From Acorus gramineus (Eukaryota; Streptophyta; Magnoliopsida; Acorales; Acoraceae): a stretch of 64,000 nt of DNA. The notes under the pieces are model-generated. The model saw only the letters and a list, made by a program, of their open reading frames with translations. It ran no database searches and was not told where the DNA came from. Of this stretch, positions 1-64,000 are shown one piece after another. The position numbers and the translations under genes were made by a program. The first letter of the stretch is position 1. Every line of letters starts with the position of its first letter. The stretch spans positions 26,881,385 to 26,945,384 of the forward strand of contig CM060850.1 in assembly GCA_030737835.1 (NCBI GenBank). Direction: 5' to 3'.

Positions 1-171
1 GAAGATCAGTACTTTGGATTTGGGTACATGGATTGGTGAATGAGCAATTGAGAAAAAAAAAACATCTGAAGTTCTCAACCATTAATGTAAAACAATTTTT
101 TCATAAATTTTTTCACCAAATTAGAAACCCTGTTTTCTGAAAATCATGACAACTCAACAATATAAAAGTTA

Positions 172-1017
172 GGGAAAATTTGATATAGCTCCCCGAAAAC
201 TTATGAAAATGATAAAAAAATCCTTGTAAAATTGGTAAATTTCATCCGGTCCTATCTTATTAGATAATATTTATTTTAGTTCATATAACTAACCAGATGT
301 ATGGTTAACTCTAATAATGCATGATAAATTACTGTTATGTCCTTTTAAAATATATTTTCTTTGTTGAAAAAAATCGATATAACTCATTGAAAATTTATGA
401 AATCGAAAAAAGTCTATGTAAAATTTAAAAATCGTCTTTAACTCCCCGAAATCTTCTTAAAATCACAAAAAATCCATGTGATTATCTAAAAATATACCGA
501 TTTATTTAAATTTTATTAAACAATGTATAGTTTTATAATCAATGTGTTATGCTTTTTATTGCTAGTAATTTTGAGTTGAGAATGTATTGTAGAATTTTGA
601 TTGAGTTATTAAATTGTTTTCTCTATTGATTTTGTAATGGAGTTGATGAAGCTGCAATTTTTTTTGTTCAGTCTCTGTAATGAGATTGAGGAGGTGAAAA
701 TGTTGAAAAATGACTCAATTTTATAAATCAAATGAGGTTTGATGGATATTTTTTTTTACAGATGAGGATGACATTTCAGGAGATGGGGATGTTGAAAAAT
801 GACGATGGTATTTTTGTCTTATAAAAGAACTAAATCTAATTTAATAAAGTTTGTAGGGACTGAATCCAATTTTAGTAAGTTTCTGGGGACTTATTTAAAT
901 ATACTCTTATTAGGGGACTAAATTCGTTAACCATATACACTTTATGGGGACCTAGGATGATTTTTTGACTTTAGAGAGACTTTTTGTGATTTCAAGGAGT
1001 TAAAGAAGATAATTCCC
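172..1017 (+). mobile_element. Non-autonomous MULE-type element, copy 1
   Basis: The element is bounded by a perfect 9-bp direct repeat, TAAAAGTTA, at 163-171 and 1018-1026. Its ends are inverted (GGGAAAAT... and ...ATTCCC) and the inversion continues imperfectly inward through repeated blocks built on AACTCCNNGAAA and AAAAAGTC. It codes for nothing I can recognise. A second copy in opposite orientation lies at 16288-17159. A 9-bp TSD plus long inverted ends is the signature of Mutator-like elements, so I infer a MULE-mobilised MITE; no transposase is present. Confidence 0.8.
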
Positions 1018-1026
1018 TAAAAGTTA

Positions 1027-4000
1027 TCCAACAAAAAAAAAAAAAAAACAATACAAAAGTAAAAAGAAAAATAAATTTGATTCATTAAAATTTAATGAAA
1101 GAAGTGATAAAAAGAAACAAAATTTTCATAATTTTCTCTTATAACTCAACCAAATAAATTATTTTTCAAAATTTCAACCATTAAAATTTAATAAGAAAGG
1201 TGATTAAAAAAAAATCTAATTTTCTCCTCTAAATTAAAATCACCTGTCCTCTCTCACAATCAATCAATGGGTCCTAAAGTTTATTTTCACAAAATATCTT
1301 GGATATTTTTTTTTATGTGTATACTTTTATATTGCAGGCTAAGATATTTAATTGTTGGGTTTAATATTAGGTTATTAGATTGTATGTTACGTTGGTCTTT
1401 ATTTAAAATTTATTTATTTTTGTTGGACCTTACGTTTACTTCGAATTTATTGTAGGATCAAGAGCTCATGGTCTTATGGATCACAAAATTGTTATGGTTC
1501 ACTGACTGAATTGAAAACATAATTTTGACTTGGTCAAAGCAAAGATGTGCTCAATATCTCATATTTAAAGTGTTATTCCACTCAGGTAAATAATTTTAGT
1601 TTTTCTTTATTTTACATGCTTTTAAAAAAATATAACAATATGGACTTTGATATAATTTATACTATTATTAAATCTGAACCATGAATCACATGTGAAAAAA
1701 TATTTTGAGAGTTTTTTCTTTGTGAATAACTTTTTAAGCTCCCTTTTTTAAAAAAAATTTAGATCCGTATTTAATATCTTTATTCCTATAGTATATATTC
1801 TATTACGATTTGAAATAAGTATGTATTATATTTTTTTTATAAAAAAATGTAATTAATCAACTAAATATATATATATTTAAAAGAAGTTAAAATGTGTGTG
1901 TTATGTAAAAATGATGAAAAAGATTAAAGCATAACATTTTCCTTCGTACCAATCTTGCCTAGTTATATCTGTGGATAATCAAATCTAACAAAATGTCATA
2001 CAGAATAAAAGCATAATTAATAAACAAAAGAAAATGGTAATAGTATAGTGTATCCCTACTCTTATCCCACTTAAAAAATTTCCATATTATCCCCCCCAAC
2101 CAAATGAGTTTACGTGCAATCTCATATAAACTTTCAAATATTGGAAATTCTTTAGTAATAAAAATTGCTGAAAATGCCAGAAAATCAAGGGAAAATGTGA
2201 AGCAAATAACATTATGCAAACATAATATCACCGATATATCTATTATCTCATCACAAGTGTTTAAGTTTTGTTCGTTCCTTCGTGTGTAACATTTTCATTT
2301 TCAATTTTATCCTTAGCAATATTTGAAATTTTAATTTTATATTAAGGGTAAGAATGGAAAAAACACATATTTTTAATTTTTAAAAATATAATGTGGGATA
2401 TTCATCACATCTATTTTTTTAATTTATCTATTTATATTAATGTTATATTGAATGAATGGTGGTGATTGTGCCATATCATCATATTATTTTTTGTTATTAT
2501 TATTTTTTTGTTAGATTTAAATTGAAATAATCATGGAATATATATGTGATAAATAGCTAATTTTGGGTTAACATAAATGTCACCGTTTGATCTCACTTTT
2601 CATCATGCAATATTCATTTTTGGGAAAATTCTATTTCAGGGTTACAAGTATGTATCAAAAAAATTCTTTCGAATGAGCTATTGATCGCCCTAATTGGAGT
2701 AGTACTTGTAAAGTTATAAATTTTTAAAGAATTTTAGGAATAATTTAATTCTTGATTTTTTTTGTATATATATACCCTTGATTATTTGTTTTTTTCAATA
2801 ATATTATGCAAAAGGATTTAAACTGTACATGATCGTTATTTTTTTTAATGAATTCTAGCGATATTATATTGTTGGTTTGAGAGTTTCAAATGTAGTATTT
2901 TTATAATATATGGTTAGTTGAAGGGTATAAATGCAAAAAACTCTTTTATAAAAGATTTATTTAATCATTGTTAAAATTTTCATCATATTATTTATATAAA
3001 ATATGGTATATTATATCGCATATAAATAAATTGAAAAAAAATTGAGGTACTTGTTGTGAGTAGCTTTTATAAAATATTTTTTTTTTATTTACAGGCATGC
3101 GTGGGGGATGACTAATATAATAATTAAATAACAATAATATATATAAAAAAAGAAAAGAGTGCTTTGATACAATCAGAAGCATATTAAATTCCTAAAAAAG
3201 TATACACTCCATTATGCACCTTATTATAAAAAGTATATGTTTAATTCTTTCATTGATGTATATATTTCTTTCTTATGAATACATACACTTTCATTTTTTT
3301 TTGTAAAAGTGACCGCATGAGTAACTAAGGTCCCATTTAGAAGTCTGGTGATTAAGCCGGCATTCTGATAATCCAGGTATTAGAACTCCGCGTTGGAGAA
3401 ACCTTATTCTGAGAGCTTCTCCAATGCCAGTTTTTTTATGCAAAAAATAAAGAAAATAAGTCTTCAACTTTAAATGTCAAAAATCATTTAGCATTACAGT
3501 GACATTTTTCTAACTTTCTCACCGTGGAATTGTCGCATCGGGTATCCAAGCGGAGTCTGTAACACATTCGAAAAGAAAATATACTATTCCCTTACATGGT
3601 AAATGTGACAGAGATAGCTGGCATGACATTTGTGGCAGCATACATGTGCATATGATAAGAATTATTTGACTACATAGATATGAAGGGTACTATAGAAATA
3701 CAGTTTGTTAAATATGATGTATACCTAAACTACATTGAATGAACATGGCTTGAACAAGGGGAGGATCCAGCATGAAAACAAAGTGGGACAACATGGATAC
3801 AGACTTTATACATAACTAATTTAATTTTTTTTTTGAAAGTACCTGAGCATTTTGAAAAGAAAAATGTAAAGCGGTTGGTCCTGTTTGTAGTTTCATTTAC
3901 ACTCTGCACATATTTTAATTTTTTTAAAATATATATTTAATCAATAAAATACGTTATATCTTGCGTAAAAAAATGAAATACATAATGAATATTGACAACC

Positions 4001-4158
4001 GCTGGTAAAAGCTATATCCAACATTTGTAGTGTGGGATGTCTGTGTGAAGGTCGTGTTCTTTGATCCAAGAAATGGTTCTTGTTCAATTATGAGTAGCTT
4101 AGTAAGAACCCTTTCAAATTGGAGGACTGTACTGTAGAGTTGAGTCATTTTGCCTGCA
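1027..4158. other. AT-rich intergenic stretch
   Basis: No supportable gene. There are many A/T runs and short microsatellites. The only open frames are under 95 codons, without family resemblance. Confidence 0.6.
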
Positions 4159-4171
4159 AAAGTCAATGTTT

Positions 4172-4344
4172 GTTTTTTTTTTTTTCCTTTGACCCAATTA
4201 TCGATTAGAAGATTAAGGCCCACAAATAAAGCCCATTAGGAGCTAACTTTCACATGGTACTATCGAGCTCGAACCCTTGACCTTTCAAAATGGGAGGGTG
4301 CATCTCAATCAACTCGTCAAGTGATTAAGTGAGTGGTGGTGTCT
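4172..4344 (-). mobile_element. tRNA-derived SINE, minus strand
   Basis: On the minus strand the element has a box-A-like segment (TTGATTGAGATG region near 4305-4325), a good box B (GGGTTCGAGCTC near 4262-4275) and ends in an A-run (T-run at 4172-4186 on +). It is flanked by a 13-bp direct repeat with one mismatch: AAAGTCAATGTTT at 4159-4171 and AAAGTCATTGTTT at 4345-4357. Pol III boxes, a 3' poly(A) and a long TSD together indicate a SINE of about 170 bp. The family name is not identified. Confidence 0.72.
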
Positions 4345-4357
4345 AAAGTCATTGTTT

Positions 4358-8092
<3,735 letters not shown>

Positions 8093-8884
8093 TTAAACCT
8101 TGTAAATAATGAGAAAGCAAGGCAAGATCGCCCGGGGGTCCAGCACGACCAACTCCCCCTTCTCGGCCCGAACCGAATCGAGCCGGCCCGGTTTGTCCTT
8201 CTCGGGCCGTGCCGATCCCTCCCCGACCCGGCCCGCGATGACCCGACACACCAACATGGCGTTCCTCCCTCTGCCGCACCCGGCCCGATCATGGGCGGCG
8301 CCGCTCCCAGAGAAGGTCCGGACGGAGGAGGAGAACGAGCAGAGGACGGCGGCGTCGTAGATCCCGCCGGCGGCCGTCCGAGGGCAGTGGAACCGGAGGA
8401 CCTCATTCCCGTCGGCGGCGCATCGGGCCGGGCAGAGCGGGCCGGACCCGGCACGAACAGAATCGCGAAACTCCTCGAACCGGGCCGAGGTTCGGGCCGG
8501 GTTGTGGACCTTGAAGAGCATCTCGATTGAGCCGGGGAAGAAGCCCTTGGAGGACCAGCTCGAGCGGAAGATGATCTCCACCACCTCTCTCGACGAGTTC
8601 CCCAATGGGAGCTCGGAGAGGCTCGGGCAGGCGCGGGTGGCCCCCGCCGGGACGACGCGGAGGAGGGGCTGTTGGGGAGGCGGCGGAGGGGGGTTTTTCT
8701 TGGGTGGGTTTTTCTTGGAGGGCTTTCTAGGGAGGACGTCGAGGAGGGTTTTGGAGGGGTCGGTGCAGGTGGAGATGGATTTGAAAGAGTGGGTCTTTGA
8801 TGGGCTGTTGTTTGGGATGGGTCGATAGACGTCGTCAAAGGCTCGGGTTTTGCAGCTCAGCGACTTGACCCAACCAGTCGCCAT
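8093..8884 (-). CDS. PARP-like fold domain protein (plant 'C2H2-like zinc finger' relative)
   Basis: Single-exon ORF of 263 aa, much richer in GC than its surroundings. Residues 1-50 (ATGWVKSLSCKTRAFDDVY...) resemble the N-terminus of a plant family often labelled C2H2-like zinc finger. Residues 54-73 are a Lys/Pro-rich linker ending in a six-proline run. Residues ~98-263 hold the conserved domain: VVEIIFRSSW, IEMLFKVHN, TSARFEEFRDSV, RCAADGNEVLRFH, NAMLVCRVIAGRV and LDPRAILPCFLIIYKV. That order matches the family domain with a poly(ADP-ribose) polymerase-like fold. I see no classical C2H2 finger here and no evidence for ADP-ribosyl transfer, so the biochemical function is unknown. The ATG at 8884 begins the conserved N-terminal block, which supports this start. 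The other long frames in the region are GC-rich shadows. Confidence 0.85.
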   Translation of the reverse strand: MATGWVKSLSCKTRAFDDVYRPIPNNSPSKTHSFKSISTCTDPSKTLLDVLPRKPSKKNPPKKNPPPPPPQQPLLRVVPAGATRACPSLSELPLGNSSREVVEIIFRSSWSSKGFFPGSIEMLFKVHNPARTSARFEEFRDSVRAGSGPLCPARCAADGNEVLRFHCPRTAAGGIYDAAVLCSFSSSVRTFSGSGAAHDRAGCGRGRNAMLVCRVIAGRVGEGSARPEKDKPGRLDSVRAEKGELVVLDPRAILPCFLIIYKV

Positions 8885-9361
8885 TAACGGGTCTTTGAAG
8901 CTTTTCAGAGATGGAGAGAGAGGGGGGGCTATGGGTCTGTATTGGGTTTTTTTTTTTGTTGGGGTTTATATTTGTTTGTGATATGGGGGGGGAGGAGAAG
9001 GTTGGGTGGGTATGTAAAAATGTGGGGGGTGGGTTTTTTTTGGTGGTGGTTATTTAATGGGATGATTGAAAGCCTTTTATCTTTTCAATTAATGTTGGGA
9101 TTATTATTTGAATCCGAATTGATTGGGTTTTATTTCTGTTTTTGTTTTTGTTTTTGTTTTTTTTTTTTTCTGTGGGGGTTGTGTTGGGGATGATGCGCTT
9201 CGAAGGATCCAACTGTCGTTTTTATCTGCGGTTTTTAATTGAATTGTTTTTTTGGGTTTTTGCGTGTATTGTTACGTGAAAGTCCGTCCGTTGTTCAAGA
9301 AGCTATGATGGATTTAATTTTAAAAGTTGCGTTAAGTTTTATTTTTTAAAAAAATTAATTA
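8885..9361. other. 5' flank of the PARP-like gene
   Basis: Contains the presumed leader and promoter of the minus-strand gene. There are poly-purine/pyrimidine runs (GGGGGG, T-runs, TTTTTGTTTTTG near 9136-9160). No clean TATA element was found. Confidence 0.35.
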
Positions 9362-9857
9362 GGGCTCACGTAGACTCTGTCTATTAATTTTAGATTTTTA
9401 AATTTCTTTTAGATTTGTAAGGCGGTCAAAATTGTTTTTAGATCTCTTTAATTAGATATTATATAAAAATATAAAAAATACTCTTGTTTAATTTTGTAAA
9501 AGTTAATAATGTACTGAAAAGTGTTAACAATCTACTGAAAATATTTAACAGTGTACTGGAGATACTTAACAGTGTACTGAAGAGTGTTTATAATGTAATG
9601 AAATAATTGGATGGGGGCATTTTATGCGAATGTTAACAATGTATTAAAGGGTGTTAAAAGTGTATTGGAGATACTTAACAATATACCGATGAATACTAAC
9701 AGTGTACTAAAATAATTGAGTGAGGGTTTTTTTGATATTTTTGAACAACAAACAGACTAGAGGGATCTAAAAATAATTTTTCATTGCATTAGAGACCTAA
9801 AGAAACTTATAAAATTTCAGAGACTTAAAAATAACATATGGGTGACCACGATGACCC
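9362..9857. mobile_element. Inverted-repeat element carrying a minisatellite
   Basis: Both ends read GGG...CAC/GTCA-type sequence followed by TTTTTAGATCYCT-containing sequence in opposite orientation (near 9362-9450 and 9760-9857). They are flanked by TTAATTA on each side, so the TSD could be 7 bp or only TTA. The centre is a run of diverged ~20-bp units (9501-9720). It codes for nothing recognised. The superfamily is uncertain. Confidence 0.5.
9501..9720. repeat. Minisatellite, ~20-bp unit (AACAGTGTACTGAAGAGTGT-like)
   Basis: About ten diverged tandem units around TTAACAGTGTACTGAAGA. Two groups of units are separated by a short block near 9600-9630 (AATAATTGGATGGGGGCA), and a related AATAATTGAGTGAGGG occurs near 9711. 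It lies inside the inverted-repeat element 9362-9857. Confidence 0.75.
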
Positions 9858-10207
9858 TTAATTAATTTCCTTTTTATTTTTTTTATAATAAAAATGGGAA
9901 ATTTGATGTTTAAGAGCTCATTTGAATACGTGTTAGAGATACATATGTTAGGAAAAGTTTGGACGTGTTGGAGACTTATTGTTCTAGGGCTTTTGAACCA
10001 CAAGCAAAATTAGCATATGGACACGGTGTGAGAAGTGTAAATATAAAAGGAAAAAAAAAAGTTTTGATTTACAATGACATTGTCAAATATCCTATTATGA
10101 AATCTGCTTTATCCTGGATCCAAATGGAGCTTAAAATACATTTTGAAATAGTTTGTTTGGTTCAATGTTTGACTAAATATATATATTCTTGAATGTAGAA
10201 TCAATTA
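9858..10207. other. Short intergenic stretch
   Basis: I see no gene or delimited repeat here. Confidence 0.4.
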
Positions 10208-10660
10208 GCCCTCATTTAGATATGGAATAGCCTATGGAATAAGTGAGAATAAAACAGAATAAATGTTTTTTATTGTTTGGATGTAGAAAATACCCAAGGA
10301 TAAATTATGTTGAAATAAACTGGTATAAAGTGGTATATGGATTCCAATCAACCCCTAGAATTAAAGTTATTCTAGGTTATTTCACTCAAAGAAGATGTGG
10401 GCTCACTGTCAAATCAACTGTCATCACCTATAATAAATCATCTGTCAAATTAACTATCATTATTTTTTTATCTTTTATAAATTTTTATTAACACTTTATT
10501 CACATTTACTCAAAATAAAATAAAATTATTATTACGTTTTTCAACTAGAATAATTCAAAACACAACCAAACACAAAATTATTTTATATTTATTTATACTC
10601 ATTTATGCTAAAATAATTTTATACCTAAAAATAAATCATATTTTGTATCCAAACGAGAGC
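10208..10660 (+). mobile_element. Tourist-like (PIF/Harbinger) MITE, copy 1
   Basis: Terminal inverted repeats are GCCCTCATTTAGATA at the left and, reverse-complemented, GCTCTCGTTTGGATA at the right, flanked by TTA on both sides (10205-10207 and 10661-10663). The 453-bp interior is non-coding. Related sequence recurs at ~32395-32822 and, inverted, at ~61640-62180; all share the internal block around CACTGTCAAATCAACTGTC. A TTA duplication fits PIF/Harbinger MITEs. Confidence 0.68.
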
Positions 10661-11604
10661 TTACAGCTGCAATTAAATGTTGCCTCATTCAATTTTGAGA
10701 ACCCAACTACTGTTGTTATCACTTTTTAGTATATAAATAGCTTATAAAATGATATATGTTCTCTTATCTTATTGTATATTATGTTATAAATATATGAACA
10801 TGATTCATTAAAGTATTTATCTCACTTTTTTTAAAAAAAAAAAACTTGACTAACTAATTATAGACTTAAAAGAATTAAATTGAATGTGGACCGTCAATGA
10901 GACTGAATGCAACAATTTACTTATCAAAACACTATGTCTAAGAGGCCTCTTATATACCATGAAAGAAATTGTTGGTCAAAGATTGAATATCTAAAATGGC
11001 CAACAGACAGGGACCATCTTCTCATTAGATAATTTAGATGATAGTAATGTAAATAATATCATCACCTGGTTGAAACCGATGTTTTATCCGGTATTGCTCT
11101 TTGAATAGATGGATTAAAAAGTGAATTGCATCCCTCAACACTGGTTGCATTGATTAAAAAAAAGTAAAAATGACATGTTAAGTACCATCCACAGTGTTCA
11201 CCGTTTTTTTTCTTCTTAAAACAATACACAGAGATTACGTTAATGCATTATTTTTTAAAAAAAATTAATTTTCAAACGTTATGATAGTGTATTATTCACT
11301 GTATATATTGCTATTCTATTAGGCTACAGAGGATACTACAAAATAGACAAAAATGTATCAGCACTCTAAAAAAAAACTTTGGCTACCAAATCATTTCTTT
11401 TCATATCGGCAATTTGAGTTGTTTTTACATATTACTCATCAAAGATTAACCAGAAAAATAAATCAAGAAAACCACTTCCTATGAAAAAATTTCGATTGTT
11501 TTTTTTTTTTTTTTTGTGAAGAGATTGTGGTTGTATCTATTTCAATAAAAGAGATCAAAATAGACCATTCAAATCAGGGATAGGAGAGAAAAGAAAAAAC
11601 ACTA
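10661..11604. other. AT-rich intergenic stretch
   Basis: No gene or clear element seen; T and A runs only. Confidence 0.45.
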
Positions 11605-12441
11605 AGGGTCCCTTTGAAAATACAGATTGAAAAGTAGCTTTTAAAATAAAACTGCTTTTTAAGATGATTTTAGACCTTGACTTTTTTAGGATGCTTTTTT
11701 TATAATTCATGAATCAATATTTGAAAGGAGTTCAATGTTTGGCAGAGAAAACTGTTTTTCAATTAAAAAATCGATTCCGATAAAAAAACGTTATTTTTGA
11801 GCTTTTCAAAACACAGATTTCAAGAGAAAAATTATGATGTAGAACGGGTGGCGGACGCGTTCCAAGAGCGATGAACCCGAAAGGGTCCATTTGAGATTTC
11901 TAAATATTTACAGAAAAACCGGCTAGTAGAAATATGGCGCCCCGAACTCGGAATCGCTTGAAATTTTTACTGGAGGTAGATATCGAGGAGATCTACAAAA
12001 GTTGTTGCTATGCCACAACACGCGCTTATTTTTCCATTTTTTTCATTTTTCGGCCCTCAAAATGGCCTTTTTGCTATTTTTAGTAACATTTTAGATTCTG
12101 CATATCTCCTTCATAATAATCCGGATTTGACTGAAATCAAACCCGAAGATCTTCTAAGATCCTCTAGAGTTAGTTATAACAAATTTTCGTTTTTGCTATT
12201 TTTAGTAACTTTTTAGTATAAAAGGGATATTTGTAATTTAGGGTTAGCAGTTTTATATAATATATTTCTGAGTTTTATTATTCTCTTTGAGAATTGTGGT
12301 TTGTTGAAGGATCTCAACGAAATTAAAAGGAATTCGACTTCCGATTCTGTAAAAAGCTGTCCCGTTTGGCTGTACAATTTTAGCTTTTCAGCTTTTCAAA
12401 AAGAAAAAACGCACCTAAATGAGCAACCAAATGGGGCCTAA
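11605..12441. mobile_element. Probable MITE interrupted by an LTR fragment
   Basis: The left edge TAAGGGTCCCTTTG and the reverse complement of the right edge TTAGGCCCCATTTG are inverted versions of one another. Both are followed inward by sequence rich in AAAAGC/GCTTTT (AGCTTTTCAGCTTTTCAAAAAG at the right). The centre is replaced by unrelated LTR-like sequence (11835-12352). The TSD is not clear, so both the superfamily and the exact ends are inferences. Confidence 0.4.
11835..12352 (+). mobile_element. Solo-LTR-like fragment
   Basis: A block of different composition starts at TGATGTAGAACGGGTGGCGG and breaks into the AGCTTTT-rich element on both sides. It contains a promoter-like AGTATAAAAGGG (near 12215-12227) followed by GAGTTTTATTATTCTCTTTG, the usual layout of an LTR's U3-R junction. 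No PBS, PPT or TSD was found, so a decayed solo LTR is the best guess and the ends are approximate. Confidence 0.4.
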
Positions 12442-12622
12442 ATTGGAAAATGAAATCACCTCAAACTGACCAACAAGTCTTCCCTCGGGGGAAAAGAGCC
12501 CGAAACTTGGTAGAAGAGGTTTCTAATCAGCTTCGAACACGAATGAAACACTCCGTTACTCGAATTAGTGAGGTGACTGTTGATGTAATGTTGAGTTGTA
12601 TTGTAATTTTTTTTACTAGGAG

Positions 12623-12735
12623 TTTTTTTTATTATTATTATATCGGAGGGATTCTCCGTGGCCAATCTTACGGTCAAGTTGAAAAAACTACATTCGCCTG
12701 TTTATCCTTGGTTCCACATAAAATTCTTTTAAATT
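12623..12735 (-). mobile_element. 5'-truncated SINE copy (same family as 35321-35537)
   Basis: The + strand reads T-run, then TATCGGAGGGATTCTCCGTGG, and stays colinear with the full SINE at 35321-35537 (TATCGGAGGGACCCCCCGTGG...) as far as TAAAATTCTTTTAAA. The tRNA-related head with boxes A and B is missing, so this is a 3' fragment. It is clearly diverged from the other copy. Confidence 0.7.
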
Positions 12736-12742
12736 TTGTCTA

Positions 12743-15700
12743 ATAAAATGAGGTATGATACAACGCTAATACAGCTAGGAGGTTCTTAAAATTGATTTAG
12801 TATGACAAATGCAAGTATTTTGCATGTGAAAAAGGGAAAAATATCTAAAAAATCTATTTAAGATCCAAAATACTCAAATAAAACCCTTTTTTAAAAACTT
12901 TACCTGAAAAAGTTTGGTTTCACCCATACTTCACTAAGATGACCTAATTACCCTCATATTATATTTTATTTTTATAATTCTTGATGCATTTTAAGATGTT
13001 TCACAATATAAATAGTGTTATATATTATTTTAATTAATTAATGTATTATCCTCAATATTTTATTATATTTGCGTAATAATAGATGAAGAAAAAAGATAAA
13101 TTGTTACATGTTTTTATTTTTCATAATTCATATCCATTATAATCTATCTATTAACTATTTTTTTTTTATAAAATACAATAAATTTATTTAAACATAATAT
13201 ATTAATCAATAAAAAAGATTCATTGTTATATATATCAAGAATATAGTTATCATAGTTGTCTTTCATCTTTCAATGTGTATGTGTAATATGTGAAATATAT
13301 TTAAAGTTATATATATATATATTTGATCAAATCTTCTTTTATAGGAGGTGACAAGACTCGAATTCAAGTCCCCTCATTAAAGAGGGGGTACATCTTTCAT
13401 CCTATCAAAAGGAAATTCGGAATTCAAAGTTATATTTAGATGATGTAAGGACAGCAAAATCATATTTTACGTAACATAACTACTAAAGAAGTCTTTTTTT
13501 CTGGTAAAATCTTCAAAAATAGATTATTTGGAGGGTATGCTTGTATCCTTTGGTTTTGTTTTTGATATTTTTACTTTTAAAAGGGGTTGATAATTGCCAA
13601 TACAACCTTATATTTTTTTCTCTCAATAAACAGAAGCTGTTTTTGCTGTTTTTTTATGTATATATTGATTACGCGAAAGGGGGGAGACCTTTGATGTGTA
13701 CCAACTTTTGGTTAGTTTTTTGTTGGGGTTGGCCATCCAATGTGTCACAGGGAAGGGGTCCGGAGGGAGGTGTCAAACTTTTGTGTGTACTTCAAATTCT
13801 TACTCATTAATATTGTTTGATATATTTAGGTGTAGACATTAGAAGTAACATGTAGCACGGATCAAAAGACATAAGTTTTAAGTGATGGGACACTAGTTGA
13901 GAGAGGGGCACACATTTGACCTAAATGATTCACATGCCACAGCACATGTGCTTTGATAAAAAGAGAATTTTTGAACAATGTTTAAAGTACAGAAAATCAA
14001 ACATATATATGAATTTATGGATCAGTTTGAAGAGTTGTTTATTTTTTAATTTTTTTGTAATTATGGTTTGAGTTCAAATACCCTAATTTTTTATGGGAAT
14101 GAAGGCCATTTGAACGACATCTAAGCATTTTACTGACATTGGAATTGAATGGATCTATGGTTTATACTCATCAAATAATCTATTTTATTCTGATTATTAC
14201 TTTTAAAATCTAATGGAATGAAGTGATTATATATACACTGGACTGTTAATGTTTCATCAAATGTTTGATTACAACCAATCAAAAAAATGTTTCATCAGAT
14301 GTTTGATTACAAACAATTCCTGATACATCAACCCACACAAACACCAAAAGAATAAAAGAAAAGAAAAGAAAAAAAGAATTCGTGTGTCTTGTGGTTTAGT
14401 AACAACTCAATCAGAAAATAGAATATAATCTATAGATGAAGACAGCCTCATGAATTGGGTTGTTAGGAAACAAACATGTTCTTTTTCCTATACAAACCAT
14501 TTTTAATCATTGTCAAACCAACCCTGCTCTTCCTTGTAGACCATGAATCAATGATACTATTTTTTTTTTATGGTTCTTCATTAATTAACATTGTTTAGTC
14601 AATTAGTTGTTAAAGGTCATTTGTGTCAATAACTCAACAAGAATCTTGAACAAGACAAATAGAATGAATTAGTCTGAGAGAGAGAACATTATGTTATAAA
14701 AATTTCAGTGTCTTGTTCATTGACAGTTTCCATTCTCTTCTAATTATTCCCCTCTCCCTTTCTCTCTCATATGCTTTTCCTGTTCATCTAATTGAGAGCC
14801 TACCATAAAAGGTTTTGGTGAACAACAAATAACATACTTTAATGAAGGAAAGGGAGACAAGCTCATTGGGATGTAAAGTAGAATCTTCAAAACATTCAAA
14901 AAAATCAGCTACCCTTTCACATAAGCAGGTTAAAGCAGAAAGGTCCACCACAATATGACAACAAAAGCTTAAGCTAGTTTACCTTTGCCTGAAAAAAAAA
15001 AAAAAAGCTTCAGCTCCTGCCAAAATAAGTCATGAAAGTTCAAAAAAGCACAAACAAACACACACACACGCAACAAAAAAGTAATGCAAATATGAGCCGG
15101 GAGAACAAGGTCATGGACTTGTGGGGTTTGATTTTTTTAAAAAATAAAATGTGTCACACAAGCTGATTTGAATCAACTCTTCATACGAGGTTGTAAGTGG
15201 TCTCACACACTCAGGCATGCAGAGCATCTCTTTGAGCTCCGGGAACTGTGTATTTTAAAAGCACTTCTTTAACTTTTCTTTAATCAAGCATGCTCTCTCT
15301 TTTAAGAAGAGACATTGATAATTATCCAAAACCAAAGTTGTTGTTCTTTTTTTTTAATAGGAGACATCAGTGTTTAATGGCAGGTTGACTGAATTGAAAG
15401 AGGTGAGTGATATATGGGGGCATTTAATATGAATCTGTATATGTGAATTGAATTGAACATTGTTGGGAAGAGAAGAGGCTTCTTTGAGTGGGTTATTGTG
15501 CCTCTCAGGGGACTGGTGGGTTGGGTACACTTTTCCAGTCTCTATTACAATAGTGATAGCGAGGTCTGCCTTTTCAGTTGAGTAAATATGGAGAGGCATC
15601 AAGCATTTTGTATTAGAAAATGTTAGGGAGAATCATTCATGAAGTTTAAATTACAGTTCCTAATAAGCTAGTTCTGAATTTTTAGAATGTATATACTTTT

Positions 15701-16278
15701 TTATTGAAGACATGTATTTATAAAATAAAATGAAATAGTTACTAGGTTAGATTGAATGGGTACCTTTTTAAAATTAGTTTTAATATTATATACTATCATA
15801 ACTGATTTTGGTGAGAAATTGCAGAGTGAGTGCATGAATTCTGTGTTATCATCCTTTTTATTTATTTATGGGGCTTTGATAATACTCAGTATGTTTTTTT
15901 AGCTTAGGTTTTAGTTTTTTGATCTTATGCGTTTATTTGAAGAGTATACAATAATAAATGAACTGTCATATAAATAAATATGCCCTCAAATAAATGGATT
16001 AGACTAAAAAATGGACTAAAGCATTTATTAATCATCGATGATCCTATGTGTCATTTGTGATGGTGTAATTCAGAAAATTATAACCAGAAACATCACCCTG
16101 TTTGGTATACATAACTTCAGATTGCCCCATATGTGGTGCCAAGAGTTGAACAACCAGTCCTTTTGTTTTTTGTTTTTGGTATAAAACAACCAGGCCTTTT
16201 GTTGGTAAAATGGTGGATGGGGAGTGCATGATTTTTCATTCAATGTTCTTCAAGATCAAACTTTAGATGAACTAACAA
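12743..16278. other. Long intergenic stretch without recognised genes
   Basis: AT-rich. It contains a (TA)n tract near 13307-13322 and a tRNA-like GACTCGAATTCAAGTCCCC patch near 13352 (no cloverleaf found). A 38-bp tandem duplication lies at 14249-14318. Open frames are short and unlike known families. Confidence 0.5.
14249..14318. repeat. Tandem duplication, ~38-bp unit
   Basis: Two adjacent units begin ATGTTTCATCAAATGTTTGA (14249) and ATGTTTCATCAGATGTTTGA (14287), differing at few positions. Confidence 0.85.
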
Positions 16279-16287
16279 TAAATTTTA

Positions 16288-17159
16288 GGGAAAAATCTTC
16301 TTAACTCCTTGAAATATTCTTGAAATCACAAAAAGTCTATCTAAAATCAGAAAATCATCCTAAATTCTCATAAAGTGTATATGGTTAACGAATTTAGTCC
16401 CCCGGTCAAGAGTATATTGAAATAAGTCATCAGAAACTTACTAAAATTGGATTCAGTCCCTACAAACTTTATAAAATCAGATTTAGTTCTTTTGTAAGAC
16501 AAAAATACCCATGTCATTTTTCAACATCCTCATGTCCTGAAATGTCATCCTCATCTAAAAAAAAAAAATATATATATATACATCGAACCTCAATTGATCT
16601 ACAAAATTGAGTTATTTTTCGACATTTTTCCCTCCTCAATCTCATTACAGAAACTAAATAAAAAAAAATTACAGTTTCTTTAGTTCCATTACAAAATCAG
16701 TAGTGAAAACAATTTAAAAACCAAATCAAAATTCTATAATACATTCTTAACTCAAAATTACTAGCAATAAAAAGCATAACAATTTAAAAACAAATTACTA
16801 TAATTTGTTTAATAAAATTTAAATAAATCAGTATATATTTTTAGATAATTACATGGATTTTTTATGATTTTTAAAAGATTTCAGGGAGTTAAGACGATTT
16901 TTAAATTTCACATGGACTTTTTTCGATTTTCATAAGTTTTCAGAGAGTTATATCGATTTTTTCTAACAAAGAAAATAAATTTTAAAATGGTATAACAGTA
17001 ATTTACCATGCATGATTAGGATTAACTACACATCTGATTAGTTATAGGGACTAAAATAAATATTATCTAATAAGATAGGGGCATGAAGGGATTTATCAAT
17101 TTTACATGGACTTTTTCTGATTTTTATAAGTTTTCAATGAAACTAGATTGATTTTTCCT
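16288..17159 (-). mobile_element. Non-autonomous MULE-type element, copy 2
   Basis: Same family as 172-1017 but inverted. Shared blocks include CTAAAATTGGATTCAGTCCC and AGATTTAGTTCTTTTGTAAG. It is flanked by a perfect 9-bp TSD, TAAATTTTA, at 16279-16287 and 17160-17168, with terminal GGGAAAAATC and, inverted, AGGAAAAATC. It is non-coding, 872 bp long, with an internal (TA)n expansion near 16569-16581 absent from copy 1. Confidence 0.82.
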
Positions 17160-17168
17160 TAAATTTTA

Positions 17169-18941
17169 AAGTGTAAGTTCAAATTTTTTTTTTTTGTTTT
17201 TTTTGGCAGCACTGCTTTTCGTGTCATTTGTGATGGTCCATGATTGCTTTGCAGCATTGCTGCTATAGTGTAAGTTCAAATTAGTGACACAGATTACTAC
17301 ATTCTTTTTTGCTCACATGGTCCAACTATCCTTTCAAAAACTGCACAACATCCATGATTTTTTTTTTTTATATGAAGGCCTTTAATTTAGTGAACAATAA
17401 ACATTTCAATATTAGTACTAGGAAAGCTGAGATCAACATAGATCCAAACTATGTCTTCTACCATCAGGTTTAAGATATTCAGAAACTGAGACCTCTCTAT
17501 TGATGAACAATGCTTGTCATTTTCAGGGTCAACCCTGATCTTACACGAGCTAGTCGATCATTTAGGAAGTCCATATAAGAAGGGCCTCAAGTGTTAATTT
17601 TTTTTTATGTGCAAATACGTTTAAATTTATTTTTTATAATTACTTTGTGTGTGAATGAGTATGTGGTTCCATTTTAAAAATTTGTCTCGGGCCTGGAGCT
17701 TTTCTATCTTGCTTAAACTCAAAGTCATCCCTAGTCATTCTCTTAACATAACCAATGAACTTATGTTTGTGGGGCATAACTCTTGTAGCAGATAATTTAT
17801 TAAAGAACTGAAAAATAGATGCTAATTGTGAAGAACTAATGTATTACTGATAAAAACATTTCCAATGGTTTCAGATGAATGTCAACTTTTCAAAACCACA
17901 TATACAGCAATAGGTAGTTACAAAAAATTATACCTAGTGGCGTGTGTGTATGATTTTTAAATTCTGCATAGATTTAATTGTCCTGCACAGCTGCTCAGCA
18001 GAGGATTAAAAAATCATAACAAAAACCACAGCTGCCATATCATTTAAGTCATAATAAGATATCAACAGTCACAAGTTGGTGTTTTTTTCTATAATAAAAA
18101 CAATATTTTTTAAAACAATGATTTATATTTTATTTAAATGTTTGAATCCAAGAAATTTGTTTTGTTTTGAAATGTGTCTCAAATATTTTGTCCCGTATTA
18201 AAAAAAAGCTTTGAATGCTAGTAAATGAAGAACTTCATTATTATAATTATTAAAAAATAGCTTTGTCTTCCATCATCTATTAGTTGCCCTGTGAATGTAA
18301 AAGCTGTGAAGAGTTAGCACCATTGTCATCATTTGATTCAGTCGTTTTTGTCCCTGCTTTTTAAGGGGAGAAGAGACTGGACAATAATAAATCCAGCGAC
18401 TGTCACTCTCTTTATTTTGAAAAAAAAAAACCACTCCTCAAATACCTCAACTCAGATGTACAATAGGGATAGCAGTGGGATGGGTTATCTGGATAACTGA
18501 CTTTATCCTATTGGGATAAGGTGTTTTTATTTTTTTTTATTTTTTATGTTTTGTTGTCTCGGGGATTTAACCTTTTAATCTCCTTCATAGAGAAAGGGTG
18601 TTAGCGGACTTTTTCTAAAACTCGATTTACAAATACGATTTCTTATATATTATACAAAGTCTAATTTGTCGCAACCTAATAAAGATGTGAGTTGGAGTTG
18701 GATTCATAAGTAAAATCCACCTGTCCTCCAAGCTGCAGAGGGTCAAAGTGATGATGGGAAGGCGGGGAGAGAAAAACGATAGAGAAAGAGAGAGAATGGT
18801 GGACGGAGAAGGGAGGCGACAAGTGGCCTCACCCTAGTGCCCACCATCATCCTCCCCCTTCTCTTTTTCTTTGTCTCTCATTTTCTCTTGTCCTCCCAAA
18901 GCTCTCCCCCGCACACAAAAGAAATAAAAAATTATATTTTT
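17169..18941. other. Intergenic stretch
   Basis: No gene recognised. A purine-rich then pyrimidine-rich block near 18760-18910 (GGGGAGAGAAAAACG ... CTCTTTTTCTTTGTCTC) lies just before the LTR element. It could be promoter-like or simple sequence; I cannot decide. Confidence 0.4.
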
Positions 18942-18946
18942 ATAAC

Positions 18947-19135
18947 TGTTAAAGAATCTTTATTAGGATAATATTATATCTTTATTATCATTATTGTGAT
19001 ATTATTAGTTATTATTAGTTTCCTAGTTTTCCTAGATTCCTTATCTCTATTTTAAGATTTCCTCTATGTATCTATAAATAGAGCCTTTGGCTCCTCTAAT
19101 ATAATAATAATAATTCCCTTTTCTTTATTCTAACA
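18947..19135 (+). repeat. Left LTR (189 bp)
   Basis: Begins TGTTAAAGAATC and ends TTCTAACA. CTATAAATAGAGCC near 19072-19085 is a clear TATA-type signal, presumably the U3 promoter. Confidence 0.93.
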
Positions 19136-19147
19136 TGGTATCAGAGC
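19136..19147 (+). other. Primer-binding site TGGTATCAGAGC
   Basis: Twelve bases immediately after the left LTR, identical to the common plant copia PBS complementary to the 3' end of initiator methionine tRNA. Confidence 0.93.
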
Positions 19148-19193
19148 CTCCACCTTTGAAACCCTAGATATATAAAAGTTTTTATTCCCTCTT

Positions 19194-19230
19194 CCCCGCT
19201 CCAATTGAGATGTTTTCAATTGGAGCGGGG
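19194..19230 (+). promoter_or_regulatory. Perfect 15-bp stem-loop in the element leader
   Basis: CCCCGCTCCAATTGA (19194-19208) is exactly reverse-complementary to TCAATTGGAGCGGGG (19216-19230), with a 7-nt loop GATGTTT. It lies about 60 nt downstream of the PBS, where LTR elements commonly carry dimerisation and packaging structures. Such a role is inference; the stem itself is seen directly. Confidence 0.85.
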
Positions 19231-19298
19231 GAGGACTTTTGATACCCATATTTTCTTCGATTGCTTTGTTTGCTTCTCACGCGAACCCTATTTGTCTT

Positions 19299-20980
19299 TG
19301 CCGTCGTCGTGCCCTTGCCGTCGCCGTCGTGCTCTTGCCGTCGTCGTCGCCGTCGTGCCCTTGCCCTTGCCGTCGCCGTCGTGCCCTTGCCGTCGCTGTT
19401 GTCGTCGTGCCCTTGCCGTCGCCGTCGTGCCCTTGCCGTCGTCGTCGCCGTCGTGCCCTTGCCGTCGTCGCCGTCGTGCCCTTGCCGTCGTCGTCGTGCC
19501 CTTGCCGTCGTTGTTGCCGTCGTGCCCTTGCCGTCGTCGTCGTGCCCTTGCCGTCGTCGTCGCCGTCGTGCTTTTGCCGTCATCGTGCCCGTGTCTTTGC
19601 CGTCGCTGTTGTCGTCGTTCCCTTGCCGTCGCCGTCGCCGTCGTGCCCTTGCCGTCGCTGTCGTCGTCGTGCCCTTGCCGTCGCCGTCGTGCCCTTGCCG
19701 TCGTCGTGCCCGTGTCTTTGCCGTCGTCGTGCCCTTGCCGTCGTCGTCGCCGTCGTGCCCTTGCCGTCGCCGTCGTGCCCTTGCCGTCGCTGTTGTCGTC
19801 GTGCCCTTGCCGTCGCCGTCGTGCCCTTGCCGTCGCTGTTGTCGTCGTGCCCTTGCCGTCGCCGTCGTGCTCTTGCCGTCGTCGTCGCCGTCGCTGTTGC
19901 CCTTGCCCTTGTTCGTCGCCGTCGTGCCCTTGCCGTCGTCGTCGCCGTCGTGCCCTTGCCGTTGCCGTCGTGCTCTTGCCGTCGCCGTCGTGCCCTTGCC
20001 GTCGCCGTCGTGCCCTTTGCCGTCATCGTCGCCGTCGTGCCCTTGCCGTCGCCGTCGTGCCTTTGCCGTCGCTGTTGTCGTCGTGCCCTTGCCGTCGCCG
20101 TCGTGCCCTTGCCGTCGTCGTCGCCGTCGTGCCCTTGCCGTCGCTGTTGTCGTCGTGCCCTTGCCGTCGCCGTCGTGCCCTTGCCATCGTCGTCGCCGTC
20201 GTGCCCTTGCCGTCGTCGTGCCCTTGTCGTCGCCGTCGTGCCCTTGCCGTCGCCGTCGCCGTCGTGACCTTGCCGTCGTCGTGCCCGTGACTTTGCCGTC
20301 GTCGTGCCCTTGTCGTCGTCGTACCCTTGTCGTCGTGCCCGTGTCTTTGCCGTCGTCGTGCCCTTGCCGTTGTCGTGCCCTTGCCGTCGTCGTGCCCGTG
20401 TCTTTGCCATCGTCGTGTCCGTGTCTTTGCCGTCGTCGTCGCCATCGTGCCCTTGCCGTCGCTGTTGCCGTCGTGCCCTTGCCGTCGCCGTCGTGCTCTT
20501 GCCGTCGTCGTCGTCGTCGCTGTTGCCCTTGCCGTCGCCGTCGTGCCCTTGCCGTCGCCGCCGCCGTCGTGCCCTTGCCGTCGTCGTCGCCGTCGTGCCC
20601 TTGCCGTCGTCGTCGCCGTCGTGCCCTTGCCGTCGCTGTTGTCGTCGTGCCCTTGCCGTCGCCGTTGTGCTCTTGCCGTCGTCGTCGCCGTCGTGCCCTT
20701 GCCGTCGTCGTGCCCTTGCCGTCGCCGTCGCCGTCGTGCCCTTTCGTCGTCGCCGTCGTGCCCTTGCCGTCGTCGTGCCCGTGTCTTTGCCGTCGCTGTT
20801 GTCGTCGTGCCCTTGCCGTCGTCGTCGCAGTCGTGCCCTTGCCGTCGTCGTGCCCGTGTCTTTGCCGTCGTCGTGCCCGTGTCTTTGTCGTCGTCGTCGT
20901 GCCCTTGCCGTCGCCGTCGTCGTCGTGCCCTTGTCGTCGCTGTCGTGCCCTTGCCGTCGCCGTCGTCGTCGTGCCCTACC
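19299..20980 (+). repeat. GC-rich frame-rotating tandem array (GTGCCCTTGCCGTCG core)
   Basis: Tandem units of the form GTGCCCTTGCC plus two to six GTC/GCC/TTG-type triplets, so unit lengths are about 17, 20, 23, 26 and 29 bp. Every length is 2 modulo 3, so the reading frame shifts at each unit and any frame cycles through PLPSPS, CPCRRRR and ALAVAV. Stops are absent: three + frames stay open for long distances (up to ~600 codons), and minus frames read GHDGD, GTTATA and RARRRQ. A higher-order 26+20+26 block recurs, for example near 20065-20140 and 20138-20210. The array is extremely CpG-rich in an AT-rich region. I do not call a gene: the openness follows from the repeat arithmetic. Confidence 0.92.
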
Positions 20981-21156
20981 GAGAGACGTGCCTCTATTGT
21001 GCCCCTGCTGCGCATGCACACACCCCTGCCGCTTGCAGCACCCTTGCCGTGTTGTGCCATGCACCACCCTGTCGCCCGTAGCTGTCGCAAGCCTCTGCCA
21101 CCTTCTCATTTTTGTGCAAACTCTAAGGGTTCTACCTTTCAGAGTTTGGGAGGGGG

Positions 21157-21347
21157 TGTTAAAGAATCATTATTAGGATAATATTATATCTTTATTATCA
21201 TTATTGTGATATTATTAGTTATTATTAGTTTCCTAGTTTTCCTAGATTCCTTATCTGTATTTTAGGGTTTCCTTTATGTATCTATAAATAGAGCCCTTTG
21301 GCTCCTCTAATATAATAACAACAATTCCCCTTTTCTTTATTCTAACA
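21157..21347 (+). repeat. Right LTR (191 bp)
   Basis: Colinear with 18947-19135 from TGTTAAAGAATC to TTCTAACA. Preceded by the polypurine tract GGGAGGGGG at 21148-21156. Confidence 0.93.
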
Positions 21348-21352
21348 ATAAC

Positions 21353-22406
21353 AAAATATATATTTCATTCATCGTATATAAGACTATATTTTGGGGCTAT
21401 AAATGAGACTATGTAACAACATTCTTAATTTTATATGTTTTTGAGAAAGGTTAATGTGACGTACAACCCCCTTTTTAACTTCAATTCCAGTCTACACATG
21501 TTTTAAATTTTTTAAAAATAACATACCTCATCTAATGAGATACATATTTTTATAAAAAATGAAGCATATACACCAATGAATTACATGAATATATTTATAG
21601 AAAATATGAAAAATTTGTATTGAAGCATATACTTCATTAATGTAAATATATGCTCGAAAAAAAAAAAAGTGTAACAGCTCTCATTAAAAAAATGTTAGGG
21701 ACAATCCAATTCCAACCCCACATGCTTTAATATTTGGAAGTTGTATACTTTATGTAATGAAAACAATGACCCTAGATTCAACTCCTTATCTTAGGGTTAG
21801 TTGGTAATGTGACTCCTCGTTAAGTCAAGTAGATAAATATTTAGATTTGGTCCAACCAGATAGAGTTTTCAGTTTGATTAGGCAATTGTCGATGTTGTTG
21901 ATTGGGCTCTTTCACATTTGAACAAATTATAAGGATTTTTTTTTTTAAAAAAAAAAAAAAACCGAAAGGATTCCAATTAGTTATGAATACGTCATCTAAC
22001 AAAGTATATATACTATACAGAATCTTATATCTTTTGTTTGTTTTTATATAATTGTTTTTGTTTAACTTTTATAATAGAGTTGTCACATCATCACATTAAA
22101 ATAAGATAGTTACATATGCATTGAAAATCTAAAACTAAAAAAAACTCATTTCATTTTATACATTTACAACGGTTAGATGTTATCTATGATGAAGGAAAGT
22201 TTCATATGAGTACATACTGAATGATATATGTCTATCAAGGTGCATCAATGAAAATTCTATAAATATTTTTTTTATTAATAAAAAAATTAAATTTTTTTCA
22301 TGAACACGTATCATTTATCAAAACATGTGTTAATGGGATTCTCATGTATTGATACGAAAATGTTCCGATGTGACAATTTCACAGTAAATCAAGCAGAATA
22401 TACTAA
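21353..22406. other. Intergenic stretch
   Basis: AT-rich. No gene or delimited element seen. Confidence 0.45.
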
Positions 22407-22650
22407 GGGTGCCTCTATTTACACCCCATTATTTCCCATGCACACCCAACAAGATCCATTTATATGTTAGGTATATGTTAGGTGTGCTCAGGTGGGGCTG
22501 GGGCTGAGTCGGGGTGGGGAGGTGGTGGTGAGTACGGACAAAGACAAATCAGTTTCTTGGGGTCATCCATTCTTTGATTTTGTTGTAATCCTCATTAAAG
22601 AGAGGGAGAGAAACCAAAAGCTGTGACAAGCATTTTCAGAATGAACGCTC

Positions 22651-22681
<31 letters not shown>
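22651..22681 (+). repeat. (CTCTCA)n hexanucleotide microsatellite
   Basis: About five tandem copies of CTCTCA, just before ATGCTCTTTG. Confidence 0.85.
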
Positions 22682-22748
22682 ATGCTCTTTGTTTTTTTTG
22701 TTTTCTTTGCAAAACAACATATGAACACACTCCAAGGGCAATCATCTT

Positions 22749-23221
22749 TAGGGGTAGTAAACGAGTCGAATGAGTCGAGCTTTGACCTGTTTAAACTTGG
22801 CTTATTTATTATTAGGCTCAACTCTTGCTCGACTCAGTTTGGGATCGAGCTTAATTTTGAATTTAAGCTCTGCTCGTTTGGCTTATGAAAAGCTCAGTTA
22901 AAACTCAACTTGGCTCGTTTGTAAAGAGAGCTAGAGTGCAAGCTCGAACCAAGGCTCGAGCTTGTTTAGCTAAAAAAAACTTGTTTAACAATTAAAACAT
23001 GTAGAAAATAGAAAACATGTAAAAAATAGATAATCATATTCGAAAATCATCACTAAACAATCATATTTGAAACGAGCTCATATAGACTTGGGCTCAGCTC
23101 GGACTCGGCTCGTTTACAACCGAGCTTTAAAAATTACTCAAGTTCAGCTCATTTGTCTAATCAAATGAGTCCAAACGAGCTTTAACTAGTCAAGTTCGAG
23201 TCAACTCGTTTACCACCCCTA
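22749..23221. mobile_element. hAT-type MITE rich in CTCGAGCTTGG-like wording
   Basis: Terminal inverted repeats TAGGGGTAGTAAACGAGTCG and, from the right, TAGGGGTGGTAAACGAGTTG. The 8-bp TSD is ATCATCTT (22741-22748) versus ATCATCTC (23222-23229), 7 of 8 matching. The interior carries many GAGCT/AGCTC/CTCGTTT words in both orientations, as in non-autonomous plant hAT elements. It is non-coding and inserted inside the outer element 22407-24187. Confidence 0.82.
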
Positions 23222-23320
23222 ATCATCTCTCCATTAACAAGGCTTACATCTCTTCCGACGACCTCTCTTATCGGAGGTCTTCACTGTCCTCACTGGCCTC
23301 CTGTGCGATGTGGTGGAGGC

Positions 23321-23933
23321 TGATGCAGCGTGATGACCACGCTTTTCTGCTGACCCGATCAACCTTCAGGGATGCGAGATCTGCAAGCTCCTATAACGCT
23401 GTTGATTCCTAAGAATTCCAGGACGAAGGGCTTCAACGCGTCTATTGATTCCTAAGAATACCAGAAACACGATGGAAATCTATGTATTTGACAATTTTCC
23501 TAGGATCACAAAAATACAATAGAGAAAATAAATAAATTTTAATAATCAATAATTTGAATTCATAATATGATTTACAAATCTATTTATAGGGCAGAGAATC
23601 CTTAACAGATTAGGTTATTAAATGCTTATCTAAATCTGTTAAATAGAATTTTAACAGATTTTCTAAATCTGAAAATCACAAATAAATTCATATCCAATCC
23701 TAACCAATATATCACAAACAAACTTCATATCTATCCTATCTAATATTCAAATACGAATTCAGATAATTATTTGAAATTCAAATATAAATATAATAACTAA
23801 AACAAATAAAATAAATCATAACAAACTCTAAAACGGTTAAAATAGTAAAAATAATAAAAATTGTAAATCATCTATAATTGTCCATTTGATGATCATCAAT
23901 GCCAATCGAACCATCCATGATCGTGCTGCATCA
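23321..23933. mobile_element. Solo LTR with 5-bp TSD
   Basis: Begins TGATGCAGCGTGATGACC and ends ATCGTGCTGCATCA, so the termini are inverted (TGATGCAGC/GCTGCATCA). Perfect 5-bp TSD GAGGC at 23316-23320 and 23934-23938. The body is 613 bp, AT-rich and without ORFs. It contains a duplicated GTTGATTCCTAAGAATNCCAG block and TCTATTTATAGGGCAG near 23580-23595; since TATAAATAG reads on the minus strand, the LTR's promoter is probably on that strand. It formed by LTR-LTR recombination, by inference. Confidence 0.85.
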
Positions 23934-24309
23934 GAGGCGAACCCACAAAGGCCAGATCGCATCACGAATACGCATGAGGGATGACGACTCCAGCCCCGTC
24001 CTCCTCCTCAGCTCCCGACCCACCCTGCCCTCCTCCACCCCTTCCCCACCACGCTCTCATTTGCACCAGCCCCACCCTTCCGCCCAGCCCTCCTCATACT
24101 CCTCTTGCACAACTATAAATGGATTTTTATAAGATCCATTTATTTAGGGGTGTCTAAAAGAACACAAGGGTGCAAATAGAAGCACCCGTATACCAGACCC
24201 TGTAAACAAGCTTGGTATTTCCAAGTCTTCCGATCCAAACCTGACTTGTCATCCTCTAAAACCTCTCCCTCTCTCTCACACAAAAACAAACCAATCCCAA
24301 CAAAAAAAA

Positions 24310-24915
24310 ATGAACCAACCAGAGCCGTCCATCGAGTCTCCCTGTCACCCGCCCTCGATCCTACGCCGTCTGATCGAGAAAGACATCTCCTTGTCCCTCC
24401 GCATCCACACCCTCTGCCAGCCCGTCCCACGGTGGCTCCTCAAAACCCTAGAAATCTCTGGCGACGGCCGCTTCTGGTTCCCCGTCCCGATCGCCCTCCT
24501 CTTCTCCCCCCTCCCCTCCTCCTCCGCCCAGGCCCGATCGATCCTAATCGGGCTCCTAATCGGATCCCTCCTCGACCTCGCCCTCGTCGGATCGATCAAG
24601 CACTTGATCCGCCGTCCCCGGCCCGTCTACAACAAGGGGATGCACCTCACCTTCGCCGTCGACCACTGGTCCTTCCCCAGCGGCCACTCCTCGCGCGTCT
24701 TCTTCATCGCCGCCTTCTTGTACCTCTCCCTCGTCTACGGCGACGGCGGCAATCTGCAGCCGTCGTTGTTCCTGGGGCTGGTCTTTGTTTGGTCCGCCGT
24801 GACGTCGGTTTCGAGGGTTTTGTTGGGGCGGCATTTCGCGTTGGACGTCTTCGCGGGGGCGGCTTTGGGTGTTTTCGAGGGTCTCGTTGTTTATCGTTTC
24901 CTGAAAAAAATTTGA
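24310..24915 (+). CDS. LPPB: Lipid phosphate phosphatase, PAP2 superfamily (LPP-beta type)
   Basis: Single exon, 201 aa. All three PAP2 signature motifs are present: K97-x6-R104-P105, P123-S124-G125-H126 and S168-R169-x5-H175-x3-D179, with the histidines and aspartate of the catalytic site. Hydrophobic segments around 55-70, 78-96, 128-143, 152-167 and 178-195 fit a compact multi-pass membrane enzyme. The family removes phosphate from phosphatidic acid, diacylglycerol pyrophosphate or prenyl/sphingoid phosphates; the beta-type plant proteins are short and intronless like this one. The actual substrate cannot be read from the sequence. The ATG follows a CT-rich, A-rich leader (CAACAAAAAAAAATGAACC) and is the first in frame. 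The codons are GC-rich compared with the flanks. A possible poly(A) signal AATAAA lies near 25059. Confidence 0.93.
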   Translation: MNQPEPSIESPCHPPSILRRLIEKDISLSLRIHTLCQPVPRWLLKTLEISGDGRFWFPVPIALLFSPLPSSSAQARSILIGLLIGSLLDLALVGSIKHLIRRPRPVYNKGMHLTFAVDHWSFPSGHSSRVFFIAAFLYLSLVYGDGGNLQPSLFLGLVFVWSAVTSVSRVLLGRHFALDVFAGAALGVFEGLVVYRFLKKI

Positions 24916-25794
24916 ATTTTTTTTTTTTTTTTTTGTGCGATTGAAGTTGATCTAAGATTTGGGAATTTTTTTTTTTTGTATGAAAAATTTCGCAAGATTT
25001 CAGTTACTCGGATGAATTTTATTTAACAAATTTATGGATTCATCTTATTATTCTCTAATGAATAAACGATGTATTATTTGTAAATAATTCATGAATCATT
25101 ACAATTATGTCTGTGAACCTGTTTTTTTTTATTTAAAATAATTAACACAACATATTAATTAGGATTCTGAATTTTATTTTTCAAAAAGTTCTAAAAATAC
25201 TTCATTGTTTTTGCATTATTACGTTTGAAACCCAGTGTGTAAGTCCTTGGGGAAGTATTTGGTGCTAGAATATGTAATTTTAAAAATTCTTGTTTGTTAT
25301 ATGTAATATATATTTTAAAAAAATCAAAACTTGGAAGACTGAGTGCGATATTATATGTAATATTATCCATCATTTGATAAAAAAAAACATTGATATATTC
25401 ACGTAGTGTATGAAATCATTTAAACATAACATGTATTCTATTATGTACACAGACTGTAAAAATGTCCGCAGTATTTCAACCCCTGGACTAGATCTCCAAA
25501 TTTTTATTAATAGAAATATATATTTGATTATTTTTTTTTTTTTTGAATATACATCAAAACGTGTCTGTATGCAAAATTAACTACAAAGGACACAACAATT
25601 TCCTTTGATAAATTTGTTATTAACATTTTAAGTCTACTTGCATTTTCAGCCAACCCTGACAAACAAAAGCAAAACAAAATTTAATAAACAGAACGTATGC
25701 CATTAAAAACATTTCACAACATAAACAGGTACAACATTACAGGACCTAAAATAAAAAACATAGAACACCAAAATTACTACTACAACAGGTTGAT
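24916..25794. other. Convergent 3' intergenic region
   Basis: Lies between the 3' ends of the LPP gene (+) and the DUF630/632 gene (-). T-rich, no gene seen; both 3' UTRs must fall here. Confidence 0.5.
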
Positions 25795-28700
25795 TCAATT
25801 CGGATTATGATCCGCTTGGTTCTGGCTCTGAGAAACAGAGATCAGATTCTTGTACAGCTCTGAACTTGCATACGCAAACTCTGACAATGCCCTGAACAGC
25901 TCCGGCAGGTGCGTCTTCAGACTCGCCAGCGACTTCTCCCTCACATGCTTGCACTGCTTCTGGTGCTCCTCCGCCTCCTCCTCCCACCTCTTCTTTGCCG
26001 CGTCCACCAGGTACATCCTTTCCGACAACGGGTCTTTCTGGCTCGTCGTCCCACCCTCCCCAGACTCCGCCCCGCCATCCTCCGATGGTGCATTGACCTT
26101 CCTCTGCTGGTACTTCATGTTCCAGTCCTCGAAAGCCCGGCTCTTCTTCACATACTCCTTCTTCACCTCCTCACACTTCTCCTTCTGCTTCGCCTCGTCC
26201 TGCTGGATGACCATTATCGTGTTCACGACTGCTGTGAAGCTGTGCATTGCGGACTTCGCGATCTCGTATGGTAACTTTTCGAGGTGCTCGTTCCAGGACT
26301 GTAGTAAGGGAAGGATTGGTGGGCGCTGGACTCGGGGAGGGGAGGAGACTTTCTCTTTGAGGCTGCTTTCGATGGGGACGAGGTTCAGTTTCAGCCAGTT
26401 ATTGAGGGATTGGATGTATTCCCTCTGGTGGGTGATGAGCTTCTCGAACTGGGAGCTCCATTCGCCGAGGACCTTGTATATCTGGTCAGTGCGATGGTGG
26501 TGCTGAATGCTGGTTTCTTTGGGGGAGTTGGCGGTGGTGACATGCCTGAGGTCCGACATCACGATGTCCAGCTGTTTTTTGTGGTGTGACCACATGGACT
26601 GCCACATTTTGGCCATCCTGGTTCACAAGCAATGGGTGTTGGTGACTGATGATTGAATATAAAAGCATTCAGTTGGTTGTGCAATCAGAATGATCAGATG
26701 GACAAAGTGTTAAATCATTCTTATATCAGAACAATATATCCTGGGTACATCATTCATGTAACCCTGTATGTCTACTATCAAATGCTTATTGAAATTCCTA
26801 AATACTCAATAAATATCAGGAAAGATAATGTCAAAAGAAGAGATATTATTGAATAATGAAAGGATCAATTAACCACATATAAGTTTTATAAATTGTTCAT
26901 CATTTTAACAAATGAATAATCAATAGAAGAAAGAGATGAGAACTAATATAAGCCACACTCATGCAATGAAAGAAACCCTGGCCTTGTGTTTGAAACTCAG
27001 ATTTCTATGCAACGCAATCAGATTAGGTAGTGGAATCACAAAATCTATAAATGCCAAGGTCCGACACAGCAACCACAAACTCTCAGAAAGGCCATGGAAG
27101 TGGATGCATAACATGAACACATGAGAAGAAGCATCCATGAAAAAACTTTGCAATAATGATCAACAAAAAGAACAACACTGCATATCTTCAGATTTAAGCA
27201 TGCCATGGAACTAGCTTCATACAAGGAACTCAAATATTAATTATATAAAATTTGACTATTACTTACAGGCACTGCAAATGCCACTTACCCATCTACAAGA
27301 TTCACGAGTTTTGGGTACAGCTGAGCATCACGTAAACGTTGTATTTCGGAAACTGTTGAATCCATGGATTGCATGTCGACAATGTATCTTGTATGCAAAT
27401 GACTTACTGCTGCTTTAGTTTTTTCTAACGCTTCAGGATTAGCGTTACGTTTCTTCTGCTTATTCAGTAAAGCAACCTTCCTTTGATACTCGATTTTCAT
27501 CAGCTCACCTGCCTATTTTCAGTAATTCAATCCACCATGTCAGTACGTGATAATAGCTATACTGAGAACATGTAAAGGGTAAAACAATAATTTGGAAAAA
27601 CAATATTCAGAGAGTACATATCAGTCAAGACTGTAACTTGTTAGCCAAACATACTATGATATAACTAAATTATTACACGGAAAAAGAAGAGAGTAGAAAA
27701 CATCAAATTATGATCTTGAAAGTGAATAAATGAAGTTGGAAGAAGGATAAGGGAGTACACATTAATCAAGATTGAAGACACTGTCAATTGTTAGCAAAAA
27801 AAAGAGTAGGGTCCAGATGTACGCAGGAACCTGGAATCTGCATGAAAAAGGAGAACTCTTAAATTAAGGGGCACTAGTTTGCAATATTTTCTGCCAGTCT
27901 ACAAGAAACCCTCCATTGCTTCCTAATTGATTTTTAAAAAAAGGATTCAGATTTTTTTTTCATTTCAACATGTTATCATGTTGTCAATTCATGCCTATCA
28001 GGCAAACATAATTTATCCTAAAAAGCAGAAGTTATATATTTAAAACATAAGGTGACAAACAAGGAGTAAAAGTGTCAATTGTACAGCATGGAGGTCAGGA
28101 AGCTTAATTAAATTAGAAATTAGAATGGACATGAAAATCATGGACTCATGGACATGTGATTCTAGACGAGTTGATGGGGAGAGGGTGTAATCTGAGCCTT
28201 AATTGTGTTAAAAATTCATTTCAACAATCTATGAACCATCAAAATATCCAATAGATCAACTTATATAATATTAAGAGACTTAACGAAGCATTTACTTGAA
28301 TGCGACAAAATGGTGAATGAGTAATATACTTTAAGTTGCATAAAGAGCTGCAGACAAAACAAATTTATCAAGTGAAATTTAACAAAGCATAACTATTTCT
28401 CTCTCCACATGAAGTATGCTGCTCCATGCAAATGAAGCACAAGAGAGGTAAAGCAGTAGTATAAGAGCAAATATGGAAGAGACACAGAGGGCCACTCTCC
28501 ACAACATGTCTCGTTTGCGCATTGCTGAGCAAGAATTCATGGATGCCCTCCAGTTTAATCAATAGCCATGGACTATATAAATATATCTACATGCCCACAT
28601 TTCAGTTGGCTTTTTTAAATACTCATTTAGTCAATCCAGTATTCTACTAAACATGATTATCATTTCATTTAGCATTTTTCAACATTTTCTTTTGATAAAT

Positions 28701-31187
28701 CCTTTCAAGATAGCACATTTCTTCTTAAATTTCACATCATAGTAAAAAGTTCATTCAGAGGATAGATGCTAATTTACAAGAACTGGAAATTACTCATTTA
28801 GGCAACCAGTTGTGGGTTGTACAGACAAATGAAAAGGAAATAATAAACGATCATAAGAACAAAAGTCCCCACCTTTACTTCATCATAAAGTTTCTTTTCC
28901 CATGCCAGCAGCTTATCCAACACAGTTGCAAGAGTTTCTGATTCGTCTGAATCAAAATCATCCTTCCCATCATCACCATTGGGTATGCCTCTGAATGATC
29001 TGTTCCATGTGATGACCCTCATGACTCTCGCAGAATGGTCAATGTGTCCTATAAATAATAATATATAAGTCAAGGGTAACACAAACATGACCCTCATACG
29101 TACATTACGTAAGGAAAAATTAATGGGACAGAAACTTAATTGAAGATACGAGTAATCGGAGTAACACAATTGAAATGAAGAATTATTTTAAAGTCCATGT
29201 AGGAAAACTATCGACATGGATGAAAATGATGGTTTGGTTTTGTTACCAAAATTTCATATGGTACTTCCCAATTTCCTTGATTGAACCAATGAAAATCGAC
29301 TAGCATATGATACATTGGTAACAGCAAGGATGTGATAAAATGCTCACATGCTATTCATTTCATTCCTTAAGAGTTAAATTGTTGAATATGCTCGTTCAAC
29401 AAAAACAAACAATATGTAAGATGACGACGTGTTAAACTTGACAGAATACGACATAGAGTGTCTTCAAATATTACTGCAATGCCTAGGCTTAACTTTTTAT
29501 CTCACCCAAAAGCTCAGACGTAGTATGATTACAGAGTTGCATAATAAAAGATAAGACACATGGTTACAGTACAAACATATCTTGCATGTAAAGGTGAATA
29601 GGTGATATTCTTAATCTGTCAAAATTTAATAACAGAGTGCACTGACATGCTAGGATAATGGAGACAATAGAACCATGATTGATTTTGAGCTAACCAAGCA
29701 GAGGACAACATAAGGAAGCTGCTTTCATTTTTTTACTAGGTACATATTTTTGAGCATCCTCCACTTCCCTGTTCTCCGATCATCCCTCGTGTCGTCATTT
29801 TTGTTCTCCTGCTACTGTCCCTTCCATTCTCCCATCGTTGTTTTCATTCTTCAATTCGGTTCGGTCTCCATTTTGAAGGAGTTTTATTTGTTTTAATTAA
29901 CTTTGGATCTGACATCCCTCGTATCCTTTGTGTTCAAGGGCTATCTATTAATAAGATCACATCTACATTTCCTTTAAAAAAAAATGAGGACTTCCCATGA
30001 GAGATCATCCATCCTAATAGTACTCTCACCTAAACATGCTTAACTTCGGAGTTCTGATCCAATACGGTGCATTCGTGCTGGTATGATCACACCCACAAAG
30101 TTAATACTTCTTATTCCACTATTTACAATCCCAAGTTGATCTTTTTACCGTGGCAATCAAGTACCATTTCTTCATCTTGTATGCCACATTCATTATCCAA
30201 ACATCTATGAACAATCAAACACCAGACACAGCATCACTCACCGCGGTTGTCGGCGAAGTTCGAGTGATAATGCAACCGATTCGCCTCGAGCATCTTGGAC
30301 ACCTCATGTGCGCTCTCCGATGCCTTGAGAAACTGGTCATCCAACTCGCGCAACACCTGCATCAGGCTTAAGCTCGACATCACCACCGCATTCCCCCTCT
30401 TCCCCCTCTCTGCCGACGTCACCGGCACCGCCGACGCCGACGCCGCGTGCTGGTGATGCACGTTCCCGTTACTCTGCTTCGGCCGCTTCGCGGCCGCCTT
30501 GTCCTCCGCCGCCTCCTGCGGGGGAGGCGGCGGCGGTGGGGGAGGCGTCTCCGGCACGGGCTCTACGAGCCGGATCTCCGGTTCTTCGAGGGAGGGAGGC
30601 GGCATGTCTTCATCGGCGCGGAAAAAGAAGTCCCACGCTTTGTTCTCCGGAGGGGGAGGAGGAGGCGGGGTTTGTCGCGAGTCCGGCTCCGACGGGGGCG
30701 GCGGGGGAGTCCGGGGAGGGGATTCGGCGGCGACAGCGGACTCCGCCTCCTCGTCTTCGTCATCGTCGTCCTCTTCTTGGATGGTCTGTGAGGGATCCGA
30801 CCTGAGATTGGATTTTGGGGGGAGGTCGGGCATGCTGATCGAGCGCTGGAGGGGGGCGGGGGAGAAATTTGGGAGGGGAGGGGGAGGCGGGAGGTTATCC
30901 AGGGGCGGCTGAGGGTGGTGGATGGAGGCGGCGGCGGCGGCGGCGGAGGAGGAGGAGGCAGCGGCAGCGGCGGGGGAGGATATGGAGGAGGGGTGGTTGG
31001 GGTCGATGATGACCTCGCCCTGGCCGTAGTCGCTGAGGGCGGCGCCGGTGTTTTTGAGGGAGACGGTGTACGAGGAGTGGGCGGCGGCGAAGGCGTTGCG
31101 GGCGGCGACGGCCTCGCGCATGTGGATCTTGCGGTCCTTGCAGCGGGCGACCGCCTCCTCCTCGAACTTCGATTGCGTGCAACCCAT
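25795..31187 (-). CDS. DUF630/DUF632 protein (MGCTQSK clade, bZIP-like/REL2/NRG2 family)
   Basis: Four exons on the minus strand: 31187-30242, 29048-28873, 27512-27289 and 26617-25795. All introns are GT-AG and phases close exactly to 722 codons plus TGA. Residues 1-59 (MGCTQSKFEEEAVARCKDRK, then KNTGAALSDYGQGE) are DUF630, with Gly2 and Cys3 giving a probable N-myristoylation/acylation signal. Residues ~60-265 are Ala/Pro/Ser-rich with poly-Pro runs and an acidic EEDDDDEDEE stretch. From ~275 (LMQVLRELDDQFLKASESA) to ~680 is the helical DUF632 region with coiled-coil character. Relatives include rice REL2 and Arabidopsis NRG2, which act in leaf rolling and nitrate signalling. This MGCTQSK start is not the NRG2 type, so I give no symbol. 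Intron 1 (1.19 kb) and intron 2 (1.36 kb) are large. Many GC-rich frames across exon 1 are shadows. Confidence 0.92.
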
Positions 31188-32394
31188 CTCCGCCGATCGA
31201 TTCACAAACGGATGAAATCACAAAACATGTCTCTGGATTTTTAGGGATCGAAAGTGTAGAGTGAGTGAACAGTGTGAGGAGAGTGAGTCTGTGTGTTTGT
31301 CTCTTTTTTTTTGGTTTCTTTTTTTGAAACTTTTTTTGAAAATCGAATATGAGGCAAAGCGTTGTAATTAACGGAACGGGACACTTTATTTTGATGCGGG
31401 ACACGACACGAGTTCGTGGTGTGTTTCGCTTTCATGGGCCCTTACCGTATATGACACGCGAGGCACAATCTATGTATCGTATGTTTCATCTCATATTAGT
31501 TATATATATATATATATATTACGATAAAGTTTTATATAATATTGTATTAATAAATAAATTATAATGAAGTATAGATTGGTCATGATCAATTTATAGTTCC
31601 TTTCTCTCAAACAACTGAGATTTTATATACATTCTTTAACCGGAATAACAAACGTTTTGTCTCTATGACTCAATCGTCTCAGGATGGGTCGTGGTCTATC
31701 CCCACAAGATCTCTTGATAACGGCGGATTTGACTAGTTTGACCAATAAACATTAAAGATTGTCAAACATAGGCGTGTGAAATAGGGATGTCAATGGATGG
31801 GATAGGGAGCGGGTATGTGATTTATATGAATATTGATTTTTTTTATTTAGTTTCATCAAATGTGGATACAGACATTGATATGGATACGTTTAAACATTAA
31901 GCACTAAGTACTAGTACGTTTGAAATTTGACATATTAAATACATGTATACAAATAGTAACGTTAACTAAGGCACTTTGCTTCTATAGGATGTAAAATTTA
32001 CTTTTGAGTCAAGAGGTCAAGAGCTAGGCCCATTAAAAGGTGAGATGAGATCGAATTCATAGTTTAGTCTCACATCATCAAATAAGAGAGGATGTCTAAT
32101 GTTTATACATAAACATATACATTACATGCGTACATGATGTATTTTAAAATTGTGTGTTTATGACAAAGCGTACATTAACCTGGAGCAGTATGATAGGATA
32201 GATATCCAAGCCTAATTGGGAACGTCTATGAGATCCATATGGGAGGGTTTTACCCATTTGTTTTTTTCATTTTTAGCTCAGTTATTTTCAACTTATAAGC
32301 TCTTTAAAATATACACCTCATTAGATGTTATTGTATATGATCCACCATTCTTTATTATAGATAAGGTATACGAATAAAAAAAAAATGAAAACAT
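31188..32394. other. Intergenic stretch upstream of the DUF630/632 gene
   Basis: The first ~200 bp are the gene's leader and promoter. A (TA)n tract lies at 31500-31519. A GGGATGTCAATGGATGGGAT patch near 31783 resembles wording seen in plant hAT-like repeats and at 18466. No second gene seen. Confidence 0.4.
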
Positions 32395-32822
32395 ATAGCC
32401 ACCTTTTGGTTTGAGAATAGGGTCTAAAATAAGTGAGAAATAATCAGAATAGCCTCAAAATGACTGTTTAATTAGAAGGCTGGAATAAATGAAAATCAGT
32501 ATGTCAGAATTAACTGGTGTAAAGTAGTATATAGATTTAAACCAAACTCTGAAATTAAGTTATTCCAGATTATTCAACAAAAAAAAATACGTGGGTCCAC
32601 TGTCAAATCAATTGTCATCACTTCTTATAAATCAACTGTCTTCATTTTTTTACCTTTTATAAATCTTTATTCACATTTTATTAAAACAACAAAAACTTTA
32701 TTATTACCTTTCTCAACGAGAATAATTCACAACACAACTAAATAAAAAAATTATTTTATCTTTATTTATACTAGAATGGTCATAAATATCAGAACAACTT
32801 AATTCTAAATCCAAATGAGGGC
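32395..32822 (+). mobile_element. Tourist-like MITE, copy 2 (diverged)
   Basis: Colinear with 10208-10660: the blocks GAATAAATG, CTGGTGTAAAGTAGTATA, CCACTGTCAAATCAATTGTC, TTTATAAATCTTTATT and the end AAATCCAAATGAGGGC recur in the same order. The left end is degraded and approximate. Its last ~42 bp are part of the tandem duplication that follows. Confidence 0.62.
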
Positions 32823-33055
32823 ATTCTGTTTACGTTTTAGACGGTATAATAATAATAAAAAAAAATAGAAAACCCACATAGAATAGCCCGACTCATATAG
32901 ACACGACGGGCCGTGCTGGGTCATAAGTATTAGAACAACTTAATTCTAGATCCAAATGAGGGCATCCCGTTTACGTTTTAGACGGTATAATAAAAAAAAA
33001 TAGAAAAACCACATAGAATAGCCCGACTCATATAGACACGACGGGCCGTGCTGGG
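32781..33055 (+). repeat. Tandem duplication of ~140 bp that includes a MITE tail
   Basis: Unit 1 32781-32921 and unit 2 32922-33055 both run from CATAARTATYAGAACAACTT through GTTTACGTTTTAGACGGTAT to GACACGACGGGCCGTGCTGG. They differ by a few substitutions and an (ATA)n length change. Confidence 0.88.
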
Positions 33056-33879
33056 CCACCCTCCCAAAATGACGGGCCAACATGAGCACGACCCATCAAA
33101 ATTGATGGCCCGTGTTACATATATACGCTAAATCTGTCAATTGGACGGATACGGATCGGATATACTAATATTCATATCCTAACTTTTGGATTCAGATACG
33201 GATATTAATTTTTAGATTTAGATCCCTTCAGATACGGATCAGATACATATATTTTTTGGATAATTGACATGCTTGAATATTGATATTAATTTAGATAATT
33301 AAATGATATTTTAAATATTAAAATTGAGATTTTTAAGGTTTATTTTTTTTTTAAATATTATACATTGAAAATTTAATAGTATTATAATATATTATCATTG
33401 TGTTTAATCATTCAAGATAACTAATATATAATTTAAATATATATATTTTTATAATATATTTTTATAATATATATTTTTTAAATCGGATAGATTGATATCA
33501 TATCCGTACTCTATATTTTTTTAATAAGATATTTTTAAATTTTCCGGATTCGGATTGGATACATAATTTTTTTTTTGGGATAATGGTCAGGCTTAATATA
33601 TACCTCTTATGAGGCACAAAGTTACTCTTATGCTTTGCCTCACATGCCATGAAAGGCATCCCAACGAGGGGATAGGTTCGGAACTTACAAAAAAGTCCGA
33701 GATCAGTTTCGAATCCGCGTGAATCCAACCTCCTCGGTTATCTCGCACGGAGGGAAGAGAGAATCACCGGAGAAGACAAGCAATCGAGAGGGATACATAG
33801 CTTTTGATCTCCGTCGATCGATCTCTGTTTATTTTTTATTTTTTGTTTGAATCGAACCCAAACGTGAGAATCTCCAAGG
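33056..33879. other. Repeat-rich 5' flank of the VAP27 gene
   Basis: 33130-33560 carries many GGATACGGATCGGAT/TTTGGAT words in both directions, typical of a non-autonomous plant repeat, ends not delimited. 33690-33879 should hold the VAP27 leader. Confidence 0.4.
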
Positions 33880-36800
33880 ATGAGCTTGGTTGGGCTTCTC
33901 AATGTCCAGCCCACGGAGCTGAAATTCCCATGTGAGTCTCAGATTCTTGATATTCTCGGTCTTTGATCTCTTACATCTCTCAATTTCATATGTTCTTTAT
34001 CGTTTCGTGTTAAAAAAAAACCGTTCTTTCTATCTCATTCGGTACTTGAACTGTTGAACATCTATCAAGATAGGATTTTTAGGTCGGAAAATCGTATTTG
34101 GTGAACAATCTTTATCTGGGCTGGTCTGTGATTCTCTTAATCTGATATGTGTTTTTTGTTTTGTATATGTGCATTGGTAAAGTCGAATTGAAGAGGCAAA
34201 GCTCATGCTCTCTGCAGCTGACAAACAAGACAGATCAATATGTAGCTTTCAAGGTATTCTTCTTCTCACGATTCACAACCTCCCATTGCTGGGTTTTTGA
34301 AGTTCTCATAAGACTTTCATTGTTTATTCACAAAAAGGTGTTTGGTATTATCATATATTCATGAAGTTTGTTATAATGGTGTCTCCCAGGTTAAGACAAC
34401 CAGCCCCAGGAAGTATTGCGTGCGTCCCAACACGGGCATTGCCAGGCCCGGGATGACCTGCATTGTGACAGGTTATCTGTTGTCATTGATTGTACCTTGT
34501 CCAATTATATTAAGGTGCACTATCTTTATATCCGAAATGTGGGTCGTGTTTGTTCCGCTGATTTCTTAATTGGTGTCTCTCAGTTATAATGCAAGCCCAA
34601 AAGGAAGCACCCCCCAGCATGCAATGCAAGGACAAGTTTCTCCTTCAGAGTGTTGTAGTAGATGCTGGTGCTACAATAAAGGACTTAACTCCGGAATTGG
34701 TAGGTTCACATTTTTCTTGGTTTTCTCTTGTCATTTTAATCTTTGCGATATTGATTACATGGCGCTCATGTGATGTGATATGGACTCAACTATGCAGTTC
34801 AATAAAACCCGTGGAAAAATTGTTGAAGAAGTCAAATTGAGGGTCATCTATATTCCTGCTAACCCCCCCTCTCCAGTGCCTGAAGAATCAGAAGAAGGGT
34901 CTTCCCCAAGATCATCTTCAGTGGACAATGGAAACGAGCATACATTTCTGTTGGATGCTGTATGTCCCTGATTATAGTCCTTCAAATTGATGCACGATCC
35001 TGTTTTGTTATGGACAATTGGCTTCCACTTCTTTTATTTGTTTTGATTCCTTTGTGGTTTCTGCATCATAGCAGTTTTTAACATTAAAAAATTTCAGGTA
35101 TCAAGATCTTTTCATGAACATAAAGAGAAGCCTTCAGAGGTATATCTGAACTTACTCATCTTAAGTAAACATATTGCCCACTGACAAGACAACTGCATTC
35201 TTTAACGCATCTGTTTCATGTTGCATGTGTTACTTTTTTTTTTTTATTTTAATTATTGAATTTTGACATCCCTGATGAGATTTTTGCATAAAGTTTTATT
35301 CAATTTCTATTAGGTATCATAGTTTTTTTTTTTTTTTGATATCGGAGGGACCCCCCGTGGCTGACCTTATGGTTGAGCTGGGAAGGCTACCTCCACCTGT
35401 TTACCCTGGTTTCATGGAAAATTCTTCGAATAATCGCCAACAAACTGGTGGGTAAGTCAATGCTAAGACTCGAACCCAGGACCTATCGGTAACACCGCTA
35501 AGCTCTGAACCGTTGTGCTATGACCACTGGGGACATGTTAGGTATCATTTGATAAATGATCCGTTAGGTAATTGAGTGATATGGCAACTTGACTGCAGTT
35601 ACCATTAATTTAGGTATGATACTGGGAAATCTAACAACGATTAACCTTAGTATAAAGATTCCATAGTAAGCATGGCAACAAATAAAAGACAGGCTTGGTT
35701 GCAGTGCACATGGTGAATGGGAGATCTGTGTAGGGAGAAGCCATAATCCAGAGAAAGATAAGAAACATGTAAAAAACTAATACTTGTTTATGTTTGATGT
35801 TCAGAGAACTATCAAGCATCATCCTTGACTTGAAAGTTCCATAATCAGAGATAACCCAGAGAAAGATAAGCAGCAAGGAAAGAGGAGTATATGTTAATGT
35901 TTGATGGTCAGAGAACTCAAAAGAATCAGTCATAATTTGAAGATTCCATAATAAGTGTAACAAGAATTAAAAGACAGATATATTTAAAAAGATAAGACCA
36001 AAGGTTCCATAGTAATTAGTAGATTGAATGAAAGTGATTTGTAACCCCTAAAGATCATCATTTGTCTACGAATTCCACGGCTGCTGCGTGTCAAAATTTT
36101 AATAAGTTGTCAGCTGAGAGTTGTAAACCTTGAAAGTGTGACATTGTAAGATAGGACTGGAATCAGGTTTAGTGCTAATAGGTAACCGAAAATGAATTGA
36201 AGCTCTCTCTCTCTCTCTCTCTCAACCGTTGAGGCTGGGACAACATGTTACTCTGAATACTGAGTTATTTTTATAAACCATTTATGCACCTTGCAGCAAG
36301 AGATTAAATTACCCTGTCCCTCGGTACCTAGCTAGGGAATAGGTATAGTTTGTATACACTGACTGGATCGTCACCTGTTGCATAAACGGTTGAGGCCAAA
36401 CAGCTCTGCCTCGTTCTTTCAGCTATATATAAAAGACTGAACATCTTGAACAGAAAATCCACCGTGAATCTCCTCACACATGGTTGAAGTTCTTGGCCAA
36501 ATTATAAATTCCAACTGGACACCTCAATCCTTACATCTTCAAATGAGACTGATTGCCACTTTCTTCTTCCTTACTCCTTATACTAAACATCTGTTCTTAT
36601 GTCTCCTCTTCTGCACGCACTGCTCCCTGTTCCACATAATGGCTACGGTTTTGCATACTCTTCACTATTGCTCCAGGATCCAGTAAATGCAGCAATTGGA
36701 AAAAGCCTAGGAGCAGCAGTTGGGCCTCTAGATTATACAAAATGGTCATATTTGTGCCTAGGGGCTTGGGCTTTCTAGTCAAGGAATTTAATAGGCAGAT

Positions 36801-38631
36801 CAAAGTTTGTCTATGCTTCTAAATAGGTTAAGGAAATCTTAACCCTGAAAATGAAAAGCAACAAGCAACGGATTATATGTGAATTGATGTGGATACTGAA
36901 TTTGTTTATGAATTGATGTGTACCATGTAAGCATGTAAGCAATGGATTTATAGGTTTAGCATGTAAGCATCTAGTTGAAGCTCCTCAAAGAGAGAGATGC
37001 AGTTAAGCCTAATGTATCAATTTATTATTCAATATATTATATGTTTCTCTTATGTTATCTTTAGCTTTCTTCTGAAAATGTTACAATCAAATGTGTGGTT
37101 GGATTATTCATATAATTACATTGGATATCATTTAGAAACATTAGTGTGTGCCAAAACACCAATCAACTAAAGATGGGTACAGGAGTAATCATGCTAATGT
37201 GGTAATTTTAGTTTTACATGAGCCGTTCCTGTTCTATAAATATTCTGACAGTCACTGGATATTAAAATCTTCCGTTTCGGTAAGTTAAAAATCTTCCTTT
37301 TTGGTAGTCACTGTTTGTTTTTGCTTTATTTTGGCTATTGCTATTGTAATGTCCTTTGGGCTTTTCATTTTCAAATAAAAATAAAAATGATAATAATAAT
37401 AATAATAATTCATACTTAACATATATTATGTTGTTTTTAGGCAATGTCTATAATTTCAAAACTAATGGAGGAAAAAGAGTCGGTTGTTCAACAAAATCAG
37501 AAACTTCATCAGGAGCTGGTATGCTAAACTGATCCTGCATTAGTTTATTAGCTTTTCTCAGCCAAAAAGGTCCGGTTTATAAACTTATGAAGGCTACTTG
37601 ATGTGGATTGCATGAGTCATGAAAAATGACATCTATTTTCATTATTTACACAAAGGAGGCTAATTACACGTTGTCAAATATGTGTATTTCGACCAATTCT
37701 CTGCTACGTTATCTACTTCAATGCTCTCAACTGGACTCCATTGAGAATAATAATCTAAATAAATCGCTGCATCCAAGTTTGATGGTTATTTTTTTGTTAA
37801 CAGAAATGATCCTTTAGCATTGTGCCTATGAGGATGATAAAGTTATTTTGTCTGATGAACGTCATATGGGATATTAAAATACGATGATGGGCAGTACAAA
37901 AAATGAAGCCAACCATTGTTGGCTGCATAAAGCTATCTTTAACTGCAAGAAACCATCATGGGAGACGCCACTATTTCCATGTTAGATAATTTCTACAGAG
38001 TTCAAAATAAGTTTGCCTCAATCATTTGAGCTACTAAATGATATGATTGATTGAGTGCATATTTGAAGTCAAGCGTTTGTCCAAGTGAACTCTATTTTAA
38101 AATTTTTAATTAGTCTTATGGTCACCGATTTCATAAAGTTTGTACTCATAGAAGCTCATCTCAAACAATTTGATAAGAATGAGTTTCATGACTTATTTTT
38201 GTCAAAATTTTCCCAATATTTTGTGCCCTGCTTACATATACAGTATTATTAAGTCTGTATCATGACTAAATATACCTTAGCAAGATTTCCATATCAGTAA
38301 TTGCTCCATAACATATTGACAATACAAAGTTTCCTTTGTGATGTTGGCAGAGCTTCCAATTGAAAAGTTGTCATGCTTCATTGTGGTAGATGATGAATCT
38401 AAGTTTACATTTTTCTTGCTTATATGATCATATCAGGCCAGACAAATGCAGTTACAATTAGTTTTGTACATGAAATATCTCATTATATACTAATAAATAT
38501 CTTATACAATCGAGCAGGATCTTCTTAGAAAGGAAGTCGCCCGAAACCATGGCGGTGGCTTCTCTATCATGTTTGTGACATTGATCTGTCTGATCGGACT
38601 CTTCATCGGGTTTATTATGAAAAAGACATAA
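33880..38631 (+). CDS. VAP27: VAP27-type vesicle-associated membrane protein (MSP domain)
   Basis: Eight exons: 33880-33931, 34183-34253, 34390-34471, 34584-34699, 34798-34959, 35098-35139, 37441-37518 and 38518-38631. All are GT-AG and phases sum to 238 codons plus TAA. Residues ~6-125 are the major sperm protein domain (LLNVQPTELKFPFELKRQSS; LTNKTDQYVAFKVKTTSPRK; YCVRPNTGIARPGMTC; KDKFLLQSVVV). The KTT-x-P-[RK]-KYCVRPN loop is the conserved surface that binds FFAT-type motifs in this family. Residues ~128-160 are a Pro/Ser/Glu linker, ~176-212 a coiled coil (MSIISKLMEEKESVVQQNQK) and 217-235 a C-terminal membrane anchor followed by KKT. Family role: tail-anchored ER protein at ER-plasma membrane contact sites and in lipid exchange. 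Intron 6 (2.3 kb) contains a complete SINE. The final membrane-anchor exon lies 1 kb downstream of the previous one. Confidence 0.94.
35321..35537 (-). mobile_element. Full-length tRNA-derived SINE in VAP27 intron 6
   Basis: Read on the minus strand: head GTCCCCAGTGGTCATAGCAC, box A within TAGCACAACGGTTCAGAGC, box B in GGTCCTGGGTTCGAGTC, a unique body, and a poly(A) tail (T-run 35323-35338 on +). An 11-bp perfect TSD TTAGGTATCAT lies at 35310-35320 and 35538-35548. A truncated relative lies at 12623-12735. It is antisense to the host gene and inside an intron. Confidence 0.9.
36203..36223 (+). repeat. (CT)n microsatellite
   Basis: Ten uninterrupted CT dinucleotides within VAP27 intron 6. Confidence 0.9.
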
Positions 38632-38938
38632 ACCTGCAAAAAGAAAGTTATTGTCATCTCTTCTGAGGCGCGTTTCAGAAAATGCTCTGGTATACTTGGT
38701 CCTACAATTTGTGTTGATTATCATGTGTTTATATTCAATTTAATTTATTGTTTTAATTTGTTACGGTTCATTGTGTTTGGGATTGGAATCTATATCTTAT
38801 ATTTCTTCAAGTGTAATAAGTTTTGCATCTGATGAAATGAAATTTTGAAATACATGTATGTATATTTGTTCATAGTAGGATTATCATATTACAATACATA
38901 ACCCAAAATCCATTCGTCCTATAACACAGTCTGGAACC
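38632..38938 (+). other. VAP27 3' flank
   Basis: Short region between the stop codon and the foldback element; the 3' UTR should lie here. No other feature seen. Confidence 0.4.
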
Positions 38939-38950
38939 TCATTTTATAAT

Positions 38951-40416
38951 TTAAAGACATTTAAATTCTTATAAACATTTGAAAACCCATACAGATCACT
39001 ATTAAAATTCGGACAGACGTATAAGTTTCTGAAAACTAAAAAAAAAATAATTATCATTTCTGAGTTAAATTTTCATTTAAACTTAACAGAATATTCTCAT
39101 AATATTCTATCATATATAATTGTGTAGACATTGAAATTCTTATAAACAATCATAAAGACAAATGAGTCCCTGTAAAAGATAAAATTGCTCTTGAAAGACT
39201 TTTACATTAAATTGTGTACACGTTGCAGTTCCTATAAATAATCATAAAGACAAATTAGTCCCCGCAAAAAGTAAAATTGTCCTTGAAAGACTTTTACATT
39301 TAATTGAATAGATATTACAGTTCTTATAAACAATTGTAAAGACAAATTGGTCTATGTAAAATATAAAAATACCCCTGAAGGATTTTTACATTTAATTGTG
39401 TTGACATTGCAGTTCTTATAAACAATCATAAAGACAAATAATATAATTTATTTATTTATTTTTTCATTTTCAATCCTGTTGCTCACACTCTTTTAACCGA
39501 TAGAATGTATTCTTTTTACCTTTTTGTTTGTAGGGGAGTAAAAAAAGTGGCATAGGTTTATTAAAATTCTCTTTGCTAGGAATGTGAATAAACAAATTTT
39601 GTGGAAAATCATGTATATGTATTTCAAAGCAAACAAACACATTAAAGAAAAGAACATTATTCATTACTTCTTCAGGTGGAGTGTGACCGATATGATAAAA
39701 GATGAATAAATAAATAAATAAATTATATTATTTATTTTTATGATTGTTTATAAGGACTCCAATGTCTACACAATAAAATGTAAAAATCCTTCAGGGGCAT
39801 TTTTGTCTTTTACAGGGACCAATTTGTCTTTACGATTATTTATAAGGACTGTAATGTCTATCCAATTAAATATAAAAATATTTCAAGGGCAATTTTATCT
39901 TTTGCAGGGACTAACTTGTCTTTATGATTGTTTATAGGGACTGCAATGTGTACACAATTTAATGTAAAAGTCTTTCAGGAGCAATTTGTCTTTTGTAGGG
40001 ACTAATTTGTCTTTATGACTATTTATAAGGACTTCAATTTCTACACAATTATATGTGATGAAATTAAATATAAAAATATTTCAGGGGCAATTTTATCTTT
40101 TGCAGGGACTAATTTGTCTTTATGATTGTTTATGGGGACTGTAATGTGTACACAATTTAATGTAAAAGTTTTTCAGGGGCAATTTGTCTTTTGTAGGGGT
40201 TAATTTGTCTTTATGACTATTTATAAGAACTTCAATGTATACACAATTATATGTGATAGAATATTCTGAGAATATTTTGTTAAGTTTAAATGAAAATTTA
40301 ATTCAGGGATGATAATTGAGTTTTTGAGTTTTCAGGAACTTGTACATCTGTCCCAATTTTAGTAGGGACTTATATAGGTTTTTTTTTCATGTTTATAAGA
40401 ATTTAGATGTCTTTAA
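38951..40416. mobile_element. Foldback element with tandemly repeated inverted arms
   Basis: Left arm ~38951-39440 and right arm ~39725-40416 are inverted copies around a ~280-bp centre. Outer ends are TTAAAGACATTTAAATTCTT and, inverted, TTAAAGACATCTAAATTCTT. Each arm contains three or more tandem ~105-bp units made of the words TTATAAACAATCATAAAGAC, AAATTAGTCCCTGCAAAA, TTGCCCTTGAAAGAC and TTTTACATTTAATTGTGTA (the last three are consensus wording); the right arm holds more units. Flanks TCATTTTATAAT (38939-38950) and TCATTTATAAT (40417-40427) look like a TSD with a 1-bp T-run difference. No transposase. TSD length and structure suggest a MULE-type foldback; assignment is inference. It lies ~320 bp downstream of VAP27. 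Confidence 0.8.
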
Positions 40417-40428
40417 TCATTTATAATT

Positions 40429-40989
40429 TGGCAGTTTTTTAAGTAAAATTATGAAAAGGAGTGATGCAGTTTTGAGCATTTGTTGTTAACTGTTCTCCCA
40501 AAAATGAGTTTGGATCTAACAAATAAGGAGAATCCGCCACACGTGAGAAATGAATTTTTACATCTGATGTAAACGTTTTCATAGTGATTGAATTTATTTA
40601 TTTATTTTATTATTTTTTTTTATTCCAAAAAAAAAAAATTCCGATCTTAATTAAATTTGGGTCATTTATATGATGCACTATTATTTGCATTTTACGAGTT
40701 AAATCCAGTTATGATTGAATTTGTTGGTCTCCTTCGACGCCTCACATTCTCTTGGATTAGACATGCAAAATATTTTAAAATCAATTCAATGCAAGTTACT
40801 TTTCTGTTAAAATTATTTTGTTCAATTTAGTACTACAAAAGCACATTATTAGTCATTGTTTAATTAGTTTGATTTATGAGTTAATTAGTTTGATTTTCAA
40901 TTTGATTTTTGAATGATTCACTTTAATCTTTGGTTGATGAATTTCATTCATGAATTATTTAATTCAACAGTTTATTTGTGAGGGGTTAG
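40429..40989. other. AT-rich intergenic stretch
   Basis: No gene or delimited repeat seen; A/T runs near 40596-40640. Confidence 0.45.
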
Positions 40990-41380
40990 TTTAGTAAGGG
41001 GGTTAAGATTTTGATGATAAGTTGTCATAATTTTAAGGGATAAAAAATTTATCAATTTTATTCATATTCACATTTGTCAAAATATAAATTTCTTTGGATT
41101 GATTTGACAAGGGAATAAGTGGTGGAATAAAGGATAACTGTGGAGAAAAGTGAGAGGGATAACAACTTGTCTCATTTTGTATAAAAACTAATCAAGATAA
41201 AATATGAACAATTGTCTTGATTTTGAAATGAAGATGAAGATATTTTATTCTACTTAAAAGCTAAAATAACATTTATCTTCACTTTTTATTTCAGACAAAC
41301 GTGAATGTGAACAAAATTAATAAACTTTTTATTTCTTAAAATTAGAACAACTTATCTGAAAACTTTAATCCCTTGCTAAA
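40990..41380. mobile_element. Foldback MITE with ~100-bp inverted arms
   Basis: Left TTTAGTAAGGGGGTTAAGAT... and right, reverse-complemented, TTTAGCAAGGGATTAAAGTT... remain alignable for ~100 bp through AATTTTAAGGGATAAAAAAT and ATTCATATTCACATTTGTC. Centre ~180 bp, non-coding. No secure TSD. It ends ~255 bp from the stop codon of the NPF gene, so it sits in or near that gene's 3' flank. Confidence 0.65.
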
Positions 41381-41634
41381 TCTCATTTTTATTTTAAAAT
41401 CAGGCAATTGTCTGTACTGTATCATAATTATTTTATATATCAAATAAGATAAGTTATCCTTCACTTTATTTATTCTTATTATTATCTCTTATATCATTAC
41501 TCATCTCCCAGTAGAAAAAAAAAAAAAACAGAGAGAGAAAGACTACTCAAAACCATTTCATAACAGAAAAACATGAGGTTAAACACAGAGTCATCACATC
41601 CTTAAAAGTCACACACATGCAATCACAAACACAT

Positions 41635-44600
41635 TCACGCATGACAACATACCTCCTCCTCCAACTCCACATCCCCACCAGCACCACCACCACCCAACCT
41701 GGCCTCCTTATAAACATACCACCTCGCGCAGACCAAATAAACCCCAAAATTCACAACACTCAACCCCGCCAACAACCAATAAAAGTCATACAACCTCCCC
41801 TCATTCAAATCATCCGCCAACCACCCCCCTCTCCCCGTCCCGGTCACCCTTTTCACCACCTCCACCAACACCGAACTCACAAAGAACCCCAACGAGAGCG
41901 TGCTCAAGAACAAGCCCGTGCTCATCGTCTTCATCCCCTTCGGACACTCCCTCAAGAAGAAGCCCAGCTGCCCAACGTACGTGAACGCCTCCCCCGCCCC
42001 GACCAGGAAAAACTGCGGCACGAGCCAGAACACACTCATGTTGTGGTGCTTGAGGCGGTTGATCTCGGTGAGGGCGGCGGCGGCCATGGAGAGGGCGGAG
42101 AGGACGAGACCGACGCCGATGCGTTGGAGGAGGGAGAGGCCGTGGGGGTTGTGGGTGAGGCGGCGGAGGAGGGGGACGAGGAGGCGGTCGTAGAAGGGGA
42201 CGGTGAGGAGGATGGAGGCGACGAAGAAGGCGGTGAGGGAGGCGGGGGGGATGGAGAAGGAGGAGGAGAGGTGGCGGTTCATGGTGGTGGCTTGGGCGAC
42301 GGAGAAGGTGGTCATCTGGGCGTAGATGGTCCAGAAGATGATGGTGGTGGCCCAGATTGGGAGCATTCGGAGAACCATCTTTACTTCTTCTACGTCGGTT
42401 TGGGTTGAGAGGGTCCATCGGGTGGTTGGGTCCGGAACCTTGATGGCTGCTCGGTCTAGGAATCTGGAAGGGAAAGCATATATATGTATGTGATGATCAT
42501 GGAATTAATACTAATGATGATGTTAAAGTTTTATGATTAATAATGACCTATCAATTAATGCATGAATCTAAAACACTAAATTTTTAATAATGATAGTTAT
42601 TCAAAGAAAACTAAATGAAAAATGTTATGGATAGTCCTTTTTTTTTGGATTTTGTATATGTTTTGATTTTTTTTTATGTATGTACTGACTAGTAAAATAC
42701 ATTATTTTATTGAAAAACAAATTCATACTATGTATTTTTTATGAATTAAATTCATATGTTTTTATGTTTTTTTATAGGGCATTTACTGAGATAATAAAAT
42801 ATAAACTACATTAAAAATTTACATATATAATTATATATTACATTAGTGGTCGCGATGATTGTAAATGATAATGTAAAAATGAATGTGAATAAATGCCCAT
42901 AGGCCCCATACTAGACTTGGGCACCTTGCCCATTATAGATCTACTTTTAGCTAGTTTGATATCTTAATACAATTCATTTTACGCTCGGATCAAAAGTTAT
43001 TACCAAAATTTAGATCTACATGAGTCATTGTTACTCATTTTCCTTGTATTTTCTTGCCGAATGACTCCTTTGGTGCCACCCGCAACAAGTATATATTAAT
43101 ATTATTAGTGGGTTGACTTTTCAATAATGTAAGGAGTGCATGTGCATAGGAATCACATGAGACATCAGAAAATCGTGTTTTTTTAACAAACCATAAAACT
43201 TAAAAAACTAAAATTCATATATATATATTTTTTAAAAAATTCATATATTTCCTACATAGAGACAAGAACCCATTAACGCCAAAAAAAATAAATAAATCTG
43301 CTACGGATAATATTTTAAATATGTTTTATTTTTAATTTTTTTCAAAAAATTCACAAGACTTTTGGTCTTCCAAGTAAAACTCGTGAACTCTGTTTATGTG
43401 TTGTTTTCAGGGGACCCAAAGATGAGCGGGCACAGGTTGTTTTTTCATTGGTAAGTCTGTTTTGTCTTAATATATGTTGTCGGGAGACCCAGTCGCAAAC
43501 TATCTCAACCGTTCGATCAAGATCCAACGGTAGTCGAGAATGGCCGGTGGTCGACCATTCGGATTTCATCCGTGTTTCGCGCCGATTAAAACAAATCACT
43601 GAAAAGGAGAGACTTGTACCTTTTTAATTTTATTTAACAGTAAAATAAGTGTTTAAAAAATCCGGTCATTCATTAAACTGTAAAAATAAACAGAATAAAA
43701 ATCATTCGTTTAATAATTGAATTAATTAGATTTAAATCCTGATATTATTATATAGTAAATATATTGTTTAGTATTATTTAAATTTTAAAATATGAAATAT
43801 TATCAAATTTTAATATCTTTTAAGTTTTACTTAACATCTTAGTATGATTTATTTTTTATTATCGATTTTCTGTACTCAAGTTTTGAAAGTAAATTAAATT
43901 AGAATTAGAGTGAGTGAAAATTTAACAGGTTGATCAAACTGGGTGAGGTTGTTTTTTTTTAAAAAAACGGGTTAACATTACCGCGAAGCATTATAATCAG
44001 TAGAGTTAGTTACTAGCAGTTATGAAGGGCAGCTGATCACCTGAACTGCTTAGTGTGTTGTAACCTCTGCTTCCGCGCCTTCTTCTTTCCTCCGCCGCCA
44101 CCCTCCGCCTCATCTATATCGTGCAGAAGCCACGGATCGGACGGCATTTCGAGCCCCCTCTTCAACCAGGCGGCGAAAACGACGGCGGCGATCTGTGTGA
44201 GCGGGCTCCCGACGAGGTTCTTGAACCGGTAGAACCTCGTCCCGGCCAAGAACACGGCGAGTCCTAAGAGGATGGCGACGGCGCAGATGCCGTACCCCCA
44301 CCGGCGGCCGAGGTTGTCCTGGACGTAGACGAGGATGGTGACGGCGAGGAGGGAGCCTATGCTGATGAAGAAGAAGAACCAGTTGAAGAACTTCACCATC
44401 TGAGACTTCTCGGAAGGGTTGGAGTCGTCGTACTGGTCGGAGCCGAAGCCGGAGACGCTCGATTTGAGGCCCCCGGTGCCGAGGGCCGTCATGTAGAGGG
44501 CGGTGTAGAGGATGGTGAGCTGCGTGTTGTCCGCCTTGATGCATGGGCCGGCTGCCTTGTCGCAAGGCGGAGGATGGAGGGAGGGGATGACGGTTGATAC

Positions 44601-45362
44601 TGTGAGTATCGTCACGCCCTGAATTTACAGTTAGAACTGAATTTCATCAGACAAAGTCATAAAAAATTAAGTCAGTCTAATGGAGACTGACATATGATAA
44701 TTTCATGTGTTAAACATGTGAGATATGATTATAATTGTTCTTTATGGCTCACCGTGGCTTGGACGGCGGTGAAGATGGCAATGGTTAAGTATCTGCAAAT
44801 GAATGAACAAAACAGAATGAGAAAACCTAGAGGGGGGGATGAAGGGGGTTTGGATTCTCTGTTTATTTATATTAAATTTAATTAATTTTTTAATCATCTA
44901 ATTCATTTATTTACAAAACAAACGTAAAAAAAACAAACAGATGATTGATCTATTCCCAAAATAAAATACCTTCCGAGGAAGGTGTCGGCGATGAAGCCGC
45001 CGAGGAGGCAGAGCATGAAAGAGGTGCCGAGGAAGTTGGTGACGGCGTTGGCGGAGACCGCATTGCCGAGGTGCATGGTGCCGGTCAGGTAGGTCACCAG
45101 GTTCACCGCGATGCCCAACGTGGTCAGCCTCTCGTTCAGTTCAACAACTGCATATAAATATTCATAAAACTAACATATTAGGTTTTATTATATAATGGAT
45201 CAAACATATATGAACAGTTTAGATGAACAGAAGTATATATGTATGAAGCATGCACGTACGGAGTATCATGGCGGCGCTCTTCCAGCCGCCAGTGGTGGAC
45301 CTCTTGGCCGGCCTCCCTTTGTAGTCCCAGGCATCTGTCAAAACCTTCCCTGAGTCTTCCAT
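41635..45362 (-). CDS. NPF6-type (NRT1/PTR) proton-coupled anion transporter, NPF6.4-like
   Basis: Five exons: 45362-45260, 45147-44970, 44792-44753 (40 nt), 44618-44041 and 42463-41635. All are GT-AG with phases closing on 575 codons plus TGA. The protein has the 12-helix POT architecture. The proton-coupling ExxER motif is E37-L-N-E40-R41. LGRYLTIAIFTA places Thr97 where NRT1.1 (NPF6.3) has the CIPK23-phosphorylated Thr101. Conserved NPF6 blocks include LVTYLTGTMHLGN, FLGTSFMLCLLGGFIADTFL, TALGTGGLKSSVSGFGSDQY, LRMLPIWAT and GAGEAFTYVGQLGFFLRECP. At the position of NRT1.1 His356, this protein has Tyr347 (WTIYAQMTTFSVAQ). In maize, a Tyr at this site goes with chloride preference and low nitrate affinity in NPF6.4, so nitrate specificity should not be assumed. 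The short exon 3 would be missed by ORF-based annotation. Plasma-membrane location is inferred from the family. Confidence 0.94.
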
Positions 45363-45486
45363 CTCTCTCTCTCTCTCTCTCTATCAGAAGTTGCACTGCC
45401 AAGTGAGGTGGGGAAGAGAGAGATGGGTTGTTGTTGTTTGTGAATATTCATCCAAGGAGGGGTTGATCCATGGGTTTATATAATGG
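45363..45486 (-). promoter_or_regulatory. NPF gene core promoter and CT-rich leader
   Basis: On the minus strand TATATAAAC (45474-45482) is a good TATA box about 110 bp upstream of the start codon. An (AG)n tract on the minus strand (CT run 45363-45382 on +) directly precedes the ATG in the predicted 5' UTR. Confidence 0.5.
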
Positions 45487-46595
45487 GTTGTTAACCCTAA
45501 TAGGGTTTGTGAAGCGTGTTTGGATGGAGACTTAAATTGGATTATTTTAGGTTTGTAGACTTTCATTATTTTGGGGTTTGAGACGCGGATGATGTGAGCG
45601 TAAGTGGGGACGCAGGTTTTTGGAGGTTTCTCAAAGTTAATAAATAAAAATCTTACTGTTGGACATAAAAATAAATTTATTAGGATTCTTGGTAGGGTTG
45701 GAAACTAATTTGGAATAATAATTTTAATTTGTTAAAGTAGTTTTTGAGAATAATAATTTTTAGGAAGGATAATTTTGTTAGATTCTTGAAAAACTATTTT
45801 AATGATTAAAAATTGTATAGTTCGGTTTTAGGACTTTTGAAATATCTTCTTAGATTAATGTATCATTTGAAAGTACGTTTGAAAAATAATATTTTAAATA
45901 AAGTAGCTTAAATAAACTCGATTTATAGAGAGCGCATTTTTTGTGTTTTTTAAAAGCAACATTTTTGTATTAAAGAGTACTGTAAATAAATTTTTAATTA
46001 AATATGCTTTCTTAAAAGCGTTTGGTAACATGTTTGTCCGTTTTGCTTTATTAAAAAGCAGAATCGTGTTTAAACACGTTATAATTAGCATGATTTCTAT
46101 CAAAATAAAATCTTCAAAAATTGTTCAATCATTTAATTTAAAGATTTATAATTATGTGACAGTTAAAAAGAGGGATTAATTCTCAAGTTGGAATTTATAT
46201 GCACCTTATGCCGGGTCATAATTTCAAATGTTTTTTTTTTTTTTTGTTAAATAAACAAATGACGTCTTGTTTTAATCTCATTTCTAATATCAAGAAATAT
46301 AGATTTCACAAAGATAAATGAATATGTAACATTAATTCAACGAAGGGATACATATACCATCCAAATGTAGACATGTTGTTATCTTCTTCTGAGGTGAGAA
46401 ATAAAGTAAAAAACAAACCATTGAAGAATTAATCAAAATACATAAGTTGTACAAAATAAATAATTTTTGACAGACACGTTATAATTTATGATTTGACTAT
46501 CTTGAAAAAATACATAAAACTATACAGAATCCACATTCACGGGAGTGTCCACCTTTATTATTTAAGTGTCGTGTGGATTGCAACTTCATTGCATC
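45487..46595. other. Intergenic stretch upstream of the NPF gene
   Basis: AT-rich. No gene or delimited element; distal promoter of the NPF gene could lie here. Confidence 0.4.
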
Positions 46596-46947
46596 CACTA
46601 ATAGAAAGTTAAGTAAAAATCAAAATACATGAGTTTTATGGTTTTGATGTTCTCCTCCACTAAAAAAAGAGAAGGAAAAACAAGTCCAATTTGTCTGGAC
46701 GGCCGGTCTAAAGTATTAAGTATTGCATTTATCACATGATGAGAATAAGCGATCATACATATAACCTCCCACTAATAGAAAGTAAAGTAAAAATAAAAAC
46801 ACGAGTTTTTATGGTTATGTTCTCCTCCACTAAAAAAAGAGAAGGAAAAAGAAATCCAATTTGACTGGACGGCCCCGTCTAAAGTATTAACTATATATTA
46901 CATTTTATCACATGATGAGAATAAGCGATAGATCATACATATAACCT
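46596..46947 (+). repeat. Tandem duplication, two ~175-bp units
   Basis: Unit 1 46596-46766 and unit 2 46767-46947 share CCACTAATAGAAAGT, TGTTCTCCTCCACTAAAAAA, CTGGACGGCC, TATCACATGATGAGAATAAG and CATACATATAACCT. They differ by scattered substitutions and small indels. Confidence 0.9.
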
Positions 46948-47968
46948 AATATATCCCTGTTTACCTTAACAATGGTGGTTAAGTTTTAGATTGTAATTTC
47001 ATAATAAAAAAATGGAAAGGACTGGGGAGATTCATGCACTGCACCCACGTGAGTGAGAGAAGAAGAAAAGTTGGAAGAGCGGATGTGCAAAAGAAAAGAC
47101 AAGTTCAATTCGTTCAAAGACAAAAGAAGATGAATCTTTTGCCCTGGTGAATGATCTTTGAGGGCAATCCTTTGCTTGCACAAATAGCCATATTCCAAAC
47201 AACAAGTAGCACTACCCAAAAACAAAACTGATCATGTTACATAGGGGCATGCTATCCCTGGTAACTGCACAACAGATGAGCTCGATCAACCATTGAATCA
47301 GTCTGTTTTGGTAGCTCATATATATATATCTTTTGTGCTTTTCCTATTAGAAGAATTATTTTGAATAGATAAACAAGAATAAGCTATATGTGACATATCC
47401 ATTACAATTTTTTCATGCTAAATATCAAATATTTTCAAAGATTAAACCTATTCTTCCCTTGTCAACTTCTTGTTCGTGAAACAAATGGGGCTTGGTATAT
47501 TTATAGAACCAGTACTGTACATGCCCACCAACGTGTGAACCAATATTTTCTTATTGTTGGGCTGTTAATTACATGCGTTTCTCAATGCATAATCTCATTT
47601 TGCTAACAAGTTGCATAATTCAAGGCATGTTGTTTTTTAATTTTTTGAGTAAGTGAATATGCACAGTTTGTCAAAATGTGATATATATTATATTATATGA
47701 AACAAATATTTAAAATATCAAAACAATTTGGGACTATATGATCGAGAGGTTAATATTTTTAACATAAACAAATACCTAAAAAACAACGCATAGTTTTTTT
47801 TAGTAAAAAAATCTATTAAAAATTATCCATAATGCATAATTTCCCCCGAGTGAGCATTTACACGAGAACACAGGCTTATCTTGGAGTGGTAAACTGAACC
47901 ATAGATTATATATATATAATTAATCAGTGGTGATACTCAAACCCCAAAAAATAAACCCCACTCATACT
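46948..47968. other. Intergenic stretch left of the MULE
   Basis: No gene recognised. Small AT microsatellites near 47320 and 47910. Confidence 0.45.
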
Positions 47969-47980
47969 CCCCATGAGGTG

Positions 47981-48309
47981 GGTCCAGATACCCTGTTTAT
48001 GTAAGGAACAGGAAACAGGGTTTTTACCCATTCACCTTCATCCACTTGGATTTCTTAACGGAGATGGACGGAGTCAATAAAGAACATTCACGAGGCTTTG
48101 CACAAAAATTGCATCAAAGTCATATAAAAAAAAAAATTACAAATCAACCCCTTCACATAAGAGACTTGTGCGGCCCCACTTAAAAACTACATGTCCCGTA
48201 CATTAAATCCGCATAGACCACGTCAAAAAAGTAAACCTTTCATTATAGACCTCATATAATAAAACAATTACATCTTGATCCTTTTAATTGAATAACTCTA
48301 AAGCCCTAA
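47981..48309 (+). repeat. MULE left terminal inverted repeat
   Basis: Pairs with 52358-52684 in inverted orientation from GGTCCAGATA to CTCTAAAGCCCTAA. Confidence 0.92.
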
Positions 48310-48679
48310 TATCAAATAATAGAAGAGGAAAATATGGGTTTTGATTTGACGGGAGGGGAAGAAAAGAAAATCATACAAGACGGTGGGCAACGTTTTCATT
48401 GAAGATTAATTCATCTATTTGAGACTTCAAAGATTCATATGAATGTATCGATTGCTTGTAATCGGTTATGTTTTAATTATTAGGTATGTTTGTTTTTATA
48501 TTTTTTTTATAAACAAGTTTGTGTTTATTTTTTATAAACAAAAGTATTTTGAAGGAAAGATGAAATAGACAAAAAAATTTATAAAGTTGAGACGTGCTAC
48601 ATATTTTGCAATAGTTATATTTTTTCTAAGTGTTTGTTAGATAACAATTGAATTTGATAAATTTGTCTAACAGAAGAAC

Positions 48680-51600
48680 ATGAGAATGGAGTTGGAGTTG
48701 AATGATTCTTTAAATTGTCAGAATACTGAATTAGAATTAAGCAGTCATGTGAACGATTATAGTGAAGAAATCCAGTTGAATCCTCCTATCAATATTTTGA
48801 CGGAAGATGTAGAATTAAATGTTTCAGATGAAAATGTTGAAGATGCAAGAGAAGTGCCAAAAATTGATATGGAATTTGATGATGAAGATATAGCATATCA
48901 GTTCTATAATAAGTATGCTGAAAAATTAGGTTTTAGTATTCGTAAATCAAGTGTCAAGTTCAACTCTGAAAATGTTGTTACAAGTCGAAAATTTGTGTGT
49001 TCAAAGCATGGTTTTCGTGAGAATAAAAAGGAGAAAAAATGGTGAAAAACCAAGGCTAGAAACAAGAACCGGTTGTAATGCATTTAAGTCCATCAAAATT
49101 ACGCATACAGAGAGGTATTATGTAAGTGGATTTGAAGATAATCATAATCATAATCTGACAACTCCAAGCAAAATTCACATGTTGAGGTCACATAGGAGGT
49201 TATATGAATCTCAAGCTGCTCAGATAGATTTGTCAGATAGTTCAGGAATAGCCCCAAGATCTTCATCTGAACTAATCAACAAATAGGTTTGAGGTCGACA
49301 GAATTTAAATTTTTCTTATGTAGATTACAAAAATTACCTTCGTTCGAAACACATGAAAACAATGGAGAGGGGTGATGCAAAGGCTGTGCATGAGTATATG
49401 CGGAGAAAACAAGTTGAGAATCCATCATTTTTCTTTTTATATGCAAGTTGATGAAGATGATATAATAACTAATATTTTCTGAATAGATGTGAAATCTGTG
49501 GTAGATTATCACTTCTTTGGTGATGTAGTTTGTTTTGATACGACCTACAAAACAAATAGTTATGGCAGGCCATTCGCACCATTTATTGGTGTGAATCATC
49601 ACAAGCAAACTGTTATTTTTGGTGCAGCTTTGCTATATGATGAAACAACCCAAACTTTTGAATGGTTATTTGAAACCTTCAAGACCGCCATGTCAGGAAA
49701 GCAGCAAAAAACAATCTTGACAGACCAATGTGCAGCAATGAGTAAAGCAATAAGTAGCGTGTGGCCTAACACGGTTCATCGCCTTTGTGTGTGGCATATG
49801 TACCAGAATGCAGCGAAGCACTTGAATCATTTTTTCAAAAGTTCCAAACAATTTTCATCTGATTTTAGCAGATGTGTATATGATTATGAGGAAGAAGAAG
49901 AATTCTTATCAGCATGGGAAACAATGTTAAAAGTTCATAATCTTGAGGGTAACGAATGGTTGGCTAATTTGTTTAAAGAAAGAAAAAAGTGGGCTCTCGT
50001 TTATGAACGAGAGACATTTTGTGCGAATATGAAGAGTACTCAGCGAAGTGAGAGCTTAAACAGCATGCTCAAAAAGTATTTAAATTCAAAGTTGGATCTC
50101 TTGCGTTTCTTCGAGCATTATGAAAGAGTGGTGAATGATCGTCGATATGCAGAACTACAAGAAGATTTTCATGCAAATCAATGTGTCCCTACAATACCTC
50201 ATGTACGAATGCTAATGCAAGCTGCAAATGCTTACACCCCAGCAATTTTTGAAATATTTCGCAAAGAGTTTGAAATGGTTATGGATTACATCATATTTAA
50301 ATGTGATGAGGTTGGGACCATATCTAGTTATAAGGTCACTTTTGGAGAGAGGCAAAGAGATCATTTTGTTAAATTTGACTCATCAAATGACACAGCTTTC
50401 TGCACTTGTAAAAAATTTGAATTCGTCGGAATTCAATGTCGGCATGTGTTAAGGGCATTTGATGTTATGAATATCAAAGAACTCCCTCAGCAATACATTT
50501 TGAAAAGATGGACCAAGAATGCCAAAGCTGGACTAGTGAGAGATAGTCATGGAGTTGAAATTGATGAGGATCCCAAGTCACACTTAGCATATCGATATAA
50601 CTCATTGTGTCGCCTTTATAATAAAATCTTTGCAAGGGCTGCTGAAAGTTTAGAGGCATATAATCTTCTTGAAAGACAATCAGATCAAGTTATGGAGGCA
50701 GTGGAACAAATTATCAAAGGAAAATTTGATGAGAGCAGTGTGAAGAATAAAGACAAGGCGAATGAAACATCTCTAGTTGCCAGTGGTATAAAAAAAAAGG
50801 AAGGATGGCGTGGTAGTCGTAGACTTAAAAGCGGGCTAGAAATGAATAAACGACGAACAAACAGAAAAGGTTAAATTTGTATATAATGTTATTTTTTTAT
50901 TAAATGTTACGAATGATCTTTAGCTTATTTTTTCTTGATTAATTGCAGGTCCACATGATGATAATACAATTGCATCAAATGTTTCTAGATCACCTCAAGC
51001 CATAAGTATTGATCCCCTTCATCAACTAAATCTTGTTGAATCCCATGCTGGAATGAAACAACAAAAAAGAGGTATGTTTTTACTATACTTTTATCATTGT
51101 AGTATAGGATATTGTTTTTACTATATATTATAATGTTTTTTTCTTTAAATCATGTAACTTTGGATTATAGGACCATTTGATGATGCATCGGCTTCTTTGC
51201 GGATTAGTGAATCACCAGACAAGTCAAATAACAATTTCCCTTTTTCACATATTCCTAATATTTACAATCATGAGCTATTCCTTCCACCATCTCATTTTAT
51301 GGAGGTATTTTAAATTTTGTGTATATAAATTGTTACAAGAAGTTTAATTCTTTATTGAATTTTGTGTATATAAATTGTTACAACAAATATATGACATGTT
51401 TTACAGCAATCATGTGTTCCTAATATTCAATTTGGGAACAACTCTGCATCTTCACTTCTCGGCTTAATGCATGCTCCATTTTCTTCGTCTATTCCACTAC
51501 AAAGTTTTAATGATGTGAACCAATTTAATAAGGTAATTTTTGTTTTACTACATCATTTATATATATTGTTTAATCAGTTATCATTTGAATTAATTTACTT

Positions 51601-51782
51601 TCAATATTAAATTATTTTCTTTTGTGATTAACATTTATCATTTATCATTTCAGATTGACAAACAATTCAAATCACATCCTGCTACACATATCCAAGTATT
51701 TGATGTAAATGGTTCCCAGGAAAACCATCAAAGTAGTGACGGGAGACACACAGACAGATTTGAAGTCAATGCGGAGCACTAA
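48680..51782 (+). pseudogene. FAR1/FRS-type MULE transposase, disrupted
   Basis: Readable order of a FAR1-related transposase. 48680-49045 holds an acidic leader and the first half of the FAR1 DNA-binding (WRKY-GCM1-type) domain (MEFDDEDIAYQFYNKYAEKL, FVCSKHGF). 49046-49285 continues it in another frame (TRTGCNAFK, EDNHNHNL). 49489-50869 is an intact stretch of about 460 codons with the MULE transposase core (VVCFDTTYKTNSYGRPFAPF; ILTDQCAAMSKAI) and a SWIM zinc finger (CTCKKF...QCRHVLRAFDVM). C-terminal exons follow at 50949-51071, 51171-51304, 51407-51532 and 51654-51782 with good GT-AG sites. Lesions: a 1-nt frame change in the A-run near 49030-49038, in-frame TAG at 49283 and TGA near 49289, a second frame change near 49430-49440, and TGA near 49483. 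It lies inside MULE TIRs, so I treat it as the element's own transposase and not a domesticated FRS gene. Confidence 0.87.
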
Positions 51783-52357
51783 CCGAACTACTCGAGTATA
51801 AGAAGACAACCGGCTAAATAAAAGAAGAAGCAAGAAGACAAAGATCTTTTATTTATTTAATGTTATTTTTTTGTTTTATTTATAAGACATTTTCTATTAA
51901 CAACAATATCAAATTGGGTTTACATACAATATATGTAAGTGAATAATGTCATTTAACTTTTTATTGTCATCTCATCTGTTTGTTATGAAATGACTTACTT
52001 GATTGTCTATTCTTAAATAAAATGAAAATGTTATACTCATTTTTTTATGGTCTCATAGTCCAATAAATCGAATGATATCGTTTATTTTATACACACACAC
52101 ATATATATATTTGGGTTATTAAAAAAATGAGCATAACTGCACTAATAAAGAAAATTAGTGTTTTTTTTTTGCATGATGAAACATTACTTCTAATTTTTTT
52201 CACTTGCTGATTGAATATTTGTATTTGTTTGATACGAAACATTCATGAACTTTAAAGTCTCTTTTGAATAAAATGAAAGGACTGATTTGTGATTATGTTA
52301 TTTTTTTTTACTTTAGTGTAATTTTTATCGCAACTTTTGTGATCCGCACAAGTCTCT

Positions 52358-52684
52358 TAGGGCTTTAGAGTTATTCAATTGAAAGGATCAAGATGTAATT
52401 GTTTTATTATATGAGGTCTATAATGAAAAGTTTACGTTTTTGACGTGGTCTATGCGGATTTAATGGACGGAATATGTGGTTTTTAAGTGGGGCCCGCACA
52501 AGTCTCTTATGTGAAGGGGTTGATTTGTAATTTTTTTTTATATGACTTTGATGCAATTTTTGTGCAACGCCTCGTGAATGTTCTTTATTGAGTCCGTCTG
52601 CTTCCGTTAAGAAATCCACGTGGATGAAGGTGAATGGGTAAAAACCCTGTTTCCTGTTCCCTACAGAAACAGGGAATCCGGACC
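52358..52684 (-). repeat. MULE right terminal inverted repeat
   Basis: Inverted partner of 47981-48309. A CGCACAAGTCTCTTA word near 52345 recurs near 52495 inside this arm. Confidence 0.92.
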
Positions 52685-52696
52685 CCCCATGAGGTG

Positions 52697-54951
52697 CCAT
52701 CATTTTATTGGTTCTTATTAATTGGTTTGTTGACTTTTAAAAAGGGTAAAATGTCAAAATACAAATATGCCATTCATTAAAAATCTATCCCATTAACCCA
52801 AATCCCCCCATTTTCTCTATTCGGTTATGAGTGAATCTTGAAATCCACTTATCCATTTCAAATTTTGAAATCCTTACCTAAATTACAATTAAAACTAAAT
52901 TACACAAAAAATTATCTAAATTGTTTTAATCAAAATTCTTCTTCAAACTTATATTCTTATTATACACATTAATTTTTTTTTTAAGAATGTTATTAACTGA
53001 ACATTAAAAAATTCAGGTATTTATTGTATTCAAATTTAAATAAAAAAAACATATATAGTTACTATATGAAGCAGTTACATCAAGTACATTTCTTAAATAT
53101 TTATATCTCTCACAACGATTTGTTACATTTACATAAAAACTGTTACATTTACATTTAAACAATTTATAAACAGATTCTATTTTCAATAGTCAGTTACATT
53201 TTATAGAAAATGTCAAACACATTTTTTGTTGTGTGATACATTTAACAAATATATGTATTTGACTGTTACATTAATAAATGTAACAAATATAAATTACTAC
53301 ATGTATTGAAACAAATGCAGTACACGAATAAATGTTACATTTCAGACTGTTACATTTATTCGATGTCAGAAATGTAACATTAACATCATACAAATCATAT
53401 ATAAATTAAATGTAACTAACCTTAGAACCTTAGAAACAATAGAACAAAGAAACAGAGGATTTTGAAACGCTTTGTAGCATCCTCCATCATTTTTATCATC
53501 TCCTCCTTTCTATGTTGATCTGATCACCGCCTATAATTGACTTCTTTTGTATGTTATAATACTCTTCATAGTTGAGTTTTTTTTTTTTGGGAGATCTTTG
53601 AAAAGTTTAGGTTGGAAGAGAAGAGATCATCTCAAAGGTTTGATTAAAAAGAATTTACTCCAAAGAAAGTTGTGTCCGTCCAAACTGACCTTCACTTTTT
53701 TTTTATTTAAAGATCTTTTTTTATTTTTTATTTAATCAATCATAATTGTCTCCTTATTTTGTGGGGATCAATTATCCAAAAAAATAAAATAATTAACTAA
53801 GGGTATAACAGGTATTAGACACATGCTACCTCATGGGGCTTTTGATAGGGCCTGTGAAGATGGGGTATGGAAAACATTATTCATAATTAATAATCCCCAT
53901 CAATTTGGGTAATTTGAGTGGTACCCTGTACCCATAATCGTCCACTAAACAACACACAGACAAATAAAGGAAGGAAACAAGTTAAAGCCAATAAGTCTAA
54001 CCGAGTTATGTCAAGTGATATTAATTAAATCTATATATAGTGACATCCTGCATGCCATGTGTGACACTCCATGTCTCAGGTCTCCGGTCATGAATATTCC
54101 TTCTCCATTTGTTCACTCACTTTTTCTTTGCCTGTCCCAGTCTCATCAACACCCCATGCAGTCACGTCGACCATGAAACCCTTGTAATTAAATTACACAC
54201 ACAGAAAACCAAAACCCAAAAATCAAACCGCGTGTGTGTCAAAGATTCGAATTCTTTCTGTCTGTCTCGTGATTCGATTACTGTTCAGAAGTGAAGTTGA
54301 TAATTAATATATCGACATCGACTGATCGACCAAACACAGTGAATGATTTCGATCGCTTGTTTTTTGGGGGATTTGCTTCTGTGGTGGTGGTAGCGGCAGA
54401 CGCGTTTATATGACGTTCTTTGGATCTTTGTATACCAATTTTTTGTCAACCGTGACAATTTATGAGAGGGTCCTTGTCGATGTTGCCTTTGCTTTTGGTT
54501 TCTTCTAAACTGTCTTAATTTATTAAGCCGACATGGAAGGATAATAGTTACCTGGTTTACGGAGTGTCTCTAGATCCAGTAGTCGGTTGGTTAGTAATGT
54601 CACTGATAAGTGACCGTACCCTTTTTTTTGGGGGGGAAGGGGGGAATTAATTGTAAGTATTTTATTTTAATCAAGATGTTAGGTTTTTTTTACTGTTTTT
54701 TAGCATGTGAAAACAATACTCCTATATATACATGTTGGGAGTCGCACTTTTTTTTAGGTTCTTTGATGTTCAGTTTCTCAAGTAAATGACAATTTATAGG
54801 GAATGAATAATAGTCTATGAGATTAAATGGTGTATATAGATGGCATAATAATGTATGGGATTGATGTGATAATATACACGGAATGGATAAAAGTGTATGG
54901 TGGATTAATAACATAGACAGAGTATAACAATGTACAAAGGATCCAGTGTGG
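52697..54951. other. Non-coding region with TGTTACATTT repeats and a possible element end
   Basis: 53040-53420 carries about a dozen TGTTACATTT/AAATGTAACA words in both directions. ACCTCATGGGG at 53828-53838 is the inverse of the CCCCATGAGGT that forms the MULE TSD (47969 and 52685). Together these could be the subterminal and terminal repeats of an older element into which the MULE inserted, but no matching outer TSD was found. No gene is supported from 53850 to 54951. Confidence 0.35.
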
Positions 54952-54959
54952 ATATTTTA

Positions 54960-55422
54960 TAGGGCTGCAACTTGGGTCAGGTTGAATCCGAACCCGACGG
55001 GTTGAACTCGATTTTTACGTGGGTTGGGTTGACCAAATCGGATTCGGGTTGACCAATTCGGGTTGACTCAGAAATCGGGTTGGGTTCGGGTTGGCCTCAC
55101 TCACAACCCGACCCAATCCGAACCCGTAAACTAATAGTTAAAAAAAAGATAATGACCGTTCATTTTGTAGCTTCTAATATGAATAGTCTAAATTTTAGGT
55201 AAACCTAGCTAATCTTATGGATTAAGTCGGATTGATTTATTTAATTTGCACATCATGTTAGAAATTCGGGTTGGGTTGAGTTGGTCCAATTCGGGTTGAA
55301 AATTGGGTTAGTCCAATTCGGGTTGGGTCAGAGTGGGTCGGGTTGGTTTATTTAATTACGGGTTAGGTTCGTGTTAGTCCAATTCGGGTTGAAAATCGGG
55401 TTAGACCCGAGTTGCAGCCCTA
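54960..55422. mobile_element. hAT-type MITE rich in GGGTTGGGTT words
   Basis: Terminal inverted repeats TAGGGCTGCAACTTGGGTC and, from the right, TAGGGCTGCAACTCGGGTC. The 8-bp TSD is ATATTTTA (54952-54959) versus ATATTTCA (55423-55430). The interior has many CGGGTT/AACCCG words, as in other non-autonomous plant hAT elements. Non-coding, 463 bp. Confidence 0.85.
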
Positions 55423-55430
55423 ATATTTCA

Positions 55431-56559
55431 CGAGATAAACAATGAAAATGAGACGGAAGGATTTAGATAAAAAAAATATAATAACTAAGGTGTTTTTATA
55501 TGTAAAAAAATATCTAGGATCTAAAAAGAACAAGAAGTTGATATGTATTTGGAATAAATTAATTTCAACTTTTTTGTTGAAAAATAATCCAAATATAAAT
55601 CTGGTATACACCTAATCATGAGGAAACCAAACTTTAGTAAAAATCTTTAGATGCATAGAATATTTATCTCAAACCTTGTACATTGGTAAATCTGGAGTGA
55701 TTTAAACTCAGACTTATAACTCTAGCGAAAGAATGTCTCTACTATTTAGTGTTAATGATGTGAAAATTAAGAATAATATTCAGTCTTGCTTTCAACATCA
55801 TTTTTGGCACTAGTGAGGCATATATATATATATCTATCCGTTTGGAAGGCATATCATGAATGCGTGTACGGTGTACCCTTACAGGGTTAAAAATGAAATT
55901 AATGTGTAGGCAACTCCTTTCGTGCTTACGGAACAAACTTTTTCGCTAACGACGTGGTGGAGTAAGAAAAAAGTAGAGATTGATTACACGAAATGATATA
56001 AGGTAAGATAGTGATTGCTCGAATCAAGGTGCGTAGCTTTGACGACCGAGAGCCGATACTGGGGTTATATAGTCCCGATGCACCGGATGCACAGATACTG
56101 CAATCTTAGGACTCATTTAGAACCAATTTGAATAAACATTTGTGCTTTAAATTGATTTAAATAATTAATGGTTTTTTTTTTTTTTTACTTGTTAAAACAT
56201 AAATCAAAATAAAAAAAATGCAAAGCTGCCTTAAAAAATACACATTCAACTGATTTTTAAAACTTGATTTTCAAGTACATTCCATTGACAATTAAATCCA
56301 AACGAGCCTAAGCTACTTGGTCTATACCTCAAGTTATCATACCTAATTAGTCTTCAATATGAGATTGTGATATTTTTTTTATACAAATTATGTCATAAGT
56401 TAATTAGTACCCTGCCACTCTGATGAGGCATCTTGTCATTAAACTATACAATTCATCCCCTACGTAAATACACAGTGCGTGTTGTCTTTGGCATCCTTGT
56501 TTTTATAAAAAAAATCTTAGGGAAATTAATTTAAAGCATTGTTTTAATCTCTTACTTTT
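55431..56559. other. Intergenic stretch
   Basis: No gene recognised. 55960-56110 is less AT-rich than the rest (GACGACCGAGAGCCGATACT region), possibly an old retroelement fragment, unproven. Confidence 0.4.
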
Positions 56560-57210
56560 TTAGATCACTCAATTTTTCTTGTGGCTTGCCTATCAAAACA
56601 AGCTCCTTACGAAGTCGTATTGTAAGAAGTGGGCTCCCTCGTGTGATCTTATTTGCCTTATTTGTGGTGGTGGGTTGGAGACCACCGTGCACATCCTCGT
56701 CGAGTGCCCCATGGCTCTACGGGTTTGGCAATGGTTGGTAGATGCGATCGAATTCGAATTGAGAAGCTCTTCCGTGGAGGAGCTTTGGATGGTTGGTCAA
56801 CGCCTATGTCCACGGGGGGATAGGAGTCCAAAAGCAAAGATTTTCCAATTGCTTGTTTCGGCGATGATGTGAGCGATTTGGGTTGTTTAGAATCATCTAG
56901 TTTTTCGTGAGACTCTTCCCTATGTAGAAACCATATGGGAAATGGTGATGCAGATGATTTGGGACTGGGGCGTGCACTGTGTGGGTGCGAAGAGAGTATC
57001 GTTCCTAGGGGAAACTCTTAGCATTGAGGAATATCTTAAAGAGTTTTACTTCTGATAGTCTCGAGGTAGAGTACTGTAGATATCTCTTCTACTTCTCACC
57101 ATGAGTGTAGATAATTTTTTTTTCATATCTGTCTCTATGTACTTTTGAATTGGACATGGTCTTTCTTTGAATAAAACTAATGAGATAGCCTACCGTTTTT
57201 TCAAAAAAAA
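56560..57210 (+). mobile_element. 5'-truncated LINE copy (zf-RVT end)
   Basis: The + frame from ~56566 reads LAYQNKLLTKSYCKKWAPSC then LICLICGGGLETTVHILVEC and ALRVWQWLVDAI, the zinc-binding C-terminal region found after reverse transcriptase in plant non-LTR elements (C-x2-C...H-x4-C). The frame is broken by a stop near 56872, with residual coding similarity to ~57055. It ends in an untranslated tail GAATAAAACTAATGAGATAG followed by an A-run near 57201-57210. No reverse transcriptase core is present, so this is a 3' remnant. TSD not found. Confidence 0.8.
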
Positions 57211-57789
57211 ATAAGCCGTTATATTTTTTTTAAGCCCTTCTATTCAATATTGTCTATATAGAGAAAATAAATAATACTATATAAAATTTAATGATGTATA
57301 ATTATACATGATTTAATAATAACAATGTATAAAGTTGATACAACGGCCATAAAAAAAAAAAAAGTTTTTTTTTTTTTTTTGTAACATCTAGGATTTCACA
57401 TGTAACAATATAATTGGGAGGAATTCAAGTGACCACTCCATTGCCGAATTGGTCAAAGAAGAGTTGGAAAGGTGGGGCCGACAATATCCGAAGTTTCCAA
57501 ATCGTCCAAAACATGGATACCTCTCCCGTGAATTTGAGTAGTGGGCCTCAAATGAGCCCATGTGTCAGAAAATTTGAGGCCAATAACAATTCTGTGTGTG
57601 CCCCCGACCAATTTCCAGAATATTAATCATCATCAGAAAATAAGATGTGCTATAGAACATGATCAAAATCAATAATTCCTCAACTTCCATTTGGACAATG
57701 CTTTAATTTCCCAATAATTAAATCGATGCCCCTATATGGGTTGGGATTTTTGGTGCGCCACATATATACCTTTAAAAAGACCTTGCTCC
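57211..57789. other. Intergenic stretch
   Basis: No feature recognised beyond long A and T runs near 57349-57380. Confidence 0.4.
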
Positions 57790-58199
57790 TCTATATTGTG
57801 GAGCCTGATGATGTGCGCAGAGGATTGTTGGCGCTACGCAGAGTCGGACGGGGGTCGAGCTCCCCGCAGAGCTCGCGGGGATCGAGCTGCCCGGTCAGCT
57901 CGCGGGGTCTGGGGGCAGCGCCCCGAGAAAATTTTTTTTGGGGTGTCTTTCATGTATTGACTTTTTTGCCCTTAATGAGATGTCAGTATAAAAGGGCATC
58001 TCATATTTTTCATTAGGCTCTAGGGTTTTTATCTTCGGTGTGACCATTGTAAAAACTTCTCATTGATAGTGGATTGATCTCTGGTGTGCTCCGTGGACGT
58101 AGGCAAGATTTGCCGAACCACGTAAATTTTTGTGTCTTTGCTTCGATTTGTTTGTTTATTTCTTTTGATTGATTGCATCACAAGATCCGAAATCGTAAC
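57790..58199 (+). mobile_element. Copia-type solo or truncated LTR
   Basis: Typical copia LTR layout: a GC-rich U3 block with short inverted GAGCTCGCGGGG/CCCCGCAGAGCTC words (57855-57930), an AAAATTTTTTTTGGGG boundary, GTATAAAAGGGCATCTC promoter-like sequence (57986), and the transcribed end TGGACGTAGGCAAGATTTGC...GATCCGAAATCGTAACA at 58199. The 5' end is approximate; no TSD or internal region found. Confidence 0.6.
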
Positions 58200-58449
58200 A
58201 CTTAAAACATGTCAAAGCAACAAATGAGACAACATACCGAAACTATATATCCTTTATTTTTCTTCTAGATCCAACCCTGCAATACATGTGCACAACATAT
58301 GTATATGCAGTATTATTACATTGTGTACATACACATTGTTATACACACTAATATCGGTGTTTTAAAATCTTCCAAAATCTCTACCTACAAAGAGATCGAG
58401 GATCATTACATCTTGTTTTGGATCAGCCTTTCAAAGGGTAAGTCTAGGC

Positions 58450-58495
58450 TTTTTAATCAATAAAATTTCCGATCTAATTTCCAAAAAAAAAAACA
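58450..58495 (+). mobile_element. Very short LINE 3'-end insertion with 17-bp TSD
   Basis: A 17-bp direct repeat, AAAGGGTAAGTCTAGGC (58433-58449) and AAAGGGTAATTCTAGGC (58496-58512), one mismatch, brackets only ~46 bp: TTTTTAATCAATAAAATTTC, a short tail and an A-run. The layout is a severely 5'-truncated, poly(A)-ended retroinsertion. It is ~50 bp from the FMO stop codon, in the probable 3' UTR. Confidence 0.8.
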
Positions 58496-58558
58496 AAAGG
58501 GTAATTCTAGGCAGTTTTTTCAGATACAGAATCCGTGTATATAAAATTATCAAACCTT

Positions 58559-61487
58559 TTAAAGGCCAGCTTCTGATAGCCTTAGCCTATTCCAGTATTC
58601 ATCATCCCAGTTGTCGCGATATCCATCGATTTGAGAACTATAACACTCGAAAACAGCAAGGTACATATGTTCTTTCCATTTATCCAAGGGCGGGACACCG
58701 ACCTGAGCAGCAAGCCAATTCATGTAGTCGATCTGCCCCTCATCGGACAACATAATGACTTAATGAGAGTAAGAAGAGTAACTATATGAACCAAATTATG
58801 GAGATCGAAAATGTGATATAAACCTCGTATGGATGAAGCATGTGGGTGTGGTGCCTTGGCTTCCCGGTCGCTTCCATTTGCACGTAAAGTGCTTTAATGG
58901 ATGCCATCATTTCTTCTTCTGGTGGGAGCATCACTTTGGAGGACAAAACTTGGGCTATCCATTTGGACTGTAAATCTATCATAAGAAAAGGTATAACCTG
59001 GCATCACAAATGAAGATTCAGGAGATTAATTTTTAAAACAATCTTGTGAATAACAATCTTTGAACAGATTGACAAACCTTATTAGGTAAACCGATAAAGG
59101 AAATCGAAGGAGCAAGCTTTGGAGGAAAAACATGCTGATATAGAGGTCCAATGCGATTGTCATCAATGCTTATGATTCCATTTGTTTTAAGAAATGGAAA
59201 ACTGTACTTGTACCTTCAATAGAGAGACATAAACGATTAAGGAATACACAATTTACAAGAGAGCTAGGCAAACTCCAAAACACCAATTTATGATTCATTA
59301 AAAAAAAAAAAACTCAAGAAATTACTCTTAAGTATTTTTATTGTTTGCCAACAAAAAAGAAAAGAAAGAAAGAAGGAAACACATAAAAAATCTAAAGATT
59401 GAAAAAAATTAAGTTCGTCATGTACCCTGTACAATAAAAAATAACATCAGCATGAATTGAGGATCCATCATGGAAGGCCACCATACCATCTTCATAGACA
59501 CAACTTATCTACATAGGCCATAACCTAACAGTTAATGTCAGCAAATCACAACCAAAATATGTGATTATATTCTTCCTTTCTTCACTAGAATTATAGAATA
59601 TATTACCTCGGGAAGAATATATCATTAGGAACTCAGCGGAATGATGTGTATAGATTACAAACCAAAATAAGTTAATCATACCGATGAATGCTGCCATATG
59701 TTACTCTGCCCTTCTAACTTTGAGAATTCCACATCTGCGGATCTCGATGAAAGATGAACTTCTTTGGCCACCACTGAAATTTCTCTTGATATATCATGGG
59801 CACTTGTAGCACCTCCAATTAGAACCACAATCTGCCCCAATAAAGGATTATGATAAGCATAGCCGCCTCAATTCAAAAGAATGTCAATATCAAGTAATCT
59901 AAATTCTATAACACAAATGAATCAATGATACCATGGAATGTACGCTATTTATAACAACTACCTTGTATACTCTCCTCTGTGAGTTTATGAATGGAAAGTG
60001 AAGTCATGAAGCTAATTTTAGTGTTACATCATGCTAGCCCATATTTTTGTGCTTCTTGAAAGTCAAGAGACCAATCCTCTTCTCTTGATCTCCATCTATA
60101 TTGTTGGTTTATTTCCAAAAAGTTACTAAAGAACGAAAGAAATGGTGTAATTGAACTTTAACGACATTTAAAATCAATACATGATTTAGAAAAACAGAAC
60201 GATCTTCTAATAGGTGTGCCTTAAAGGGCTGATCTCCACTACAAAATGCTCTACCTAATTCAACCAAAGACTGGGGCCACCTATTCATTAACTGTCAATA
60301 CTCTGCCTATATTTGGCCCTCCCCATGCAGGAAACTTGGATGCAAAAAGGGTCGATGCGTCTCCCTCATCGGCTTCCTAATTGACTGGATGCAGTTCCTG
60401 TTAGCAGCTCTCAATTAAAAGCCTTAACAAACAAGCTTTTATGAAAAGTTTGTTGAGAGTAGCTTTTCCAGAACCGATTATTTTAGTTGATTTAGAGCAT
60501 AAGTTGTTTCTAAAAAAATGGTTCCAAGAGGCCTTAGTATCTCTCAATTACAATTACATGAATACTTATGAAAATAAAGTTTCTCTAAAACGAGATTCCA
60601 ATGACAAATCTAGGTCACACTACTGCTACCAGCTTTTTAATTTCTAAGACAACTACTGCTAAAGCTACCCACAACATATAAAATGCAAATAGACCTACAT
60701 ATTGAACTCAATCTAGTTCTTCTATACAGCAAAATATTTCAAATTCAATCAGACACTTTGCGATTCGACAAAATGCATAGAGAGTAGAGTACCTGATCTC
60801 GAAACGGTTCGGGCACGCGATAATTGTGACTATGTATTTGCTTCCCGGGCCACTTATCAATCCCTGCAGTCACATTATCATTCTTTCATAAGTTCTTCAA
60901 TTCAATTCCATATAACAAGCGAATACACACAAATTACATTATCACATCTATCAAATCCCAACCGTCGGATCCAACTCACCCGGAACATCAGCGACCCTCG
61001 ATACACTATGATGTCCATTACACACCACCACCGCCTCAAATGTCTCCACCACCACCGCCTTCGCCTCCAAAGCCTCCACGATCCACTCGTCGGCCCGCGG
61101 GCCCGGCCCGACGGAGACGACCTCTGATCCGAACCGGACCCGCTCGGGCAGCCCGAAATCCCGGGCGAAACCCTCGATGAAGGACAGGACCTCCTCGTGG
61201 GACGGGAAGGCGCCGGACGGTGGCCCGGCCGGGAATGGGTAGTCGGAGAAGCCCATGAGTGGGCGAGGGAGGTTGGCCCGGAGGGAGTGGTAGAGGCTGC
61301 CGTGGACCCTGGACAGGGCCGCGTCGAGCCCGGTCGGGTCGGACTCGGTCCGTTCGTCGTAGACCCACGTGCCGCCGACGTGGCGGGATTTCTCGAAGAC
61401 GGTGACGTGGTGGCCCTCGCTGAGGAGGGATCGGGCCGCGGTCAGGCCCGCAACGCCCGCGCCTATCACCGCCACCTTACGTGACAT
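58559..61487 (-). CDS. Flavin-containing monooxygenase, FMO GS-OX-like
   Basis: Seven exons: 61487-60980, 60863-60793, 59831-59682, 59508-59426, 59213-59078, 58997-58824 and 58732-58559. All are GT-AG; phases sum to 431 codons plus TAA. FAD-binding Rossmann motif G9-A-G11-V-A-G14 (KVAVIGAGVAGLTAARSL) and downstream GGTWVYD. The FMO signature is W174-x-G176-x3-H180-x3-Y184 (WPGKQIHSHNY), with Trp at the first position. The NADPH-binding segment is IGGATSAHDISREI (199-204 G-G-A-T-S-A) and the TGY motif lies in YCTGYKYSFPFL (270-272). The family S-oxygenates thioethers; glucosinolate substrates are known in Brassicaceae, and I cannot infer the substrate here. The ATG at 61487 is chosen because the next in-frame codon upstream is GTG, not ATG. 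The first exon is markedly GC-rich. A decayed duplicate of its start lies upstream (62816). Confidence 0.93.
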
Positions 61488-61639
61488 GTTTTTCACCTTT
61501 TGAAAAAAAAAAAAATGATAATTTGGGGAGCTTTGGATTCTGTCGATTTTTGACGGTCAGACAGAGAAGATTATTGAAAGACTCGTAGTATTTCGTTTAA
61601 ACGGAGACATAAATTATTTATGTTTTTTTTTTTTTAATA

Positions 61640-62180
61640 GAGTCATAAACTATTTCATGGTTTATACTATTTGAATAAATGATTTTATATTTAAATGTAT
61701 TTTTTTTACTATTCATATTAGAAAATATAAAAATAAAAGTTGATTTAATTGATTGATAAAGAATAAAATGTGAATAAGGTGTAAAAAGTTGATTTGTCAT
61801 GTGGATCCATTGATGTATAAGAGGTGATGACATGTGATTTGACAGGTGGGTTCCCTTATAAAGAGAGGATATGGAATACAAATACTAGCTTATTCATCTA
61901 ATTGTGTATAGCTATACCTACTTATTCTCTCTACCCAAACACTTTTTTTCTCTCCTTTATTCCCACTTATTCCTCCACCCAAAGTTTATGACTATCATAG
62001 GAATCGAAAGCTATACAAGTAAAATAAATGATTTTATGTTTGATTATGTTTTTAGTTATTCTAGTTGAGAAATATAATAATAAAGCTTTTGATGTTTGTT
62101 TGATCATGGATTATATGTTGATAAAATGTGAATAAGGTGTGAATACAGATTTATAATCGATGAAAAAAATGATTTGACGT
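61640..62180 (-). mobile_element. Two adjacent Tourist-like MITE copies (inverted family members)
   Basis: Reverse-complemented, ~61640-61985 contains the same block order as 10208-10660 (GGAATAAGTGGGAATAAAGG, CACCTGTCAAATCACATGTC, ACCTTATTCACATTTTATTC). 61990-62180 holds a second partial copy with TCTCAACTAGAATAAC and CACCTTATTCACATTTTATC. Ends are not sharp. They interrupt the 5' flank of the FMO gene relative to the duplicate at 62816-63200. Confidence 0.6.
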
Positions 62181-62185
62181 AAAAA

Positions 62186-63200
62186 TTTAGAATTTGCCCG
62201 CATGTACTCTCTCAATCACTCACAAAAACCAAGGATAGTTTGGTTAATTTTTTCCGATAGTCAGAGAAGGTGCACTTGACTTGGAGACTGTATCTTATGT
62301 CAGTTTGATAAACCTGTTTTAAAATCAGACTGCAAATAATGTTGAACACAACGTTATCCTAAAATCTAAAAACGATAATATACTCAGTCTTTTTACGTTC
62401 TTTTATAATAGATGCATAACTAATATAGTATATAAATACTTAATGTAATATATATATTCTATTTTTTAAATATATGCTCCATTTGAAAAAAATATAAATA
62501 TATGCATTAAATTCGTATGATCATATATTTATTTAATTTTTTCTTATAAAATATCTTTCATCAGTTAAATTCGTATTTTAGAAAAAAAAATATCAAAACG
62601 GATGCCAAGGTGGTCAAATATGTCATTTTCCTATTCATAATCCTTTTGTTGATGTATTTTTGCAGTCCTATCTATAGTTTAAATACGGTCTCTCATTCTC
62701 TTATACATTCTACTAGGGTAGTGTGAAAAGTTAAGTTTTTTATTTTGTTTTATAAAAAAAATTGTGTTCATTTATTTAAATATATATATTATTTTTTATA
62801 AACGAATATATTCCCAAACGACCACCGCCACCTTACGTCATTACGTGACATGTTTTTTGACCTTTTGAAAAAAATGAAAAAGAAAATCAGTGTTGGCGGA
62901 GCAAAATCTTGGGCTTTGGATTTTGAAAGCACATTATGTTACCATGCGCGTCACGCGTGATCGTAATCCGAGTGTGACATTTTTACATTAGGATTATGAA
63001 ATTGCCCGCACTTACTCTCGTGTCTCGCCCAAATCCCAATCACTCGCAAAAAACAGAGGACAGTTTGGTCAATTTTCCCAGCTAGTAAGAGAAGCTGCAC
63101 TTTGACTTGTCAATGTGGAGACTGCATTTATGTTTGATAAATCTATTTCAGAATGAGACTGATAGTGAATGCGAGTCTAAACACGTTTTTTTGTTAACGA
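62186..63200. repeat. Diverged direct duplication of the FMO upstream region
   Basis: 62186-62350 (ATTTGCCCGCATGTACTCTC, CAATCACTCACAAAAACCAAGGA, GGTGCACTTGACTT, GGAGACTGTATCTTATG) recurs in order at 63001-63200 (AATTGCCCGCACTTACTCTC, CAATCACTCGCAAAAAACAGAGGA, GCTGCACTTTGACTT, GGAGACTGCATTTATG). With 62816-62960, which repeats the FMO start region, this makes a tandem duplication of the FMO 5' area. Confidence 0.78.
62816..62960 (-). pseudogene. Remnant of a duplicated FMO 5' end
   Basis: CCGCCACCTTACGT...GACATGTTTT...CCTTTTGAAAAAAATGA repeats the FMO start-codon region at 61470-61515, with an extra 8 bp (CATTACGT) that shifts the frame after the third codon. Similarity to coding sequence stops ~30 bp in; the rest matches the FMO leader (GGGCTTTGGATT). 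A second FMO copy has apparently been lost down to its 5' edge. Confidence 0.75.
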
Positions 63201-63864
63201 CGAAATAAGAGCCAAAAGCAAACAAAATGGGCACCCACAAAGGACTACCCTAAGAGCCCACGTTCATTGAAGGCCTGGTCGAAGTCCAATAGGTAAATGG
63301 GTAGTATACTAATATTTACACAATTATGGTAAAAATCCAAATTGAGTGCTGCTACACTCAGTTAATTTTACAGTCCAATCTGTAATTTAAAAATGGCTTA
63401 TTTGTTGGTGTTTTTGTATTAAAAATTTGTGTTTCAAAATAAAATTATTTTTTCATTTAAATAAATAAAAAATGATTTCTATGTTTGGGTTCAAAATCAA
63501 TCTCCCCATGGTTAGATTAAGTATTCCATAATTCTGGGCTAATAAATTGACCTATAATGGTTGTTATTGAGCTTCATGTGCGGTCATAAACATGTTCCAT
63601 ATTGCTCCTTTAGTATACATGAAAGTGCTCTTGCTTTGGATATATATGCATGCATTTATAAGGACCTGATTTAATTTTATATAGGTCACGTGGCTTTGTG
63701 TGAATATCACATGCAAAAATCAATCCGTTAGTGGGTATGAAAGAAGCTACGTTTTATTTTGTAACCTTACACATGTTGTTATCAATCCATGTAATATTAT
63801 TTGGCCTACCATGGGTTATCAAGCCCACATCGAATAAACTCCTTTGTTTACCCGACCTATCTAT

Positions 63865-63875
63865 CTATATAAACC
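63865..63875 (+). promoter_or_regulatory. TATA box for the gene at the right edge
   Basis: CTATATAAACC about 75-85 bp before the ATG at 63950, preceded by a CTATCTATCTAT run. No ATG lies in between. Confidence 0.5.
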
Positions 63876-63949
63876 CTTGACCCCCCATATTTCCTCATTG
63901 ATAGACAATCATTCAAGCAGTGCAGTCAGTAATTGTTAGAGTCCTCTGT

Positions 63950-64000
63950 ATGGCATACATCATCTGTTTATTTTATTTATTCATTAATTCTTTTGGTATT
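63950..64000 (+). CDS. Probable start of a secreted protein gene, cut by window end
   Basis: First ATG after the TATA box opens 17 codons, MAYIICLFYLFINSFGI, a strongly hydrophobic run suited to a signal peptide. The frame is still open at the last base. No family can be assigned from so little. Alternative: an LTR-like or random ORF; the promoter spacing and hydrophobic start are the only support. Confidence 0.4.
   Translation, partial: MAYIICLFYLFINSFGI

Follow-up and report, generated by a model that had tools for sequence, protein, structure and literature searches.

TRIMs have short LTRs, no coding domains and a size limit of about 1 kb. Gene fragments are described in TRIMs of the soybean GmaRetroS15 type, which comprise 30 elements in seven subfamilies of 1,172–1,449 bp (Gao et al. 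2016, PMC4717578); internal arrays in TRIMs are not described in the part of that report consulted here. The maize LTR element Bs1 is reported to hold segments of three host genes and to have given rise to a transcribed and translated chimeric gene (PMC13317346). Ogre/Tat LTR elements carry hypervariable 3′ tandem repeats, for which a strand-transfer hypothesis has been proposed, and Ogres are described as Ty3/gypsy elements with gag-pol upstream of the array (PMC7004042). In the Veju TRIM and in BARE-2, new internal or LTR sequence is attributed to abnormal template switching (PMC13317346).

The window analysed here, 64,000 nucleotides of Acorus gramineus DNA, contains a non-coding LTR element of 2,401 bp (18947–21347) that belongs to a family with parallels to these systems. 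As far as the sources consulted describe them, gene-bearing TRIMs share with the present family LTRs, the absence of coding domains, a 5-bp target-site duplication (TSD) and exon-only fragments, some from more than two genes (PMC4717578). They differ from it in that the element here measures 2.4 kb, up to four tandem arrays occur and the arrays lie at module borders. Unlike that of Bs1 as described, the cargo here is fragmentary, lies in both orientations and adjoins arrays; intron-less fragments of several host genes occur in sister copies, and the three ORFs of the window copy have no host-gene match in Pfam. Unlike Ogres as described, the small element here has a copia-type primer binding site (PBS) and an internal region that consists almost entirely of arrays, and no coding domain was found in it. 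Veju and BARE-2 are described as origins of single new forms, whereas exchange here seems recurrent across the family. Literature searches, largely at the level of listings, returned no family of this description, and within the literature searched it is new for one family to have four arrays, no shared unit order and, recurrently, cargo spliced from several genes.

Capture of host exons by LTR elements is known from scattered cases. In this young family, copies whose LTRs are nearly identical differ in arrays, 3′ halves and cargo, so that their sequences reveal how capture and exchange proceed. The family opens the strand-transfer hypothesis for tandem arrays in retrotransposons to direct testing, and it supplies a plant genome with chimeras of several spliced genes.

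A non-coding LTR element filled by a tandem array

The window copy has what is expected of an LTR retrotransposon, namely direct LTRs with TG..CA ends, a TSD, a PBS and a polypurine tract (PPT):

18942–18946, no strand: 5′ TSD ATAAC, the same five bases as at 21348–21352
18947–19135, + strand: 5′ LTR, 189 bp, TG..CA ends; 40 scored genomic LTR+PBS matches, 94–100%
19136–19148, + strand: PBS TGGTATCAGAGCC; part of the LTR–PBS junction pattern sought genome-wide
19194–19230, + strand: 15-bp hairpin directly 3′ of the PBS, from the fold of 19136–19250
19299–20977, + strand: array 1, units GTGCCCTTGCC(GTC/GCC/GCTGTT)n, mostly 14–26 nt, nearly A-free
20978–21156, + strand: 3′ internal region (INT3), which holds array-like CCCTTGCCGTGTTGTGCC and ends in the PPT; 97–98% identity in copies L032 and L033
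21148–21156, + strand: PPT GGGAGGGGG, G-rich; part of the PPT–LTR junction pattern sought genome-wide
21157–21347, + strand: 3′ LTR, 191 bp
21348–21352, no strand: 3′ TSD ATAAC

The two LTRs show 7 mismatches in 189 aligned positions and two 1-nt gaps. Array 1 begins about 160 nt past the PBS and, in expanded form, fills the internal region; arrays 2–4 of other copies (see below) and any cargo are absent. Three ORFs tested against Pfam matched no family, and no gag/pol was found among them. These observations confirm the structure given in the original prediction, that of a small non-coding LTR element with a large, CpG-dense, frame-shifting tandem array. We take the PBS to be of the initiator-Met tRNA type and Ty1-copia-like; a Ty1-copia affinity is suggested by PBS type only.

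The array (19299–20980) is 69% GC, with 318 CpG and a CpG observed/expected ratio of 1.61. The + strand of 19299–20977 has 9 A's in 1,679 nt, and five of the nine look, by context, like CG-to-CA changes, from which methylation of the array would be predicted. Tandem Repeats Finder reported periods of 6, 20, 26 and 46, and 80-nt internal repeats are present within the array.

The array had been proposed to consist of units whose lengths all equal 2 modulo 3, such that the frame rotates with each unit, several frames stay open throughout and no gain or loss of units can ever create a stop. The length relation stands as a tendency and fails as a rule. Intervals between exact GTGCCCTTG connectors equal 2 modulo 3 in 36 of 48 cases in the window copy (7 equal 1 and 5 equal 0) and in 368 of 430 cases over 24 copies including it (44 equal 1 and 18 equal 0); the deviating intervals may each span two or three units whose connector has changed. 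Long ORFs exist, of up to 612 codons from stop to stop, and the six frames over 19299–20977 hold 1, 0, 1, 1, 1 and 0 stops (4 in total); four frames are thus interrupted once each, and the arrays of other copies likewise contain stops. We found a mean of 3.2 stops in all in 500 dinucleotide shuffles of the array, 82% of which had no more than the observed 4, whereas GC-matched random sequences (n = 200, A = T) had about 11 stops per frame. All six frames have few stops because the + strand is nearly A-free, and stop codons need A on the + strand or T on the − strand. The open frames are therefore a by-product of A-poor composition, not of unit length. Frame rotation has no visible meaning, and we rejected it as a coding design since shuffles give as few stops and other arrays contain stops.

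The family and its arrays

Searching the assembly (398.6 Mb) with an LTR+PBS query gave 877 candidate places, and all 40 that were scored were 94–100% identical. The LTR–PBS junction pattern, with up to 2 mismatches, occurred 985 times in the genome against 0 for the control, and the PPT–LTR junction pattern, at the same threshold, 258 times against 2. We examined 30 copies, namely the window copy and its 29 best LTR matches, which are not a random sample; LTR identity between these best matches had a median of 98.4%, and several pairs were 100% identical. The vocabulary of array 1 was present in 24 of the 30, the window copy counted, within the stretch read (about 1.5 kb per copy for L021, L022 and L024–L030); L022 has array 1 further downstream, outside this count. 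Array 1 is a module of the whole family, and its length and unit order differ between copies. The LTR-based genome search proposed with the original prediction thus found a family, and the two ways in which that prediction might have failed did not come about: the array was seen within the stretch read in 23 of the 29 other copies, so that a one-off expansion is rejected, and the number of independent loci whose arrays differ speaks against an artefact of assembly.

Both LTRs were found in 19 copies, with match lengths of 189–192 bp in most and 0–7 LTR differences per copy. An exact 5-bp TSD flanks eleven of them and is missing from eight (L034, L039–L042, L044, L045 and L048). Among the eight, L042 has a truncated LTR, the flanks of L039 and L041 match at 4 of 5 TSD bases, and L041 and L044 have zero LTR differences yet no exact TSD. 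In L039, L040, L041, L044 and L045 the sequences flanking the two LTRs differ, and these five may have arisen by exchange between chromosomal copies. L034 and L048 each follow directly on the PPT of another copy, with which they share an LTR, a tandem arrangement that resembles the TA-TRIMs described in PMC4717578.

Exact LTR–PBS junctions, taken from 96 of the 100 listed PBS places on contigs C1–C4, paired with an exact PPT within 6 kb in 43 of 96 cases, leaving 53 of 96 with no partner under these patterns. The internal regions of the 43 exact pairs measure 820–2270 nt in 42 and 3880 nt in one (median 1750), and L023 has an internal region of 406 nt with an exact TSD. We conclude that these are recently active, non-autonomous LTR retrotransposons. 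The short LTRs and absence of coding domains are those of TRIMs; we call the window element TRIM-like because its 2,401 bp, like most of these internal regions, does not fit the TRIM size limit.

A search by array pointed to the same elements. Of 295 candidate array places, the top 40 were scored. Of these, 31 are on contigs with listed PPTs, and in 27 of the 31 an exact PPT follows within 3.5 kb; the other 9 lie on contigs without listed PPTs. The check used 45 of the 100 listed PPT places, and the full list adds none for the four misses, two of which (C1:13834050 and C4:6117382) have an LTR–PBS junction just upstream. Five LTR–PBS junctions without an exact PPT, read by eye, yielded no autonomous partner: L059 and L061 carry A-poor arrays, and in the other three neither array 1 nor any frame resembling gag was seen. 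In L061 (G000:C3:5976830-5977530), a different A-poor array of the GCCCTGCCAACCCTGCC type follows the same leader hairpin, which suggests that arrays may arise repeatedly in the family.

Nine of the 30 copies (L034, L038, L040–L044, L046 and L049) share a four-array layout, which was followed along the whole of L038 and recognised in the other eight from segments in common. After the leader, which comes in three 5′ subtypes (A, B and C) among the nine, follow array 1, array 2, array 3, about 90 nt of unique sequence, array 4 and a conserved 3′ end:

Array 2: CCCGGATC/GCATCCGACCCGGGC type
Array 3: GCCGCCTCCGGCC type
Array 4: units of about 126 bp

The leader fold of 19136–19250 has z = −6.45. 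We aligned the hairpin in 27 of the 30 copies, the stretch being deleted or different in L012, L013 and L023, and found 95.5% of cells paired over 12 distinct rows, compared with 31–57% when the alignment was slid. Two pairs are changed on both sides, a count that 233 of 500 shuffles also reach. The hairpin is a possible packaging or dimerisation signal. In the predicted fold, GGTATCA of the PBS (19137–19143) pairs with TGATACC (19240–19246); the PBS would be closed by a stem with the hairpin on top.

Host-gene cargo and exchange at the arrays

Sister copies carry pieces of host genes. We chose 20 ORFs by eye from 11 copies, and 16 of them had Pfam matches, all to families of host genes: HSP70, histone, Bax inhibitor, RNA 3′ cyclase, EF-hand, Serinc, DER1, Nop52, CASP and, weakly, TFIIA. 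The TFIIA match (L048) and the histone match (L037) fall under the Pfam gathering score, and the 9 of 11 copies with a host family represent a biased rate, the ORFs being hand-picked. The cargo is spliced and multi-genic, its lack of introns being judged from alignment gaps. The Bax-inhibitor cargo of L022 consists of five pieces of one C4 gene at 97–99% identity, and none of the 293, 82, 1240 and 93 nt that separate the five exons of the parent gene is in the cargo. Just upstream of it, at G000:C9:4320781-4321110, lies a tandem duplication whose copies are spaced about 164 bp apart; it is also present at C32:5856729-5857037. L033 holds Derlin cargo in four pieces, with gaps of 602 and 72 nt removed and 24 nt of unmatched cargo between two of them, together with a piece of a C6 gene from which 966 nt are removed and a Nop52 piece from which 51 nt are removed. 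L037 combines pieces of at least five unlinked places at 95–99% identity, with one at 88% owing to a 33-nt deletion, and carries histone H2B in antisense. Cargo in both sense and antisense suggests that switching may have occurred in both strand syntheses.

The same cargo is found across leader subtypes, for example in L028 (subtype C), L029 (A) and L036 (B), at 97–99% identity. The C66 and C9 copies have Bax-inhibitor cargo in common at 99%. Reading by eye, we found that the C66 copy continues through the cargo to a stop codon, array 4 and the standard 3′ end, without array 1. In the C9 copy the cargo is cut shorter, and at GCCCTTATC, within the 3′ region, the sequence switches to array 1 (about 745 nt); next comes a 178-type 3′ end different from that of the C66 copy. 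L037 and L056 similarly have Serinc cargo in common (98% over 329 nt); L056 goes on with about 104 nt of array 1 (5 connectors) and arrays 3–4, and L037 with about 816 nt of array 1 (33 connectors) and then the 3′ end. In both sister pairs compared, array content differs together with the 3′ half, and the two 3′ halves have been exchanged at array-like seeds. L021 and L025 have 869 nt in common at 95%, after which one continues into HSP70 and the other into array 1.

Apparent homology at array-to-3′ junctions took the form of CCCTTGCCGTG in L050 and TGCC(A) in L045. Nine such junctions were scored with exact 14-mers, which makes negative overlaps uninformative: these two gave useful overlaps, five were negative, the value of 2 came from L023, and the 8 of L031 reflects a match to itself.

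To compare the arrays themselves we used a unit-order test on 19 of the 24 arrays, leaving out L048 and arrays below 300 nt; short arrays give it little power. Unit order is not shared: 2 of 171 pairs reached p ≤ 0.01 and 10 of 171 reached p ≤ 0.05, which is about the chance level. As a positive control, the test detected 19 of 19 arrays with 20% of units replaced, 11 of 19 with 40% and 8 of 19 with 50%. The strongest pair was the window copy with L033 (p 0.005), both of which have the 178-nt INT3, and some shared unit order may remain between these two.

Probable template switching and its rivals

We consider it probable that array 1 has been produced and reshuffled by template switching in reverse transcription, and that it acts as a junction for module exchange. 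The family would retain its cis signals (LTRs, PBS, leader hairpin and PPT), and the middle would be freely exchangeable. Template switching by reverse transcriptase, both within a single RNA and from one co-packaged RNA to another, would generate the array and would also occur there preferentially. Any unit could pair with any other, so that each switch would alter array length and unit order. A switch in the array could fuse the 5′ half from one element RNA with the 3′ half from a second, and loose switching via short homologies would also take in spliced host mRNAs. We infer that the exchange would take place during reverse transcription, with a helper element.

The main rival is exchange in chromosomal DNA. 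Array 1 would then be an ordinary minisatellite inside a retrotransposon and would change through slippage during replication. Chromosomal copies would swap modules by unequal exchange or gene conversion, and gene capture would be a separate process. Short units of high GC are prone to slippage, the window array contains the 80-nt internal repeats, and Ogre-derived arrays are reported to expand in chromosomes (PMC7004042). The lack of an exact TSD in 8 of 19 two-LTR copies is what inter-copy exchange would leave; it counts against template switching and gives some weight to chromosomal exchange. It also counts against template switching that DNA-level exchange could likewise shuffle the arrays and swap 3′ halves. 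However, copies with about 98% identity in their LTRs have lost any common unit order, array and 3′ content varies even among the 11 of 19 copies whose TSDs are intact, and exchange of chromosomal DNA leaves the spliced cargo unexplained. On balance we regard this rival as rather unlikely.

Neutral filler and size stuffer, roles that the original prediction had offered, are possible for the array. Less probable than chromosomal exchange is a selected array, maintained as filler that gives the RNA a length fit for packaging or as a GC-rich structured block for chromatin or RNA export. The array is present in 24 of 30 copies, and internal regions stay within 820–2270 nt in 42 of 43 exact pairs despite very different contents; this range, however, comes from pairing restricted to less than 6 kb and exact patterns, with 53 of 96 junctions unpaired, and L023 moved with an internal region of 406 nt and an exact TSD.

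That the array encodes a repetitive Arg/Cys/Pro-rich peptide guarded against frameshifts by frame rotation is very improbable, since the long ORFs that favour it are set against equally stop-poor dinucleotide shuffles, stops in other copies' arrays and the absence of any domain. We give hardly any credence to an assembly artefact either: GC-rich tandem arrays are hard to assemble, but array lengths and orders differ over many independent loci, 11 of 19 with exact TSDs.

A stronger version, which we put forward tentatively and regard as rather unlikely, is that the array may be an evolved strand-transfer pad: a self-similar low-complexity block kept in the family for switching in any register between whichever two RNAs are co-packaged. 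The family may then act as a cDNA-shuffling machine that builds chimeras of spliced host exons and distributes them over the genome.

Elsewhere in the window, 38982–40382 is an inverted-repeat element of about 1.4 kb with arms built of 92-bp tandem units (for example, 39182–39490 and 39679–39987, 88% complementary), which looks like a foldback or MULE-type element. An ORF at 49483–50871 contains MULE transposase and SWIM domains and is presumably FAR1-like. Host gene pieces lie at 24148–24912, 25798–26622, 30237–31217, 41638–42504, 44040–44624 and 60954–61556; these six comprise PAP2, DUF632, DUF630/DUF632, two POT/PTR2 pieces and an FMO-like piece.
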